DNA from: Deltaproteobacteria bacterium
Lineage (GTDB): Bacteria > Desulfobacterota > Deferrisomatia > Deferrisomatales > BM512
Reading direction: 5' to 3'
Assembly (NCBI GenBank): GCA_002869015.1
Contig: PKTT01000032.1
Location: 1-64,000, forward strand
Length of the DNA stretch: 64,000 nucleotides
Shown here piece after piece: positions 1 through 64,000 of this stretch. Numbering within the stretch: the first letter of the stretch is position 1; every line of letters begins with the position of its first letter. Position numbers and translations under genes: made by a program. Below the pieces are notes generated by a model, which was not told where the DNA came from, ran no database searches, and saw only the letters and a program-made list of their open reading frames with translations.

Positions 1-40
1 GCGCCTTCTCAGGATGGACGTCTAGAGGAGACAAGGTAAA

Positions 41-301
41 ATGGCAGTAAAGATTCGTCTCGCCCGTCATGGCGCGAAGAAACGCCCCTTCTACCGTGTG
101 GTCGCTGCTCAGTCAGAAGCGCCCCGCGATGGGCGTTTCCTTGAGATTTTGGGGACCTACAACCCTCTTACCGACCCCGCGACTATTAATATTAAAAATG
201 ATCGCGTGATGCACTGGCTCGGTAACGGCGCCATCCCCACTGCTACGGTCCAGAGCCTATTGAAGAAGGCGGGTGTCTACAAGGAAGAGGCGGCGGAGTA
301 A
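41..301 (+). CDS. rpsP: 30S ribosomal protein S16
   Basis: Small-subunit ribosomal protein of 86 residues, the usual S16 length. The N-terminus ([21 protein letters not shown]) and the later YNPL stretch are family hallmarks. A GAGGAG ribosome-binding site lies about 10 nt before the ATG. It heads the run rpsP-rimM-trmD-(SPOUT)-rplS, the classical bacterial order for this operon. The 40 nt upstream hold only the leader, so whether ffh precedes it cannot be seen. Confidence 0.97.
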
Positions 302-836
302 TCCGCCCTCGAAACTTTGCACTCCATCAGGTGAGTGGCTGGTCGCAATTGGCAGACTGGGCCGCCCTCATGGAGTGCGAGGTGAGATCCGCCTTGATCC
401 AATGGGCGGATTGCCTCGTGGCCTGAATGGCTACGAGCGTTTTTTTCTGGGTGGCGACCCTCCGCGCTTGATTGAGGTTGAGGGTTGGCGAAAGAGCGAC
501 AAGGTGCTGCTGATCGCCTTTACCAAGTACCTGGAGAGAGATGAGGTCTCATCCCTAACGGGGGAGACGCTTTACGTGCCGAGAGCAGACCTCCCCCCGC
601 TTAGAAGTGGCGAATATTACTACAGCGACCTCGAAGGGTGCGCAGTGGTTGATTCAACAAGCGGTGAAGAGCTCGGGGTTGTTAGGGACGTAAAAAATTG
701 GGGCGATTACGATATGCTCTTCATCTTGAGCGGCGCTAAAGAGTGGCTGCTTCCCGTTACCGGTGAATTTGTGGATGAAGTGGATATCGAAAATGAGCGG
801 GTGACCGTTCGGGTGCCGGAAGGGCTTGGTCCGTGA
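273..836 (+). CDS. rimM: 16S rRNA processing protein RimM
   Basis: Ribosome maturation factor that binds S19 and helps assemble the head of the 30S subunit. It shows an N-terminal RimM beta-barrel ([18 protein letters not shown]) and a C-terminal PRC-barrel half ([12 protein letters not shown] ... DYDMLFI ... LLPVTGEFV). The only standard in-frame start is the GTG at 273, which overlaps rpsP by 29 nt and gives a 22-residue extension before the usual N-terminus. A CTG at 339, preceded by AGGTGAG, would match family length better, so the start is uncertain. The stop overlaps the trmD start (GTGA). Confidence 0.94.
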
Positions 837-1561
837 AATTCAACGTGATAACGCTCTTCCCGGAGTTCTTCGAGAGCCCTCTATCAGCGGGGCTCATGGG
901 GAAGGCGCTGGATAGCGCTTTGGTGGAGGTCTCCCTCATCGACCTTCGGGCTTACGGAGAGGGAAGGCATAAAACGACCGATGATACTCCCTTCGGGGGA
1001 GGCGCCGGGATGGTAATGAAGCCCGGTCCGGTAGTCGAAGCCATTGAGGCGGTTAGAGCCACTGACCCTGAGACCAAAGTGGTGCTCCTTACTCCTCAGG
1101 GAGAGGTCTTTTCCCACGGTAGAGCGCGAGCGCTCTCTAGGGAGCGCTCCTTGACCTTTGTCTGCGGACGCTATGAAGGCTTTGACGAGCGAATACGCTC
1201 TTTTGTCGATTTTGAGCTCTCAATTGGCGATTTCGTTCTAATGGGCGGAGAGGTAGCGGCGCTGACCATCATGGAAGCTGCTGCGCGTTTTGTGCCCGGA
1301 GTGCTTGGCGATAGCTCCTCCACAGAGGAGGAGAGCCACTCGATAGGGCTCCTGGAGTATCCGCACTACACCCGACCGCGTGAATTCAGGGGTATGGGGG
1401 TGCCGGAGGTCTTGCTCTCGGGAAACCACGCCGAGATTGAAAAGTGGCGAAGAGCTCGCGCCGTTGAGCGCACCGCTAAATCAAGGCCGGACCTCCTGGA
1501 GATGGCCGACCTTTCGGCGGAGGAGCTTAAGGCTATTGAGGGCGGAGCTAAGAATGAATAG
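833..1561 (+). CDS. trmD: tRNA (guanine-N1-)-methyltransferase TrmD
   Basis: SPOUT-class enzyme making m1G37 in tRNAs, which prevents frameshifting. The 242-residue product begins [13 protein letters not shown] and carries the GFDERI and SIGDFVLMGGE motifs of the trefoil-knot SAM site, plus the C-terminal helical domain (PHYTRPREF, LSGNHAEIEKWR). GTG start overlapping the rimM stop by 4 nt. Its last codons overlap the start of the next SPOUT gene, indicating translational coupling. Confidence 0.97.
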   Translation: MKFNVITLFPEFFESPLSAGLMGKALDSALVEVSLIDLRAYGEGRHKTTDDTPFGGGAGMVMKPGPVVEAIEAVRATDPETKVVLLTPQGEVFSHGRARALSRERSLTFVCGRYEGFDERIRSFVDFELSIGDFVLMGGEVAALTIMEAAARFVPGVLGDSSSTEEESHSIGLLEYPHYTRPREFRGMGVPEVLLSGNHAEIEKWRRARAVERTAKSRPDLLEMADLSAEELKAIEGGAKNE

Positions 1562-2114
1562 CTCAAGCTATCTCGTGCTGATGCACTACCCTACAGTTGA
1601 CCGCGCAGGCAAGGTGATAACAAGCGCGATCACGGCTTTGGACGTGCACGATTTTTCCCGTCTGGCCAGAACTTACGGGCTTGGCGGCGTTTTCGTCCAA
1701 ACCAATCTGCCAAAGCAGATGGAGCTTATGGAGCGCCTCTTGGGGCACTGGATTGGTGGTCGGGGCGGTGAAGCCAATGCCGACAGAAAGTTTGCCCTTG
1801 AGTGCATGGCCTTTGCGCCGACATTGGATGACGTTGTTGCCGAAGTTTCTGCCCGGCATGGAACGCCTCCACAAATTGCAATGACAAGCGCCAGGGATGT
1901 TGGCGTTATAATAAAGAGTTTCGCCGAGACAAGGGAGTCCTTGGAAAAATCCAAGCAGCCTTTTCTTCTGCTCTTCGGGACCGCCTCGGGGCTAGCCCCT
2001 GAAGTTGTAGAAAAGTGTGATTGGGTTATTGAGCCTATCGGGACCCCGACTGATTACAACCATCTTTCGGTGCGTTCAGCCGCTTCAATATCGGTTGATC
2101 GACTCTTTGGGTGA
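1554..2114 (+). CDS. SPOUT-family RNA methyltransferase, TrmD-linked paralogue
   Basis: A 186-residue protein starting MNSSSYLVLMHYPTVDRAG at an ATG that overlaps the trmD stop (ATGAATAG). It matches the family usually annotated 'RNA methyltransferase' (Methyltrn_RNA_4, Thermotoga TM1570-like): PTVDRAGKVITSAIT near the N-terminus and a SAM-binding knot region (LLLFGTASGLAPEVVEKCDWVIEPI ... YNHLSVRSAASISVDRL). In several anaerobic lineages this gene follows trmD or is fused to it. The RNA target is not known to me. A longer in-frame reading back to 1380 would lie inside trmD and is rejected. Cytosolic. Confidence 0.88.
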   Translation: MNSSSYLVLMHYPTVDRAGKVITSAITALDVHDFSRLARTYGLGGVFVQTNLPKQMELMERLLGHWIGGRGGEANADRKFALECMAFAPTLDDVVAEVSARHGTPPQIAMTSARDVGVIIKSFAETRESLEKSKQPFLLLFGTASGLAPEVVEKCDWVIEPIGTPTDYNHLSVRSAASISVDRLFG

Positions 2115-2166
2115 ACAATTAGCCAACGTGGCTGTAGACATAAGACCTAAAAAGGTATATATAAAG

Positions 2167-2197
2167 CCGCTTCATGAAAGCGGGTCCGCCCAGGCGG
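2167..2197 (+). promoter_or_regulatory. Two tandem hairpins in the rplS leader
   Basis: Between the SPOUT gene and rplS lie two adjacent inverted repeats: CCGCTT (2167-2172) with AAGCGG (2178-2183), and CCGC (2186-2189) with GCGG (2194-2197). They sit about 25 nt before the GAGGAG ribosome-binding site of rplS. Neither is followed by a T-run, so a leader structure (L19 autoregulation or mRNA processing) is more likely than a terminator. The function is inferred only. Confidence 0.3.
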
Positions 2198-2223
2198 GCT
2201 GGAGTTTATAGAGGAGAATAAAG

Positions 2224-2568
2224 ATGAATCCCATTGAGCGGATTGAAATGAACCAGATGCGCATGGACGCCCCTGCCATGCGTTCAGGCGACAAGGTTCG
2301 AGTACACTACCGCATCCGAGAGGGTGAGAAGGTTCGTACCCAGATCTTCGAGGGCGTGATGATCGGCCAGAGCCGTGGCGGAGTTCGCTCCTCCATCACC
2401 GTACGTAAAATAAGTTTTGGTGTTGGCGTAGAGCGTATTTTTCCGATTCACAGCCCCCTCATAGAGAAGGTTGAGTTGGTAAACCACAACCGTGTCCGCC
2501 GTGCAAAGCTCTACTACTTGCGTGCGCTGCGCGGTAAGGCTGCGCGCCTCAAGGAGCTTCGCAAGTAG
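2224..2568 (+). CDS. rplS: 50S ribosomal protein L19
   Basis: Large-subunit protein at the 30S-50S interface, 114 residues (family 110-120). Family motifs are GDKVRVHYRIREGEKVRTQIFEGVMI, FGVGVERIFPIHSPLIEKVE and RRAKLYYLR. A strong GAGGAG site precedes the ATG. The 109-nt leader holds two hairpins, unlike the tight junctions upstream. It is the last ribosomal gene of the rpsP-trmD-rplS group. Confidence 0.97.
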   Translation: MNPIERIEMNQMRMDAPAMRSGDKVRVHYRIREGEKVRTQIFEGVMIGQSRGGVRSSITVRKISFGVGVERIFPIHSPLIEKVELVNHNRVRRAKLYYLRALRGKAARLKELRK

Positions 2569-2583
2569 CCTGCGAAAAGACCC

Positions 2584-3228
2584 GTGGCCCTCGACCTCGT
2601 TTCCTATGATGAAGGGCGCCGCCGGGAGGGCTTTAGGCTCCTTTGCGGCGTAGATGAGGTAGGCAGGGGTCCGCTGGCGGGACCGGTGGTGGCCGCGGCG
2701 GTCGTTCTCGACCCCGATAATGTGCCGGATGGGGTGGATGACTCAAAGAAGCTCTCTCCTGCAAAGCGGCTGGCGCTGGAATCAGAGATACGCGAGCGCG
2801 CCATATCTTTTGGCGTCGCTGTGGTTTCGCCAGAGGAAATTGACAGGATCAATATTCTGCAGGCTTCATTATTAGCTATGAAACGGGCGGTGGCCGAAAT
2901 GGGCCAACCGCCCGATTTTATTTTGGTGGACGGTAACAAACCTATCCAGGTAAGCATTCCTCAGGAAACAGTTGTCAGTGGCGACGCCACCTCTGCTTCC
3001 ATAGCCGCAGCATCCATCCTCGCTAAAGAATACCGCGACAGGATGATGATAGAATACGCAAACCAATTTCCCGGTTATGGCTTTGAGAACAACATGGGCT
3101 ACCCCACAAAGGCCCATAGGGAAGCTATAAAGTCGCTCGGCCCAACTCCCATACACAGAAAGACCTTCAAAGGTGTCCGCGAATACCTTCCCCCCGGGGA
3201 GGTAATGGGGCAGATGAGGCTCATTTGA
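2584..3228 (+). CDS. rnhB: Ribonuclease HII
   Basis: Cleaves RNA in RNA-DNA hybrids and excises single misincorporated ribonucleotides. Of 214 residues, GTG start 15 nt after rplS. Type 2 RNase H signatures are present: GVDEVGRGPLAGPVVAAAV (catalytic Asp-Glu near residue 24), DDSKKLS, LVDGN, and GDATSASIAAASILAKEYRD with the remaining acidic residues. The order rplS-rnhB-yraN is common. The stop overlaps the yraN start (TTGA). Confidence 0.96.
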   Translation: MALDLVSYDEGRRREGFRLLCGVDEVGRGPLAGPVVAAAVVLDPDNVPDGVDDSKKLSPAKRLALESEIRERAISFGVAVVSPEEIDRINILQASLLAMKRAVAEMGQPPDFILVDGNKPIQVSIPQETVVSGDATSASIAAASILAKEYRDRMMIEYANQFPGYGFENNMGYPTKAHREAIKSLGPTPIHRKTFKGVREYLPPGEVMGQMRLI

Positions 3229-3602
3229 GAGGCAAGGGGGGGATATCGGGAGCGGCTGGCGAGGAGCTCGCTGCAGAGCATCTAAAGTCCTCAGGATATC
3301 GTATCGTTGAGCGCAACTGGCGGTGCCGTCAGGGCGAGCTTGATATAGTAGCTGTCGATGGCAAGACCCTTGTTTTTGTTGAGGTAAAAGCCAGAGGAGC
3401 GGGGGCGCGTACCACCCCCCTTGAAGCTGTAGACCTCTACAAGCAACGCAAACTGATTAAAGCTGCCAAGCAGTATATAAGCGAGAAGAGCCTTGGCAAT
3501 GTCGGGGCAAGGTTTGACGTTGTCACCGTTACTCAGGGGTGCGATTCTCCGGTGGTGGAAATAATCGCCGATGCCTTTATGTTGGAGGGAGGTTGGGAGT
3601 GA
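3225..3602 (+). CDS. yraN: UPF0102 endonuclease-fold protein YraN
   Basis: A 125-residue member of the UPF0102/YraN family, with a Holliday-junction-resolvase-like fold and no firmly known role. The core GELDIVAVDGKTLVFVEVKAR carries the E-x-D ... E-V-K nuclease-type motif, after an N-terminal helix with AEHLKSSGYRIVERNWR. TTG start overlapping the rnhB stop, with a GAGG element about 6 nt upstream. The junction indicates translational coupling with rnhB. Confidence 0.9.
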   Translation: MRGKGGISGAAGEELAAEHLKSSGYRIVERNWRCRQGELDIVAVDGKTLVFVEVKARGAGARTTPLEAVDLYKQRKLIKAAKQYISEKSLGNVGARFDVVTVTQGCDSPVVEIIADAFMLEGGWE

Positions 3603-3629
3603 CATTTTGACCTCTTTTATGTTACAAAG

Positions 3630-3655
3630 GACCGTCGGCTTGATAAGCCCCGGTC
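3630..3655 (+). terminator. Stem-loop between yraN and gyrA
   Basis: GACCG (3630-3634) and GGCTT (3637-3641) pair with AAGCC (3645-3649) and CGGTC (3651-3655) around a three-base loop, with a small internal bulge. No clear T-run follows, so it may be a weak terminator for the ribosomal-protein run or a leader structure for gyrA, which starts 50 nt downstream. Confidence 0.35.
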
Positions 3656-3705
3656 AGGGTGCTCTTAACGCCTCCTAAACTACGATTAGCAGGAAGAATT
3701 TCCCT

Positions 3706-6144
3706 ATGAATCTGATACCCCAGAACAAGATACCTATGCCCATCGAAGAGGAGATGAAGCGCTCCTACCTTGATTATGCAATGAGCGTAATTATAGGCCG
3801 CGCCCTCCCCGATGTCCGTGACGGTCTAAAGCCTGTTCATCGCAGGGTGCTCTTCGCGATGCATGACCTTACCAACAGATGGGATAAGCCATACAAGAAG
3901 TCAGCCCGTGTGGTCGGTGACGTAATCGGTAAATATCACCCTCATGGCGACTCTGCGGTATATGACACCCTTGTCAGAATGGCGCAGGATTTCTCCCTTC
4001 GCTATCCCTTGGTTGATGGGCAGGGCAACTTCGGCTCCATAGATGGTGATGCCCCTGCGGCTATGCGTTACACAGAGGTCCGCATGGACAAGCTCGCAGG
4101 GGAGCTGCTTGCGGATATCGACATGGAGACGGTTGCCTTTAATCCCAACTATGACGGGTCGCTTGAGGAGCCGGAGATACTTCCTTGCCGATTCCCCAAC
4201 CTCCTGGCAAATGGCAGCTCCGGCATCGCGGTTGGCATGTCGACCAACATCCCCCCCCACAACCTCACCGAGCTATGCGATGCGCTGAATATGCTCATTA
4301 GAAACCCCGATGCAGGAATAACCGAGATTATGCAGGTTCTTCCGGGGCCGGACTTTCCGACCGCAGGGTACATATATGGGGCCAAGGGTATCTACGACGC
4401 TTTCACGACGGGCAAGGGCTCGGTAAAGATGCGCGCGCGCGCAAGCGTTGAGAGAAACAGCCGCACCAATCGGGAGGCAATCGTCATCACGGAGCTTCCC
4501 TATACAGTCAATAAGGCAAAGGTGGTCGAGGAGATCGCCGGGCTAGTAAAAGATAAGAAAATTGAAGGTATCTCCGATCTAAGGGATGAGTCTGACAGAG
4601 ATGGCATGAGAATCGTCGTAGAGCTTAAGCGCGACGAGGAGAGCCGAATCATTCTCAACCAGCTCTACAAACACACTCGCATGGAGACAACCTTCGGGGT
4701 CAACATGCTCGCCATCGTAGAGGGACAGCCCCGCGTCCTCGATATAAAGTCGGCGCTTACTCTCTTTATAGATCACCGTAGGGAGATCACCGTACGTAAA
4801 ACCCAATACAGGTTAAAGAAGGCAAGGGAGCGGGCCCACCTTCTCGAAGGTTTCAAGATAGCGCTCGATAACCTTGATGCGGTGATAACACTAATCCGCC
4901 GCAGCCCGACACCCGCAGAAGCAAAAGATGGGCTCATGGCGCAGTTCGGCCTCAGCGAGATACAGGCGAAGGCGATTTTGGATATGCGCCTCCACCGCCT
5001 CACCGGACTTGAGCGCGACAAGATTCTAACCGAGTACAGGGAGGTCCTTGCGCTTATTGACGAGCTGGAGGGGATACTCGGCGACGACCGCAAGATCATG
5101 GAGATACTCGTCAGCGATTTTAACGAGATTAGGGATAAGTACGGTGACGAGCGTCGGACAGAGATAATAAATGAGGTCGAGGAGCTTACAATAGAGGACC
5201 TCATCACCGAGGAGGAGATGGTTGTAACAATCTCCCATACCGGCTACATAAAGCGTAATCCAGTGTCCCTATACCGTAGCCAGCGCCGCGGTGGTAAGGG
5301 CAGGCGCGGAATGTCTACAAAGGAAGAGGACTTTGTCGAACACCTCTTTACGGCTTCAACCCACTCCTACATCCTCTTTTTTACAACAAACGGTAAGGTC
5401 TATTGGCTCAAAGTGCACCAATTGCCCCAGGCAGGAGCGGCAGCTAGAGGCAAGGCTATTGTTAACTTGCTGCCACTTGAGAAAGGGGAGTCAATATCGA
5501 CCTTCCTCCCTGTGCGTGAGTTCGAGGAGGACAAGTACGTCTTCTTCTGCACAAAAAATGGCGTAGTAAAGCGAACCGACCTCATGGCATTCTCGCGCCC
5601 GAGGCGCACAAGCGGCATTTATGCAATCGGCCTGGATGAGGGGGATGAACTTATTTCTACCCGTCTTACAACTGACGACGCGGATATAATGCTCTCTACT
5701 ACAAACGGGCTATCCATAAGGTTCAGTTCAGAAGATGTCAGGCCCACCGGTAGGACCAGTAGAGGTGTTAAGGGCATAGCTCTTGTCGGGGATGATGAGG
5801 TTGTGGCAATGGATATAGTTCGCCACGGCGCTGCGCTCCTTACTGTAACGGAAAATGGGTATGGTAAAAGAACCAGCTTCGATGAATACAGGCTCCAGGG
5901 GCGTGGCGGCAAAGGCATTATAACTATAAAAACCAGCGCCAGGAATGGACGCGTAGCAGGTGTTCTTTCTGTTGAAGAAGAAGACCAAATAATACTGATA
6001 GCGCAAAGCGGAAAACTGATTCGCATGAAGGCTTCGGATATTTCTGTAATCGGACGCAACACCCAAGGAGTCAAACTCTTTGAATTAGAATCTGGAGAGT
6101 CTGTATCTGCACTGGCAAAAGTTATGGAAGAAGAAGATTCTTAG
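3706..6144 (+). CDS. gyrA: DNA gyrase subunit A
   Basis: Breakage-reunion subunit of gyrase, 812 residues. The catalytic tyrosine is Tyr122 in [10 protein letters not shown]. The quinolone-determining region [13 protein letters not shown] has Ser83 and Asp87, as in drug-sensitive E. coli. The GyrA box QRRGGKG near residue 527 marks it as gyrase rather than topoisomerase IV, and six beta-pinwheel blades follow. The start has an AGGAAG site. gyrB is not in the window. An intergenic region with a possible promoter follows, so pilM probably begins a new transcript. Confidence 0.97.
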
Positions 6145-6217
6145 AGTAAGAATTTATTATTAGAGTGCCGTATACTAAATATAGTGGTTCTTAAATAGTC
6201 ACTACTATAGGTGCGTA

Positions 6218-6246
6218 TTGACAATTTGAAAGAATTACTTTAGTCT
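6218..6246 (+). promoter_or_regulatory. Possible sigma-70-type promoter for pilM
   Basis: A perfect TTGACA (6218-6223) is followed after exactly 17 nt by TAGTCT (6241-6246), which matches the -10 consensus at only three of six positions. It lies about 70 nt before the pilM start in the 172-nt gap after gyrA. The weak -10 keeps this tentative. Confidence 0.3.
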
Positions 6247-6316
6247 CTCATGCTAGTGGTCGATGTATTTTGGTGGGACTACGTGAATTGGCCTCGCCTT
6301 CGCATGGGAGAACCAC

Positions 6317-7378
6317 ATGCCGTTGATAAAACCTAAGACTCTGGTTGGCTTGGACATCGGGAGTCACTCCGTCAAGCTTGTAGAGCTCAACCACCACAAG
6401 AAGAACTATGAGCTCAAAAATTTTGGCGTTGTGCAGTTGCCGCCGGAGGCCATCGTTGACGGCGTCGTCATGGACTCCAGCGTCGTCGCGGAAGCAATCC
6501 GCAACCTCTTTTCCAACCTCAAAGTAAAGAACAAAAACGTCGCTACCTCCGTCGCCGGGCACTCGCTGATAGTTAAAAAGATTCAGCTGCCTGTAATGAG
6601 CGAAAACGAGCTGGAAGATCAAATCCAGTGGGAGGCCGGCCAGTACATCCCCTTTGAAATTGATGAGGTCAACATAGACTTCCAAATCCGCGACGATATG
6701 CCGGGCGCGGATTCGGATACTATGGAAGTCCTGCTCGTGGCTGTGAAAAAAGACATCATTAACGACTATACGGCGGTTATCGCGGAAGCGGGCCTCTCTG
6801 TAGACGTAGTAGATGTCGATGGCTTCGCGATGGAGAACCTCTTCTCCGTTGCATACCCAGAGCTCTTGGATAAGACCGTGGTGCTGATTGATATCGGCGC
6901 CGGCATAATGAACATCAACATCCTCAAAAAGGGCAAGAGCGCTTTTACCCGAGATATTACAATCGGCGGGTCAAACTACACCGAGGAGATCCAAAAAGAC
7001 CTCGGCGTTAGCTACGACGATGCCGAAGTCGTCAAGCTGGGTGGCTCCTCTGAGCAGGTCTCCGTAGAGGACGTAAACCGGGTCATGGACAAGATGACGG
7101 ATAATGTCGTCCTGGAGATACAGCGCTCCCTCGATTTCTTCAATGCAGCATCCTCGGATGAGGAGATTTACGGCGTCTACCTCGCTGGAGGGGCCTCACG
7201 GCTGCCGGGTCTGGCGGAGGCGCTCGAAGAGCGTCAGGGCGCCCCGGTAAACTTCCTCCAGGCGTTTAAGGAGATGGCCGTGTCATCCAAAAACTTTGAC
7301 CCCGACTATCTTGAAGCGATGGGGCCGGTGGCGGTAGTTGCCGCGGGATTGGCGCTTAGAAGGACGGATGAACGATGA
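6317..7378 (+). CDS. pilM: Type IV pilus assembly ATPase-fold protein PilM
   Basis: Actin/FtsA-like cytoplasmic protein that forms rings under the inner membrane and binds the PilN N-terminus. Of 353 residues: N-terminal VGLDIGSHSVKLVEL phosphate-1 motif, IQWEAGQYIPFEIDEV, a second nucleotide-binding motif (VVLIDIGAGIMNINI) near residue 190, and VYLAGGASRLPGL near residue 290. GGGAG ribosome-binding site. First gene of pilMNOPQ, its stop overlapping the pilN ATG by 4 nt. Confidence 0.96.
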   Translation: MPLIKPKTLVGLDIGSHSVKLVELNHHKKNYELKNFGVVQLPPEAIVDGVVMDSSVVAEAIRNLFSNLKVKNKNVATSVAGHSLIVKKIQLPVMSENELEDQIQWEAGQYIPFEIDEVNIDFQIRDDMPGADSDTMEVLLVAVKKDIINDYTAVIAEAGLSVDVVDVDGFAMENLFSVAYPELLDKTVVLIDIGAGIMNINILKKGKSAFTRDITIGGSNYTEEIQKDLGVSYDDAEVVKLGGSSEQVSVEDVNRVMDKMTDNVVLEIQRSLDFFNAASSDEEIYGVYLAGGASRLPGLAEALEERQGAPVNFLQAFKEMAVSSKNFDPDYLEAMGPVAVVAAGLALRRTDER

Positions 7379-7956
7379 TCCGCATAAACCTTCTCCCGGT
7401 ACGCGCCGCAAGGCGCAAGGAAAACCTCCGTAAGCACACCCTCTTTGTCATAGCGTACCTGGTCTGCGTTATGGCTCTTGTAGCGAGCGTGCATCTCTCG
7501 CTTCAGGCAACATCTCGTAATGCGAAGTCCCGCATAGCGGGGTTGGAAAAGCAGATAGCCGAGGTGGACAAGAAGATCAAGGATGTCCAGGACTATAAGA
7601 AGATGTTCGCGGACCTGGTGGAGAAGATTGAAATCATCTCCTCCCTTGAGGCAAAGCAGAAGGGCCCTGCCCGACTTCTTTATAATTTCGCAAAGCTCGT
7701 GCCTGAAAAAATCTGGATTGAGAGCATGATCTTTGAGGGCAACACGGTGAAGCTAAAAGGGCTCGCTTTTGACAACAGGACTTTGGCTCTCTTCATGAGC
7801 GGAATAGAGGCGAGTGACAGCTTTGAGAAGGTCCGCCTAGAAGTTTCCGAGAAGGTTGAGCGCTCCGAGGTGGTTATGAAGTCCTTCAGGCTTGAGACCA
7901 ATGTCGTTAACCCGAACCCCCCAACGGTCAACAAGGGGAATGGGAAGGCGGGTTAA
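7375..7956 (+). CDS. pilN: Type IV pilus alignment protein PilN
   Basis: Bitopic inner-membrane protein pairing with PilO in the pilus alignment complex. The 193-residue product begins MIRINLLP; the INLLP motif is the known PilM-docking peptide. One membrane helix spans roughly residues 23-43. A coiled coil follows (residues 50-85, AGLEKQIAEVDKKI), then a small periplasmic alpha/beta domain. The ATG overlaps the pilM stop (ATGA); pilO starts 3 nt after its stop. Confidence 0.93.
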   Translation: MIRINLLPVRAARRKENLRKHTLFVIAYLVCVMALVASVHLSLQATSRNAKSRIAGLEKQIAEVDKKIKDVQDYKKMFADLVEKIEIISSLEAKQKGPARLLYNFAKLVPEKIWIESMIFEGNTVKLKGLAFDNRTLALFMSGIEASDSFEKVRLEVSEKVERSEVVMKSFRLETNVVNPNPPTVNKGNGKAG

Positions 7957-7959
7957 TCA

Positions 7960-8589
7960 ATGTCTAAACTTACAGAAGGCTATCTCAGATTAGCTTCCTA
8001 CAAGAAGGCGCTGATTTGGGCCGTTGTTGGAATCCTGATCGGTGCTATCTACTGGGGCACGGCTTTTCGCTCAAGCGTAAATGAGATAAACGCACTTGAG
8101 AAAAAGTATACGCAGCTTGATGTATCTTTGAGAGAAAAGCAGGCGATTGCCGCTAACCTGCCGATAGTCAAAGAGGCCGTGGCTAAACTTGACTATCACC
8201 TTGAGCAGGTAAAGAAAAAGCTGCCCCTCTCCGAAGAGATTCCGGCGCTTTTGAAGAGCGTTTCAGACAACGGCAAAGAGTCGGGTCTTGAGGCTGTCCT
8301 CTTCAGGCCCGGGAAACCGACTCCGGTTCCCCCCAAGTATTTTTACGCCGAAGTGCCTTTTACGATGAATTATCAGGGTCGCTACCATGACCTTGGCAAT
8401 TTTCTTGAGCGCATTAGCCGGCTGCCTCGAATTGTCAGCATAGACAAAATTGACGCGTCGACAGAAACATATATGGGAAATGATGAACCGATATTGAAGC
8501 TCAACATTGAGGCGCGGACCTTCAGGTTCCTGCCCCCTGAAGAGCGCCCCGTGGAAGAGAAAAAGGGCGCTAATAGGCGGAATAGATGA
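7960..8589 (+). CDS. pilO: Type IV pilus alignment protein PilO
   Basis: Inner-membrane partner of PilN, 209 residues. One membrane helix around residues 18-36 (ALIWAVVGILIGAIYWGTAF) is followed by a heptad-rich coiled coil (INALEKKYTQLDVSLREKQ) and a ferredoxin-like periplasmic domain (FTMNYQGRYHDLGNFLERISRLPRIVSI is the recognisable PilO core). Its last codon overlaps the pilP start (ATGA). Confidence 0.93.
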   Translation: MSKLTEGYLRLASYKKALIWAVVGILIGAIYWGTAFRSSVNEINALEKKYTQLDVSLREKQAIAANLPIVKEAVAKLDYHLEQVKKKLPLSEEIPALLKSVSDNGKESGLEAVLFRPGKPTPVPPKYFYAEVPFTMNYQGRYHDLGNFLERISRLPRIVSIDKIDASTETYMGNDEPILKLNIEARTFRFLPPEERPVEEKKGANRRNR

Positions 8590-9188
8590 TGAGCGCGATG
8601 AAGTCAGGGGCTAAACCAATGTCCGGTTTTAACGGCCGTATGGCCAGCGTGCTCCTATTGTGCGCAGTGCCTTTTATGCTAACCGCGTGTTGGGAAAAGA
8701 CTACTGTTACAGCAAAGCCGGAGATGGAAGCCGCTAAGCCTAGCGGACCATCCCTTAACTCGATGCTTGAGGGTGTTATCCCTTCAGATACCGGGGCTAA
8801 GGATGTTTTTTCATATAACTCCAGCGGCTTGCGCGACCCCTTTATGCCCTTCGTGAAGATAGAGCCCAAAAAGAACGAAGAGGCAAAAAAGGCCAAGACG
8901 GTTTTCAAACCCAAGACCCCGCTACAGCGTTTTGCCTTGGAAGAGTTGGCCTTTGTCGGCGTTATGTGGGGGGGTAACGAAAAGGCGATAGCGCTGATTC
9001 AGGACCCAAAGAATAAGGGTTACCGCGTTGGCGTAGGTACCCTCATAGGCGATCGAGGCGGTAAGATAGTTAAGATTCTGCCTGATGAGGTCGTTGTCCG
9101 TGAGTATGTCACCGACACGCTAGGGAATTCGTCGGTCAAAGATATTACATTAACGTTACACAAGGATGAGAACGAGGTGTCCCCATGA
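8586..9188 (+). CDS. pilP: Type IV pilus lipoprotein PilP
   Basis: Inner-membrane lipoprotein linking PilNO to the PilQ secretin. Of 200 residues, with a lipobox ending MLTAC at about Cys35. A disordered linker follows, then the compact beta domain of PilP (LEELAFVGVMWG, ALIQDPKNKGYRVGVGTLIGDRGGKIVKILPDEVVV). Two further in-frame ATG codons lie within 40 nt; the first is favoured by the ATGA overlap with pilO. The stop overlaps pilQ. Confidence 0.93.
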   Translation: MMSAMKSGAKPMSGFNGRMASVLLLCAVPFMLTACWEKTTVTAKPEMEAAKPSGPSLNSMLEGVIPSDTGAKDVFSYNSSGLRDPFMPFVKIEPKKNEEAKKAKTVFKPKTPLQRFALEELAFVGVMWGGNEKAIALIQDPKNKGYRVGVGTLIGDRGGKIVKILPDEVVVREYVTDTLGNSSVKDITLTLHKDENEVSP

Positions 9189-11812
9189 CCGGAAGGCGAT
9201 GGGAATCTAAAGAAATTGCCAAACACGCCTTTGCCTGGCTGGCTGTAGCAGTTCTTGCCGCAGGTTGCGCCACCACCGGTGACACGACCTCGGGTACGGC
9301 TCCTGTATCCGATCCTGCTGTGGTTGCAGCCGCAGCGCCTGCCAAGGCTGCCGTGGTAATAAACTCCATGAGCATAGAGGGCGGCCAAGAGGATGTCAGA
9401 ATTCACTTCGGCGCGACTGGCGTAGTAAAGCATGAGCTTTCGGCTTCCCGCGACAGCATGAGTGTTGTGGTCAAGCTTGAGGATGCCAGCTTTGAGGGTT
9501 TGTCGAGACTCACTCAGGTTGGTGACGGCACGATTTCAACAATCGCTTTGAGCGATGAGGGACAAGTAACTGTATCTCTGGCAACCCATGCCGACTCAAT
9601 AGTCGTATCGAAGGATACTGGGTTCACCCTTGTAATCGCCCCTGTCCAAAGTGCTGTTGAGGCATCCTCGGTTAAGCCGATGGCGGCTGTGGCTGAAAAT
9701 AACGCCAAGGTAAGTGTAGGTAATGGGGAGGTTGATTTCTCCGTTGGCGCAGCTCCCGCCGGACTGAGCGGATTTGTTTTAAGTGATGGACTAAGGCTGG
9801 TTGTTGATGTCGAGGGGATCACGTTAGCCGGTGGCGAAATTTTTCAGGAGTACACCGAAGGTGCGATAAAGAGGGTTATAGTCAGGGAGAGCGCGGACAA
9901 AGTTCGCGCAGTCCTGGAGGCCCGTAACAGCGATTTTCTCAAGAGCTACACCCTCTCTAAAACCGATAACGGCTTCAAGGTGCTTTTCGGCTCAACAGAA
10001 GAGACTGTTTCTGTAGCCGTGGCAACCCCTGCCCCTGAAGCGGCTCCAGTTGTTGTGGCGCAGACGATGGATGCTGAGACCCCCAGCCCTGTCGCTGCTG
10101 AGCCCAATGACGGCTCTGTAGGCGGTGGAGAGATAACGGATTTTGGCTTTCATCAGGACAAGGATAAGAGCTACGTTGACCTGCTCTTCTCCAAGATGGC
10201 CTCTTACAACGTTGCGGAGGCCTCCGGCACCCGTGTCGTTATTGATATGTTGAACACCCGCCTACCCTCCAGGTTCCAGAGGGCGCTGGATACTTCTGCT
10301 TTTGCAGGCAACATCAAGCTTATAGCCGCCTATCAGCGCAAAGCTGACACAAGGGTGGTCGTAGACCTCACCCAGCCAACCCCTTTTACTGTTCTCAAGG
10401 TGGAAAGCGGTCTTTCGCTGGCCTTCGAGGGTGGCTCCGGGGCAGAAGTGGTTACATCGACAACGTCGGATAAGATAGTTCTCGTTGGCGGCGAGGGCGA
10501 GCCGATGTCGAAGGCTGAAACTATGGGTACCAAAGCAACCGGCTACAAGGGTACTCGCATATCTATGGACTTTGTTAATGCTGACATCCGAAATGTTCTC
10601 CGCCTTATTGGTGAAGTTTCCGGTCTCAATATAGTCACCGGCAGTGAGGTCACAGGAACAGTTACGATCCGTTTGGTTGACGTGCCTTGGGACCAGGCCC
10701 TTGAAGTTATCTTGAAGGCAAAGGGGCTGGGCAAAGAGATCGAGGGCAATATAATGCGCGTCGTATCTGCGGAGCGTCTTGACGCGGAGCATCAGCAAGT
10801 CCTTGAGAAGCAAAAGGCGGCGGAAGAGGCTGCCAAAGCATCGGAGCCCCTCTCAAGTGAGATTTTCCCGGTTAACTACGCCGAGGCTGGCGAGGTGCTG
10901 GATAAAATTACAGCGCTGCTCTCGGAGCGTGGCACTGCCTCCGTCGATGAGCGCACAAATACTATTATTGTAAGGGATGTTGATGAGAAAATTGAGCTGG
11001 CGAGAGAGCTGGTCGCCAGGCTGGATACCCCGACTCCGCAGGTTCTCATCGAGGCTAGAATTGTTGAGGTTTCATCCAATTACAATGAAGACCTCGGTAT
11101 CCAGTGGGGCGGGCAGTACACCGCCGATGCCTCTCACGGGAATTCAACCGGGTACGGCTTTCCTAACTCCATAGGCATACAGGGTTCAACTGGCGCGGGT
11201 AACTATCTGGTCAACCTCCCCGCAGCCGCCGCAGTCGCAGGCAGCCCAGGCGCGGCTCTTGCCATTAATATGGGGCACATCAACGACATTCTAAGCCTTG
11301 ACCTTCGCCTCTCGGCGCTGGAGACCTCCGGCAAGGGCCGGGTTGTCTCCTCTCCAAGAGTTACAACGCTTGACAACAAGCCTGCGGAGATAAGCCAGGG
11401 CACGGAGATACCCTTTACGACCATCTCCGACGATGAGACAGAGATCGAGTCCATCGACTATCTCTTGGCCCTCAAGGTTACGCCACACGTCACCTCGGAC
11501 AGCTCGATTATGCTTAAAATCGAGATTAAGAAGGACGCGCCGTCAACTACATACTTTGCCACGGATGGAACCCCGGCAAAGGAGACTCGAACCGCAAATA
11601 CAGAGGTTCTGGTGCGTGATGGAGAGACCGCGGTAATTGGCGGAATCATAACTGATTCTACAAGTGAATCGACTTCGGGAGTACCCTGGTTCCAGAAGCT
11701 CCCCTTCGTCGGTTGGCTCTTTAAGTCGCAGACGAGCAGGGTTGAGAAGACTGAGCTGATCATCTTCCTCACGCCGAGGATTGTCCAGCTCGATCAGACG
11801 ACCGACCTTTAG
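9185..11812 (+). CDS. pilQ: Type IV pilus secretin PilQ
   Basis: Outer-membrane secretin pore of 875 residues. The signal peptide ends in a lipobox (LAAGC, Cys28). Three AMIN-like peptidoglycan-binding beta domains follow (about 55-140, 175-260, 315-405; the third begins ITDFGFHQDKDKSYVDL). Then come an STN domain (about 455-535, ISMDFVNADIRNVLRLIGEVSG), an N1/KH domain (about 555-625), and the secretin core (GRVVSSPRVTTLDNKPAEI to the C-terminus, with the VPWFQKLPFVGWLFK motif). Three AMIN repeats are more than the one or two often seen. aroC starts 3 nt later. Confidence 0.96.
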   Translation: MTGRRWESKEIAKHAFAWLAVAVLAAGCATTGDTTSGTAPVSDPAVVAAAAPAKAAVVINSMSIEGGQEDVRIHFGATGVVKHELSASRDSMSVVVKLEDASFEGLSRLTQVGDGTISTIALSDEGQVTVSLATHADSIVVSKDTGFTLVIAPVQSAVEASSVKPMAAVAENNAKVSVGNGEVDFSVGAAPAGLSGFVLSDGLRLVVDVEGITLAGGEIFQEYTEGAIKRVIVRESADKVRAVLEARNSDFLKSYTLSKTDNGFKVLFGSTEETVSVAVATPAPEAAPVVVAQTMDAETPSPVAAEPNDGSVGGGEITDFGFHQDKDKSYVDLLFSKMASYNVAEASGTRVVIDMLNTRLPSRFQRALDTSAFAGNIKLIAAYQRKADTRVVVDLTQPTPFTVLKVESGLSLAFEGGSGAEVVTSTTSDKIVLVGGEGEPMSKAETMGTKATGYKGTRISMDFVNADIRNVLRLIGEVSGLNIVTGSEVTGTVTIRLVDVPWDQALEVILKAKGLGKEIEGNIMRVVSAERLDAEHQQVLEKQKAAEEAAKASEPLSSEIFPVNYAEAGEVLDKITALLSERGTASVDERTNTIIVRDVDEKIELARELVARLDTPTPQVLIEARIVEVSSNYNEDLGIQWGGQYTADASHGNSTGYGFPNSIGIQGSTGAGNYLVNLPAAAAVAGSPGAALAINMGHINDILSLDLRLSALETSGKGRVVSSPRVTTLDNKPAEISQGTEIPFTTISDDETEIESIDYLLALKVTPHVTSDSSIMLKIEIKKDAPSTTYFATDGTPAKETRTANTEVLVRDGETAVIGGIITDSTSESTSGVPWFQKLPFVGWLFKSQTSRVEKTELIIFLTPRIVQLDQTTDL

Positions 11813-11815
11813 CAG

Positions 11816-13000
11816 GTGGTTAAGTTTCACTCAGCCGGGGAGTCACACGGCCCCGGACTGGTAGTACTAGTGGAGAATATGCCTGCCGGTGTCCCCGTCG
11901 ATGCAGAGTCCATCAATAAGGACCTTGCAAGGAGACAGGAAGGTTATGGGCGCGGTGGCAGGATGGCGATCGAGACCGACAAGGTGGAGTTCGTAGCGGG
12001 TGTAAGGTGGGGTAAGACCACCGGCGCACCGGTTGCGATGACAATAGAGAACAGGGATTGGAAGAATTGGCGAGAAAAAATGAGTGCCGATGCTTCCTGC
12101 GCTGGGTCGGCAGAGCCGCTGACAGAGGTCAGGCCCGGTCATGCTGACTTCCCCGGAGCGCTAAAGTACGACCACTTTGACGCGCGTAACATACTTGAGC
12201 GCTCCTCAGCCAGAGAAACGGCAACGAGGGTTGCCGCCGGCGCGCTCGCAAAGGCCCTATTATCGTTCTTTGAAATCAAAATAGGTTCTTTTGTCACCTC
12301 CATTGGCGGCATTGGCTACGAGTGGGATGAAGCAAATCTTCCCTCCCTTGCTTTTGCAGCCGAAGGTGCTCCGCTCAGGATGGCTGATAAGGCAGCAGAG
12401 GAAAAAGCTATCTCCTTGGTTGACGAGGCCAAAGCAAAGGGGGACACACTCGGCGGAGCTTTTGTTTGCTTTGCTCTTGGCCTTCCTGTTGGTCTTGGCA
12501 GCCATGTGAGCTGGGAGAGACGTCTGGATGGAAAGCTGGGCCAAGCGCTGCTCTCGATACCTGCAATAAAGGGTGTTGAGTTCGGGATTGGTTTTCAATG
12601 CGCAGAGCGACCCGGATCAAAGGTCCATGATGAGATTGTCCCAGGCGGACCTGCTGATGCCAGGCGCGGTGGAGTAAGGCGATTGTCGAATCGGGCTGGA
12701 GGTCTTGAGGGAGGGATGACAAACGGAGAGGCGCTTTGGGCAAGGTGTGCGATGAAGCCCATCCCCACTCTTATGTCACCGCTAAAGACGGTCGATATGA
12801 TAACTGGAGAGCAGGTGCTTGCCTCTAAAGAGAGGAGCGATGTTCTTGCCGTACCAGCTGCCGCCGTTGTTGGCGAAGCTATGATGGCCCTCACTTTGGC
12901 CGATGTGTTTTGTGAGAAGTTTGGCGGTGATTCAGTGACTGAGCTGGAAAGGAACCTTGACGGTTTCCTCGCAGGTCTGGAGCGCCGTTGGAAGAATTGA
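11816..13000 (+). CDS. aroC: Chorismate synthase
   Basis: Last step of the shikimate pathway: converts EPSP to chorismate using reduced FMN. Of 394 residues, with family signatures FHSAGESHGPG at the N-terminus, RRQEGYGRGGRM, RPGHADFPGALKYDHFDARNILERSSARETATRVAAGA, and C-terminal KPIPTL. GTG start 3 nt after pilQ; this start places GESHG near residue 8, as usual. First of an aroC-aroK-aroB run embedded in the pilus transcript. Cytosolic. Confidence 0.95.
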   Translation: MVKFHSAGESHGPGLVVLVENMPAGVPVDAESINKDLARRQEGYGRGGRMAIETDKVEFVAGVRWGKTTGAPVAMTIENRDWKNWREKMSADASCAGSAEPLTEVRPGHADFPGALKYDHFDARNILERSSARETATRVAAGALAKALLSFFEIKIGSFVTSIGGIGYEWDEANLPSLAFAAEGAPLRMADKAAEEKAISLVDEAKAKGDTLGGAFVCFALGLPVGLGSHVSWERRLDGKLGQALLSIPAIKGVEFGIGFQCAERPGSKVHDEIVPGGPADARRGGVRRLSNRAGGLEGGMTNGEALWARCAMKPIPTLMSPLKTVDMITGEQVLASKERSDVLAVPAAAVVGEAMMALTLADVFCEKFGGDSVTELERNLDGFLAGLERRWKN

Positions 13001-13503
13001 TTTTACTTACGGGCTTTATGGGCGCGGGCAAAAGCGCCGTAGCGCGTGAGGTAGCAAAAAGACTCTCCTGGAAGGTTGTCGACCTCGATGAGATGATTGA
13101 GGCACGGGAGGAGAGGACGATTTCTTCGATCTTTGAAAGCCAGGGAGAGGATTTTTTCAGGGACCGGGAGCATGAAGCCCTTAAAGACGCTCTTAATATG
13201 CGCGGCGTAGTGGTTGCCTGCGGTGGAGGAGTTCTTCTAAGAGGGGAGAACAGGGCTATTTTAAAAGGACATGCTCTTTTCAACCTTAACGCTTCCTTCA
13301 AGGAGCTCTACCGTCGCATTTGCGGAACAGGTGATACCAGGCCCCTTGCCCGGTGTAACCGAGAAGAGCTTGAGAAGCTTTATGAGAGCCGGGAGCACCT
13401 CTATCGAGAGGTCCCCAGCCAGATTGAGACCGAGGGCCGGGATCCTGAGGTTATTGCGGATGAGATTGTCAAACGCTACTTCTCTAGAGGTGAGGCTGTT
13501 TAA
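12988..13503 (+). CDS. aroK: Shikimate kinase
   Basis: Phosphorylates shikimate at O3. Of 171 residues, with the P-loop GFMGAGKSAVAREVA at residues 9-23, the shikimate-site acidic motif (DLDEMIEAREERTISSIF), and the CGGGVLLRGENR and RPLA motifs. TTG start overlapping the end of aroC by 13 nt; a second TTG nine bases on would also serve. It abuts aroB, whose GTG directly follows the stop. Confidence 0.94.
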   Translation: MEELILLTGFMGAGKSAVAREVAKRLSWKVVDLDEMIEAREERTISSIFESQGEDFFRDREHEALKDALNMRGVVVACGGGVLLRGENRAILKGHALFNLNASFKELYRRICGTGDTRPLARCNREELEKLYESREHLYREVPSQIETEGRDPEVIADEIVKRYFSRGEAV

Positions 13504-14595
13504 GTGAGGACCATCCAGATACCACTTCAAAAGAACCCCTATAATATATACATAGGGACTGGGCTCTTGGATCGGCCTCTTCAAATGGAGGGCCTCGCCG
13601 CCGCATTAAATGGGCGCCGCACGCTCATCGTGAGTGATGAGACGGTATATGCGCTACATGGAGAAAAGGTCGGCAAAGTTCTTAGGGAAGTCGGCTGTGA
13701 AGTTCTGGGCGTATCGCTCTTTGAAGCTGGAGAACCATCCAAGAGGATATCCGTTTTAGAGGGTATCTGGGATGATATGGTTCGAGCCCCTCTGGATAGA
13801 AAAAGCATGGTTGTTGCTCTAGGGGGCGGCGTAGTAGGGGATATGGCTGGTTTTGCCGCCGCTACCTTTATGCGAGGGATTGATTTTATACAGATACCGA
13901 CCACGCTCCTTGCAATGGTGGACTCAAGCGTGGGGGGCAAAACAGGTGTGGACCACCCGCTTGGCAAGAACCTGATAGGTGCATTTCATCAGCCCAGAGC
14001 GGTGGTAATTGATTTAAAGTTTTTTGAGACACTCCCGGAGAGGGAGGTCTTAAGCGGATTTGCAGAGGTTGTAAAAGCCGCGATTCTTGGGGATGAAGAG
14101 CTCTTTTATATTCTGGAAAGAGAGGGCCCGGGGTTAATTAAAGACCCTGAGCTTCTTGAGGTGGTTGTCAGCAGGGCCGTCTCAGTCAAGGCGAAGGTAG
14201 TTGCCGAAGATGAGTTTGAAGGCGGGAAGCGAGCGCTTTTAAATCTTGGACATACACTTGGCCACGCAGTCGAGACTGTCGCGGGATATGGCGCCTATAC
14301 GCACGGTGAAGCAGTAGCTATGGGCCTTTATTTTGCAGTTGCTTTATCGCGGGCCAAGGGTTTGATTGATGAGCTGAGCGCTTCGCGGATTGAAAACCTC
14401 CTCCTTAAATGGGGATATAAAAATGCCCCAGAGGAGCTTTCCGGGGCAGAGATAATAGCTGCCATGAAACATGATAAGAAATCATCCGGCGGTAGCGTAA
14501 AGTGGGTGCTGCCGCTTGGCATAGGGGATGCCCGTTGGGGGCTTGAAGTAGAAGAAGCTTTAATTGACGCCCAGCTTGAGGGCAAAGATAAATAA
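13504..14595 (+). CDS. aroB: 3-dehydroquinate synthase
   Basis: NAD- and metal-dependent cyclase forming dehydroquinate from DAHP. Of 363 residues: GGGVVGDMAGFAAATFMRG (NAD site), IPTTLLAMVDSSVGGKTGVDHPLGKN (substrate and phosphate site), and metal ligands in LGDEELF, LNLGHTLGHAVE and THGEAVAMG. GTG start abutting the aroK stop. With aroC, aroK and the later aroQ, four shikimate-pathway steps are encoded within 6 kb. Confidence 0.95.
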   Translation: MRTIQIPLQKNPYNIYIGTGLLDRPLQMEGLAAALNGRRTLIVSDETVYALHGEKVGKVLREVGCEVLGVSLFEAGEPSKRISVLEGIWDDMVRAPLDRKSMVVALGGGVVGDMAGFAAATFMRGIDFIQIPTTLLAMVDSSVGGKTGVDHPLGKNLIGAFHQPRAVVIDLKFFETLPEREVLSGFAEVVKAAILGDEELFYILEREGPGLIKDPELLEVVVSRAVSVKAKVVAEDEFEGGKRALLNLGHTLGHAVETVAGYGAYTHGEAVAMGLYFAVALSRAKGLIDELSASRIENLLLKWGYKNAPEELSGAEIIAAMKHDKKSSGGSVKWVLPLGIGDARWGLEVEEALIDAQLEGKDK

Positions 14596-14605
14596 TTCGA
14601 GAGCG

Positions 14606-14623
14606 TTCGGCGATTAAGCCGAA
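14606..14623 (+). terminator. Short hairpin between aroB and lipoprotein gene
   Basis: TTCGGC (14606-14611) and GCCGAA (14618-14623) form a perfect 6-bp stem with a six-base loop in the 52-nt gap after aroB. No strong T-run follows, so partial termination or transcript processing is possible but unproven. Confidence 0.3.
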
Positions 14624-14647
14624 GATAGCTTTAGGAGCGAGGAAAAC

Positions 14648-15211
14648 ATGTCACTTCGTCGCGCGGTAATAACGATAACAACCATAGCCTTGGCTCTGTC
14701 CACCTTCGGCTGCGGTATGACCGAAGACTATGAGGGCGGTGCTGCCCTTTCAGTTGACGCTAACGATGCTGTGGCAACCGCAACAGCGGAATATAATAGC
14801 GAGAGTGGAACATATTCTTTGTCACTTGAGGATCCTGGCCTTACCTTTACCCTTATCAATGACAATCTGCTTGGTGCGGGTGAAGAGGGTTTGGATATCT
14901 GGATTCGCTCTGAACACCATGTGCTTTACGATTTCGGCGGAAATGAAATCTATAACTATACCAAAGAGGTTGACCACTATATTGAAGCGGGCTCCTCTAA
15001 AAGTGTCTATGAGCCGCTCGTAATACCCTTGGGAGAGATTTCCTCTATTCTCTTCCCTTTTGATGTAGACGAAGAGTTTGCAAAGAGCGCGTACACCCTT
15101 TATGTGGATTTTATAGGTAAAGAGGTAGCTGCGGATGGTGCTCTCGGAGATACCCATACAGTAAGGGGCTCCGCGACAATCCATCTGGAGCGGCATTACA
15201 CGACAAATTAG
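14648..15211 (+). CDS. Predicted lipoprotein of unknown function
   Basis: I do not recognise this 187-residue protein. The signal peptide ends in a lipobox-like STFGC at Cys22, so a lipoprotein is likely. The rest is rich in alternating polar/hydrophobic stretches (FTLINDNLLGAGEEGLDIWIRSEHHVLYDFGG, YTLYVDFIGKEV), suggesting a single beta-sandwich domain. GGAGCGAGG lies just before the ATG. It sits between aroB and a large Ig-like lipoprotein, co-directional with both; the pair probably belongs together in the envelope. No catalytic motif is visible. Confidence 0.75.
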   Translation: MSLRRAVITITTIALALSTFGCGMTEDYEGGAALSVDANDAVATATAEYNSESGTYSLSLEDPGLTFTLINDNLLGAGEEGLDIWIRSEHHVLYDFGGNEIYNYTKEVDHYIEAGSSKSVYEPLVIPLGEISSILFPFDVDEEFAKSAYTLYVDFIGKEVAADGALGDTHTVRGSATIHLERHYTTN

Positions 15212-15266
15212 GTTTTGTGCCAAGCTGGTTATTAAACCTGAAATGCAGTTCAATCAGGAGGCGGCC

Positions 15267-17444
15267 ATGAAGATAAGGCCCGTAATAGATGTGAAGAATA
15301 TTTTAACTTTTTTGATGGCGCTCTTGATTCTTGCCGCTGTAAATGGTTGTGGCTCGCAGAGCACCGATAGCCTGGGGACAATTACACCTCCGGATGGCAC
15401 ATACACAGGTGGCGGAACCGGCGGAGGCACAACTCCCCCCGTCGATGATTCCTTGCAGTACCCTCTAACTGTTACTATTGCAGCTGTTCCAGCTGAAATT
15501 GCCGTAGGCTCATCAATCACCTTTACAGCTACGGTTACTCAGGCTGACGGGAACCCGGCCGATACTCTTTCGACCATTGGCGATACCCCCCAGTTCTCAT
15601 TTGTCTTGGGTAACGGCGATGCTATCGCCGCCAACAATATCGGTGGTGGGGACTATGAGGGTAGCTATACAGCGACACAGATTGGAACCCTTGCGATTTA
15701 TGCGCAGGCACTTGGTTACAACTCCGATACCACATTGATTGACGTGGTCGCGGGACCTGCCGCAGCGCTCACTTTCACCTCATCAAGGTCGAAGATTGAA
15801 CCCGATGGAGTTGATTCATCAATTCTTACAGTCACTGCAACGGATATGTACGGCAACCCCGCTAAGGATGCATATATATCAATAGTGCTCACTGATACAG
15901 CGCAGAAGCCAACCACATCCTTTCTGGACCAGACAGACATACTAGCCCCCGATGGCGTATTTAGAATCAGCTTCACAGCAACCGGTGAAGGCGTAGCGGT
16001 ATTTCAAGCCTCTGTTACAGGGGTGGCCGGTACTGAGAGTGTGAGCGTCGCGGTTGAAGAGTCTCTTATAGGGATTCCACATCACATAGTTTCAGAGGTG
16101 GAAAATCCGGAGATTTCAGTCTCCGACTCCGGCGGCCTAAGCGTTACAACGGTTACCTTGCATATTCAGGACTATCTCAACAACCCGATAGATGACACCG
16201 GCGCAAATAATAACGTGCTTGTATATATTGTCGGCGGTCCTAATGGCGGAGAGAACATTCAGGGCTCCGGTCTTGATGACCCGCCCTACAGCCTGACCTC
16301 AGGGTCACCCCTTCCTGCAGGTGATGTAGAGTTTGCTCTCTCCGCGGGAACCCGCCCAGGCACTGTGCAGGTCGTGGCGGTGGTTGCAATTGATAAAACG
16401 CAGCCAATAGTAGACCTCGGTGGTGGTAGCTGGGGTAATGCTATAGTTCAGGAAGTCGCAAAAGTCTACATACGTTCAGGCCCCCCCTTCAGCCTGCTGC
16501 TCTACAGATCCAACGCTATACAACAGTCTGAGGGCGACCTCACCCACGACTACCTCGCGATTGTAACCGACCGGTGGGGCAACAACGTCCCAGACGATAC
16601 CGGCGTTTATTTCGGCCAGATTGTTAATTTAAAGGTTATTGGGGACGGCAGCATAATGCCCCCAGGTGATGCCTTCTACTACCCGGGTATAGGGGGTATT
16701 TTAGAGCAGAACGATGTAGTCGTAATTACCGATACGGTTACGAACTATCGGGGTGCTTATATAGTAGAGAGCGCTTTAGATGCAGACACTGTCCAGCTCG
16801 CATCCTTTGTTGTAGAGGGTCTGGGAGCTCCCATAACAAATACAGCATTTGTGGGCGGCAACAATGACAGGGGTGGCGTTTTCCAGGGCAACCTCGGCAT
16901 TGGATTCTCCTCGACCGTTGATGGTGTGGCGGTAGCGTCAAACACCTACCCTGGCTACGCTGATAACTGTGACCCCAATGGTGTAAGCGCACACGTTAAT
17001 ACACCTGTTGTGATTTGGGCGGAGACTGAAGCCCGAGAAATAGGCGATTCAGATTGGTTCAACTTGAGCTGGGTTGCACCGACAAACGTTGATCTGATAG
17101 GCCCAACAACGCCAGTCGCTGCTGGTTCGTCCCATTACTCTTCGGTGTATATTTATGACTCCTCAACTCCGTCACCATATCCGATTCCGGATATGCCTAT
17201 GACGATATCGGCTTCTGCTGGTAGGTTGTGGCTTAGGTACTACGACAGGGATACAAGCATGATGACACCCTGGTTGCCCGCTGAGGACCTCAATTTTGCT
17301 TATGTGCTTTCTGATTGCGACGGCTCGATGAACATTAAATGGGAATTTGTTGACTCGATTGGTGACCCCATTTCTTCGGTTAATCAACAGATAACCGTAA
17401 ACGCAGGCAGGGCTCAAGACTCCATTAAGCTTACAGCTGAATAA
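15267..17444 (+). CDS. Ig-like multidomain lipoprotein, surface protein
   Basis: About 725 residues from the ATG at 15267, which has AGGAGG 5 nt upstream; an earlier ATG at 15243 lacks such a site. A signal peptide with Cys at VNGC suggests lipidation, followed by a Gly/Thr/Pro-rich linker (GGGTGGGTTPP). Two or three bacterial Ig-like/invasin-type beta domains come next (PLTVTIAAVPAEIAVGSSITFTA; LTFTSSRSKIEPDGVDSSILTVTATDMYGNPAKDAYI; VTLHIQDYLNNPIDDTG). The distal half is Asp/Gly-rich without a recognised domain. Location is probably the outer-membrane surface. Adhesion or a pilus-associated role is a guess from its place after the pilus genes. Confidence 0.8.
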   Translation: MKIRPVIDVKNILTFLMALLILAAVNGCGSQSTDSLGTITPPDGTYTGGGTGGGTTPPVDDSLQYPLTVTIAAVPAEIAVGSSITFTATVTQADGNPADTLSTIGDTPQFSFVLGNGDAIAANNIGGGDYEGSYTATQIGTLAIYAQALGYNSDTTLIDVVAGPAAALTFTSSRSKIEPDGVDSSILTVTATDMYGNPAKDAYISIVLTDTAQKPTTSFLDQTDILAPDGVFRISFTATGEGVAVFQASVTGVAGTESVSVAVEESLIGIPHHIVSEVENPEISVSDSGGLSVTTVTLHIQDYLNNPIDDTGANNNVLVYIVGGPNGGENIQGSGLDDPPYSLTSGSPLPAGDVEFALSAGTRPGTVQVVAVVAIDKTQPIVDLGGGSWGNAIVQEVAKVYIRSGPPFSLLLYRSNAIQQSEGDLTHDYLAIVTDRWGNNVPDDTGVYFGQIVNLKVIGDGSIMPPGDAFYYPGIGGILEQNDVVVITDTVTNYRGAYIVESALDADTVQLASFVVEGLGAPITNTAFVGGNNDRGGVFQGNLGIGFSSTVDGVAVASNTYPGYADNCDPNGVSAHVNTPVVIWAETEAREIGDSDWFNLSWVAPTNVDLIGPTTPVAAGSSHYSSVYIYDSSTPSPYPIPDMPMTISASAGRLWLRYYDRDTSMMTPWLPAEDLNFAYVLSDCDGSMNIKWEFVDSIGDPISSVNQQITVNAGRAQDSIKLTAE

Positions 17445-17471
17445 GCTGTAGAAAAAAACCTTATAATTTAT

Positions 17472-17499
17472 ACAACGCCGGGTTTATTCCCGGCGTTGT
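17472..17499 (+). terminator. Rho-independent-like terminator
   Basis: An 11-bp perfect inverted repeat, ACAACGCCGGG (17472-17482) and CCCGGCGTTGT (17489-17499), surrounds a TTTATT loop. A moderately T-rich tail follows. It lies 27 nt after the stop of the Ig-like lipoprotein and probably ends the pil-aro transcript. Confidence 0.65.
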
Positions 17500-17549
17500 T
17501 GTACTTTGGGTAATAATTTTACAAATACATAACTATAGTGGAGACAGCG

Positions 17550-17984
17550 TTGAAGATTCTTGTGATTCATGGACCCAACCTGAACCTCCTGGGCACCAGA
17601 GAACCGGAGGTCTATGGCTCTCTAACGATGGAGGATATAAATGACTCACTCAAACTTTTGGCTAAAGAGCTTGGTGTCGAAGTAGCATTCTTCCAGTCAA
17701 ATTTTGAGGGGGCGTTGGTCGAAACCGTCCATAAAGCGGCTTCGCTCTATGATGGAATTGTAATAAACCCCGCTGCTTTCACCCATACTTCAGTAGCCCT
17801 AAGAGACGCTTTTTCCGCAGTTGCCTTGCCTTTTGTGGAGGTTCACATTTCAAATGTGCATTCCAGGGAAGCTTTTCGGCACACCTCATACCTATCCGAT
17901 ATAGCGGTCGGTGTTGTTGCCGGCCTGGGTTTAGAAAGTTATCTCGGAGGTTTTCGAGGTCTGGTTGGAAAACTTAGGGGTTAG
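17550..17984 (+). CDS. aroQ: 3-dehydroquinate dehydratase, type II
   Basis: Dehydrates dehydroquinate to dehydroshikimate. About 144 residues from TTG 17550, which gives the usual [19 protein letters not shown]-terminus and has GGAG about 7 nt upstream; a GTG at 17538 would add four residues but lacks a site. The catalytic Tyr is in EPEVYGSLT and the His in [19 protein letters not shown] replaces the commoner NPGAYTHT, a mild variation. [21 protein letters not shown] is the substrate loop. The end overlaps or abuts pepP. Confidence 0.95.
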
Positions 17985-17994
17985 AGGTAAAGCT

Positions 17995-19065
17995 TTGGAG
18001 TTTTTCGCTAAAGCCCATGACCATCTTAGGGCGATTCTTAAAGAGCAAAACCTTGATGGCGCCTTGGTGACGGATCTGGCTAACGTAAGAAGGCTTTGCG
18101 GCTTCACTGGCTCCAATGGTGCGCTCCTGATTACCCACAGCGATGCACTTTTCTTAACAGACTCCCGTTACACTACGCAGGCGTTAGCGGAAACCAGCGA
18201 CGTGGAGGTGCGCGAGGGCGGTGGAAAAAAGCTGCCCTTTGGCGCGCTGATAAATGACCTTTGCCTTGAACGGGTTGGATATGAGGGGCAAAATCTAAAT
18301 TGTGCGGCTTTTCGTTCGCTTAAAGAGAAAGCCAAAAGTGTTGAGCTGTGTGATCTAGGGGACGCGGTATCAAAGATACGCCAATTGAAGGGACCACAGG
18401 AAATAGAGAAGATGCTTGCGGCATCTGGACTTGCTGAAGAAGCGTTGAAAGAGGCCATAAGGCTTTTTAAACCTGGAGTTACCGAGCTTGAAATTGCAGC
18501 TGAGTTCCAAATTGCTGTTATTAGGAGGGGGGGAAAGCTCTCCTTTGACGTTATTGTAGCTGGCGGGCCCAATGCAGCTATGCCTCACGCAATGCCGGGT
18601 AAGCGAAAGTTTGCAGAGGGGGACTTGGTAGTAGTTGATTTCGGCGTCCTGCTGGATGGTTACTGTTCGGATCAGACGGTAACAATTCCGGTAGGGAGAG
18701 TTTCCGACAATTTTCTTGAAGTTTATGAAGTGGTAAAAAGGGCTCAGGATGCGGCGATATCAGCAGCAGTTCCTGGCGCAACTTTAGGGGCGGTGGATTC
18801 GGCTGCCAGGGATGTAATTGCCGCAGCTGGCTTTGGCGATTATTTCGGGCACGCTACCGGGCATGGCCTTGGCCTAGAGGTTCATGAATTGCCAGTGGTT
18901 GCGCCCAAGGCATCTGAGGTAGTAAAAGAGGGAATGGTTTTCACCGTTGAACCCGGTATATATATTCCAGGTGAGGTTGGCGTTCGCCTGGAGGATGTGG
19001 TTTATATTAACAGTGACGGCAACGAGCTTTTATCCACTTTGAATAAAGATTTCGGCAGCATTTAG
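17995..19065 (+). CDS. pepP: Xaa-Pro aminopeptidase, M24B family
   Basis: Metallopeptidase removing N-terminal residues before proline. About 356 residues from TTG 17995, which has AGAGG 7 nt upstream; a TTG at 17965 would overlap aroQ by 20 nt. An N-terminal creatinase-like domain (LVTDLANVRRLCGFTGSNGALLIT) precedes the pita-bread domain. Metal ligands appear as Asp in VVVDFG, Asp in GYCSDQT, His in GHATGHGLGLEVHE, and Glu in FTVEPGIYIPG and VRLEDVV. An aroQ-pepP pairing is common in this lineage and is often followed by efp, which is not seen here. Confidence 0.93.
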   Translation: MEFFAKAHDHLRAILKEQNLDGALVTDLANVRRLCGFTGSNGALLITHSDALFLTDSRYTTQALAETSDVEVREGGGKKLPFGALINDLCLERVGYEGQNLNCAAFRSLKEKAKSVELCDLGDAVSKIRQLKGPQEIEKMLAASGLAEEALKEAIRLFKPGVTELEIAAEFQIAVIRRGGKLSFDVIVAGGPNAAMPHAMPGKRKFAEGDLVVVDFGVLLDGYCSDQTVTIPVGRVSDNFLEVYEVVKRAQDAAISAAVPGATLGAVDSAARDVIAAAGFGDYFGHATGHGLGLEVHELPVVAPKASEVVKEGMVFTVEPGIYIPGEVGVRLEDVVYINSDGNELLSTLNKDFGSI

Positions 19066-19089
19066 AATGATTTTAGACTGGAGCAAAAG

Positions 19090-19467
19090 ATGAAGATACC
19101 GGAGAATTTGAAATACCATTCCGAACACACCTGGGCCTCAGTGGACGCTGGAGTAGCTACCGTAGGTATCACTGATTTCGCGCAGGATGAGCTTGGAGAC
19201 ATTATCTTTGTCGAATTGCCCGAGATAGGGCAAAATGTGAAAGTATCTGATATCTTCGGATCAGTAGAATCATCGAAGTCGGTTTCAGACCTCTATTCTC
19301 CGGTATCAGGCGAAGTTATTGAGGTAAACAATGCGCTTGATGACGAGCCGGAAACTATAAATGACGATCCATATGGGGCTGGCTGGATCATGAAGGTTAA
19401 ATTGTCCGATTCTCTGGATAGTTTCAACCTTCTAGACGCAGAAGCCTATAAATCAGAGATCGCTTAG
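19090..19467 (+). CDS. gcvH: Glycine cleavage system H protein
   Basis: Lipoyl carrier of 125 residues. The lipoylated lysine is in SVESSKSVSDLYSPVSGEV, and the N-terminal YHSEHTWASV and central ITDFAQDELGDIIFVELPEIG are typical of GcvH. GGAG lies upstream of the ATG. No gcvT, gcvP or lipoyl ligase gene is visible in the window, so it is an orphan here; the rest of the system may be elsewhere, or it may serve as a lipoyl relay. Confidence 0.93.
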   Translation: MKIPENLKYHSEHTWASVDAGVATVGITDFAQDELGDIIFVELPEIGQNVKVSDIFGSVESSKSVSDLYSPVSGEVIEVNNALDDEPETINDDPYGAGWIMKVKLSDSLDSFNLLDAEAYKSEIA

Positions 19468-19485
19468 CTCAAAATTTGGGGCACG

Positions 19486-21483
19486 ATGGCAACCAACAAG
19501 AGCAAAATTGAGAAAAAGGCCCTGGCATTTCTTCAGAAGGGCAACTACAGGAAAGCTGCGCTCGAATACGAGAAGCTCGTTGCGGACTCCCCTAAGGATA
19601 TCCGTGCGCATGAAAAACTACTAGACCTATACCTGCGGATAGGCAAAAGAGTTGATGCGATTAACGAGTGTAAAACAGTCTCGGAGCATTACCTCGCAGG
19701 TGGTTTTATTCCACGCGCGATTGCGGCGTGGAAAAAATGCGCGCGTGTAGATCGTGAAAATCCAGATATTTATAGAAACCTGGGCGAACTGTACCTAAAG
19801 CAGAAGCTTGTTGGTGATGCTCTAAACTCCTTTCAGCGTTGCGCAGCACTTCTAAGAAAAGCTGACAGGCCTGAGGAGGCCGCCTCCGTGCTCTCCATGA
19901 TGGAGGAGCTAGCGCCCAAAAATCCCATGATTAAGCTACTCCTTGCAGAGCACCACTTGCAGTTGGAGCAGTATGAGGAGTTTAAAACACACCTTGACCG
20001 CGCAATAGGTCAACTTCAGGAGTCGGGTCGTAAGCACAAACTCCTCGCGGCCCTTGAAAACCTCTACAAAAAACACAGCAGGCCTGAGCTGATAAAGCCT
20101 CTGGCAGAGCTCTATGTAAATATGGGGCAACATGAAGAAGCCCTCGAGTTCATAAGAGATGGCTTAGGTGTGCTCCCTGGCGACAGGGGCCTTAGGCTAG
20201 ATGCGATCAATGCACATATAGCGCTGGGCAACCAGGATGAAGCTAGAAGGATGGCGCATGAACTCTATGAGGAGAACCCATCTGATATTCTCATAATGGA
20301 GCAGCTTGCATATTTTGCTGAATCATCTGGAAACATTGATGAGCAGGTCTCCTGGTACGAGCGTCTTTCGGTTGCCTGTAGGGATCAGGGCCAAGAGGTC
20401 AAGGCGGGCCGTTATGAGAAGAAAGCCAAGGAATTGGCACCGCAGAGCGAGGAACCCGCTTTCTCCTTTGATGGAGGCGAGGTAGACGCTGTTTTTGATT
20501 CATTGGTTACCGAGGATGAACCCCAACCGCTTGATAAAAACGAATTTAGTCCTGAAGAGCTTGAGGACGGCCTCAAAGAGGCGGATCTATATCTAAAATA
20601 CGGTCTTGAAGATAAGGCAAAGGAGAAGCTCCTAGAGCTTGTCGAGATAGAACCTGAGAACGTTGCGACTCGCAGGAAGCTAAGGGATATTTACTTCCGG
20701 CGCTCCGAGATGGATGCTTGGAGCATAGAGCAGCTCAAAATTGCTGAAATTTTAAATCGAGCCGGTGAGCTTCATGATGCCGCCGCAACCTATGCGGCAG
20801 TTCTTGAGGAGCTGCCAGATAACGAGCAGGCAAAGGAGGGGCTGGCTGCGCTGACTCCAAATAAAGAGGTCGAGTCAGAGGAGCTGGTGCTCAGCAGGAC
20901 AACGCCACATGAACCCGAGGCGGGCGACTTGCAGATGCTTGAGGTGGAGCCGGGCGGAGCAGAGGACCTTCTTGATAATGACCTGGGAGAGCTTGAGTAT
21001 GACCTCGCTTCAGGGATCGCCGGTTTTGAGGGGATTGACGCAACCGAGCTAGGAGACATAGTAAAAGAGTTTAAGGCTGGAGTCTCTGAAAAACTTGAGG
21101 AGGAGGACTTCTCAACACATTACGATTTAGGTGTTGCCTATAAAGAGATGGGGCTACTTGAAGAGGCGCTCGCGGAATTTCAGATTGCAGCAAAGAGCCC
21201 TGAAAAAGCAAAAGATTCCTATGCTTCAATGGCGATGATATTCGAATCAACCGGTCAGCTTAAGGAGGCGCGCGCTGCCCTTTTGAAGTCGCTTGACGCT
21301 CTGGGAGAGGTCGGCGGCGATGAGCGCGCCGCAGTGCTTTTTGAGCTAGGAATTCTCTGTGAAAATATGGGCGAATTGGAGAGGGCCAAGGCATATTATA
21401 CAGAGACAAATGACATAAGCCCGGATATGCGGGATGTCGCAGCGAGGCTGGAGGCCATTTCAGCCCTGCTTGGCTCCAATTAA
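19486..21483 (+). CDS. Large tetratricopeptide-repeat protein
   Basis: Cytosolic, 665 residues, no signal peptide or membrane segment. It is made almost wholly of TPR-type helix pairs: N-terminal block (AALEYEKLVADSPKDIRAHEKLLDLYLRIG), middle block around residues 100-310, an acidic spacer (about 325-365 and 460-520), and a C-terminal block with a clear consensus repeat (HYDLGVAYKEMGLLEEALAEFQIA). Similar TPR proteins are common in Desulfuromonadota and Myxococcota, but the function is unknown to me. It starts 18 nt after gcvH. A scaffold role in pilus or envelope assembly is only a guess. Confidence 0.82.
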   Translation: MATNKSKIEKKALAFLQKGNYRKAALEYEKLVADSPKDIRAHEKLLDLYLRIGKRVDAINECKTVSEHYLAGGFIPRAIAAWKKCARVDRENPDIYRNLGELYLKQKLVGDALNSFQRCAALLRKADRPEEAASVLSMMEELAPKNPMIKLLLAEHHLQLEQYEEFKTHLDRAIGQLQESGRKHKLLAALENLYKKHSRPELIKPLAELYVNMGQHEEALEFIRDGLGVLPGDRGLRLDAINAHIALGNQDEARRMAHELYEENPSDILIMEQLAYFAESSGNIDEQVSWYERLSVACRDQGQEVKAGRYEKKAKELAPQSEEPAFSFDGGEVDAVFDSLVTEDEPQPLDKNEFSPEELEDGLKEADLYLKYGLEDKAKEKLLELVEIEPENVATRRKLRDIYFRRSEMDAWSIEQLKIAEILNRAGELHDAAATYAAVLEELPDNEQAKEGLAALTPNKEVESEELVLSRTTPHEPEAGDLQMLEVEPGGAEDLLDNDLGELEYDLASGIAGFEGIDATELGDIVKEFKAGVSEKLEEEDFSTHYDLGVAYKEMGLLEEALAEFQIAAKSPEKAKDSYASMAMIFESTGQLKEARAALLKSLDALGEVGGDERAAVLFELGILCENMGELERAKAYYTETNDISPDMRDVAARLEAISALLGSN

Positions 21484-21561
21484 CTACACAGAAAGCCTTG
21501 CAAACAACCACTGCGAACCTTACATTTCCCTGACGCTGTAATAGTTTGTTCGCCAAGCAAA

Positions 21562-21646
21562 GGCGCGACTCCAGAGTTTTGTGGAGCTGCGCCGGGTTTG
21601 TATTTGGCAACCGGAGTCGCCAGTCAGGCTTCCTATTTTGACTGGC
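21562..21646 (+). terminator. Two hairpins between TPR gene and secA
   Basis: The 259-nt gap before secA holds an imperfect stem, GGCGCGACTCCA (21562-21573) with TGGAGCTGCGCC (21582-21593), and a second 8-bp stem, GCCAGTCA (21619-21626) with TGACTGGC (21639-21646). Either could end the TPR transcript. A role in the secA leader is also possible. No short secretion-monitor gene with a clear signal peptide is seen. Confidence 0.35.
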
Positions 21647-21742
21647 CCCTTTCCCGGTGTTAACATCGGAATTTCACAGCATTTTTCAACCCCGCCTCAA
21701 AAATATTCGAGCATCTTCTACAGGACCGCTCGGGAGCTTTAA

Positions 21743-24448
21743 ATGATTAACTCTATAATGAAAAAAGTCTTCGGCACCCGTAATGACAGAGAGCTAAAGA
21801 GGATCAACCTGATAGTTGATGAGATAAACGCGTTGGAGGAGGAAACCTCCTCGCTCTCTGATGAAGAGCTTAAAGCCAAGACAGCTGAGTTTAAGACTCG
21901 CCTCGCCGAAGGGGAGACCCTTGATGATTTATTGCCCGAAGCTTTTGCTGTAGTCAGGGAGGCTGCCGTACGCACCCTCCAAATGCGTCACTTTGATTGC
22001 CAGCTAATTGGCGGCGTCGTCTTGCACGAAGGAAAAATTGCAGAGATGAAGACGGGCGAGGGCAAGACTCTCGTTGCCACATTACCCGTTTATTTGAATG
22101 CGCTAACGGGTGAGGGAGTGCACGTAGTTACCGTCAACGACTATCTTGCGCGCCGAGATGCTGAATGGATGGGCGAAGTGTACTCCTTCTTGGGGATAAG
22201 CACTGGCGTTGTGGTTCCCGGACTTGACGACTCAGAGCGCCGCGCTGCCTATGCCAGCGATGTCATTTACGGCACAAACAACGAATTAGGCTTTGACCAC
22301 CTGCGGGACAATATGAAGTACCGCTTGGAGGATTACGTCCAACGCAGCTACGCCTTCGCAATTGTCGATGAGGTAGACTCAATTCTGGTAGATGAGGCGA
22401 GAACTCCCCTCATAATCTCAGGCCCCTCTGAGGACTCCACAGACAAGTATTACATCATCAACAAGATAATCCCATATCTTAAGCGCTCTGAAAGCGAGGA
22501 GGGCGGAGATGGAGATTTCAACGTCGATGAGAAGGATAAAGCCGTTACCCTTACGGAGAACGGAGTTGAGAAGGTTGAACGCCTCCTGAAAATTCAAAAC
22601 CTTTATGACCCTAAGAATATTGAAGTTCTTCATCATGTCAACCAAGCCCTGAAAGCTCATAATCTCTTTAAACGAGACGTTGATTATGTGGTCAAAGAGG
22701 GTGAGGTCATGATTGTAGATGAGTTCACCGGCAGGTTAATGCCAGGTCGCCGTTGGAGTGACGGCCTGCATCAGGCTGTGGAGGCTAAAGAGGGTGTCAA
22801 CATAGCCAGCGAAAACCAGACGCTGGCCTCAGTCACCTTCCAGAACTATTTTCGCATGTACAAAAAACTCTCCGGCATGACAGGCACCGCCGACACAGAG
22901 GCGACTGAATTCCAGGAGACTTACGGCCTTGAAGTGATAGTAATTCCAACCAACAAGCCTATGGCGAGAAAAGATTACCCGGATGTCGTATACCGGAGTA
23001 AGAGAGAGAAATATAACGCAGTCATCGAAGAGATAAAGGAACTCCACGAAAATGGGCAGCCCGTACTTGTGGGGACAATATCTATCGAAGACTCTGAGCG
23101 TATCTCACATATGCTGAAGAAGCAGAAGGTGAAGCACCATGTCCTTAATGCTAAATACCATGAGCAGGAAGCGGAGATAGTTGCTCAGGCAGGTAGAAAG
23201 GGCGCTATAACGATTTCGACCAACATGGCTGGCCGTGGTACGGACATTATGCTTGGCGGCAACCCTGTCTTTATGGCAAAGAGTGAGTTCGATCCCGTTA
23301 ACGACAGGGAGAGGTATCTTGAAGCTCTGGAAAAGTACAGAGAGCAGTGCGCCAAAGAGCATGAAGAAGTTTTGGCTGCTGGTGGGCTACACATCCTGGG
23401 TACCGAGCGCCATGAATCAAGGCGTATCGATAACCAGTTGAGGGGGCGCTCCGGCAGGCAGGGCGACCCCGGTTCTAGCCGTTTCTACCTGAGCCTTGAG
23501 GATGACCTCATGCGTATCTTCGGCTCAGAGCGGATTAGCGGGCTGCTGACAAAGTTAGGTTTGCAGGATGGTGAGGATATCCAACACCCTTGGATATCGA
23601 AGGCAATAGAGAACGCGCAGAAGAAGGTTGAGGGCCACAACTACGATATACGTAAGCATCTCCTTGAGTATGATGATGTTATGAACCGCCAGCGTGAAGC
23701 TATCTACACGTGGCGCAGAGAGGTTCTTGGCTCCGACGACCTTGCGCCTCATGTAAGAGAGCTTGCCGAAGCTGTTGCCGGGGATATCTTCGATGCTCGC
23801 TGCCCTAAGGGTGAAGAGTCGAAGTGGGATATAGCTGGGCTAAAAGAAGCTATTTACAACCAGTTCTTTTTTAATATAGAGGAGGACGACTCCGAACTTC
23901 TGGCGCTAAAGGAAAATCTGGATGGAGAGATCATAAAACGTGTTATGGCTCGCTACGAGGAGAAGTTGGCCGAATTCGGCCCACACGCAAACCAGCTCCA
24001 CCGGTACGTGCTTATTAACAATATAGATTCAAGCTGGAAAGACCACCTGCTAGGAATGGACCACCTAAAATCCGGTATAGGGCTGAGGGGCTACGCGCAG
24101 GAGAACCCCCTCACAGTATATAAGCGCGAGGGGTACGAGATGTTCATCGATATGCGCCAGCGCGTTGAGGAGACAGCCTTAAACCAGCTCTTCCGCATCC
24201 AGATCGAGGAGAACAGCAGCGTCGCGGAGGAGATGAGCCACGAGGATCGTGGTGAAGCAAAGCCTGCGCCGGATGTTCCTTTGGGCCCTCGGGCATCAGC
24301 GGTAAAGAGCAAGCCTCAGGCAGCTGGAGGGATACAGAAGGCGGAGCCCGTCAAGGGGTCCGCGCCCAAAGTCGGCCGTAACGACCCCTGCCCTTGCGGC
24401 AGCGGTAAAAAATATAAAAAATGCTGTGGAAGGAATAAAGGTGTTTGA
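21743..24448 (+). CDS. secA: Preprotein translocase ATPase SecA
   Basis: Motor of the Sec pathway, 901 residues. Motor domain 1 has [20 protein letters not shown] (Walker A) and [19 protein letters not shown] (Walker B). The preprotein cross-linking region follows, then [19 protein letters not shown] and [25 protein letters not shown] of motor domain 2. The C-terminus ends in the zinc-binding SEC-C motif [13 protein letters not shown], which binds SecB and lipids. ATG 21743 has GGGAG about 8 nt upstream; an internal ATG five codons on is less likely. The stop overlaps the argJ ATG (TGATG). Confidence 0.97.
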
Positions 24449-25605
24449 TGGTTCCCAGGGGTTTCAAATTCGCCGCTGTAGAGGCGGGTATAAAGTATTC
24501 AGGTAGGCTTGATCTGGGGCTTATACTTTGTGAAGGGGCAGCATCCGTTGCCGCTACTTTTACCAAGAACACTATCGTTGCCGCCCCGGTAACCCTCTCT
24601 AAGGAGCGGATAAAGAGCGGGTATACACGTGGCGTTTTGGTCAACTCGGGGAACGCCAACGCCTGTAATGGCGAAGCGGGCATGACAGCTGCGATAAAGA
24701 GCAGCGCCAAGATAGCCGCTGAGCTTGGCATAGCCAGTGAAGATTTGCTTGTGTGTTCCACAGGGGTTATTGGTTTACCCCTGCCGGCAGAAAAGTTCGA
24801 GGCGGCTGCGCCTTCGCTGATCGCTGCGCTTTGCGATGATATCTCCCCATTTTCAAGGGCGATCATGACCACGGACCTGGTGCCGAAGGTGGCCTCGCGT
24901 TCATTTAAAAGTGGGCAGGAGACTATCACAGTTACGGGAATTGCGAAGGGCTCGGGAATGATAAAGCCGAATATGGCTACCATGCTCGCCTTTATTGTGA
25001 CAGATGCAGGACTTGAGACGGAAATTTTGAGGAAATCCCTTGTCCGCGCCGTTGAGCTCTCTTTCAATCGGATAACAGTTGACGGGGATACCTCGACCAA
25101 CGACACAGCTATTTTGATGGCTAGTGGTGCTGGCGGCAAACTGGACGACGTTAATTCCTTCGATGAAGCCCTCACCGAGGTATTAAAAGAGTTGGCGAGG
25201 ATGATAGTCAAGGATGGTGAGGGGGCTACAAAGGTTGTAGATATAACCGTAACCGGGGCCAAGGATGAAGAGCTCGCCAAGAGGGCGGCTTTTACCATCG
25301 CCGAGTCACCCTTGGTTAAAACAGCCCTTTATGGTGAAGACCCAAACTGGGGCAGGATCGCTGGCGCGCTGGGTAGGAGTGGCGCTCATGATGGCGGGCC
25401 CTTCTCAATTTTGGTAGGTGATGTTGAGATAGTAGCCGGGGGCGTTGGTGTCGGTGCAGACGCTGAGCGCAGAGCGCATGAGATTATGACGGGTGATGAG
25501 TTTTCGATAACGATTAAAGTCGGGGATGGGCCGGGAGAAGCAACCGTCACCACCTGCGACTTTTCTGAAAAATACATAACGATAAATGCTGACTACCGTT
25601 CCTGA
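24448..25605 (+). CDS. argJ: Glutamate N-acetyltransferase / amino-acid acetyltransferase ArgJ
   Basis: Recycles the acetyl group from acetylornithine to glutamate in arginine biosynthesis. An Ntn-type autoprocessing enzyme: the cleavage site and nucleophile are in KPNMATMLAF (Thr at about residue 178), preceded by KGSGM. Other motifs are VNSGNANACNGE, DLVPK, VDGDTSTNDTAILMASG and YGEDPNWGRIAGALGRSG. The 385-residue reading starts at an ATG overlapping the secA stop. Whether it is mono- or bifunctional cannot be told from sequence alone. No other arg gene lies nearby. Confidence 0.95.
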   Translation: MVPRGFKFAAVEAGIKYSGRLDLGLILCEGAASVAATFTKNTIVAAPVTLSKERIKSGYTRGVLVNSGNANACNGEAGMTAAIKSSAKIAAELGIASEDLLVCSTGVIGLPLPAEKFEAAAPSLIAALCDDISPFSRAIMTTDLVPKVASRSFKSGQETITVTGIAKGSGMIKPNMATMLAFIVTDAGLETEILRKSLVRAVELSFNRITVDGDTSTNDTAILMASGAGGKLDDVNSFDEALTEVLKELARMIVKDGEGATKVVDITVTGAKDEELAKRAAFTIAESPLVKTALYGEDPNWGRIAGALGRSGAHDGGPFSILVGDVEIVAGGVGVGADAERRAHEIMTGDEFSITIKVGDGPGEATVTTCDFSEKYITINADYRS

Positions 25606-25625
25606 GTGGACGCTGGAGATAAGAG

Positions 25626-26696
25626 ATGAATAAGGAAGTCTATAATTTCTTCAAAAAATTTGCTGACAGCCCCAGCCCATCAGGTTTTGAGCAGCCTGCC
25701 CAGCGTCTATGGCGCGAGTACGTAGGTAAATTTGCGGACTCGATTGAGAGTGACGTGATGGGCAACACTTGGGGCGTCTTAAATGGTGAGGCCAATGGAC
25801 CCAAGGTCATGCTTGCGGGCCATGCCGATGAAGTCGGCCTTATGGTCAAATACATTGATGACGATGGATTCATCTTCTTCGCCCCCATTGGCGGCGTAGA
25901 CAGCCACCTGATGCCCGGCAAGCGGGTGCTCATACATGGCGCCAGAGGGCCTGTTGCAGGTGTAATCGGAAGAAAACCTATTCACCTCCTGGAGGTTGAA
26001 GAGCGCTCCAAGGTCTCCAAGGTAAAGGAGATGGCGATCGACATCGGCGCTGAGAACAGGGCCGCGGCAGAGGCGGTAATCTCAATCGGCGACCCTGTCA
26101 CCTTCTACGGAGAGGTAGAGCCTCTATTGGGCGACCTTGTAATGGGCCGTGGCTTCGATGATAAGGTTGGCTCCCTAATTGTGGCAGAGGTGCTTCGTTT
26201 ATCGGCGAAGAAGAAAAAGAGCCTCAACTGCGCTGTTTATGGTGTTTCAACGGTTCAGGAGGAGCTTGGCCTCAGGGGCGCGCACACCAGCACCTTTGGT
26301 ATCGACCCCCAGATCGGGATTTGCGTGGAGGTAACCTTCGCCATGGACCACCCCGGGACTGATAAGCGCTCTACCGGTGATATCAAGGTGGGCAAGGGCC
26401 CTGTAATTTCCAGAGGCGCCAATATTAACCACCGCCTCTTCGACCTCTTTTGCGAAGTGGCGAAGAAGAACAAGATACCTCACCAGATAGATGCCGCGCC
26501 CCGCGCCACAGGCACCGACGCCAATGTGATACAGCTGACCCGCTCAGGAGTAGCCACCTCGCTTATCTCGATTCCCCTGCGCTACATGCACACTTCGGGT
26601 GAGGTGCTGAGCCTTTCCGATGTGGAGAACGCGGCAAAGCTCATCGCCGGTGTAATCGCAAAGATTGACGGAGATATAAGCTGGATACCGGAGTAG
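25626..26696 (+). CDS. M42 family metallopeptidase (glutamyl/deblocking aminopeptidase)
   Basis: Cytosolic dodecameric TET-type aminopeptidase, 356 residues. Di-metal ligands and catalytic residues are visible: His in AGHADEVGLMV, Asp in MGRGFDDKVGS, the Glu pair in VQEELGLRGA, an acidic residue in ICVEVTFAMDHPG, and His in LRYMHTSGEVLS. IGRKPIH and PIGGVDSHLMPGKRV are typical of the family. GGAGATAAGAG lies before the ATG. It sits in a mixed housekeeping run between argJ and the RseC-like gene, so context adds little. Confidence 0.9.
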   Translation: MNKEVYNFFKKFADSPSPSGFEQPAQRLWREYVGKFADSIESDVMGNTWGVLNGEANGPKVMLAGHADEVGLMVKYIDDDGFIFFAPIGGVDSHLMPGKRVLIHGARGPVAGVIGRKPIHLLEVEERSKVSKVKEMAIDIGAENRAAAEAVISIGDPVTFYGEVEPLLGDLVMGRGFDDKVGSLIVAEVLRLSAKKKKSLNCAVYGVSTVQEELGLRGAHTSTFGIDPQIGICVEVTFAMDHPGTDKRSTGDIKVGKGPVISRGANINHRLFDLFCEVAKKNKIPHQIDAAPRATGTDANVIQLTRSGVATSLISIPLRYMHTSGEVLSLSDVENAAKLIAGVIAKIDGDISWIPE

Positions 26697-26702
26697 CCAA
26701 CC

Positions 26703-27134
26703 ATGATTGAGGAGTCCGCGCTGGTAGTTGAGACGGCGGCGGGAAAAGCCCTCGTCTCAACCATGCGCAGCGGCGCTTGCGGCAGCTGCTCTGCACAGGG
26801 TGGCTGTAAGGCGCTCGGCGGCGGCCGCGAGGCGAGGGTCTGGGTGGAGGACCCCATCGGAGTCAAAGAGGGTGATTCGGTAGTCGTGGAAATCTCGGAG
26901 ACCGCTTTTGTCAAAGCGGGGGTGGCTGTATACCTTGTACCGGTTGTCGCTCTTTTAGTGGGAGCTATCCTAGGTAATAAATTTGGTCCAGACATCGGCG
27001 TTAGCGCAGATTTAGGCGCATTTTTAATAGGCTCCGCTTCCCTGGGGCTGGCGCTTTTTGGGGCACGCTCCTGGGGTAGAAGGTATGCAACAGGGCCTAG
27101 AATTGTAAGAAGAGAGGTTCCGAAAAATGGCTAA
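26703..27134 (+). CDS. RseC/MucC-like SoxR-reducing system protein
   Basis: A 143-residue inner-membrane protein of the RseC family, whose E. coli member helps keep SoxR reduced and affects sigma-E signalling. The N-terminal Cys cluster (GACGSCSAQGGCKALGGG) could hold an iron-sulfur centre. Two membrane helices follow around residues 75-93 and 98-118, then a basic tail. No rnf, rpoE or rse gene is nearby, so the partner system is not known here. The stop overlaps the smpB ATG by 8 nt. Confidence 0.82.
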   Translation: MIEESALVVETAAGKALVSTMRSGACGSCSAQGGCKALGGGREARVWVEDPIGVKEGDSVVVEISETAFVKAGVAVYLVPVVALLVGAILGNKFGPDIGVSADLGAFLIGSASLGLALFGARSWGRRYATGPRIVRREVPKNG

Positions 27135-27600
27135 GGCCGGCCCCGACAAGGGGATCAAGACCGCCTGCACGAATAAAAAGGCCCGCCGCGATTACCAGAT
27201 AGAGGAGGTGATAGAGGCCGGGCTTGTGTTATGGGGCAATGAGGTCAAGAGTTTGCGTGACGGGCGGGCCAACCTAACCGATGCCTACGCAAAGTTTAGC
27301 GGTGGAGAGGTGTGGCTGACCGGGCTTCATATCACACCCTACTCCCATACTCGCATTGAGGAGCAGGACCCTACCCGCGAACGCAAGCTCCTGCTCCATG
27401 CCCGTGAGATTAGAAAGCTCGCCCAAAAGGTGCAGGAGCGGGGCTATACCCTCGTGCCGCTCAAAATTTATTTTAAACGCGGCATCGCCAAGGTAGAGTT
27501 GGGGCTTGGCAAAGGCAAAAAGTTCTACGACAAGCGGGAGGATATGAAAGCCCGTGATGCAAAGCGAGAGATGGAGAGGCAGGTTGCTTCCCGCGAATAG
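27127..27600 (+). CDS. smpB: SsrA-binding protein SmpB
   Basis: tmRNA-binding protein for trans-translation, 157 residues. Family motifs are ARRDYQIEEVIEAGLVLWGNEVKSLRDGRANLTDAYA, PYSHTRIEEQDPTRERKLLLH, and a C-terminal basic tail (KKFYDKREDMKARDAKREMERQ). The ssrA gene often lies near smpB but none is visible here. It ends 2 nt from the convergent ChaN-like gene, with no terminator hairpin between them. Confidence 0.96.
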   Translation: MAKAGPDKGIKTACTNKKARRDYQIEEVIEAGLVLWGNEVKSLRDGRANLTDAYAKFSGGEVWLTGLHITPYSHTRIEEQDPTRERKLLLHAREIRKLAQKVQERGYTLVPLKIYFKRGIAKVELGLGKGKKFYDKREDMKARDAKREMERQVASRE

Positions 27601-27602
27601 CC

Positions 27603-28883
27603 CTAATCCTCTTTGCCGTGGTCTAGCGTTTTGTAGCTGACCTGGAGCTCAACCTCTTCACCATCTCGCACTATTTTAGCTACACCCTTTGTGCCGGCAT
27701 CCTTTTTTGAAAGTTCAAAGGTAAGGTCGAAAACTTCCTTCAGAGCGACGCCATCCAAGGAGGTCAGGACGTCACCCTCTTTGATGCCCGCCTCTGCCGC
27801 AGCGGAGTCGTCAAGCACCCCCATAACAGCAACACCCTCCGGTTCTTCGGAATCAGCTATCTGTATGCCAAGCATGATCCTGCCATCCTCCAAGTCCTCG
27901 TAATCGACTCCCCATGCGAAATCGGCGACACGAAGCGGCAGCTCCGGGAGATCAACGTCCATAAGTTGATCCTTCTTGTCTTCGGGGTATTCGACGACCC
28001 AGGGAGAAACTATTGAGTAGGGGGCAGGATGCCTTCTAAAGAGGCGCCTTGGAATACCAAATGAATAACGAACGTGGTTGCCGCCTGCGAGCACAATGAG
28101 TTTCATGTCGGAATTTTCGTCAAGGTACTTTGCGCCCATCTCGGCCATAGTCTCATCCCACAGCATCTGGCTCTTAATGAACATACGGGCGATTTCAGGC
28201 TTACCATCTCCGTGGCCTTTGAAAAAGGCTCCAATATACTCTTCGTAGTAAGGGTCGTCTTCGCTTAGTTGGGGCTCATATGGCTTTGGCGGCTCCTCCA
28301 TCTTTTCCACAGCGGCTACCATCTCGGAAGGGACCTCCATCTCGCCCTCCTTTGCCTCCTCAACCATCTTCTTCATCTTTGCGTGACCCATCTGGCTCTT
28401 GGCTCTGTTCATCGCAAGAAGCGGTAGTTTGTTGTCGCGCGCGTAGGCAAGGATGTCCTTATAGTATTCATATCGTCCCCAGGATTTGGAGAAGACCCTT
28501 ACGAACTCCTTTTCATCGATTTCGCCTGCTATCCACTTGTCTGCGTCCGCCTGGAAGGGTCGGCGAAGCATCTCCATGCCTACAGCTATCTTGCCAGGGA
28601 AGCGCTCATTCATTGCGGAAATTATTTTTAATTGAACTGCATGGTCATTAACCGAGTCATGCGATTCACCGACATAGATAACCTTTTGAGTGGCAAGGTA
28701 GTCGTAGAGTTCCTCCTCGGTGAATTCTCTGCCGGTTGGGAGGTGGAGAATTTTACCAACCTGAAGCTCCTCGGAGAGGTTGGTGTAGGGGGCAGAAACC
28801 TCTCCCGAGGTAAGCTGGGGACCAGCGCAGCCACCTAATATGGTTAATGAAAGAATAATAATTGCCGGTGAAAACCATTTCAT
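27603..28883 (-). CDS. ChaN-like heme/iron-uptake lipoprotein with PDZ domain
   Basis: A 426-residue predicted lipoprotein with lipobox ILGGC at Cys19. Residues about 65-290 form a ChaN-like domain (KVIYVGESHDSVNDHAVQLKII, VGMEMLRRPFQADADKW, AGGNHVRYSFGIPRR), the fold of the Campylobacter ChaN cofacial-heme-binding lipoprotein. An acidic insert (about 175-215, EEAKEGEMEVPSEM) interrupts it. The C-terminal 90 residues form a PDZ domain (LGIQIADSEEPEGVAVMGVLDDSAAAEAGIKEGDVLTSLDG). Last gene after ileS-lspA-lgt. Heme binding is inferred from the family. Confidence 0.85.
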   Translation of the reverse strand: MKWFSPAIIILSLTILGGCAGPQLTSGEVSAPYTNLSEELQVGKILHLPTGREFTEEELYDYLATQKVIYVGESHDSVNDHAVQLKIISAMNERFPGKIAVGMEMLRRPFQADADKWIAGEIDEKEFVRVFSKSWGRYEYYKDILAYARDNKLPLLAMNRAKSQMGHAKMKKMVEEAKEGEMEVPSEMVAAVEKMEEPPKPYEPQLSEDDPYYEEYIGAFFKGHGDGKPEIARMFIKSQMLWDETMAEMGAKYLDENSDMKLIVLAGGNHVRYSFGIPRRLFRRHPAPYSIVSPWVVEYPEDKKDQLMDVDLPELPLRVADFAWGVDYEDLEDGRIMLGIQIADSEEPEGVAVMGVLDDSAAAEAGIKEGDVLTSLDGVALKEVFDLTFELSKKDAGTKGVAKIVRDGEEVELQVSYKTLDHGKED

Positions 28884-28887
28884 AAAG

Positions 28888-29664
28888 CTACTCCGTCCTT
28901 TTCTGTAGGGCTTTGTTTGTAAACCCGATGAGGAGGGACGCTCCTATCAAAAAGAGCGGTATTGAAAAGAGCTGGCTGGTTGATAGCCCCCAAAGCCCTC
29001 CTCGTTCATCTCCCCGGTAAAATTCAAGCACAAATCTAAAGAGAGGATAGATTAGAAGATACCCTGCGAAGACTACTCCTTCAACATGCTTACGTCGCTT
29101 CTGCCAATCAAAGACGAAGAGGAAGATGAGAAAGTTTACCGCCGCTTCATAAAGCTGCACAGGGGCTAGTGGCACCCCGAGGCGCGCCTGTGAGGATAGG
29201 TTGGTAAAGGTAACCGCCCAAGGCAAAGTACACTCGCTACCATAGCAACACCCAGCGGCAAAACAACCCAACCTCCCTACGGCATGTGCTATAGCAACGG
29301 ATGGGGCAGCTATATCTAGGATTGTCAACGCTTCGGTGTGCGGCAGGGTTCTGAGAAAGATAAAGCCCGAGGCCATCGCGCCAATGAGGCCTCCATAGTA
29401 AACCATTCCCCCCTGCCATATTTCAAAAATCAGGAGGGGGTTCTCTGCGAAAATATCCCATTCGAGTATTACGTAAAAGAGCCTCGCCCCTAGGATGGCG
29501 CTTATTATTGTTAAAAGGGTAAATGACTTAAAGTTGGATTTGTTTAGGCCGGCATTATTAGAAAGGTGTAGCCCCGTTAACCACCCTGCGACAATGGCTG
29601 CAAAGAGGGCAGTTCCGTAAGTGTAAATAATTAGGGTGCCGAAGTTGAAAAGGGTTGGCAGCAT
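28888..29664 (-). CDS. lgt: Prolipoprotein diacylglyceryl transferase
   Basis: Inner-membrane enzyme that adds diacylglycerol to the lipobox Cys of prolipoproteins. A 258-residue polytopic protein with about seven helices. It carries the Lgt signature in HAVGRLGCFAAGCCYG, the GGMVYYGGLIGA motif, and RFVLEFYRGDERGG with catalytic arginines. Follows lspA by 5 nt on the minus strand, so both lipoprotein-processing enzymes are co-transcribed with the tRNA synthetase. Confidence 0.95.
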   Translation of the reverse strand: MLPTLFNFGTLIIYTYGTALFAAIVAGWLTGLHLSNNAGLNKSNFKSFTLLTIISAILGARLFYVILEWDIFAENPLLIFEIWQGGMVYYGGLIGAMASGFIFLRTLPHTEALTILDIAAPSVAIAHAVGRLGCFAAGCCYGSECTLPWAVTFTNLSSQARLGVPLAPVQLYEAAVNFLIFLFVFDWQKRRKHVEGVVFAGYLLIYPLFRFVLEFYRGDERGGLWGLSTSQLFSIPLFLIGASLLIGFTNKALQKRTE

Positions 29665-29669
29665 TCCGG

Positions 29670-30146
29670 TCAGGCAGCTTTTCTGCCGTGTGAAAACTCC
29701 ATGATGAGGAGTAATACGACTCCGATGCAGATGGCGGCGTCAGCTACATTGAAGGCGGGCCAGTGGTACCCGCCCCAATGCAGATCGATGAAGTCAACCA
29801 CAGACCCGTACCTTATGCGGTCAACCAAATTTCCAGCGGCCCCGCCGAAGATAAGCCCCAGCGGCAGGTGGAGCGCTCTTTCCTTGCCATGCCGTTTTAG
29901 CAGCCAGAGGATAAAGCCCATAGCGACGAGAGTTATGATGATGAAGAAGGGGACTCTCATTTCGCCGCTACCTGAGAGGAAGCCGAAAGCGGCCCCCTTG
30001 TTCTTTAAATAGGTTAGGTTAAAAAGCCCATCAATAACAGGGGAGGATTGGTAAGGGGTCAAGGAGGCCTCGACGAGGGCTTTCGTTCCCAGGTCGAGGC
30101 CAGCCGTTAAAATTGCCGTTATGGCGAAGAGGATAAAGCGCCCCAT
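29670..30146 (-). CDS. lspA: Lipoprotein signal peptidase (signal peptidase II)
   Basis: Aspartyl protease cleaving signal peptides of diacylated prolipoproteins. About 158 residues from ATG 30146, which lies just past the ileS stop with AGGG upstream; a longer reading to 30179 would overlap ileS by 28 nt. Four membrane helices. The catalytic aspartates are in GNLVDRIRYGSVVDFI and FNVADAAI; NKGAAFGFL is the conserved loop. The order ileS-lspA is very common in bacteria. Confidence 0.95.
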   Translation of the reverse strand: MGRFILFAITAILTAGLDLGTKALVEASLTPYQSSPVIDGLFNLTYLKNKGAAFGFLSGSGEMRVPFFIIITLVAMGFILWLLKRHGKERALHLPLGLIFGGAAGNLVDRIRYGSVVDFIDLHWGGYHWPAFNVADAAICIGVVLLLIMEFSHGRKAA

Positions 30147-30151
30147 TGACC

Positions 30152-32929
30152 CTACAGATGCCCCACGCAACGTGCGCAAGCTTCAGGATGGTCGCTCGAT
30201 TGGCCGACGGTGGTTGCGTAGTTCCAGCAGCGCTGGCACTTTTCGCCATCGGCGCGGGCTACCTCAACTCCAATGCCGGGAAGGGCATCATCTTTGAAAT
30301 CTCCACCATCGCTCTCGACGAGCTCAACCTGGCTTACAATGAAGATAAAGGGCAGCTCCTCATTATAGGGTGATAGGAAATCCTCCCAGCGGTTATCTAC
30401 GTGGAGGATTATCTTGGAGTCGAGGGAGTGGCCGATAACCTTTGCGGCCCTCTGCTCCTCTGCCGCCTTGGAGACCAGCTTGCGAAGCTCTCTAAGCTTC
30501 TCCCACCTTGAGGCCAGATCGTCGTTGATATGTGCATCCTCAACCTCTGGGAATTTTGTAAGGTGCACAGAGCCTGACTTGGCGGGGATGTGCCCCCATA
30601 CCTCCTCAGAGGTGAAGGCGAGGATGGGCGCCATAACTCGTGTCAGCTTGTCCACAATCTCGTAAAGGACAGTCTGCGCGGCCCTCCTGCCCTGGCTCTC
30701 TCTTGGGAATGTGTATAGGCGGTCCTTTAGAATGTCCAAATAAAAAGCCGATAGATCCACAGAGCAATAGTTGTGTAGCCTGTGGAATATTGTATGGAAC
30801 TGGTAGCTCTCATAGGCGCTCAGGGCTTTACCGATTGTGCGGTTCAACGTATCGATTGCGTACCGGTCTATCTCCCACAGCTCCTCGAAAGGTACTGCAT
30901 CCTTCTCTGGGTCGAAGTCGCTCACGGTGCCCAAGAGGAAGCGGCAGGTGTTCCTGATGCGGCGGTAAGCTTCTTCAAGGCGCTTTAGAATCTCCTCGCT
31001 TACCCTTATATCGTCGCGATAGTCTTCGGCGGCTACCCAGAGGCGCAAAACCTCTGCCCCGCGCTGCTTGACTATCTTTTCCGGTGCTAGGGCGTTGCCG
31101 GAGGATTTGGACATCTTCCGGCCATTTTTATCCACCACAAATCCGTGGGTGAGAACTGTGCGGTAGGGTGCTACTCCACGAGTCCCGACGGAGGCCAGCA
31201 GGCTGGAGTGGAACCAGCCCCTGTGCTGATCGGAACCCTCCAGGTAGAGGTCCGCGGGGGAGGAGAGGAGTGGATTATTCTCCATAACAGCGGCAAAGGA
31301 AACGCCGGAGTCGAACCAAACGTCAAGAATGTCCTCCTCCTTTACGAAGGTCTGGTTGCCGCACTTGTCGCAGGTGGCTCCCTCTGGGAGGAAATCCTCC
31401 ACAGGGCGCTCGAACCAGGCATCGGCGCCCTCCTTTTCGAAGTAGGAGGCAGCGCGTTCAGCGATATCAATGCCCATCTTCGTTTCGCCGCATCGCTCAC
31501 AATCGACAGCAACAATAGGTACGCCCCAACTTCGCTGGCGTGAAATACACCAGTCCGGCCTTGCCGCTATCATCCCGTAGATCCGTTCACGCCCCCAGTG
31601 GGGTATCCACTTGACCCTGTCTATCTCTTTCAAGGCCTTGTCCCTTAACCCCGTCTTCTCCATTGATACGAACCACTGTGTAGTGGAGCGGAAGATTACA
31701 GGCTTCTTGCAGCGCCAGCAGTGAGGGTAGGAGTGCTTTACCTTGGCGGAAGAGAGGAGATAGCCGCTCTCTTCGAGTCTCTCGACAACCATATTGTTGG
31801 CGGTGAAGACGTCGACGCCCTCAAGGTCAGGAACGTCAACAGTAAATTTTCCCTCGTCATTTACGGGTGCATAGATTTCAAGCCCATATTTAAGGCCTAT
31901 TTCATAGTCCTCCTGACCGTGCCCCGGCGCTGTATGGACGCAGCCGGTGCCCGCGTCTAGGGTGACATGGTCGCCAAGTATGATGATGCTGGGACGATCA
32001 TACAGCGGATGTTTGGCCTCTACCCGATCAAGAGAAGCGGGGTCTATTTCGGCGAGCTCCCTGTACCCTTCCACACCCATCTCTTCGAAAACTATTGGGG
32101 CGCGGCTTTTCGCCAGGATGTAAGCCTTGCCGGGGCGGTCATTAAGCTCATAGGCCGCGTACTCAATCTCTGGTCCCAGAGCGACCGCCAGGTTTGAGGG
32201 AATCGTCCAGGGTGTAGTAGTCCAGATTACGACGTGGCTCTCCATGCCCTTGAGCGCTGGCGCTATATCGCCCAGATCGCGGGGGATCGGGAAAGCTACT
32301 GTTATCGCCAGGTCCTTTCGGTCTGCGTACTCTACCTCTGCTTCGGCTAGTGCGGTGCCGCAGTCTATGCACCAATAGACAGGCTTTTTGCCTTGATACA
32401 CGGCGCCTGATTCCATCAGCTTGCCAAGCTCCCGAACCGTCTGGGCCTCGTAATCAAAGCTCATTGTGAGGTAGGGTGCGTCCCAGTAACCGAAGATTCC
32501 CAATCGCTTGAACTCATCACGCTGAATTGATACGAATTTATCCGCGTACTTGCGGCAGTAGCGGCGGAAGTCCGCCTTTGACATATCCGCTTTCTGCTTC
32601 CCAAGCTCCTTGTCAACCTGATGTTCAATGGGAAGCCCGTGGCAGTCCCACCCTGGAATATAGGGTGAATGGAAACCCTGCATTGAGCGCATCTTGACGA
32701 TAATGTCTTTTAGCACTTTGTTTATCGTATGGCCCATGTGGATGTGCCCGTTTGCATATGGCGGGCCGTCATGGAGGATAAAGGTCTCTTTGCCCTCGCC
32801 GGCGGACATAAGGGCCTCGTAGGTTTTATCCGCCTCCCAGCGCTCAATCATCTCAGGCTCGCGCTTGGGAAGGTTTCCCCTCATGGGGAACTCGGTGTTA
32901 GGAAGATTCAGTGTGTCTTTGTAATCCAT
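30152..32929 (-). CDS. ileS: Isoleucyl-tRNA synthetase
   Basis: Class I synthetase of about 925 residues from ATG 32929, which gives the typical MDYKDTLNLPNTEFPMRGNLP start; an upstream TTG adds nine unlikely residues. The HIGH motif appears as HMGH in PPYANGHIHMGHTINKVL, KMSKS is intact (GRKMSKSSGNAL), and the editing domain (TTTPWTIPSNLAVALGPE) is present. The C-terminal zinc finger has CQRCWNY and CARC. The bacterial-type (mupirocin-sensitive class) architecture is inferred from this zinc finger. First gene of ileS-lspA-lgt-chaN. Confidence 0.97.
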   Translation of the reverse strand: MDYKDTLNLPNTEFPMRGNLPKREPEMIERWEADKTYEALMSAGEGKETFILHDGPPYANGHIHMGHTINKVLKDIIVKMRSMQGFHSPYIPGWDCHGLPIEHQVDKELGKQKADMSKADFRRYCRKYADKFVSIQRDEFKRLGIFGYWDAPYLTMSFDYEAQTVRELGKLMESGAVYQGKKPVYWCIDCGTALAEAEVEYADRKDLAITVAFPIPRDLGDIAPALKGMESHVVIWTTTPWTIPSNLAVALGPEIEYAAYELNDRPGKAYILAKSRAPIVFEEMGVEGYRELAEIDPASLDRVEAKHPLYDRPSIIILGDHVTLDAGTGCVHTAPGHGQEDYEIGLKYGLEIYAPVNDEGKFTVDVPDLEGVDVFTANNMVVERLEESGYLLSSAKVKHSYPHCWRCKKPVIFRSTTQWFVSMEKTGLRDKALKEIDRVKWIPHWGRERIYGMIAARPDWCISRQRSWGVPIVAVDCERCGETKMGIDIAERAASYFEKEGADAWFERPVEDFLPEGATCDKCGNQTFVKEEDILDVWFDSGVSFAAVMENNPLLSSPADLYLEGSDQHRGWFHSSLLASVGTRGVAPYRTVLTHGFVVDKNGRKMSKSSGNALAPEKIVKQRGAEVLRLWVAAEDYRDDIRVSEEILKRLEEAYRRIRNTCRFLLGTVSDFDPEKDAVPFEELWEIDRYAIDTLNRTIGKALSAYESYQFHTIFHRLHNYCSVDLSAFYLDILKDRLYTFPRESQGRRAAQTVLYEIVDKLTRVMAPILAFTSEEVWGHIPAKSGSVHLTKFPEVEDAHINDDLASRWEKLRELRKLVSKAAEEQRAAKVIGHSLDSKIILHVDNRWEDFLSPYNEELPFIFIVSQVELVESDGGDFKDDALPGIGVEVARADGEKCQRCWNYATTVGQSSDHPEACARCVGHL

Positions 32930-32989
32930 AAGGGAACTTCTCCCGAAGTTTGGCAAATATATATTCTCAAGTTGGAGAAATATTCTGGG

Positions 32990-33649
32990 TTAAATTGATT
33001 TGAAGGCTTCTTTCAGCGAGCTAATCGCCTGCGCATAGGACGACGCGCCAAAAACGTAGCTTCCCGCTACCAGCGCATCGGCCCCGGCGCTCACCACCTC
33101 CTTGGCCGTTGAATCATTTATGCCGCCATCAACCTGTATGATGAGGTCGAGGCTGCGCGATTTTGCGAGCTCTCTGAGGCTCCTTATCTTACCCGTCGCC
33201 GAGGGTATGAACGATTGTCCGCCGAACCCCGGGTTGACGCTCATTATGAGCACCATATCGAGCTCCTCCAAAACATAGTCCAATACATCCAGCGGTGTGG
33301 AGGGGTTGAGCGCCACCCCTGCTTTGGCCCCGGCTTGCTTAATCTGCTGTATAGTCCGGTGCAGGTGCGGGCAGGTCTCTGCGTGGACGGTTATATAATC
33401 TGCTCCCGCTTTCGCGAATTCATCGATGTAGCGCTCGGGCTCAACTATCATAAGGTGGGCGTCCATCGTAAGGTCGGTTATGCCCCTTACGGCCTTTGCC
33501 ACCAGCGGCCCTATAGTGATGTTCGGGACAAAGCGTCCGTCCATCACATCGACGTGTACCCAGTCAGCGCCGCCTGCGGCTATCGCCCTCACCTCTTCGC
33601 CAAGGTTGGCGAAGTCTGCGGAGAGTATGGAGGGAGCTATTATCGACAT
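32990..33649 (-). CDS. rpe: Ribulose-phosphate 3-epimerase
   Basis: TIM-barrel epimerase of the pentose phosphate pathway, 219 residues. Signatures are [73 protein letters not shown] and VAGSYVFG, containing the metal-binding His/Asp residues. It lies downstream of the PASTA gene after a 102-nt gap, and 60 nt before ileS, both on the minus strand. Confidence 0.96.
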
Positions 33650-33751
33650 TTAAAGGCGTTCCTTCCCTGTTTAATTTCTGAAGAATAGAGGTCAAAGATT
33701 ATAGGGAGAAATCGGGTCCGTGGGAACCACCAAATTCCCTTTCGGGGCGGG

Positions 33752-34675
33752 TTATTTCTCTTTTCCGTCTACAAATACGCGTATGCGCTCTCCCGGACTC
33801 AGTTCAACTAGCTCTCGGAGGGCCCCCCCCGAGGGGACCATCTCCCTCAAAATAACACGTTTGCCCGCCACCGATTGAGCCACAACCTCAACTTCATGGG
33901 TAGTAAAGCCGGCTGGGATGAGCTGTTCAACCAGTACCATCCTGCCTGGTGAAGAGGGTGTGTTTCGTTCCGCCACGGAGAGTGAGACTCTGCTCCCCTG
34001 GGGAATGGGGCTCCCTGACATGGGCTCCTGACTGAGTATCCTCCCCGCTCGCGAGGGGTCACCTATCCTGACCTCCTCAACGCGCTCAACCCCCACTCCT
34101 ATGGATTCAAGTAAAGCTTCGGCTTTGTGAAGCTCCAGACCTTGTAGGTTGGGCATCCTCATAAGCTCCGGCTCAGGGGGGGTGGTAACTATGAGCGGAA
34201 TTTTCTTGCCGCTCTCCAGTGGGGCGCCGGGCTCTACAGCCTGCGCAAGAACCAGCCCCTCCTCCTTGCCTGGTATTCTCACGGAAACATCGGGTAAGAG
34301 GCCTGCCTGTGTCAGCAGAATCGTAGCGTCTTCAAGGGTCCGGCCAACCACGTTTGGCATTGAGTGGCGCTCAGGTCCGCGGGAAAGTATTACTCCAATA
34401 CCCCGGCCTGCCTTGACGATTACCCCAGCGGCCGGGCGTTGCCTAACAACTCTATTTTTTTCAACCTCATCTGAAAAAGCGAAGCCCCGCACCTCAAGGT
34501 CAAGTTCGTTTTTGCTCAGCACCTCTAAAGCGGTTGTGAGCTCAAGCCCCTCTATGGCGGGGACCGATACTTCTGGAGCGTTCTCAACCATGAAGGCTAC
34601 AACCAGATAGCCTCCGAGCCCGGCTATTGCAAGCGCCAGGAGGGCATAGAAGATGAAGAAGGGCAACCTTCTCAT
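33752..34675 (-). CDS. Membrane-anchored PASTA-domain protein
   Basis: A 307-residue protein with one N-terminal membrane helix (residues 5-30) and a periplasmic part. Three PASTA domains are clear (about 38-98, VSVPAIEGLELTTALEVLSKN; 103-165, HSMPNVVGRTLEDATILLTQAG; 172-233, MRMPNLQGLELHKAEALLES), and a degenerate fourth lies near the C-terminus. PASTA domains bind muropeptides or lipid II in Firmicute kinases and PBPs. Here no kinase or transpeptidase domain is attached. It starts directly after the rsmB stop (TAG-ATG), so it is translationally coupled to that gene, an order I have seen in deltaproteobacteria. Confidence 0.85.
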   Translation of the reverse strand: MRRLPFFIFYALLALAIAGLGGYLVVAFMVENAPEVSVPAIEGLELTTALEVLSKNELDLEVRGFAFSDEVEKNRVVRQRPAAGVIVKAGRGIGVILSRGPERHSMPNVVGRTLEDATILLTQAGLLPDVSVRIPGKEEGLVLAQAVEPGAPLESGKKIPLIVTTPPEPELMRMPNLQGLELHKAEALLESIGVGVERVEEVRIGDPSRAGRILSQEPMSGSPIPQGSRVSLSVAERNTPSSPGRMVLVEQLIPAGFTTHEVEVVAQSVAGKRVILREMVPSGGALRELVELSPGERIRVFVDGKEK

Positions 34676-36061
34676 CTATCTGGTCCTGCGAAGTCTTGCG
34701 CCAAAAAATCCATCTAAATGTTCACCGTTTTCTTCTGTAGGCTCTATTGGGAAGGTCTTGAAAAAGCCCTCTTCGTTAATAAGGGTGGGAGCGTCGAAAT
34801 CTTTAGGTGGCTCAACTTCCCATCCCTTCTCTTCGGCAAGGAAGCGTTTTACAACCCCCTCGTTTTCAGCTCTAGCCGTGGTGCATGTAGAGTAAACCAT
34901 GACGCCACCCACCCTGACCATCTTGGCGGCATTTTCCATTATCGCATATTGTAGGGCTGGGAAGGTAGAGAGCTCATCGGGAGAAATTCTCCACTTTCGC
35001 TCAGGGTTGTGCGCCAATACCCCAAGCCCTGAGCAGGGGACATCCAGCAGGGCGGCGTCGAAGGGGCGCTCATCAGTGTATTTAGCGGCATCACCTGTAA
35101 TTGCCTTAATCGATGAATATCCAAGTGATTGGGCGAGGGTTTCGACCATACGCGCCCTCTTTTTGTGAATGTCGAGGGCTACTATCTCTCCTGAATCGTC
35201 CATCAGCTCGGCGATGTGGGCGGTCTTTAAGCCAGGTGCTGCGCAACAGTCCAGTACCCTCGCACCTCGCTCGGGTGAGAGCAAAAGAGGGATCAGCTGA
35301 GAAGCTTGACCCTGTAGGACCGCCTTTCCAGAGGTGACCATCTCATCCGCGGAGAGCTCCCCGCCGCCTATGGCCCAGAAGCTGGCGGGGGCATAAAAGC
35401 CCCTTCCCTTAGCTTTTGGCGTCTTGAGGTGCTGTAGAAGTTCATCTGCCATGCTTTGGTTCTTAGCCCTGAAGAAGGCAGGCGGTGTAGCGGAGAGTGC
35501 CCGTGCGATAAGCGCCGCGCCGGCGGGTCCTTCATCTTTTTGCCAGAGCTCAATAAGCCACCTTGGCATACCGGTCTCCAGAGAGAACCGCTCGATCTCA
35601 TCTTCAGATTCCGGTAGTTTACCGCCCTCTCTGGCGGTGCGCCTCAGGACAGCGTTGACAAAGCCTGCTCCTTTAGAATGACCAAGGGTCTTTACTGCCT
35701 CAACGGTTTCAGAAACTGCCGCCCCTGCGTGTACCCTGTCTAGGAAGACCAACTGGTATACTCCAACCCGAAGGGGGTTCAAGAGTGCCCGTTGAATTTT
35801 CGAAAGAGGCCTCCCGGCGCAGTGTGAGACTATGGCATCAAGGCGGTTTCTCCACCTCAGCACCCCATATACGAGCATTGTTGCGAGGGCCTTGTCCCTA
35901 TCGTCGCGAAAAGGAATCTTGGCCCACCGCTGCTTTAAAAAAAGGTCCGCGTAAGCGCTTCTGCTCTCAATTTCATCAAGCGCGAGAATAGCTGCACATC
36001 GTGGGTCGCCATTATTTAGGGGCGCACCTTTGGAGCGCTGCTTAGCGAAGTTTTTTTTCAT
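34676..36061 (-). CDS. rsmB: 16S rRNA (cytosine-967-C5)-methyltransferase RsmB
   Basis: Makes m5C967 in 16S rRNA. Of 461 residues: an N-terminal NusB-like helical domain (DKALATMLVYGVLRWRNRLDAIV), then a Rossmann methylase domain with SAM motif VLDCCAAPGLKTAHIAELM, the two active-site Cys motifs DVPCSGLGVLAHNPERKW and YSTCTTARAENE, and GDAAKY. It begins 6 nt downstream of the Rel/Spo gene on the minus strand. Confidence 0.94.
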   Translation of the reverse strand: MKKNFAKQRSKGAPLNNGDPRCAAILALDEIESRSAYADLFLKQRWAKIPFRDDRDKALATMLVYGVLRWRNRLDAIVSHCAGRPLSKIQRALLNPLRVGVYQLVFLDRVHAGAAVSETVEAVKTLGHSKGAGFVNAVLRRTAREGGKLPESEDEIERFSLETGMPRWLIELWQKDEGPAGAALIARALSATPPAFFRAKNQSMADELLQHLKTPKAKGRGFYAPASFWAIGGGELSADEMVTSGKAVLQGQASQLIPLLLSPERGARVLDCCAAPGLKTAHIAELMDDSGEIVALDIHKKRARMVETLAQSLGYSSIKAITGDAAKYTDERPFDAALLDVPCSGLGVLAHNPERKWRISPDELSTFPALQYAIMENAAKMVRVGGVMVYSTCTTARAENEGVVKRFLAEEKGWEVEPPKDFDAPTLINEEGFFKTFPIEPTEENGEHLDGFFGARLRRTR

Positions 36062-36067
36062 CTTATG

Positions 36068-38146
36068 CTAGGTCTTTGTAGTCCCGGGCTGGATTTGGAT
36101 GTCGTGAATGAAGTCCATCTTGCGCAGGTCTCTTAGTATCCTGTCGAGGGCGCGTGATGTGCCGGGGCTGAATTCCAGCCTTAAGATGTCATCCTCGTCA
36201 GGTAGAGTGATTGAGTTAAGGTCTATATCGAGGCTCCTGAATGGGGCGACAACGTGGTAAAGGAGACCCTGCACATTTGTAGTCCAAATATTCAGTTTTA
36301 TCGGACCTGGGTCACGAAGCTCTATCTTTTTTTGTTTGTCCCACTGGAGTGGCACCTTGGTCTCCGCTGTATCAAGCACGCAGCCTTTTCGATGAACGAT
36401 TAGCCGCCTGCCATCGGGAACCCCCTCAATATCATCCCCTGATACAGGTACGCACCGCTGACAGAATTTCCTTGTTTTTGACTCGAAGTCGTAGCGCCTT
36501 ACTATTCTTACCGGTATGGGCTTTCCTGGAATCATCTTTTGAAGCAGGGTGCTGACGGGGTTTCGTCCGGGTTTTGCCAGCGGACCTAACACACGCTCAA
36601 GGGGAAGATTTCCCAAATATACATCCTGGTAAATTTTTTCAATCTTCTCACCGCTCTGTGCAGCTAGGGTTTTAGCCCTAGTCTCAACCTCCCAAGCATC
36701 CATATTGGCTGCGCTTCCGACGCCGACCAGCAGGTTCTTACCCTCTGCCGCAGCCTTGTGGTACTCCTCTTGGCGTAGGTGCTTTTTAATCGAGGAGATA
36801 GCGCGCCTCGTATGCGCCCAATCGAGAAAGTTATCGGTGCATACATTTCTTGAAGAGGGGATGATCTCAACCCTATCGTTCATGGAAAGGGGGGTTGAAA
36901 GGTGTACCGCTTTGTCATTTACCTTGGCGCCCGCAGCTCTAAGGCCAAGCTCTTTATGAACCGCGAAAGCGAAATCAAGCGCTGTGGCACCCTCTTCAAG
37001 GTTTATGATGAGCCCTTTGGGTGTTATTACCTGGATTCCGTCGGGCTGGTTGAAGCGTAAGTAATCCTGGATGCTTGTCTGCTCGTCGGTCTCAAGAAAC
37101 TCCCGGAGGTCTTTTAGATACCTTGAGTTGAACTGGGCGGACTCGATATCCATTGAGAGAAGCCCGAGGCGGTTGAAGCGGTCGTCGTCGCGGCTTGAGA
37201 TGGTAAACCGAACAATCATTCCTTTGTAGGTTACCTGTGTTTCCAGGGCGCGAAAGCCATTTTCCCTTGGGTTTGAGATGTTGTCGCGAAAGCTCCCCGG
37301 TACGGAAGGGAAGGTCAGGTGTACTCTACCCAAGACCTGATACGCGGCCTCCCTGTTCTCCGTTATGATCCTCACAGAGAAGAGGTTTTCATTCTTTACC
37401 GGCACGTCCGGGTCAAAGCGCGCCCAGTTCACCTCAATTCGTACAGTAAGGTTCCCCGGGAAAGCCTCCGCAAGCCTTGTCCGTAAATTTCCGATGGGTT
37501 TTTCAAGTTCCACTTTCGCTTTCGCCTGGACTTCTTGAAATTCGTGAAACTTTTCAGGGGATAGATATTCCCCCAGCTGTTCACGTAAACGGCTTGCAAG
37601 GTCCATCATGCATAGACGCTCGCAAATGTTTGCGTACATAGAGGCGGATTCGCCAGCTATTCTTATCTGTTTTTCTCGGTTGAATATATGGAGAGTGTCA
37701 AGATTATCTACCCTGTCCGCAATCTTGACCAGGAGTACCCGAATGTCCTTTAAGGCGTGTTCAAAGAGGCGGCGATAAGTTAGCCCTTTGTCCTCCTTTA
37801 TCTTGGTAAGCGCTTCGACGAGGTCTGCGCATTCGGGAAAATCGCGCCTTAGCTCCTCTTGTGTGTAATCCGTGTCCTCAACCGTGTCATGGAGTATCGC
37901 GGCCTCAATAGAAGGCCAGTCTACAATCCTCCCAAAACGGCTGACCTCCTGAGCGGTCCTAAGCGGGTGGTATATGTAAGGCTCCCCGGTTTTTCTTGTA
38001 ACACCGGTGTGAAGACGCTCAGCGGTCTCAACCGCGCGTTCAAGCCTATCGGATAGCTCCTGTACTTCATTGTCGTCCACCGAATGGTGGAGGATGTACC
38101 AGGAGAGGATACTGTCTTTTTCTTCTGCGAAGGTGCTCGTAGCCAT
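36068..38146 (-). CDS. RelA/SpoT homologue, hydrolase intact, synthetase decayed
   Basis: Full-length RSH protein of 692 residues. The HD domain (about 35-200) keeps the hydrolase residues: RKTGEPYIYHPL, AAILHDTVEDT and VKIADRVDNLDT, although the usual LHN is VDN. The synthetase region (about 230-340) is recognisable only by SFRDNISNPRENGFRALETQV. The catalytic Asp of the DLxAxR motif is missing (NLFSVRI), the EIQIRT glutamate strand reads RFTISS, and no RxKxxxSI motif is seen. TGS (QVITPKGLIINLEEGATALDFAFAVH), a Cys-rich region (FCQRCVP ... HRKGC) and a C-terminal ACT-like domain follow. Predicted to degrade, not make, (p)ppGpp. Confidence 0.9.
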   Translation of the reverse strand: MATSTFAEEKDSILSWYILHHSVDDNEVQELSDRLERAVETAERLHTGVTRKTGEPYIYHPLRTAQEVSRFGRIVDWPSIEAAILHDTVEDTDYTQEELRRDFPECADLVEALTKIKEDKGLTYRRLFEHALKDIRVLLVKIADRVDNLDTLHIFNREKQIRIAGESASMYANICERLCMMDLASRLREQLGEYLSPEKFHEFQEVQAKAKVELEKPIGNLRTRLAEAFPGNLTVRIEVNWARFDPDVPVKNENLFSVRIITENREAAYQVLGRVHLTFPSVPGSFRDNISNPRENGFRALETQVTYKGMIVRFTISSRDDDRFNRLGLLSMDIESAQFNSRYLKDLREFLETDEQTSIQDYLRFNQPDGIQVITPKGLIINLEEGATALDFAFAVHKELGLRAAGAKVNDKAVHLSTPLSMNDRVEIIPSSRNVCTDNFLDWAHTRRAISSIKKHLRQEEYHKAAAEGKNLLVGVGSAANMDAWEVETRAKTLAAQSGEKIEKIYQDVYLGNLPLERVLGPLAKPGRNPVSTLLQKMIPGKPIPVRIVRRYDFESKTRKFCQRCVPVSGDDIEGVPDGRRLIVHRKGCVLDTAETKVPLQWDKQKKIELRDPGPIKLNIWTTNVQGLLYHVVAPFRSLDIDLNSITLPDEDDILRLEFSPGTSRALDRILRDLRKMDFIHDIQIQPGTTKT

Positions 38147-38594
38147 TGCCTCTTCCTCTTACATGAGGATCATTTAAGGATTATTGCAGAATGAGTCACT
38201 AAACGGAATATTAATGGTAAAATATTATTCTGTTGGGCCGCAGGCTTATTTGCATCAATTTATCGATATGGCAGAGTTAAAAAATAGCAGAGTTCAGCGT
38301 AGATGAAACTACCTGAAAAGACAGGTTAATCCATTTTAAAACCCGCTTTGATGTTGTTGGCAAGGCGATATTTCTTTAAAAACTTATTGAGGGATTCAGG
38401 TTAAGGGTATATAAAATTTAGTTTAGCTAAAATGACTTAGGTTTCGCAAAAATAGATATCATAACGGTGTTTCACAGGGCATTTTTTATAGTTTACAGAG
38501 CCTATTAAAGACGACATTTTATTGGTGGGGTTACGCGGCGTCTGATTAAGTTTTTTAATCGTTTAGCCCCAACCTTTTCAAAGCAGGAGGAATT
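38147..38594. other. 448-nt divergent intergenic region
   Basis: AT-rich region separating the minus-strand Rel/Spo operon from the hydrogenase operon. I see no open reading frame of note and no tRNA-like fold. It must hold promoters for both directions; only the candidate at 38387-38415 for the hydrogenase is convincing. The leader between that promoter and the hydrogenase start is about 170 nt and could carry regulatory sites. Confidence 0.5.
38387..38415 (+). promoter_or_regulatory. Candidate sigma-70 promoter of the hydrogenase operon
   Basis: TTGAGG (38387-38392, four of six consensus) and TATAAA (38410-38415, five of six) are separated by exactly 17 nt. Transcription would start near 38422, leaving a leader of about 170 nt before the small-subunit ATG. 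The search was by eye and the region is AT-rich, so chance matches are possible. Confidence 0.45.
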
Positions 38595-39692
38595 ATGAGC
38601 AAGGATGAGAGTGTCTGGACAGAGGCTTCTCTGGAAGAATATTTGGAGAGCAGAGGAGTAAGCCGCCGAGGATTCCTCGGATTCATGACCACCCTAGCCG
38701 CAACTTTGGCGCTTCCCGTTTCATTCGCTGATAAGGCTGCCGCAGCTGTAACCGCGGACAACCGTCCGCCGGTAGTCTGGATGGAGTATCAGGACTGCGC
38801 AGGCGATTCAGAGTCTCTCTTGAGAGCCTCCCGCCCCTCTGTAGGAGACTTGATTCTCAACTATCTCTCCGTCGACTACCATGAGACCATCATGGCTGCC
38901 GCCGGTCATCAGGCGGAAAAGTCCCTCGAAGATACACTTAAAAATTATAAGGGAAAATATATCGCTATCGTTGAGGGGTCCATCCCAGTCAACAAAGATG
39001 GTATCTACTGCATGGTGGGAGGACGCACCGCATTGGCCTCTGCCAAAGAGGTATGCGGGAACGCCGCTGCTGTAATTGCAGTTGGCACATGCGCCGCGTA
39101 TGGCGGTATAGCCGCAGGTGAGCCCAATCCAACTGGAGCCAAGGGGGTTATGGATGTCGTGAAGGGGGTTCCGATTATAAATCTCCCCGGCTGCCCCATG
39201 AACGTAGTAAACCTAACCGCGACAATAGTCCACTATCTGACCTTTGGCACACTCCCTCCGACCGACAGATACAAGCGCCCACTCTTCGCCTACGGCAAGC
39301 GTATCCACGACAATTGTGAGCGCCGCGCCCATTTCGACCAGGGACAGTACGTTGAGGCCTGGGGAGATAGCGGTCACCGTCAGGGCTGGTGCCTTTACAA
39401 GATGGGTTGCAAAGGGCCCAGCACCTTTCACAACTGTCCTACAGTTCGCTGGAACGACGGCACATCCTGGCCTGTGCAGGCGGGACACGGCTGCGTCGGC
39501 TGCTCCGAGCCGGGCTTTTGGGATACGATGAGCCCCTTCTACGACCGTCTACCTGACGTTCCCGGTTTTGGCGCAGATGTAACGGCAACCAAAGTCGGCC
39601 TCGGACTTACTGCTGCCGCAGCCGTGGGTGTAGCGGCACATGGCGTTGCGAAGACAATGCAGCTCAAAGCTTCCGGTGGTGATAAAGAATAA
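38595..39692 (+). CDS. [NiFe] hydrogenase small subunit, Tat-exported
   Basis: Electron-transfer subunit of a group 1 uptake hydrogenase, 365 residues. The Tat signal is SRRGFLGF (residues 23-30) and AGGAGG precedes the ATG. Proximal cluster: Cys68, then Asp71 where Cys is usual (DCAGDSES), and Cys in VGTCAAYGG and LPGCPMN. The six-Cys O2-tolerance pattern is absent. Distal cluster: RIHDNC, GWC and MGCKGP. Medial cluster: HNCP and GHGCVGCSEP. A C-terminal hydrophobic helix (about 335-357) anchors it to the membrane. The layout small-large-cytochrome b-protease resembles Geobacter Hya. Confidence 0.95.
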   Translation: MSKDESVWTEASLEEYLESRGVSRRGFLGFMTTLAATLALPVSFADKAAAAVTADNRPPVVWMEYQDCAGDSESLLRASRPSVGDLILNYLSVDYHETIMAAAGHQAEKSLEDTLKNYKGKYIAIVEGSIPVNKDGIYCMVGGRTALASAKEVCGNAAAVIAVGTCAAYGGIAAGEPNPTGAKGVMDVVKGVPIINLPGCPMNVVNLTATIVHYLTFGTLPPTDRYKRPLFAYGKRIHDNCERRAHFDQGQYVEAWGDSGHRQGWCLYKMGCKGPSTFHNCPTVRWNDGTSWPVQAGHGCVGCSEPGFWDTMSPFYDRLPDVPGFGADVTATKVGLGLTAAAAVGVAAHGVAKTMQLKASGGDKE

Positions 39693-39732
39693 TAGACGCT
39701 GCTTTGCAGCTTCATATAAGGAGTAAGACCTG

Positions 39733-41499
39733 ATGGCTAAAAAGATTGTTGTCGATCCGTTGACTCGCATCGAAGGACACCTTCGCATTGAGGCGGTGGT
39801 TGAAAACGGCGTGATTAAAGACGCCTGGAGCTCTTCGACCATGTGGCGCGGTATTGAACAGATACTTCAGGGCCGTGACCCACGCGAGCTATGGTACTGG
39901 ACGCAGCGTTTTTGCGGTGTTTGTACTACGGTTCACTCCATCGCTTCCGTGCGCGCTGTTGAGGACGCCCTTGATATTGTACCGCCACTTAATGCCGAGC
40001 TTATCCGCAATATCATAATCGGAATTCAGGCGGTGCAGGACCACGTCATACATTTTTACCACCTCCATGCGCTTGATTGGGTTGATATAACTTCAGCCCT
40101 TGAGGCGGACCCGGCTAAAACAGCGGCACTTGCGAAGGGTGTCTCCAAGAAGTACGCGGTAGATGTTTTGGGCAATCGCCCTTACGCTAAAAATTCTGAG
40201 CAGTATTTCGAGACAATAAAGCAGCGGGTTGCAGCTTTTGTCGGCACCAAGAGACTTGGTCCCTTCGCGAATGCCTACTGGGGGCACAAAGCTTATAAGC
40301 TCCCCGCCGAGGCTAACCTCATGGCGGTCGCCCACTACCTTGAGGCCCTTGACTGGCAGCGTGAGGTAATAAAGATTCACGCGCTTCTCGGCTCCAAGAA
40401 CCCCCACCCGCAGACTTTCCTCGTCGGCGGCATGGCGATTCCGATTGATACAAACAGCCAGAACGCTATAAACGCGGATATGCTGGCCCACATAAAAGAG
40501 CTGCTGGTATCGGCGAAGAATTTTGTCGAGCAGGTCTACGTGCCCGATCTGCTTGCCGTTGCCTCCTTCTACAAGGAGTGGGGTAGCTACGGTGGCGGAG
40601 ACGGCGCCTTCGATTTCATATCTTTTGGTGATTTCCCCACGACCACCGGCGCGCGCTTTCACGATAGAGGGCTTTGGCTAAAGCCGGGCCGCGTGACAGT
40701 GGCAGATTTCCCGACGCTTCATGAAGTCAAAGCTGAAGATATCACCGAGTATGTCACCCACTCCTGGTACTCATACAAAGATGGCGACGATAAGGGTCTA
40801 AATCCCCTCTCCGGTGAGACAACGCAGAACTACACCGGACCATCGCCTGGTGAGGGTAAGTACGATTATCTGGATACAGACGGGAAATACTCCTGGGTCA
40901 AGGCGCCTCGCTACTTGGACCGCCCTGCCGAGGTCGGCCCCCTTGCCCGCTGCCTCGTTGCTTACGCCAATGGGCAGCCGGAGTACAAAGCTGTGGTTGA
41001 CCTGGTGCTTGGCGACCTTAATATCCCTGCGACTGCCCTATTTTCAACCCTCGGACGCACCGCGGCTCGAGGAATAGAGACCCTTATATATGCGGCAAAG
41101 AACCTTGAGTGGCTTGATATGCTCATAGCCAACATCAAGACTGGCGATATCAGAATCCACGCAGGTGAGAAGTGGGACCCCTCGACTTGGCCCAAGGAGG
41201 CACGCGGTGTTGGTTTCCATGAGGCGCCTCGCGGTACGCTCAGCCACTGGGTCAACATCCGCGATACCAAAATCGCAAATTTCCAGGCGGTGGTTCCCTC
41301 AACATGGAACGCTTCCCCCAGGGATGCGAAAAAGCAACGCGGTCCCTATGAGTCCGCACTTATCGGCACGCCAATTGCTGATGCCGAAAAGCCAATTGAA
41401 ATCCTGAGGACGATACACTCCTACGACCCTTGCCTTGCCTGCGCCGTGCATCTTTTGGACGAGGAGGGTAATGAAGTATCACGGGTGAAGGTGCTTTAA
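39733..41499 (+). CDS. [NiFe] hydrogenase large subunit
   Basis: Catalytic subunit of 588 residues carrying the NiFe(CN)2CO site. N-terminal VDPLTRIEGHLRIE, L1 motif RFCGVCTTVHSIASVRAVEDAL (two Ni ligands), and L2 motif YDPCLACAVH (two Ni ligands) are intact. A 15-residue tail (LLDEEGNEVSRVKVL) follows the His and would be removed by the maturation protease encoded two genes on. Exported by hitchhiking on the small-subunit Tat signal. AAGGAG lies 7 nt before the ATG. Confidence 0.97.
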   Translation: MAKKIVVDPLTRIEGHLRIEAVVENGVIKDAWSSSTMWRGIEQILQGRDPRELWYWTQRFCGVCTTVHSIASVRAVEDALDIVPPLNAELIRNIIIGIQAVQDHVIHFYHLHALDWVDITSALEADPAKTAALAKGVSKKYAVDVLGNRPYAKNSEQYFETIKQRVAAFVGTKRLGPFANAYWGHKAYKLPAEANLMAVAHYLEALDWQREVIKIHALLGSKNPHPQTFLVGGMAIPIDTNSQNAINADMLAHIKELLVSAKNFVEQVYVPDLLAVASFYKEWGSYGGGDGAFDFISFGDFPTTTGARFHDRGLWLKPGRVTVADFPTLHEVKAEDITEYVTHSWYSYKDGDDKGLNPLSGETTQNYTGPSPGEGKYDYLDTDGKYSWVKAPRYLDRPAEVGPLARCLVAYANGQPEYKAVVDLVLGDLNIPATALFSTLGRTAARGIETLIYAAKNLEWLDMLIANIKTGDIRIHAGEKWDPSTWPKEARGVGFHEAPRGTLSHWVNIRDTKIANFQAVVPSTWNASPRDAKKQRGPYESALIGTPIADAEKPIEILRTIHSYDPCLACAVHLLDEEGNEVSRVKVL

Positions 41500-41514
41500 C
41501 CTAGGGAGACGACC

Positions 41515-42180
41515 ATGCCAAAAATAAAAGCAATAAAAGTTTGGGAGTTTCCAATCAGGGTGATCCATTGGACCAACTTTGTGTCGGTGGTGGGCCTCTC
41601 TGTTACCGGAGCCTACATACACTTCCCATTTTTATCGACTGCCAATAACCCTGACGCTTTTGTTATGGGCTATGCCCGTGCAATACATCTTTCATTGGGA
41701 TGGCTCCTCATGTTGGGGGTAATCGGCAGGGTTATTTGGGGGTTAATGGGTAACCGCTTTGCGCGCTTAAGAAACTTTCTTCCCTTTACCTACCCCGAGG
41801 GTAGAGAGAATCTGGTGGATGTAATCAAATACTACACCTTTGCCTCCCCCAGGCCTAGCGGTACCCTGGGGCACAACGCTCTTGCAAGCATGGCATACCT
41901 GTCGATTGGCCTAATTATGATATTCCAGGTGGTCTCGGGTTTTGCACTTTACTCTCAGGCCGACACCGGCGGCACTGCCTACGCTCTTTTCGGGTGGGTC
42001 TTCGAGTTCATGAACAACGGCTATCTTAGGATGGCGCATTACTTCTCAATGTTTATCTTCGCAAGTTTTTTCATCACCCACATCTATGCTATGTGGATGT
42101 CCGACGTTGCTGAGCGCAATGGCAGCGGCGGTTCAATGTTCAATGGATACAAGTACGGTGACCCAGACTCAAAAATCTAG
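41515..42180 (+). CDS. Ni/Fe-hydrogenase b-type cytochrome subunit
   Basis: Diheme membrane cytochrome b that anchors the hydrogenase and passes electrons to the quinone pool. Of 221 residues with four membrane helices. Candidate heme-ligand histidines are in VIHWTNF (helix 1), AIHLSLGW (helix 2), LGHNALASM (helix 3), and AHYFSMFIFASFFITHIYAMW (helix 4). HyaC/HupC family by order and motifs. It follows the large subunit by 15 nt and overlaps the protease gene. Confidence 0.93.
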   Translation: MPKIKAIKVWEFPIRVIHWTNFVSVVGLSVTGAYIHFPFLSTANNPDAFVMGYARAIHLSLGWLLMLGVIGRVIWGLMGNRFARLRNFLPFTYPEGRENLVDVIKYYTFASPRPSGTLGHNALASMAYLSIGLIMIFQVVSGFALYSQADTGGTAYALFGWVFEFMNNGYLRMAHYFSMFIFASFFITHIYAMWMSDVAERNGSGGSMFNGYKYGDPDSKI

Positions 42181-42664
42181 CCGTACCCTTATTCTTGGTC
42201 TTGGCAACCGGGTGATGTCCGATGATTCGGCGGGCCCGGTTGCCTTGGACCTCCTCCTTGAAAAATATGCCCTTCCAGCAAATGTGGATACTTTGGATGG
42301 TGGCACACTTGGCCTTGAGCTCCTCACTTATATGGAGGGGTATGGCGCTATTATCCTAATAGATTGCGTAATGAGGGGCGGCAACCCCGGAGATTTGATT
42401 GAGGTTGACGAGGAGGAGATTGAGACTGTCTTTGAGAGGGCGCTCTCTCCTCATCAGATGGGGATAAAGGATTTAGTTGCAGTGCTTCGTCTTCAGGGAA
42501 GAACTCCCGACAAGATGGTTGTTGTGGGTGTAGAGGGCCAGAGCGTATTGCCTGGCATCGAGCTAAGCCCTCCGGTCAAAGCTTCGCTTCAAAGCTTGGT
42601 GGAGCGGGTTGTGTCAGTTCTTGAGCGGTGGGGAACGGGCGCCGTAGCGCTAAAGGGCGCTTAA
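42143..42664 (+). CDS. Hydrogenase maturation protease (HyaD/HybD family)
   Basis: Endopeptidase that trims the large-subunit C-terminus after nickel insertion. About 173 residues from ATG 42143, overlapping the cytochrome gene by 38 nt; GTG 42158 is an alternative. Motifs are ILGLGNRVMSDDSAGPVAL, TLDGGTLGLELL, LIDCVMRGGNPGD and SPHQMGIKDLV (Ni-probing Asp and His). No hypABCDEF genes are in the window. It converges with the monoheme lipoprotein gene, 8 nt away, with no visible terminator. Confidence 0.93.
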   Translation: MDTSTVTQTQKSSRTLILGLGNRVMSDDSAGPVALDLLLEKYALPANVDTLDGGTLGLELLTYMEGYGAIILIDCVMRGGNPGDLIEVDEEEIETVFERALSPHQMGIKDLVAVLRLQGRTPDKMVVVGVEGQSVLPGIELSPPVKASLQSLVERVVSVLERWGTGAVALKGA

Positions 42665-42672
42665 GTGGTTTG

Positions 42673-42960
42673 CTAATTATCCTTAGGTCTTATCCTGTAT
42701 AGATAATTAACTATTTTCTCCGCCTCTTCGTCGGAGATCCTTGCTCCCCTTGCTCTCATTGCGTTTACCGTGCGCCTCCATCCCTCTAAGGTCTTTCTCT
42801 TCGAAAGAGGGGTCTCTGTGGAGTGGCATACGCCGCAGCCAACCTCCAAAAGATGGGCCTCCGGTGAGCGTTCTTTTGAAGTACACCCTAAGGGCGTGAG
42901 AATCAGTGCTGCCAAAAGAAGCACGGCGCCTAACATCGGTAGTCGTTTTCTCTGCGCCAT
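42673..42960 (-). CDS. Small monoheme cytochrome c lipoprotein
   Basis: A 95-residue protein with a signal peptide ending in a lipobox (LTPLGC, Cys26), one heme c site CGVCH at about residues 42-46, and a candidate distal Met ligand in AMRARGARISDEEAE. The C-terminal helix EEAEKIVNYLYRIRP is typical of small class I cytochromes. Periplasmic, membrane-tethered. Its position beside the hydrogenase operon, although on the opposite strand, suggests a redox partner; this is inference. Confidence 0.88.
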   Translation of the reverse strand: MAQRKRLPMLGAVLLLAALILTPLGCTSKERSPEAHLLEVGCGVCHSTETPLSKRKTLEGWRRTVNAMRARGARISDEEAEKIVNYLYRIRPKDN

Positions 42961-43400
42961 TCGGTGACCTCTTCAGGTGTTAAAGCCCAGAATTTCTCCA
43001 AGCGCTGATGGAAGTATTGGGTAGATTCCAAAAGGTTAGCGACCTCTCCCAAAGTAGCTGCCTCAATCTTGCCCGCGCCCTCGCCCCATTGATGTAAAAA
43101 TAAAAGTGATGTGGCAATGAGGTCTATATCATCATGCGATGGCTCCAATGTATTTATTGGGTACCAGTTGCCTATGTAGCATCTTATATGGCTGGCAGAG
43201 CTGGCTTTGGCGGGAGTCTCCATAATATCCACCAAAAAATCTCTTAGGTACCTGTCGGCGGCGTGTGCAAGTGGGCTAGCCGCCTCAGGAGTCAGCCCCT
43301 TTCCCTCTTTATCCTGAAGCCATTCATAGTATTCAACCAAGAGGGCGGAGGCATCGGCGTCCATCTGCGTAAATTTATGAAAAAGAGGCTCCCTCTCCAT
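42930..43400 (-). CDS. Unknown helical protein, weakly TorD-like
   Basis: A 156-residue cytosolic protein of predicted helices, overlapping the cytochrome c lipoprotein gene by 31 nt. Features seen: LLVEYYEWLQDKEGKG, HAADRYLRDFLVDIM, and an HDDIDLIATSLLFLHQW segment that resembles the D-H-x-x-x-E-L segment of TorD/NarJ-type chaperones. That resemblance is weak. A chaperone for the neighbouring redox proteins is possible; otherwise unknown. Confidence 0.65.
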   Translation of the reverse strand: MEREPLFHKFTQMDADASALLVEYYEWLQDKEGKGLTPEAASPLAHAADRYLRDFLVDIMETPAKASSASHIRCYIGNWYPINTLEPSHDDIDLIATSLLFLHQWGEGAGKIEAATLGEVANLLESTQYFHQRLEKFWALTPEEVTEWRRENDYRC

Positions 43401-43401
43401 A

Positions 43402-43989
43402 TTATCCGACCTCAGAGGATGGGAAGTTGAAGACTAGCTCAAGGAACTGATTCATTATTGCTCCAGTCAGCCCCCATATCTCATGTTGTTCCCAGGTGAA
43501 TCTGTGAATAGCCATTCCTGGATAGGTTGAGGTGTCCAACCTGTAATTATCTGGATTTACGAGGTGTGATAAGGGTACGCGTATTATCTCATCAACCTCT
43601 CTGGGTTGCGGTTTTAGAGGGTAATTTTCGCGCTCGAGATAGACTACGACCGGCGTAACGAGATAGCCGCTGATAGATATTCGGTCATCCATATACCCCA
43701 AAACCTCAAGCTCATGGGGCTCAATCCCTACTTCTTCCCAGGTTTCACGTAGCGCAGCATCAGTGAGGGAGGCGTCGCCTGGGTCCATCCGGCCGCCGGG
43801 GAAAGAAATCTCTCCTTTATGATGCTCAACATCATCAGTGCGCTTGGTGAATAGAACCTCGATACCGTTTTCTGAATTCAACAATGTGAGGGCCACCGCA
43901 GCCGGATCATGTGCTCCCGGTGGCTCCACGTGGCGTGGGAAAGCTTTCAACTTTTTGCGGATTTCTTCGAGGATTGGCCGGTCTTGCAT
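43402..43989 (-). CDS. Nudix hydrolase, CoA pyrophosphatase type (NudL-like)
   Basis: Of 195 residues. The Nudix box reads GGRMDPGDASLTDAALRETWEEVGI, and the preceding LFTKRTDDVEHHKGEISFPGG matches the UPF0035 motif of CoA diphosphatases, which hydrolyse CoA to phosphopantetheine and 3',5'-ADP. Cytosolic. It abuts the unknown helical gene (1 nt gap) and follows the terminator of the multiheme cytochrome gene. Confidence 0.9.
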   Translation of the reverse strand: MQDRPILEEIRKKLKAFPRHVEPPGAHDPAAVALTLLNSENGIEVLFTKRTDDVEHHKGEISFPGGRMDPGDASLTDAALRETWEEVGIEPHELEVLGYMDDRISISGYLVTPVVVYLERENYPLKPQPREVDEIIRVPLSHLVNPDNYRLDTSTYPGMAIHRFTWEQHEIWGLTGAIMNQFLELVFNFPSSEVG

Positions 43990-44017
43990 CTACTCTTTCT
44001 TGGGGTCAGGTAAAAGC

Positions 44018-44045
44018 CACACCCCGCTAAATTTAGCGGGGTGTG
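44018..44045 (-). terminator. Strong palindromic terminator after multiheme cytochrome gene
   Basis: A perfect 28-nt palindrome whose left half is CACACCCCGCTAAA (44018-44031), followed on the minus strand by GGCTTTTA. It lies 10 nt beyond the cytochrome stop and separates it from the Nudix gene. Confidence 0.8.
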
Positions 44046-44054
44046 TTTCGTTCA

Positions 44055-46550
44055 TTAATGACAGCTTGTGCAGAGGTCATTTTCAGGTGCGGCAAATAGT
44101 GCCCCCTCGTCGGCCGAGTGGGGGGCGTGACAACCAGTGCACGCCAACTCTTCGCCCGATACGGGGAAAGGCTTAGCGCCTCCCCACTCACCAGCGTAGG
44201 TGCCATCAATGGTATGTGCATCGTGGTCCTCGTGGCACTCTTTGCAGAGCTCGTTTACGGGAGCGGTGAGGAGGTTTGAGTTTGCTGAGGCATGGGGCAG
44301 ATGACAGGTGGTGCAACCCTCATCCAAAGCGTCGTGCGTTATAGCTTTGCCAGCCGTCATGTCGTCATGGCAGTCAATGCATATCTCATCAGGCGAAGCC
44401 GAAAGCATGTTTTCATTTGCCGAGCCGTGGGGGTTGTGGCAAGCCGTGCATCCCTCATCCAGCGCTGAGTGTGCTTCGCCCTGCTCCGCTGGGTCATCGT
44501 GACACTCAAAGCACATACCATTGTCAGGGCTCACAAGGAGGTTCGCGTTGTCCGAGGAGTGGGGGAGGTGGCAGGCCGTGCAGCCCTCCTCAAGACCACT
44601 GTGAACAACTTGATATTCATCTTCCGGATTATCGTGGCACTCTATGCATAGTTCGTCTACGTTGACATTAAGGAGCTTTGCGTTGTCTGAAGCGTGGGGG
44701 TTGTGGCAAGCAGTGCAACCCTCGTCAAGAGCAGAATGAACGTGCTCCTTCTCCGCCGGATCGTCATGGCATTCACTACAGACGGCAGCCATTTCATCTA
44801 CGAGCAGCCCTCCGCCGAAACCCGCGTGTGGGTTGTGACAGGTGGCGCACCCCTCATCAAGGGCGTCGTGGGTCTGCTGCTTTCCATCAGTTGGGTCATC
44901 GTGGCACTCAAGGCATAGCCCAGTGCCCTCTGCAATCAACATCTTATTGTTTTGACCACCGTGTGGTTTGTGGCAGTCCGTGCATGTCTCAGCCGCGGGG
45001 TGGAGGGTCCTGCCGTCGCTGCCCTCGGGAATATCGTCGTGGCATTGCCTGCAAACGGCGGGCTCTTTTAATTCCAGATAGGCCCTGTTGGGAGACATGT
45101 GGGGGTTGTGGCAGACCTGGCAGCCGTCATCTACCACAGGTGAGTGCGGCTCAGTGCCAGTCGTCTCAAGGTCACGCAAGATTGAATGGCATGTACCACA
45201 CTTTGTGGAAGTATCATCTATCTTTATTGATATTGCTTCGCCTGCCCCGTGGCATGAGTCGCACTTGCCTTGCGTTAGCGGGAAATGAGTCTTAGCCCTA
45301 ACTAGAATATCCTCATCCGAATCATGCGCCGGGTGGCACATGAGGCAGTCCTTTAGCTCAAGCGGTAGGTTGCCATGGATCGCTGCAACCTCTAAATCCT
45401 GCTGGAAGTTGTGACATTCAAGGCACATCTCTTGCGCCCTTGAGAGGTTAGTGTCGCTGTGGGGGCTGTGGCAGAGTTGGCAACCTTCCTCGACAGGAGG
45501 ATGTACCGTGGCGCTGTCGGTCATTCCGTCATGACACTCTTCGCATCCAGCCGGGAACTCAGCATTTAGTAGCCCGGTTCCAACGGCTCTGTGCGGGTCA
45601 TGGCATAGTGTGCATTCTTCAAGCTCATCACCGTGGCCTGCGCTTAGGACTTTATTGTGACAAGTCGTACATAGGGTGAGGGTGGAACTTGCAAGTAGTT
45701 TTTCACTATTGGAGTGTGGGTCGTGGCAGGTAACGCACCAGCTCCCGTCAAGGGCCGCGCCGGGAGGGTGAAACTGGTTTTCATCAACGTCATCGCCCTG
45801 GGAATGACATTGGTGGCAGAGCTCAGGCATATATGAATAAAGGCCCTTTGGAAAACCGGAGTAGTGCGCGTCATGGCACGCCATGCACCCACCCTCCTCA
45901 AAGGCAGCATGGTTATCCCACCCAGCATATTTTTGAGAATGGCATTTTTTGCAGGGCCCCTCTTCATTGCTCTCTTTGAGCATCTTTTTGCTATCGCTTA
46001 TATGCGAATCGTGGCAGCTGCCGCATTTGGATATGACGGAGCTAAAATGAGAATCCGCCATTGGGTCAGTGCTGTTTGCCGGATTTTGTGAAAAGACAAC
46101 GTGGCATGCAAGGCAAACATAGGGAAAGCCCCCGTCAGCAAGCTGCGTTCCAGTGTCGTGGCAATCCTGACATTGAGAGATATCTCCCGCGTGATGCCGT
46201 TTTGGAAAGAAGCCCATTGGCAGCGGAGTTGAGCCGTCATCAAAGAAGAGCTCCAGGTACTGTCCCGAGATGTTCAGTCTGTTTATGCCCGGGTCCAGTT
46301 CGGTGGTAAGGTTGAAAAAGCCGTCACCGCCAACAGTCGCCTCCGCCTGGTCAACGCTGGTCGCCCGTATGTGTTGCCAGAGTATCGTCTCACCAGGGTT
46401 GCCCTTGCCGATCACCGTTACAAATTCGGAGTCGAATGCGCTCCTCGGTTTGGGGAGTAGGATTTCAGCGCCGTAAGTAAGCGGCGTCATGAAAAGCGCG
46501 GATAGGGCAATTATGATAAATAACGCTGATGTCGCCCGGGTATTCAGCAT
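44055..46550 (-). CDS. 31-heme c-type cytochrome (doubled CXXCH family)
   Basis: An 831-residue exported protein with signal peptide (about residues 1-28). An N-terminal Ig-like beta domain (about 30-125) comes before the first heme motif. By my count there are 31 CXXCH motifs, starting CQDCH and ending CTSCH, the last residues before the stop. Motifs occur in pairs (CxECHDDP ... EGCTACHNPH), as in the doubled-CXXCH family. The C-terminal third is a repeat of 44-45 residues. No membrane anchor is visible. A periplasmic or surface role in extracellular electron transfer is inferred from family and heme density. No other cytochrome or porin gene adjoins it. Confidence 0.93.
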   Translation of the reverse strand: MLNTRATSALFIIIALSALFMTPLTYGAEILLPKPRSAFDSEFVTVIGKGNPGETILWQHIRATSVDQAEATVGGDGFFNLTTELDPGINRLNISGQYLELFFDDGSTPLPMGFFPKRHHAGDISQCQDCHDTGTQLADGGFPYVCLACHVVFSQNPANSTDPMADSHFSSVISKCGSCHDSHISDSKKMLKESNEEGPCKKCHSQKYAGWDNHAAFEEGGCMACHDAHYSGFPKGLYSYMPELCHQCHSQGDDVDENQFHPPGAALDGSWCVTCHDPHSNSEKLLASSTLTLCTTCHNKVLSAGHGDELEECTLCHDPHRAVGTGLLNAEFPAGCEECHDGMTDSATVHPPVEEGCQLCHSPHSDTNLSRAQEMCLECHNFQQDLEVAAIHGNLPLELKDCLMCHPAHDSDEDILVRAKTHFPLTQGKCDSCHGAGEAISIKIDDTSTKCGTCHSILRDLETTGTEPHSPVVDDGCQVCHNPHMSPNRAYLELKEPAVCRQCHDDIPEGSDGRTLHPAAETCTDCHKPHGGQNNKMLIAEGTGLCLECHDDPTDGKQQTHDALDEGCATCHNPHAGFGGGLLVDEMAAVCSECHDDPAEKEHVHSALDEGCTACHNPHASDNAKLLNVNVDELCIECHDNPEDEYQVVHSGLEEGCTACHLPHSSDNANLLVSPDNGMCFECHDDPAEQGEAHSALDEGCTACHNPHGSANENMLSASPDEICIDCHDDMTAGKAITHDALDEGCTTCHLPHASANSNLLTAPVNELCKECHEDHDAHTIDGTYAGEWGGAKPFPVSGEELACTGCHAPHSADEGALFAAPENDLCTSCH
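44311..44865 (-). repeat. Tandem 132/135-nt coding repeat in the multiheme cytochrome
   Basis: The GTGCA-type heme-site landmark recurs at 44311, 44446, 44578, 44713 and 44845, so spacing alternates 135, 132, 135, 132 nt. Each unit encodes a 44/45-residue module with two heme motifs, one followed by DDP or DNP and one by NPH or LPH. Copies are similar but diverged. Weaker copies extend upstream in the protein. Confidence 0.75.
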
Positions 46551-46891
46551 ATCTAAGCTCTTTTACCTGAAACAATAGGATGAGTTAAGCCGCCACCAAG
46601 TACAAGATTTCTCTTATACCTTATTCCACTCCAACACTGCAAGAATTGCGGTGGTTATTTAAAACTGCCGTTGAGGAGTACCCCTACGAGTATATTTGTG
46701 CGTCTGTGCAAAGTATACGCCAGGGGGTAGAATTAGTTCCGTAATTTAGATTGAGTTTTATTGCACAAAACCGGCTTGCGTGTTTGTAAGCCAAAGGCAT
46801 TTTATGCTATTAAATAACGGTTGAGGTTTGGGGAGTTCAACCGAGTTATGGGTCTTTACCACCGGCTTGAAACTATAAAAAGGGTAAAGTG
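46551..46891. other. 341-nt divergent intergenic region
   Basis: Separates the minus-strand multiheme cytochrome from the plus-strand envelope operon. It contains a small stem GGCTT (46773-46777) and AAGCC (46788-46792). I looked for riboswitch-like conserved cores (including the c-di-GMP GEMM type) and saw none I would support. No gene is evident. Confidence 0.4.
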
Positions 46892-48202
46892 ATGAGAATA
46901 AGAAGTCTTATAGTCGCCTTTTCCGTAGGCGTCTTAACCCTTGGTGTCTGCAACGATCCAAGCTTTGCAGCTATGCAGATTCGTAAAAAGGCGACTAAGC
47001 CTGCTGCTCCAGCTGCGCCCGCGCCAGCGCCAGCGCCTTCAGCGCCTGCGCCCAAGCCAGCGGCAACGCCTTCCTCCACCCCAGCCCCTGTGCAGGTTGC
47101 GAAGCCAGTAGCATCGCCTGCAAAAGCAGCAGCTCCAAAACCCAAAGCTACGATCAGTGAGGACAGCTTTGTCGGCACAGTTATGTATGTGCGGGGCAAT
47201 CAGCTTTTAGTCGAGCTTCCAGAAGGAGCTGCCCGAGGAGAGCGTTATGTAGTTTATAGCGACCGGCTAAAAAGAGTTGGTCGCGCTGTAGTTTTGAGGG
47301 AAGTCTCCGAGGGCATGTTTATGCTGAGCACCACTGCGGGCTCAGGCAGCACCGGTGACAGGCTGGCAAAAGAGACTGAGCGCGAGGCTTACTCAAGGGT
47401 TCGGAGGATGAACAAACTCTCCGCTTACAGAGAGTTCCTAAAGGCTTTTCCCAACTCAAAATATGCAGCAAGTGCGGCACAGCGCATGTTCCGGCTAAAT
47501 ATCCGTGAAAATTATCCCGCATCCCCGGGAACTACCATCACCGGCAAATTAACTCTAAATGAGAAGGTGAGCCAGGATATACCCCTTGGCCGCGCAATGA
47601 TCAAACTTGACCGCTTTGTCATCGCGATGACAGATGATGTAGGCAACTTCACAATTGAGGGGCTGCCAACCCTTGAATTGCCTGTAAAGGTTAAAATGCA
47701 GGTGCGTGACGAAAAGTTCAAGATGGCTGAGGACACTTACCTGGAGATACCGGCTAGCGAGCCTTCCAAATTGGAGCAGGATCTAAAGGTTAACCTCACC
47801 CCAACGGTTCTTACCGGTGAGATCGTTGATAAAAGCGGTGAGCCCGTTAGGGAGGCTGAGGTCTGGACGAGCCCCTATACGATGGAGGTGCTCACCGATG
47901 AAAATGGTAAATACCAGATTTCGCGCCGCAAAAGGATCGATGCTTCTGGAGGGATTCTTGAGGGTGATGAACCTCTTTTGGGGAGAGACTACACCGTTTA
48001 CGCCTACAGAAAAGGCTTCGGTGCGGAGCTTGTGACGCTTGAAGCGAAAAATTTTCAGGTTAATGAAGCAAAAGCGATAAAGCTGGAGCGACAGGATCCC
48101 TTTGAGGAGGGCGTACCTGAGCTCTCAGTTGACCTTAGCGCCAACCTGGATCTCATGCAGTTTGTCGTACCCGCTGGCAGCGGGCCTAAGTTCAACCGCT
48201 GA
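46892..48202 (+). CDS. Exported protein with Ala/Pro linker and regulatory beta domains
   Basis: About 436 residues; the ATG at 46892 directly follows a GTG, which could also serve. The signal peptide ends at about PSFAA. An Ala/Pro/Lys-rich linker (about 30-90) follows. Then come a small beta domain (VGTVMYVRGNQLLVELPEGAARGERYVVY), a helical segment (EFLKAFPNSKYAASAAQRMF), and carboxypeptidase-regulatory-like folds (TITGKLTLNEKVSQDIPLGRAMIKL; LTGEIVDKSGEPVREAEVWT). First gene of the ten-gene block to 60.2 kb. Function unknown; probably an envelope structural or peptidoglycan-linked protein. Confidence 0.8.
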   Translation: MRIRSLIVAFSVGVLTLGVCNDPSFAAMQIRKKATKPAAPAAPAPAPAPSAPAPKPAATPSSTPAPVQVAKPVASPAKAAAPKPKATISEDSFVGTVMYVRGNQLLVELPEGAARGERYVVYSDRLKRVGRAVVLREVSEGMFMLSTTAGSGSTGDRLAKETEREAYSRVRRMNKLSAYREFLKAFPNSKYAASAAQRMFRLNIRENYPASPGTTITGKLTLNEKVSQDIPLGRAMIKLDRFVIAMTDDVGNFTIEGLPTLELPVKVKMQVRDEKFKMAEDTYLEIPASEPSKLEQDLKVNLTPTVLTGEIVDKSGEPVREAEVWTSPYTMEVLTDENGKYQISRRKRIDASGGILEGDEPLLGRDYTVYAYRKGFGAELVTLEAKNFQVNEAKAIKLERQDPFEEGVPELSVDLSANLDLMQFVVPAGSGPKFNR

Positions 48203-48253
48203 TTGGCTGTGACAATGAAATTTAAGTTCAAGTCTATTTTGATAGAGGGAGCT

Positions 48254-50227
48254 ATGCGAAAATCGCTCATTCCGGCAGCTTTGAAAAAGCGTGTTGCTCT
48301 GTTTGCCGCACTGATCTTCTTTAGTTTTGTCCTTGTCGCTGTGGGCAGTTTCGATGCCAAGGCCTCTGGTGGCTCCATCTTTGGTGACGATATGGTCGTC
48401 GCGGCTTTAAAGCTCTCTGGCTTTAAGAAAAAAACTGCGGCTCCACCCGCAGAGACTGCCCCGCCCCCTTCCGTTGAAGAGGCCCCCGCTCCATCGGAAC
48501 CTACCAAGATGGTTGAGGAGGCTGCTGAAGATGAGCCCTCCGCAGCAGAGGCAGTTGAGGAGGCGACCACTGAGGAGCCTGCTGACGAGGTCGTCGAGGA
48601 GGCCCCGCCTGAGGCGCCCCCTGCCGAAGTGGCTGAGGAGGCTCCCGCTATGGAACCTGCCGCCGAGGTTGTTGAGGAAGTCGCTCCCGCAGCTCTTGCC
48701 CCTGCCCCTGTCCCCGTTGAGGATGAGGTAGAGGATATTGAAGAGGAAGACCTTCCGATGCCCGTTGCGGGAGGAGAGTTGCTAATAGAATCCAAACCCT
48801 CGGGAATTAAGGTTTTCGTCGACGGCGAAGAGCTGGGCGTTACGCCTCTTGCCGTTGAGGGGCTTGCCGATACATCACACGAGGTAATCCTATACCACCC
48901 TGAGAAGGGCGCTTTCAGTCAGGTATCCGAATCCGGTGTGGGTAAGATTTACGTGGACCTGACCGAGGAGGGTGGGCTCGGTGTTGGCGTGCTTAAGATT
49001 GAGAGTGCTCCTGATAACGTGAGGGTTGATATAGATGGCAAGCGTGCAGGCTTGACACCATTGACCCAGCCTGTTGTTGCCGGGCTGCACAAGATATTGC
49101 TCTCAAAAGATGGTTTCGTAGAAAAGGAGATATCCGTAGAGATATCCGCCGGGGAGACTGCGACAGTATCTGAAAAGCTAGAGGAGCGGGCGGGTTCCAT
49201 GCTCGTAATTGTTCAGCCTTCAGGCGCCGAGGTTATCCTGGACGGTCACTCACTGGGTATCGCCCAGGGGCCGCTGAAAATTGCGGATGTACCACCTGGG
49301 ATCCATGAACTCTCCGCTGTAAAAGATGGTTATGTAGCTTGGAGCCGCAACAATGTGAAGGTGCAGCGGGAGCGCACCGAGACTGTCCTTATATCTCTTC
49401 AGCCACAGACCAGCGAGGCCAACGTAAGGATATATACAGACCCCGAGGGAGCGAGGGTTTGGCTCGATGGCAAGGAAATTGGCGTAGCCGGTCCCGACGG
49501 AGTTGGCTTTAATACAGAGAAAGGTACCCACATCCTGAGGATGGAGGTCAACCCGGCGGTAACCCCTGGTTACAGGCCTTTACAGGTTTCAATCTCCTTT
49601 AATGAGGATGTGGTCAACTATAAAGAACAGCCAATAAAGCTGCCGATAATCGATGAGGCATTTATAAACGCGACAAGGCTATATGAGCGCGGTGAAAATG
49701 AGGAAGCATTAGCATTTTTAGACCGTGTAGACCCCGGGCGCATAAGTTACCCGGAGTCGCGAATAATGGTGGTGGATATTCTTAAGGAGCTGCGCCGCAC
49801 AACCGAGATACCCGCCGAGTTTGAAAAGCTATTCGCCCAGCCGATTTACAGGAAGAACCCTGTCCTTAACCTTGCGATGGGGTATTGGACCATACAAGCG
49901 GCGAGACAGGCCGGTAATGCGGAAGCTGTTGACCTCCTGATCAAGGGCCTTGAAGCGCTTGACCGTTGTGTCGAATCGATGGATTACTTCCCGGCTGACG
50001 AAAGACAGGTCTTGGCGCTAAAAGCGCATTACTATTCAGGTATAGCGTCAGAGCTGCTCTTTGGTCTATCCGCAGAGAAAAAGCACGTCAAAAAGGGCGT
50101 TCAAGCATGGGAGATGTTTTTCGCGCGGTTGAATACCAGTGAGGAGACCCTTGGCAGTGATTGGGTCAATAAAGCGAAAAAACACCAGAAGAACCTGGTC
50201 TACCTTGAAAAGAAGCTGGGTCGCTAG
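48254..50227 (+). CDS. PEGA-domain envelope protein with acidic Pro-rich linker
   Basis: About 657 residues from ATG 48254, which has AGAGGG upstream; earlier starts at 48203 and 48215 only add basic residues. An N-terminal signal or anchor helix (about 13-33) precedes an acidic Pro/Ala/Glu linker (about 65-175). Four PEGA domains follow (GGELLIESKPSGIKVFVDGEELGVTPL; GVLKIESAPDNVRVDIDGKRAGLTPL; GSMLVIVQPSGAEVILDGHSLG; ANVRIYTDPEGARVWLDGKEIG). The C-terminal 200 residues are TPR-like helices. PEGA domains occur in surface-associated proteins; the exact role is unknown. Its end overlaps the next gene. Confidence 0.82.
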   Translation: MRKSLIPAALKKRVALFAALIFFSFVLVAVGSFDAKASGGSIFGDDMVVAALKLSGFKKKTAAPPAETAPPPSVEEAPAPSEPTKMVEEAAEDEPSAAEAVEEATTEEPADEVVEEAPPEAPPAEVAEEAPAMEPAAEVVEEVAPAALAPAPVPVEDEVEDIEEEDLPMPVAGGELLIESKPSGIKVFVDGEELGVTPLAVEGLADTSHEVILYHPEKGAFSQVSESGVGKIYVDLTEEGGLGVGVLKIESAPDNVRVDIDGKRAGLTPLTQPVVAGLHKILLSKDGFVEKEISVEISAGETATVSEKLEERAGSMLVIVQPSGAEVILDGHSLGIAQGPLKIADVPPGIHELSAVKDGYVAWSRNNVKVQRERTETVLISLQPQTSEANVRIYTDPEGARVWLDGKEIGVAGPDGVGFNTEKGTHILRMEVNPAVTPGYRPLQVSISFNEDVVNYKEQPIKLPIIDEAFINATRLYERGENEEALAFLDRVDPGRISYPESRIMVVDILKELRRTTEIPAEFEKLFAQPIYRKNPVLNLAMGYWTIQAARQAGNAEAVDLLIKGLEALDRCVESMDYFPADERQVLALKAHYYSGIASELLFGLSAEKKHVKKGVQAWEMFFARLNTSEETLGSDWVNKAKKHQKNLVYLEKKLGR

Positions 50228-51764
50228 CCTTCTGGTAATAGCTTTGCTGCTACCTCTTCAGGGCTGTAACAAGTCCGAGAGCAAGGCAGCTGCAGCAGCG
50301 GCTAAATCCGTTGAACAGAGTGATCCGTCTATTAAACGCCTATCCTCAAGTTGGATTGGACTCTACGCCAGCCGAGACGAGAAGATCGCCAAACTTCTCA
50401 CTGAGGAGGAGGGGTGGCTCCACTTTAGAGAGATGGACCTCTTTGAGGCGATCAGGTTTTTCTCATCGGGTAACAGCTATGGCGATTTAGCCGGACTTAC
50501 ACGCTCTTATCTGGAGATGGCTGAGACTTTCAGCGAAATCGATTCGCTTTTTCTTGAAATAGAGAGTGCCTATTTTCAATGTCTCGAGTGCTCCGATACA
50601 CCAGGTCTCTTGGCGAGGAAGGGACTTATTTATCTACAAAGAGGCGAACTGCAAAAGGCCAGGGATATCTTTTCTTCAAAAGGTCCGAAGGGCTTTGAGT
50701 CTTTGTGGTTACTTGGTAAAGCCGGTGTGGAACTACTTGGGGGTGATGAGGCTGAGGGTAAGGGGCTCCTTGAGAAGAGTTTCAAAGCGGCCACCCCGGA
50801 GGATCGTCAACTGGTTGAGGTAGCGGCTTTTTGTTGGGGCGTTTCTCTCTCAAGTAGGGCTGAAGGCTACTATAGTGATGCGCTTGGCTCGTACCGTGAC
50901 GGGGCTTTTGCCGAGGGGCTCTTTGCCTTACAGATGCTTGATTTCGGAGGTGCCGGGGAGGAAGCGGAGCCGGGGATCTTCGTATACAGGGTTATGAGCA
51001 AGTTTTTTGCCAGCCTTGCAAGGGAATCGGCCGCATCGCTGCCCGATGGAGAGAAGAATTTCTTTAGTGGTTTGGCTTGTAGGTATGAGGGGGCCTTTAA
51101 AGAGAGCGACGATTTTTTCTCATCTTTAGAGAGCAGCTCTTTTGAGCCTGCCTCGGAGGCACTCATCTTTGGGCCGCTTATTGATGCCCGTGATATGGTG
51201 GAACTTGCAGAGGTGTATAAGGGGGAAAGCCTCATTAGAAGGGGCATGATGGCTGAAGGGTACGAGGTTTGGCGCAAGTTGGCCGAGAGTGACCCCGCCT
51301 TTGTACCGCTAGCGGAGTTGGCTAAGTTGCAAGCGGTCAATAATGTGGCAGGGCCCCTGGACCCCTACACGACCGTGGAGACAGCTCTTTCAAACTCCAG
51401 GGTTTTTAGGATAAAGGCGCTTGAGGGTCAGAACGGAGAGGTCGCTTCCGCGCTTCTTGCTTCAATGCAGGCTAATTTGAGCAGGAAAGCTTCAGCAGTC
51501 TCAAAGCTTCGCGGAGAGTATGGAGATGCGCTGGATAAACTTGACAGTGCGCACCAGAAGAGAAAGGGATACAATCCCGATTTTATAAATCCCCCATCTT
51601 TTTTCGTTGAGCTCGGGGGCGCTTATTTGAGCACGGGGCAGTACGCTCCAGCCGTTGAGATTCTTTTTGAGTTAAGTCGGCAGTACCCCTCTGCCCGCCT
51701 CTGCTATGAGAGCCTGAAAAGACTCTACGCGTCGAGGACCGGCGGAGAAGCACCGCCCAGGTGA
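50205..51764 (+). CDS. TPR-like lipoprotein
   Basis: About 519 residues from TTG 50205, which gives a normal lipoprotein signal ending in LPLQGC; a GTG at 50139 would overlap the PEGA gene by 89 nt and give an unusually long basic leader. After an Ala-rich stretch the protein is helical with TPR-like pairs (LLARKGLIYLQRGELQKARDIF; FFVELGGAYLSTGQYAPAVEILFELSRQYPSA). No enzymatic motif. It likely sits at the outer membrane and works with the PEGA protein encoded just before it. Function unknown. Confidence 0.75.
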   Translation: MKRSWVASLLVIALLLPLQGCNKSESKAAAAAAKSVEQSDPSIKRLSSSWIGLYASRDEKIAKLLTEEEGWLHFREMDLFEAIRFFSSGNSYGDLAGLTRSYLEMAETFSEIDSLFLEIESAYFQCLECSDTPGLLARKGLIYLQRGELQKARDIFSSKGPKGFESLWLLGKAGVELLGGDEAEGKGLLEKSFKAATPEDRQLVEVAAFCWGVSLSSRAEGYYSDALGSYRDGAFAEGLFALQMLDFGGAGEEAEPGIFVYRVMSKFFASLARESAASLPDGEKNFFSGLACRYEGAFKESDDFFSSLESSSFEPASEALIFGPLIDARDMVELAEVYKGESLIRRGMMAEGYEVWRKLAESDPAFVPLAELAKLQAVNNVAGPLDPYTTVETALSNSRVFRIKALEGQNGEVASALLASMQANLSRKASAVSKLRGEYGDALDKLDSAHQKRKGYNPDFINPPSFFVELGGAYLSTGQYAPAVEILFELSRQYPSARLCYESLKRLYASRTGGEAPPR

Positions 51765-51832
51765 TAGACATTAATTTATTAGCCGATGGAGTTTTTGCGG
51801 CATTTGATTTTACCAATGCTGGAGGTATTTAA

Positions 51833-53368
51833 ATGAGACTACGGTTCTGCCTGTTGGTCACGCTTTTGGTGGGTTTTACGCCTGCCTTTGCGGGGTTGCG
51901 GTACGCGGAGTCTACCGCGCCGACAAGCTTGAATCCGATGTTGGTTGCGGATATGCCAAGCCTGCGTGCCACTGAGCTAATGTTCGAGGGGTTGGTTACT
52001 CCGCCTATTGCCGGTGAAGTCGGCCCTGCGTTGGCGGAGTCCTGGGATGTTTCCCCGGATGAGTCAATGGTCAAATTCAAGCTTCGCCGTGGAATGAAGT
52101 GGCATGACGGCAAACCTGTTACTGCGAGGGATGTTGTCTTCACCATAGAGGCCGGCAGAGACCCCAGAACAGCATCCGCCCTTGGCGCTCAGTTTGAAGC
52201 ATTTGATTCAGTTGAGGCTCCTGACGACAACACCGTCATAGTCTTCTTCAAGCGCAAGGTTTTAAACCCGCTACTTTATTTCGACTTCAAGATACTGCCA
52301 GCGCATCGTTTTCCCGATGGCTATGTGGCTGCCGAGTCAGCTATCGAGTCTCCTGTTGGAAGCGGACCCTATGCCTTCAGTGAATGGACTCACGCCGGCG
52401 AGATTAGATTCAAAAGAAATGAATATTATCCAAGCTCAAAAGATGGGGCGATCTCCTCTGTTGAGGTTTCTCCCGTGCCAGACGATAACATTCGTAACGA
52501 GCTTCTTCGCTACGGCGCTGTTGATCTGCTTCCTCAGGTGCGCCCCAAGGACATTCCTGCGCTTGAAGAGCTCTCCAGCGTAAGGCTCTATCCTTATTCG
52601 ACCCTCTCCTACAGCTATTTAGGGCTCAACTTCCGCTCTAGCCTGATTAGGCAAAAATCATTTAGACAGGCGCTGATTTCAGGGCTAAACCGCGAGGAGA
52701 TGTTAAAGGCACATTACGGCAACAGGGGCACAATAATTTCCGGCCCATTTCCTCCTGCGTCCTGGGCGTATAATTTTGACGTAAAGCCGTGGGAGTATAA
52801 CTCCGAGCGCGCCGCCGCACTCCTCGATGAGGCGGGCATCGCTGACAGCGATGGCGATTCCGTAAGGGAGTGGGAGGGAGAGCCCATAACCCTGCGCATC
52901 ATCTCCCTTGCCCAGTCAGAGGTGCAAAAAGCAGTTGTTCTGGACCTTCAGCAGCAGATTAAAAATCTCGGCCTTAATGTTGATGTACGGTTTCTAGAGC
53001 CGATGGCCTGGAAAAAAGCTGTCTTCGAGGATTATGATTTCGACATGGTTCTCGCTGAATGGACCTTTGACAACTCTGTTAATATTTACACCCTCTTTCA
53101 CTCCACGCAGACCGGCCCCAACCAGAATAATTTCGGGGCTTATGCCAACCCAAGCGTTGACAGACTCCTCGACGAGAGCCGCGAGGCGGAAAATTCCGAG
53201 ATGTTAAGGGCTACGTATGGCGAACTTCACAAGGTTCTCCATGACGATCTGCCCTACATCTTTCTCTGGAGCTTAAACAGGTACGCAGCTATCAACAGCC
53301 GGATTGAGAACGTACGGCTCCACCCCTTCTACTTCTTCTCATACATTGCGGACTGGAAGGAGAAGTGA
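51833..53368 (+). CDS. Peptide ABC transporter, periplasmic binding protein
   Basis: Family 5 extracellular solute-binding protein (DppA/OppA type), 511 residues. Signal peptide to about AFA (residue 20). Typical motifs: LNPMLVADMPSLRATELMFEGLV, PALAESWDVSPDESMVKFKLRRGMKWHDGKPVTARDVVFTIE, and VGSGPYAFSEW near residue 178. No lipobox is seen, so it is probably soluble in the periplasm. The ligand (peptide, nickel, sugar) cannot be inferred. First gene of the transporter part of the block; GGAGG precedes the ATG. Confidence 0.93.
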   Translation: MRLRFCLLVTLLVGFTPAFAGLRYAESTAPTSLNPMLVADMPSLRATELMFEGLVTPPIAGEVGPALAESWDVSPDESMVKFKLRRGMKWHDGKPVTARDVVFTIEAGRDPRTASALGAQFEAFDSVEAPDDNTVIVFFKRKVLNPLLYFDFKILPAHRFPDGYVAAESAIESPVGSGPYAFSEWTHAGEIRFKRNEYYPSSKDGAISSVEVSPVPDDNIRNELLRYGAVDLLPQVRPKDIPALEELSSVRLYPYSTLSYSYLGLNFRSSLIRQKSFRQALISGLNREEMLKAHYGNRGTIISGPFPPASWAYNFDVKPWEYNSERAAALLDEAGIADSDGDSVREWEGEPITLRIISLAQSEVQKAVVLDLQQQIKNLGLNVDVRFLEPMAWKKAVFEDYDFDMVLAEWTFDNSVNIYTLFHSTQTGPNQNNFGAYANPSVDRLLDESREAENSEMLRATYGELHKVLHDDLPYIFLWSLNRYAAINSRIENVRLHPFYFFSYIADWKEK

Positions 53369-54350
53369 TGCCGGAAGGCTGCTTTTCGGGCTCCTCCTCT
53401 TCGCGGGCAAGGAGCTCGTCGCTGCTCTCCTGGTTTTGGTGGGCGCAAGCCTCTTGCTCTTTGCCGTCCTCAAAGCAGCGCCTGCTGACACGGTAAAGAC
53501 CCTCAGGCTTCAAAGTGAGGTAGCTGTAACTCAGGGGGTTGAGGAGGGTGGCTCCGGTTTCATTATTGACTCCGGAAAAGAGTATCTCGACTGGCTTGGC
53601 GGCGCTGCCACAGGCCGTTTCGGGATAAGCGAGAGCCTGCAAAAGGGGAGGCATGCCAGCGAGTTGATTTGGCCGGCTGTTGCCAGCTCTTTTTCCCTCC
53701 TCATAATGGGCCTCTTCATATCGGTTGTATTTGCCCTCGGTGCGGCTCTAGCCCGTAATGTCTTCGGACACTTGGGAATTGTGCGCCTCCTCTCCTCAAC
53801 TATTGGAATATTCTCCGCTATCCCAGTTTTTCTTTACGTCTATGGAGCCGTGGCAGGTGGAAATCGCCTGATAGCAGCTGGGGCGGAAGCGGGTTGGTGG
53901 ACGCCACCCCATTGGTTCCCGCTCCCTGTAGAGCCGGCTTTTGCCCCATGGCTTATCGCCGCTGTCATCCTGGCCGTCGGCGATGGGGGGCTCGTTGACC
54001 TCTTTCAACGCTTTTCCGGAGAGCTTAGAGGAGCATTGAAGGGGGAGCATCTCACCGGCGTAAGAATGTTGGGGTTAAGCCTCCCAGAGGTTGTCTCCCG
54101 CGACTTCATCCCAGGGGCGCTGTCCCACATATCTAGACGCATATCTTTTTTTCTGGGCTCTCTGGTTGTCGTTGAGTCGGCGCTTGGGTGGCCCGGTGTG
54201 GGCTATCTGGCGTGGCGAGCGGCCGCAGAGCGTGATATGGCGGTGCTGCTTGGCGCCGCGTTTATTATGTCCGTGCTGCTTAAAATAGTGGGTATGGGTT
54301 GTGACCTTGCCGGCTACATGGCTGACCCTAGAAGACGGGTGGGTGGCTAA
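53346..54350 (+). CDS. Peptide ABC transporter permease (DppB/OppB type)
   Basis: Inner-membrane permease with about six helices. In-frame starts are poor: TTG 53304, TTG 53346 or CTG 53379. TTG 53346 is chosen as giving a short basic leader before the first helix (LLFGLLLFAGKELVAALLVLVGASLLLFAVLKAAPADTV). The conserved loop GVRMLGLSLPEVVSRDFIPGALSHI is the EAA-like coupling region. A TGATG junction with AAGGAG at 53368 is in a different frame. It overlaps the second permease by 1 nt. Confidence 0.86.
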   Translation: MRTGRRSDAGRLLFGLLLFAGKELVAALLVLVGASLLLFAVLKAAPADTVKTLRLQSEVAVTQGVEEGGSGFIIDSGKEYLDWLGGAATGRFGISESLQKGRHASELIWPAVASSFSLLIMGLFISVVFALGAALARNVFGHLGIVRLLSSTIGIFSAIPVFLYVYGAVAGGNRLIAAGAEAGWWTPPHWFPLPVEPAFAPWLIAAVILAVGDGGLVDLFQRFSGELRGALKGEHLTGVRMLGLSLPEVVSRDFIPGALSHISRRISFFLGSLVVVESALGWPGVGYLAWRAAAERDMAVLLGAAFIMSVLLKIVGMGCDLAGYMADPRRRVGG

Positions 54351-55201
54351 TGGGTAAGGTCAGCCGTTATCCAGTAGATGAATCCAAGAAAAGATTTTTT
54401 CTCCTCTTTATAGGCATGCTATGCCTGCTGCCTGCCACTACCGGCCTTGTCGCTGCGGCATTCGGATGGATGCCCTATGACCCCTTCACCTTTGTAGGTG
54501 AGCCAAATCAACTTCCCAATGCAACCACTTGGCTCGGTTGCGATGCGCTAGGCAGGGACCTTTTTTCAAGGCTTGGCTCCGCGGCGGCCTACTTCACGCC
54601 CCCCGGCGCCGTTGCTGTAATCGTTGCCCTTGTAATGGGCTCACTCATTGGTGTTGCCGAGTCTCTTGGAGGGAAGTTATGGGGGGCTATCTCCTCTTGG
54701 TTCCTTCAGGTTCTTGACTCTTTGCCCAAATTCGTTTTCGTCCTTCTTGTGGCCTCCATTGCACGCTCCAACCTCTTCTGGATAATGAGCGCTGTTGGAG
54801 TGACATTTGCGCCACAGATTGCAGCGGCAATTAAATCCAGCGTGTTAAAGCTTAGAAAGGCTGCATTTATTGAAGCGGAGCGCTCCCTTGGAGTGAGTAT
54901 GATGCGCATAGTCTTCGTACACATCCTGTGGGGCCACGCGCGCAGGGTCATTTTGGCGCAGCTTATGAGCCTTATGGCCTATGCGCTGCTCGTTGAGACA
55001 AGCCTCTCATATCTTGGCGGAGAACTTGGCCTTCAGGAGCCCCTTCCTAGCTGGGGTAATATGCTTGCGCTGGCCAAGGACGGTGTATTCACGGGGCAGC
55101 TTATGCCGGCGATTTTACCAGCCCTGATGATATCCCTTACACTTTTGGGCTTTACCCTTGTTGGGCATGGCTTTCTCGCTATGGTAGAGGAGCGTATGTA
55201 A
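54350..55201 (+). CDS. Peptide ABC transporter permease (DppC/OppC type)
   Basis: Second permease, 283 residues, with five or six helices. The N-terminal region has the family's LGCDALGRDLFSRLGSAA motif (usually LGTDxxGRDxxSR) around residue 62. The cytoplasmic coupling loop is FIEAERSLGVSMMRIVFVHILWGHARRVI. SYLGGELGLQEPLPSWGNML lies near the C-terminus. It overlaps both neighbours by 1 nt, so the transporter genes are tightly coupled. Confidence 0.92.
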   Translation: MGKVSRYPVDESKKRFFLLFIGMLCLLPATTGLVAAAFGWMPYDPFTFVGEPNQLPNATTWLGCDALGRDLFSRLGSAAAYFTPPGAVAVIVALVMGSLIGVAESLGGKLWGAISSWFLQVLDSLPKFVFVLLVASIARSNLFWIMSAVGVTFAPQIAAAIKSSVLKLRKAAFIEAERSLGVSMMRIVFVHILWGHARRVILAQLMSLMAYALLVETSLSYLGGELGLQEPLPSWGNMLALAKDGVFTGQLMPAILPALMISLTLLGFTLVGHGFLAMVEERM

Positions 55202-56238
55202 TGGAAAGCGCTTTTTCTACTCAAGGTTTAACAGTCTATCTTCAGGGTAGAAATGATCTTCGCAAGATACTTTCAGAGGTTTCTATAAAAGTTAACTCGG
55301 GCAGGACCTTCGCGCTGCTCGGAGAATCCGGCTCAGGGAAAACCTGCCTTATTCAATCTGTACTTGGCATACATCCGGGCCTTCCAGGGGTAGTGGAGGG
55401 AAGCGCAAGGATACTTGGCAAAGAGGTCTTCGGTGAGCTGAAGCACTTTGTTGAAGCCAGCTACGAGCCTACGACGGTAATAAAGAAAAACATTCCAGGG
55501 TGGAAGGGGGCGATGAAGCGTGCCTGGGGCGACTCCTTGGGCAGGGAGGTGGCGCTCATACCTCAGGACGCTACGACCGCGCTATCCCCCTTTCACACCA
55601 TAGGCCAGATGCTTCAAGTCGCCCTGAGGAGGGGCAACCCCGATATCGAAAGGGAGGAGGCGGTAAAACAGAGCCTTGAGTGGTTGCGCAAAGTTGAGAT
55701 GTATGATGTCGATAAGATTTCGGAGCTCTATATACACGAGCTATCTGGTGGCATGGCGCAGAGAGTCGCGATAGCGTTGGCGTTGGCGCCTGGCCCGAAG
55801 CTGCTCATTGCCGATGAACCCACCACCGGCCTTGATGCCACCTTAAAGCTGTCGATAATTTCTCTCCTCTCATCGATTGTTAAGGAGGAGGGCGCGACGC
55901 TGCTCCTTGTGACCCACGACCTCTCCGCAACGCGCATGCTCGCCTACGATGTAGCTGTTCTTTATGCCGGTAATATAGTTGAAAGCGGTGATGTTAGCGC
56001 TGTTTTGGACAAAGGGTATAAGCCAAAGCACCCCTATACCTGGTTTTTGCTGGAATCGGAGGCTAGGCTGCTCGCCGGAGACTCCCCGAGGCTTGGAAGA
56101 AAGGACAACATCGTCTCCGCAGGTTGTTCATATGCGGTTCACTGCCCGAAGGCTACCTCTCGTTGCCTCCTTGAGCAACCTGAACTTGTTGAAATCGCTG
56201 AAGGGCACAGGATAGCCTGCTTTGAGGTGAGAAGATGA
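55201..56238 (+). CDS. Peptide ABC transporter ATPase (DppD/OppD type)
   Basis: Of 345 residues. Walker A is GESGSGKTCLIQSV, Q-loop region ALIPQDATTALSPF, signature LSGGMAQRVAIALALAPGPKLL, and Walker B LLIADEPTTGLD with LLVTHDL. The C-terminal oligopeptide/dipeptide domain has the Cys-containing CSYAVHCPKATSRCLLEQPEL segment, which binds an iron-sulfur cluster in some DppD proteins. Overlaps DppF-like gene by 4 nt. Confidence 0.94.
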   Translation: MESAFSTQGLTVYLQGRNDLRKILSEVSIKVNSGRTFALLGESGSGKTCLIQSVLGIHPGLPGVVEGSARILGKEVFGELKHFVEASYEPTTVIKKNIPGWKGAMKRAWGDSLGREVALIPQDATTALSPFHTIGQMLQVALRRGNPDIEREEAVKQSLEWLRKVEMYDVDKISELYIHELSGGMAQRVAIALALAPGPKLLIADEPTTGLDATLKLSIISLLSSIVKEEGATLLLVTHDLSATRMLAYDVAVLYAGNIVESGDVSAVLDKGYKPKHPYTWFLLESEARLLAGDSPRLGRKDNIVSAGCSYAVHCPKATSRCLLEQPELVEIAEGHRIACFEVRR

Positions 56239-57203
56239 CGGCCGGGGCGGTTTTTGTTGATGGACTCTATAAGTCATTTGGCAGCTCGGGGCTTTTCGCT
56301 AAGTGGGAGAAGCGGGTTCCAGTTCTTAAAGGCATAAATTTTGAGCTTGCCCCAGGAGAGCTCGCCGCCCTTGTAGGAGAGTCCGGATCGGGCAAGACCA
56401 CCATAGGAAGGTGTCTAATGGGCCTCCTTCCTATAGAACAAGGCTCGATCAGGGTAAACGGTTACAATGTAAATGAGCTCCGGGGTAAGGATGACAAGGC
56501 ATTTCGCCTCTCCGCGCAAATGGTCTTCCAGAATCCCTATGCCAGCTTGAACCCAGCTTTCAGGGGGAGGGATGCGCTCCTTGAGGCTGTTCGTATACAT
56601 GACCGATCCATCTCAAGGCATGTTGCTAGAAAAGAGGTGGAGAAGCTGGCAAAGATGGTTCAACTGCCTCTACAAAGGTTGGATGAATATCCGACCAGCC
56701 TCTCCGGCGGTGAAAAAAGAAGGGTCATTTTCGCCCGTGCGTTGGCAACAAATCCCTCTTTCATCGTAACCGACGAGCCGGTGAGTGGCCTCGACCAGCC
56801 AATACAGACCCAACTTTTAGATTTGCTGCGTCAAATACATGAAAAGCAGAAGACTACGATGGTTTTTATATCCCATGACTTGAGGCTGGTTAGATACCTC
56901 TCTACTAGAGTTATGGTGCTCCTTCATGGAAGGATAGTAGAGGATGCCCCGGCAGAATCTTTTTTTGGCTCCACAGGCCCGGCGCACCCTTATTCGCAGG
57001 AGCTTTTGGCTAGCGCCTTTAATCCACACCCGATGCTGGCGGGTTCGCGGGTTCGAAAGCCACCGGCAGGTGGCGAGGTAGGGTGTTCTTTCAGACATAG
57101 ATGCAAGTTCGCACGAATGGGCTCTGAGGGTGAGTGTGATAATATAATTCCAGAGCTAAAAGAGATTGGTCTAAAGCATAGGGTGGCATGCCATTGCATT
57201 TAA
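56235..57203 (+). CDS. Peptide ABC transporter ATPase (DppF/OppF type)
   Basis: Of 322 residues. Walker A is GESGSGKTTIGRCLMG, Q-loop MVFQNPYASLNPAFRGRDALLE, signature LSGGEKRRVIFARALATNPSFI, and Walker B IVTDEPVSGLD with VFISHDLRLVRYLSTRVMVL. A C-terminal Cys-rich segment (CSFRHRCKFARMGSEGECD) parallels that of the DppD-like protein. ATG overlaps the previous stop; its own stop overlaps the next ATG (TAATG). Confidence 0.94.
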   Translation: MTAGAVFVDGLYKSFGSSGLFAKWEKRVPVLKGINFELAPGELAALVGESGSGKTTIGRCLMGLLPIEQGSIRVNGYNVNELRGKDDKAFRLSAQMVFQNPYASLNPAFRGRDALLEAVRIHDRSISRHVARKEVEKLAKMVQLPLQRLDEYPTSLSGGEKRRVIFARALATNPSFIVTDEPVSGLDQPIQTQLLDLLRQIHEKQKTTMVFISHDLRLVRYLSTRVMVLLHGRIVEDAPAESFFGSTGPAHPYSQELLASAFNPHPMLAGSRVRKPPAGGEVGCSFRHRCKFARMGSEGECDNIIPELKEIGLKHRVACHCI

Positions 57204-58948
57204 TGAAGAGACTAGCATTTTTTCTCCTTACCGTGATCGCGGTTTCGAATGTTGCGGTCGCGGCGGAGTTTGATAATCTCGTTGAGCGAGGTGAGTTTTT
57301 CAACGAGAAGGGGCTCGCATACGCCTCGGACGCGGTGCGTGTGCTTGAGAAGGCGCGAGATGCCGACCCGGCCCGCGCGGCGGTAGACCTTCGATTTGGT
57401 AATGCTATCTCCGATGCTTATATAAAAACCTTCCGCTACACTGAGGCTTTTGGTTACCTGCAAGCGCTAATGGAGGGGGGCCGTGGTGACAGCCACACCT
57501 CAAGTATGCTTGACTTTCTCCTTAATGAGACTGGGGCGGGACGGCTACGCCTTGAAAGCGCAGCCCCTGTTCAGGGGCTAACCGGAGAGATATCTCTCAG
57601 CGAGGGATCCCGCCTTGATAGTGCGGGTAAAAAAGCTTTGGACAAGCTGGAAAAATTCCTCTCTTTGCCCCATTCATTTGGCAAAGAGGGGTTGACGCTG
57701 CTTATCCCAGAGGGTTCATTTAAGGTCACTTTCTCCTTGCCGCTTGATGCCAAAGGGAGCCTTAGCGCTGATATGGAAATCTGGGCAGGAGATGAACTTG
57801 TCCAAAAGCTGGTCGGATACTACCCCCCCGTTGAGGGGTGGGTGGTGGAGCCTGGAAACAGGCGCGTTTCGCTTGGGTGGGCAAGGATTGATGGCGCCTC
57901 CTCATTTGAACTATACCGCTCGTTGGATTTGTCAAGCTATGAGCTATTATATGCTGGCGAGGAGGCGGCCTTTACCGATTCAAACGCGCCCCTTGGAGTG
58001 CCGATTTATTACAAACTCTTCTCCTTCGGTCCTCAGGGTGAGGCCTTAGCCGTGTCGGAGGTCCAGACTTGGGCAGAGTATCCAGTCTCGGAAGCAAAGA
58101 TTGAGTCCTTTCTGAATGGGGATCTGACTATTTCGGTGCCCTGGGCAGTGGGTGAAGGCTCTCTCGACTCTGTAGTTATATGGAAAGTTAAAGATGGTGT
58201 AGCAGAGGTCGCCTTGAACATTTCTGGAGAGACTCTCGTTAGGTATGGAGAGCTCTTAGATGGGCCTGTTAAGCTGACCACGAGTAACCAGCCCATTACT
58301 TACAGGCTTGAAGCTTGGCTTAGTGGCGCGGCCGGGCCGGCGGCCATTGTAGAGAGTTCGATTATTATCCCCCCTCGAATCGCGAGGGTTGATGCTGTGT
58401 ATGAGGATAGAGATTACGAGGAGGTTCACATAGAGTGGGAGACCTTCCCAAAGGACGCGCTTGCTGAGGGTTACGCGATATACTCTCTGGGAGATGAACG
58501 GGGGGTCATTGGAGAGTTGGTTGGACGGGTTGAGAACGCTCACGCCCGCGAATACAATTACACTCCCTCGAAAAAACTTGGAGAGGAATACACCCTGCGG
58601 CATTTTGTCCTGCCCTACATCGGGGACCAATTTCTGGTAAAACCCTTTGAGGAGGAGGCCTCTGCCGAAAAGCCCAACACTCCTTTTAGCAAACGGCGGC
58701 GGGTCGGCGATGGCACTATTCCAAACCTTGCACTCTCTTGGGACCCATACGAGGGTGCTACCCGTTATCTTGTGACAATAGCTGGAAAAGAGCGCCAAAT
58801 TATTGAAAACTATATAGAGTTCAAGGAGCTGCAAAACCTCCTCATGGGTGAAAATTACAAGTTAACGGTGGAGGCGCTTTTGCCGGATGGCAAAAAAGCG
58901 CCTGTCCTTAGCCTTGACCTTGACTATACCCATTATCCGAGACAATAA
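57203..58948 (+). CDS. Exported beta-sandwich (FN3-like) protein
   Basis: About 581 residues from ATG 57203, a TAATG junction with the ATPase stop; an ATG at 57188 would add five residues. Signal peptide to about VAVAA. A helical part (about 25-110), an ordered beta region, then fibronectin-III-like domains (EGWVVEPGNRRVSLGWARIDGASSFELYRS; RIARVDAVYEDRDYEEVHIEWETFPKDALAEGYAIY; LALSWDPYEGATRYLVTI). No catalytic motif. Its coupling to the ATPase gene indicates that it belongs to the transporter operon. Function unknown. Confidence 0.8.
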   Translation: MKRLAFFLLTVIAVSNVAVAAEFDNLVERGEFFNEKGLAYASDAVRVLEKARDADPARAAVDLRFGNAISDAYIKTFRYTEAFGYLQALMEGGRGDSHTSSMLDFLLNETGAGRLRLESAAPVQGLTGEISLSEGSRLDSAGKKALDKLEKFLSLPHSFGKEGLTLLIPEGSFKVTFSLPLDAKGSLSADMEIWAGDELVQKLVGYYPPVEGWVVEPGNRRVSLGWARIDGASSFELYRSLDLSSYELLYAGEEAAFTDSNAPLGVPIYYKLFSFGPQGEALAVSEVQTWAEYPVSEAKIESFLNGDLTISVPWAVGEGSLDSVVIWKVKDGVAEVALNISGETLVRYGELLDGPVKLTTSNQPITYRLEAWLSGAAGPAAIVESSIIIPPRIARVDAVYEDRDYEEVHIEWETFPKDALAEGYAIYSLGDERGVIGELVGRVENAHAREYNYTPSKKLGEEYTLRHFVLPYIGDQFLVKPFEEEASAEKPNTPFSKRRRVGDGTIPNLALSWDPYEGATRYLVTIAGKERQIIENYIEFKELQNLLMGENYKLTVEALLPDGKKAPVLSLDLDYTHYPRQ

Positions 58949-58960
58949 AGGGAGAAGAAC

Positions 58961-60169
58961 GTGAAGAAGATACTTTCGCTCTTACTGGTCCTTTGTGGGA
59001 CTTACGCCTTCGCGGGGGTTAAGGCGGAGCGTGTTGAAGCTCTCGCGCTTGGTTCCCTTGAAGGGACGGGGCAAATAACTAACCCACGCTTTTCCCCGGA
59101 CGGCAAAGAGATGTTTTTTGAGCTTCTGGCAGCCGATGGGGAGAGCTCAGAGGTCTATGTAGCTTCTGTGGATGGCGGTGTGGTTTTTCCTCCTCTTATA
59201 GGTGCTCCCGAGGCCGCCATTCCTTCGAAGAAAAAGGACGTTTTTTCCTTGGGAGGGCCAGGCGATAAGGCTATTAGCGAGCACCCCGCGTGGGGGGTGA
59301 GCACGAAAAGAGGCCAGTCTATTGCTTTGGCGGTAACGCGCAAGGAGGCTTCAAGGGGCGGCTCCAAGATAAATTTCGATATTTTATACAAGGCTCCCGG
59401 CAAGAAGCGCTTTTTGACAGAACATCCTGAGAATGACTCAGAGCCTACATTTAACAAATCAGGCGAGTACCTGGTATTCGCATCGGGTAGAAGCGGGGAG
59501 GGCGACCTCTACGCTTATTCCTTTTATGCTGATGGGAATCCGATAAGGAGATTGACCTTCGAGGAGAGCGGCTCAGAGCTTTATCCCGCGTGGAGCCCAA
59601 ATGGTAAAAGCCTTGCTTTCATAGGCCACCTTGGAGGAGTTGACCACCTCTTCTTGATGGATGATGCTGTTAATCTTGCTGATATAAAGGATGAAGGGGA
59701 GCGGCGCTCAAAGGCGCGTGCCATGACGCGAGACCTTACGCCGGGTTCTCCTGACTCCTCTCTGGCGCCCTCCTTCTCTCCTGACGGAAAGCTTATAGCG
59801 TTCTTCGTTCACCCTAAAAATCACCCAACAAGAAGCGACCTCTATGTTGTTGATATAGCCGACGGAGAGCCGACCCTTTTGGCTGAAAGCGTAATCCCCC
59901 CAACCAGAGATGGCCCTTGTTGGGCGCCGGATTCCAGCGGTTTGTTTGTCGTTGATGAATCGGCTGAGCTTATGAATCCCATATATTTTGTTCCGCTAAA
60001 TCCGGCAAAGGAGATGTCGCTTCTTGAGACGGGCACCCAACTTAATGGTGACCTATCATTAAGGGTTGAGGGGGAGCGGTGGCTACTGCTCTTTGTCGCT
60101 CAAGGTGGGGGAGAGAAGGATCTAGAGAAGAGATGGAGAAAGATATTCGTTGCGGAAATTACCAAATAG
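58961..60169 (+). CDS. TolB-like beta-propeller periplasmic protein
   Basis: Of 402 residues. GTG start with GGGAGAAG upstream. Signal peptide to about YAFA. At least four WD40-like/PD40 blades: NPRFSPDGKEMFFEL, YPAWSPNGKSLAFIG, APSFSPDGKLIAFFV and GPCWAPDSSGLFVVD. Similar to TolB or DPP-IV-type propellers, but the N-terminal TolB domain and other tol/pal genes are not seen. Last gene of the block, 21 nt before a strong terminator. A binding or scaffold role is likely. Confidence 0.82.
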   Translation: MKKILSLLLVLCGTYAFAGVKAERVEALALGSLEGTGQITNPRFSPDGKEMFFELLAADGESSEVYVASVDGGVVFPPLIGAPEAAIPSKKKDVFSLGGPGDKAISEHPAWGVSTKRGQSIALAVTRKEASRGGSKINFDILYKAPGKKRFLTEHPENDSEPTFNKSGEYLVFASGRSGEGDLYAYSFYADGNPIRRLTFEESGSELYPAWSPNGKSLAFIGHLGGVDHLFLMDDAVNLADIKDEGERRSKARAMTRDLTPGSPDSSLAPSFSPDGKLIAFFVHPKNHPTRSDLYVVDIADGEPTLLAESVIPPTRDGPCWAPDSSGLFVVDESAELMNPIYFVPLNPAKEMSLLETGTQLNGDLSLRVEGERWLLLFVAQGGGEKDLEKRWRKIFVAEITK

Positions 60170-60189
60170 TAATGTGGCATCGAGAAATG

Positions 60190-60221
60190 AAAAAAGGCTG
60201 CCCTGAGGGGCAGCCTTTTTT
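60190..60221. terminator. Bidirectional Rho-independent terminator
   Basis: A perfect 14-bp stem, AAAAAAGGCTGCCC (60190-60203) with GGGCAGCCTTTTTT (60208-60221), around a TGAG loop. A/T-runs flank both sides, so it serves both the plus-strand propeller gene and the minus-strand gene ending at 60239. Confidence 0.92.
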
Positions 60222-60238
60222 GTCTGAATGGCTTTGGC

Positions 60239-61033
60239 CTAATTAATTGACCGCTCCAGCTTGGCTACCAACTCAATGAGGTCGCCGAGGGTGCGTTTTA
60301 TGTGATTTAGCTCGCCTCGGAGGTCAACAGTTGAAGTCTTTTCTTGAGTGGGCTGCTGGGGCGCTGGCTGTGAGCTAGCCTGGGATGGCGATGCAAATCC
60401 TTTTGCTTCCCGTTTTTTGAGGGCCGCCGCTCTCAACCTGTTAGCATCCTGCTTCATCTCGTTGTAAAGCCCCATCATCTCATTTACGAGCGCATCTTTA
60501 CTTGGCAAGTTGGGAGCAGGGGGTTGCAGGAATACATCCAGTGAATCGAGGGTTGTCTTTAGAAATTTCAAAGCAAGCGGTGACGCAAGAGATTTTGATG
60601 CCCGAAGATATTTACAGCAAACCGATGCCATTTTAACGGCATTTTGCGCGTGCATGTTGTCCTGGGTCATCGCGCCGAGGCGTTTATATTCATCATCAAG
60701 GGCGTTGATATTATTAAGGTTTATCTCCCAGTCGAGAGATAGCAGCGCCTCGTGGAGCGGGCGAAGCATATCCATCGATGGGGTACCCTCTGAGTCACCG
60801 GCTTCCACCTCCTCCGAGAAATCGACAGCCTCCTCTTCATCGTCGTTTCCCCAGGTTATATTCATATCGATCGCCTCATCGGCTTCCTCTTGAGCCGCTT
60901 CAGCTTCAACCTTTAACGCCTTCTCTGAATTTGCCTTTGTCGCGCCCCCCGAGGGAACGAAGAGGTCGTCAATGGCCTGATCGATCATGCTCTCAATGTT
61001 GTCGATACCGGTCTTATCGTCGCCAGAATTCAT
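60239..61033 (-). CDS. Unknown acidic helical protein downstream of mglA
   Basis: A 264-residue cytosolic protein I cannot assign. The N-terminal 85 residues are acidic and probably disordered (DDEEEAVDFSEEVEAGDSEG). The middle (about 85-190) is helical (LRPLHEALLSLDWEINLNNINALDDEYKRLG; KYLRASKSLASPLALKFLKTTLDSLDVFL). A Gln/Pro/Ser linker and a C-terminal heptad-like segment (LRGELNHIKRTLGDLIELVAKLERSIN) follow. It starts 10 nt after the MglA-like gene, so a role as effector or adaptor of that GTPase is inferred. Confidence 0.7.
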   Translation of the reverse strand: MNSGDDKTGIDNIESMIDQAIDDLFVPSGGATKANSEKALKVEAEAAQEEADEAIDMNITWGNDDEEEAVDFSEEVEAGDSEGTPSMDMLRPLHEALLSLDWEINLNNINALDDEYKRLGAMTQDNMHAQNAVKMASVCCKYLRASKSLASPLALKFLKTTLDSLDVFLQPPAPNLPSKDALVNEMMGLYNEMKQDANRLRAAALKKREAKGFASPSQASSQPAPQQPTQEKTSTVDLRGELNHIKRTLGDLIELVAKLERSIN

Positions 61034-61042
61034 GGCTACCCC

Positions 61043-61672
61043 TTAAGTCATTCCCGAGGTCAGCGAAGGCATCAGCTTTCGCGCCACGGACTTTACTGTA
61101 GTCTTGCTTATTTCGCGCAGGGTCTCAAAGACTCCTTCACCCGTAAGGGCGCTGGCATTAAAGCAAGGAACATTGTAAACAGAGTTTAAATCGCTGACCA
61201 TGTCAGCCTCTGAGAGCAGTGGAATGCCCTCAGCAGCTAGATCCTGTTTGTTAAACTGTAAAACCAATGGAATTTTATTTATATCAACGCCAATGTCAGC
61301 GAGGTTGTCGCGAAGATTTTCAAGCGACTCGATATTTTTCTCTTTCTGAGATACCTGGGAGTCCGCTATGAAGGCAACCCCATCCACGCCCTTAAGCACC
61401 AGCTTTCTCGTCGCATTGTATATGACCTGACCCGGAACGGTGAAAAGCTGAATCCTGATATCAAAACCGAATATCTTGCCTATGGAGAGGGGGAGAAAGT
61501 CGAAGAAGAGTGTCCTGTCCTGCTTGGTGTCGATGGAGACCATCTGCCCGCGAACGGCGTCGGTCATGGCTTCGTGTATGTGTAGAAGGTTCGTTGTTTT
61601 GCCGCCACGGCCTGGGCCGTAATAGACAATCTTAACGTGTACCTCCCGCTTAGAAAGATCGAGAAATGACAC
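61043..61672 (-). CDS. MglA-type small Ras-like GTPase
   Basis: A 209-residue bacterial GTPase of the MglA family, which sets cell polarity and controls type IV pili and gliding in Myxococcus. The P-loop is the atypical MglA form GPGRGGKTTNLLHIHEAM. The PM3 region is FTVPGQVIYNATRKLVLKGVDGVAFIADS (Gly-Gln, no Asp, as in MglA), and the base-recognition motif is FNKQDL. Two nucleotides after the MglB-like gene. The window's pilMNOPQ genes give it a plausible client. Confidence 0.92.
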   Translation of the reverse strand: MSFLDLSKREVHVKIVYYGPGRGGKTTNLLHIHEAMTDAVRGQMVSIDTKQDRTLFFDFLPLSIGKIFGFDIRIQLFTVPGQVIYNATRKLVLKGVDGVAFIADSQVSQKEKNIESLENLRDNLADIGVDINKIPLVLQFNKQDLAAEGIPLLSEADMVSDLNSVYNVPCFNASALTGEGVFETLREISKTTVKSVARKLMPSLTSGMT

Positions 61673-61674
61673 GA

Positions 61675-62070
61675 TTAGTTGTCCTCTTGCAGGATTGGGA
61701 GAAGATGGCTCTTTACCTTGGCTGTTTTGAGGCGCATAAGGCCAAGGGAAACATCCTTGTTAAACAAGGTAATGAGGAAGAAGTCATCTCCTATCTTTGT
61801 ATAGTGGATATTCTCAGTGGCTCCCTTGTGAAAAAGCAAAGAGAAGTTATCCTCACCGACCAGACGAGCGATCTCTTCAGTTACACCATAATTTGCCGCA
61901 GAGAGCGCCGCAAGCGCTACTACGTCGATGTCCGACGGGTATCCCCTGTTTGCAATCAGATAGCCAGACCGGTCAACTAGAAGCGCGCATGTAGCCCCTG
62001 ACGAGAGGAGGTCTTCATCAATAACTCCATCAATAACTTGGAGCGTCTTCTCGGAGAGAACAAATTCCAT
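61675..62070 (-). CDS. MglB-like Roadblock/LC7 protein
   Basis: A 131-residue Roadblock/LC7-domain protein, the fold of MglB, the GTPase-activating partner of MglA. The core is ALLVDRSGYLIANRGYPSDIDVVALAALSAANYGVTEEIARLVG followed by FSLLFHKGATENIHYTKIGDDFFLITLF. It lacks the longer tail of Myxococcus MglB. First gene of the minus-strand trio. Confidence 0.9.
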   Translation of the reverse strand: MEFVLSEKTLQVIDGVIDEDLLSSGATCALLVDRSGYLIANRGYPSDIDVVALAALSAANYGVTEEIARLVGEDNFSLLFHKGATENIHYTKIGDDFFLITLFNKDVSLGLMRLKTAKVKSHLLPILQEDN

Positions 62071-62568
62071 CTTAAGGACTCCGTAAATATCCGCTAAATT
62101 TCAGGCTGTGCCCGATAAGCAGAGAAGCACTGCCAGCAATTTTTTTGCTGAAAGGTAGTGACGGGCAACTCCAACTTAAAATCTTGAACCATTGACTTTA
62201 CGCTGTCAATCCATAACTCCCTATTCGGCAGAAATCACAGGAAGTTTAGGGCCTTTAAGATTCAATATATTTTCTTGGGAATTGCTAGAGGTTTTTTTAC
62301 CTGAAGATGTTTATTTCATATTTTACTCGACAGAAAAGCTATGAGCGGTAGCTACGGCAGGCTAAATACTTCTCTGCCGACTTGTGGTAGTACTACTACT
62401 TTATCTTGCTTTCCAAATACCTTTATGTGCTATTTAAAATATGGAGATTCTTGCTGCGGCGGGTTGAGGAGAGAAGACAGCTTTACCTTGTATCTCTAAA
62501 ATAATTTGCTGAGCTAAGCTCACCACCTGAATGCCGTATAATTAACTTAACACTGGAGGAGTATATCC
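62071..62568. other. 498-nt divergent intergenic region
   Basis: Between mglB (minus) and the reductive-dehalogenase-like gene (plus). It contains a short stem CAGCAA/TTGCTG near 62134-62150 and the candidate promoter at 62511-62542. No gene, tRNA fold or recognised riboswitch is visible. Confidence 0.45.
62511..62542 (+). promoter_or_regulatory. Candidate promoter with inverted repeat for the RdhA-like gene
   Basis: A perfect -10 box TATAAT (62537-62542) lies 27 nt before the gene start. No -35 match is seen at 16-18 nt. Instead the -35 region carries the inverted repeat GAGCTAAGCTC (62511-62521), as expected for an activator-dependent promoter. It does not match the dehalobox consensus known from CprK/RdhK systems. 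Confidence 0.4.
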
Positions 62569-63960
62569 TTGCTTATATTTGTGTCGGGCATGATAGCCAT
62601 ATTTCTCCTGCTCACAGGGATCTTTGCTTACGAGTCATACAGAGAGGAGCAGCCAAGGGCCTTTAAAATAGGCATCGCAATGATTTTAGTTGCCCTCACA
62701 TTGGCTGCCAGTGCACTTCTCATTCCCGCAACTTTACCCCTCATGACAATTTTATTTGCGCTCATCCTTTTAGTGGCTGCCCTGCTCATCTTTCCATCAA
62801 AGAGGAGTGAGCAGGCGCTAAAGGGTGCTGGCGGGTATGTTATTGAAGAGCATAAGCAAGTTGATGAACGGGATATCATCTTCGCTAGGCTGCGGAGTCT
62901 TCAGCCCGGCACAGAGCGCTATGACAACTATTATATGGCCAACCCGGAATTTAAATTTGCCGATGATAGGCGGCGGGATACCGGTGGGCTTATCGGCAGC
63001 CTTGGCGCGATAGATGGACGTTACCAACCAAATACCTCAATGCCGCTGGCGATGGGCAGCATACCCCAGCTTCTTGGCCCCTACGCTTCATTTGGGCCAA
63101 TTCCAGGGCGTACAAAGGCCGAGCTGAACCCGGCGGAGGCAAGCAAAATAATAAAGGGGCTGGCGGAGCACCTCGGAGCTGTCGCAGTAGGTATTTGCCG
63201 GGTTGATAAGAGGTGGACCTATTCGCATCGCGGAGATATCCATTTTGAAAATTGGGAGGACTGGGGGAAGGCGATAGGCGACCCGCTACCCTACGCCGTA
63301 GTTTTCATAACGGAGATGGACCATGATCTGCTTTGCGCAAGTCCTCACACTCCGACGATAGTTGAGTCGATGACCAATTACGCCAAGGGAGCATTTATAA
63401 GTACGGTGCTCGCCAAATGGTTTGCAGGAATGGGTTATCATGGAGACGCCGAGCATTGGCGCCACTACAACCACAATATGGTGCCGCTGGCAATAGATGC
63501 GGGGCTCGGTGAACTGGGGCGTTTCGGCTATCTGATAAGTGATAAGGTCGGGGGGCGGTGCCGGATCGCCGCTTGTCTAACGGATATGCCGCTTGAGGTC
63601 GACTCGCCCGTTGATTTGGGTGTCGAGGTTTTCTGTGAAAGATGCATGAAGTGCGCCGATTCATGCCCATCAAAATCAATCACCAAGGGCAAAAAGACTA
63701 TAGATAATGGCCGCCTGCTATGGAAGCTCGACCCGGAGAGCTGTTACGACTACTGGTGTAAGGTGGGCACTGATTGCGGTATATGCATGGGCGTGTGCCC
63801 CTTCAGTAGGCCTAACCGCTCTGTTCACAAGTTGGTCCGCTGGTTTGTCAAGCGCTCCTCCCTCGCACAGAGGGTATTCCCTTTGATAGACAACATGCTC
63901 TATGGCAAAAAATGGAAAGTGCGCAAACCTAAGGAGTGGGCCGCATACCCAAAAAATTAA
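62569..63960 (+). CDS. Reductive dehalogenase-like protein with N-terminal membrane helices
   Basis: Of 463 residues. TTG start with GGAGGAG 7 nt upstream. Three membrane helices occupy about residues 1-21, 33-53 and 55-76; there is no Tat signal. The rest matches the RdhA catalytic fold: VGICRVDKRWTYS, AIDAGLGELGRFGYLISDKVGGRCRIAACLTDMPL (corrinoid-binding region), a first cluster FCERCMKCADSCPSKSI (about 356-366), and a second cluster in GTDCGICMGVCPF (about 404-411). Epoxyqueuosine reductase (QueG) shares the cofactor but lacks the membrane helices and the GLGELGR context. No rdhB anchor gene is visible in the remaining 40 nt. Dehalogenation is inferred, not shown. Confidence 0.88.
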   Translation: MLIFVSGMIAIFLLLTGIFAYESYREEQPRAFKIGIAMILVALTLAASALLIPATLPLMTILFALILLVAALLIFPSKRSEQALKGAGGYVIEEHKQVDERDIIFARLRSLQPGTERYDNYYMANPEFKFADDRRRDTGGLIGSLGAIDGRYQPNTSMPLAMGSIPQLLGPYASFGPIPGRTKAELNPAEASKIIKGLAEHLGAVAVGICRVDKRWTYSHRGDIHFENWEDWGKAIGDPLPYAVVFITEMDHDLLCASPHTPTIVESMTNYAKGAFISTVLAKWFAGMGYHGDAEHWRHYNHNMVPLAIDAGLGELGRFGYLISDKVGGRCRIAACLTDMPLEVDSPVDLGVEVFCERCMKCADSCPSKSITKGKKTIDNGRLLWKLDPESCYDYWCKVGTDCGICMGVCPFSRPNRSVHKLVRWFVKRSSLAQRVFPLIDNMLYGKKWKVRKPKEWAAYPKN

Positions 63961-64000
63961 TTTAAGGGGATAAAGCCAGGAACCAAAACAATCAAGTTCA

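Follow-up and report, generated by a model that had tools for sequence, protein, structure and literature searches.

The window analysed here, a stretch of 64,000 nucleotides from a member of the Deferrisomatales, encodes a reductive dehalogenase homologue (RdhA) whose three N-terminal membrane helices are fused to a complete RdhA domain in a single chain. Computation places the protein in a strongly supported clade of relatives with the same architecture, finds the characteristic residues conserved and the positive charges concentrated on one side of the membrane, and detects neither a Tat signal nor an rdhB gene. It is nearly certain that the protein belongs to the hybrid RDases that have already been reported and is not a new kind. 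The explanation that we favour, by a small margin more probable than not, is a menaquinol:organohalide oxidoreductase of the PceAB type in inverted orientation, in which an RdhB hairpin and an RdhA are fused into one chain that faces the cytoplasm.

Gene and genomic context

The hybrid gene starts with a TTG codon (Table 1). It is under purifying selection: the comparison with the orthologue in G001, a genome of the same genus, gives a pN of 0.19 and a pS of 0.72 over 193 common codons (omega about 0.1, with dS near saturation). A pseudogene or a wrong start is ruled out by this selection, by the absence of stops and by the good Shine-Dalgarno sequence. A binning error is ruled out by the upstream gene order, which is identical in G001; the contig of the latter breaks off inside the hybrid gene. 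The gene is not a product of chance, because its clade has 16 members and 100/100 support and because pN is so much lower than pS.

Table 1. Features of the hybrid RdhA gene and its upstream neighbour; positions are those of the window
Feature	Position	Strand	Basis and remarks
Roadblock/LC7 protein, divergent upstream neighbour	61675-62070	-	PF03259; same order in G001
Shine-Dalgarno-like GGAGGAG	62555-62561	+	7 nt before TTG; read directly
Hybrid RdhA gene	62569-63960	+	463 aa, stop included in the positions; open frame, TIGR02486, clade 100/100
Membrane helix 1, residues 2-25, RdhB-like	62572-62643	+	AlphaFold/DSSP, hydropathy
Acidic turn E26-E27-Q28, at the position of the RdhB/hybrid ExE motif	62644-62652	+	Alignments; RdhB turns; identical in G001
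Membrane helix 2, residues 29-51, RdhB-like	62653-62721	+	AlphaFold/DSSP; high-ranking matches of the hybrid N-terminal profile include RdhB ORFs
Membrane helix 3, residues 53-74, linker back to the acidic-turn side	62725-62790	+	AlphaFold/DSSP
RdhA domain, residues 85-463	62821-63957	+	Profile, alignment, fold
Y271, aligned with catalytic Y426 of NpRdhA	63379-63381	+	Invariant in hybrids; alignment
R332, aligned with catalytic R396 of DhPceA	63562-63564	+	Invariant in hybrids; alignment
First [4Fe-4S] motif, C356-x2-C359-x2-C362-x3-C366	63634-63666	+	Profile, alignment
Second [4Fe-4S] motif, C392 ... C403-x2-C406-x3-C410	63742-63798	+	Profile, alignment
C-terminal helices with R414, H420, R424, D441 and Y445, at DhPceA menaquinone-pocket positions	63808-63903	+	Alignment, AlphaFold

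Upstream and divergent is also an ORF that reads by eye as an MglA-type GTPase (no Pfam match). The Roadblock/LC7 gene, this probable GTPase and a third small ORF stand in a row at 60239-62070 on the minus strand, and their order is kept in the genome of the same genus. Downstream, on the opposite strand, genes for an HU/IHF-type protein, pheT, pheS, rplT, infC and thrS (rplT and thrS identified by eye) extend to the end of the contig at 70139. A 14-pair stem-loop lies at contig positions 64013-64044, but such sites are not in excess across the region, and scans for promoters and terminators returned no more sites than in shuffled sequences. The surroundings that were read contain no rdhB, regulator, transporter or redox partner. 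The first-pass annotation had pointed to the region beyond position 64,000 as a place to look for rdhB, ferredoxin or quinone-linked genes: it holds none, only housekeeping-type genes on the other strand.

In the host genome, the hybrid is the sole match above the RDH cut-off. The genome also encodes two MqnA/MqnD-type proteins and has a cobalamin riboswitch. Weaker QueG-like iron–sulfur proteins are found on contigs C55, C40 and C39.

Catalytic domain and family placement

The protein scores 190.1 bits against TIGR02486, the NCBIfam profile of reductive dehalogenases (cut-off 160.35), and 33.3 bits against the QueG profile TIGR00276 (cut-off 200). Both iron–sulfur motifs of the family, FeS1 (CXXCXXCXXXCP) and FeS2 (CXXCXXXCP), are present, with prolines after C366 and C410. 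The catalytic Tyr and Arg/Lys of RdhA proteins are represented by Y271 and R332; the DhPceA counterpart of the latter, R396, is named as a catalytic residue in the structure paper (PMC10624902). The Pfam family PF13486 did not match the hybrid, and the genome search with PF13486 was blank everywhere, controls included, so that its result carries no weight.

The AlphaFold model has a mean pLDDT of 82.8 and a pTM of 0.84 (the five models spanned 57 to 83). Its fold matches those of PceA2B2, PceA and NpRdhA with E values of 1e-17 to 1e-19, against only 1e-4 to 1e-6 for QueG. The model, built without ligand, matches corrinoid-bound structures; a predicted structure lacking the corrinoid pocket, which would have spoken against the first-pass annotation, did not arise.

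Relatives were searched and 395 genomes of the phylum were scanned. The hybrids found share 41-54% identity with the window's protein. A maximum-likelihood tree was built from 44 proteins, 16 of them hybrids, with the RdhA of Sulfurospirillum and Dehalococcoides, the Tat-type RdhA of Fulvivirga, the catabolic RdhA of Comamonas, Nitratireductor and Ruegeria, other homologues from the phylum and QueG-like proteins; the published Bacteroidota hybrids are outside this comparison. A branch supported at 100/100 separates the window's protein and the 15 other hybrids from the rest of the tree, and the window's protein pairs with a hybrid of the same order (G006; 100/99). The QueG-like proteins have very long branches and their own placement is unsure, yet they fall outside the hybrids. 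A single-sequence scan of named genomes matched only the Tat-type Fulvivirga RdhA. One genome, G348, encodes three hybrids (L073, L074, L075), which represent both hybrid subgroups; two of them have TRAP or TAXI-type importers nearby.

The group was reported by Jochum et al. in 2018 (PMC6129605). Atashgahi et al. described it in 2019 as "hybrid RDases with N-terminus transmembrane helixes", with three helices, no Tat signal and no rdhB (PMC6797604). The membership of the window's protein follows from this shared architecture and from its position in a clade of genomes that have it. The published proteins (PMC6129605, PMC6797604) resemble it in the acidic turn that joins helices 1 and 2, in the completeness of the RdhA domain and in a chain length of about 450-490 aa; the window's protein differs from them in having Gln in place of the second Glu of the ExE turn, and in being encoded by a stand-alone gene between housekeeping genes. 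The classical respiratory RdhAB systems, unlike the hybrid, have a Tat signal on RdhA and a separate rdhB gene. The catabolic cytoplasmic enzymes NpRdhA and BhbA share with the hybrid the RdhA core, the absence of a Tat signal and a probable cytoplasmic site, but they are soluble, carry a fused reductase domain, have no membrane helices and belong to a separate clade. QueG is a distant homologue in its fold and [4Fe-4S] clusters, has no membrane helices and lies outside the hybrids in the tree. Profile, tree and fold thus rule out QueG or another non-dehalogenase family, and uphold the assignment in the first-pass annotation to RdhA homologues with N-terminal helices.

An RdhB-like membrane anchor

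The first-pass annotation had read three N-terminal hydrophobic helices in front of a complete RdhA domain, and no Tat signal. Hydropathy, AlphaFold, TIGR02486 and the two FeS motifs confirm the former, the helices being modelled with confidence (block pLDDT about 87-95), and no twin-Arg is found near the N-terminus.

The RdhB ORFs that adjoin true rdhA genes encode a two-helix hairpin with the turn motif SxxExEPxA (e.g., GSYGEDEPQA, GSYVEIEPKA and SSVLEGEPQA). Hybrids have ESIREDEPRA and similar sequences between helices 1 and 2. In the genus of the window's organism, ExE is replaced by ExQ: the first Glu is kept and the second is Gln, both here and in G001. The 2019 survey does not treat the motif as absolute (PMC6797604). 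A profile of the hybrid N-terminus was compared with 4551 ORFs. Six RdhB-type ORFs appear among the first 24 non-hybrid matches, and two of the six adjoin rdhA genes and were newly singled out by the profile; the scores of the RdhBs are individually weak. Helices 1 and 2 and their turn are likely homologous to the RdhB hairpin, judging from these sequences, the profile test alone being no proof. The N-terminal 84 aa of the hybrid, searched alone, have no solved structural relative.

The hybrid anchor and RdhB were previously compared in the 2023 structure paper on PceA2B2 of Desulfitobacterium hafniense (PMC10624902). The hybrid has the RdhA fold, the catalytic Tyr/Arg, the quinone-pocket positions and the acidic-turn hairpin in common with this complex, but it is one chain instead of two, has an extra linking helix and lacks the Tat signal. 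The RdhB of Sulfurospirillum, with 74 aa, appears to be little more than the anchor hairpin. If such a hairpin were fused before an RdhA, one more helix would be needed to return the chain, which would account for helix 3.

Two loci close to the hybrids in the tree, L020 and L022, have another membrane arrangement. In each, an RdhA that has an extra helix and a hydrophobic N-terminus, apparently not of the Tat type, is directly followed by an RdhB-like ORF (at 2391 and 2398, respectively, both on the plus strand) whose turn is GEKEP.

Electron donor

Counted from the last FeS2 cysteine, R414, H420, R424 and Y445 of the hybrid fall exactly at the menaquinone-pocket residues K489, H495, R499 and Y520 of DhPceA, and D441 falls within one residue of D515 of this pocket. 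H420, D441 and Y445 are conserved in at least 90% of the aligned hybrids. The H, D and Y are also found in helix-less RdhA homologues, so they support quinol use but do not prove it. On balance, menaquinol is a somewhat probable donor.

The strongest competing proposal is that of a cytoplasm-facing dehalogenase whose electrons come from ferredoxin or another soluble donor, the helices being a mere tether. The occurrence of the pocket residues in helix-less proteins agrees with it, as does the loss of one turn Glu in this genus, the second Glu having been proposed as a proton carrier in PceB (PMC10624902); soluble catabolic RdhAs likewise rely on reductase domains or partners. However, the hybrids have retained an RdhB-like hairpin and not an arbitrary anchor, and this hairpin lines the menaquinone site in PceA2B2 (PMC10624902). 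Moreover, the hybrid has no reductase domain, and no ferredoxin gene is next to it. We therefore regard a soluble donor as unlikely, although it is the best placed of the alternatives.

Neighbouring genes in relatives and substrate

In G023, G092, G123 and G348, the TRAP genes dctP, dctQ and dctM adjoin the hybrid gene on the same strand. A GntR/FCD regulator is also present at the loci of G023, G092 and G123, and in G092 dctP begins 4 nt after the hybrid gene. A further hybrid of G348 has a TAXI-type binding protein and DctM nearby. Of 12 loci, 5 have DctP no more than 5 kb away from the hybrid, compared to an expectation of about 2.4% per locus (90 DctP in about 37 Mb), but three of these five loci are from close relatives and the count is not one of independent events. 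In G293 (L076:3769-8126, minus strand), the hybrid is followed directly, on the same strand, by GlcD- and GlcF-like genes, whose products are a possible partner in hydroxy-acid oxidation.

TRAP systems are mostly importers of organic acids. Their presence next to the relatives fits an enzyme that acts in the cytoplasm on an imported acid, a proposal which extends to the window's gene by kinship, since this gene has no TRAP neighbour. That the substrate is a halogenated organic acid is somewhat less likely than not.

A membrane-anchored reductase of the same fold could instead reduce a compound that carries no halogen, of the epoxide, ether or thioether type. QueG shows that other substrates are within reach of the fold. 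No QueG (TIGR00276) above cut-off was found in the host genome, and no hybrid has an established substrate. On the other hand, all hybrids keep the dehalogenase Tyr/Arg pair, tree and fold set them apart from QueG, the latter is a soluble enzyme whose substrate is tRNA, and the host assembly is just 95% complete. A non-halogenated substrate thus seems rather unlikely.

Orientation in the membrane

Lys and Arg residues number 97 on the side of the turn and of the catalytic domain and 18 on the other, with the same sign in all 16 hybrids that have an N-terminus (counted by simple hydropathy segmentation, in proteins that are mutually related). By the positive-inside rule, this bias would place the catalytic domain in the cytoplasm. 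The turn region contains one to four positive residues in the hybrids, compared to 0, 0, 1 and 0 in four RdhBs; in two further RdhB-like ORFs the number is about two (L022) and about one (L081). The hybrid turn also holds acids, and its net charge is near zero. PceA2B2 acts at the outer face of the membrane, and its acidic turn lies on the side where PceA is (PMC10624902); for the hybrid, the charges indicate the reverse orientation. In the 2019 survey, TMHMM predicted an exoplasmic domain for about half of the hybrids (PMC6797604).

The three-helix Rieske proteins of actinobacteria are inserted by Sec and Tat together, through a twin-Arg between helices 2 and 3 (PMC5449189). The host genome encodes TatC. 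Such dual export is nevertheless ruled out for the hybrids, as an Arg pair ahead of helix 3 is absent from all 16. An exoplasmic respiratory enzyme, with its RdhA domain exported by an unusual route and working on the outer face like PceAB, would agree with the arrangement of PceA2B2 and with half of the TMHMM predictions, but it is improbable in view of the missing Tat signal and Arg pair and of the charges in 16 of 16 hybrids, and export by Sec alone is not known for a domain that is folded around FeS clusters and a corrinoid. The catalytic domain is most probably on the cytoplasmic side, as far as the sequences tell, and the cytoplasmic option raised in the first-pass annotation is the better supported one.

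Proposed function and implications

A cytoplasmic orientation, a quinol donor and a halogenated substrate, all three inferred, make up the most likely reading of the protein. It would sit in the cytoplasmic membrane as a hairpin of RdhB type, made of helices 1 and 2 and the acidic turn, followed by the linking helix 3 and a complete RdhA, its corrinoid/2x[4Fe-4S] domain facing the cytoplasm. Menaquinol would be oxidised where the acidic turn meets the C-terminal helices that carry the H, R, D and Y residues, and electrons would pass through the two [4Fe-4S] clusters to the corrinoid. Y271 and R332 would then serve in the reductive removal of halogen from a substrate inside the cytoplasm, probably an organic acid. 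The role would be catabolism or the re-oxidation of quinol, not classical exoplasmic respiration. Counting against this explanation are the lack of any reported activity for a hybrid, the mixed TMHMM predictions, the Gln in the turn, and a gene in the window without TRAP, regulator or redox neighbour.

Atashgahi et al. asked on which side of the membrane the hybrids work, how an outside domain would be secreted without Tat, and what the substrate is (PMC6797604). One testable answer, inside and on imported acids, is suggested by the charge pattern, by the TRAP neighbours and by the lack of an Arg pair in front of helix 3. Compared to the 2019 survey, the reading of the anchor as RdhB-like, the charge bias, the residue conservation and the TRAP neighbours are new here. 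We tentatively propose, for the hybrids as a whole, that fusion of the RdhB hairpin to RdhA and a reversal of the charges around the turn have produced an inside-out PceAB, a quinol-fed cytoplasmic dehalogenase of imported halogenated organic acids. Should this hold, quinol-linked dehalogenation would not be confined to the exoplasmic side, and the hybrids would add a third wiring of reductive dehalogenation to those of exoplasmic respiration and soluble catabolism. Intracellular dehalogenation would then take place in many uncultured anaerobes.
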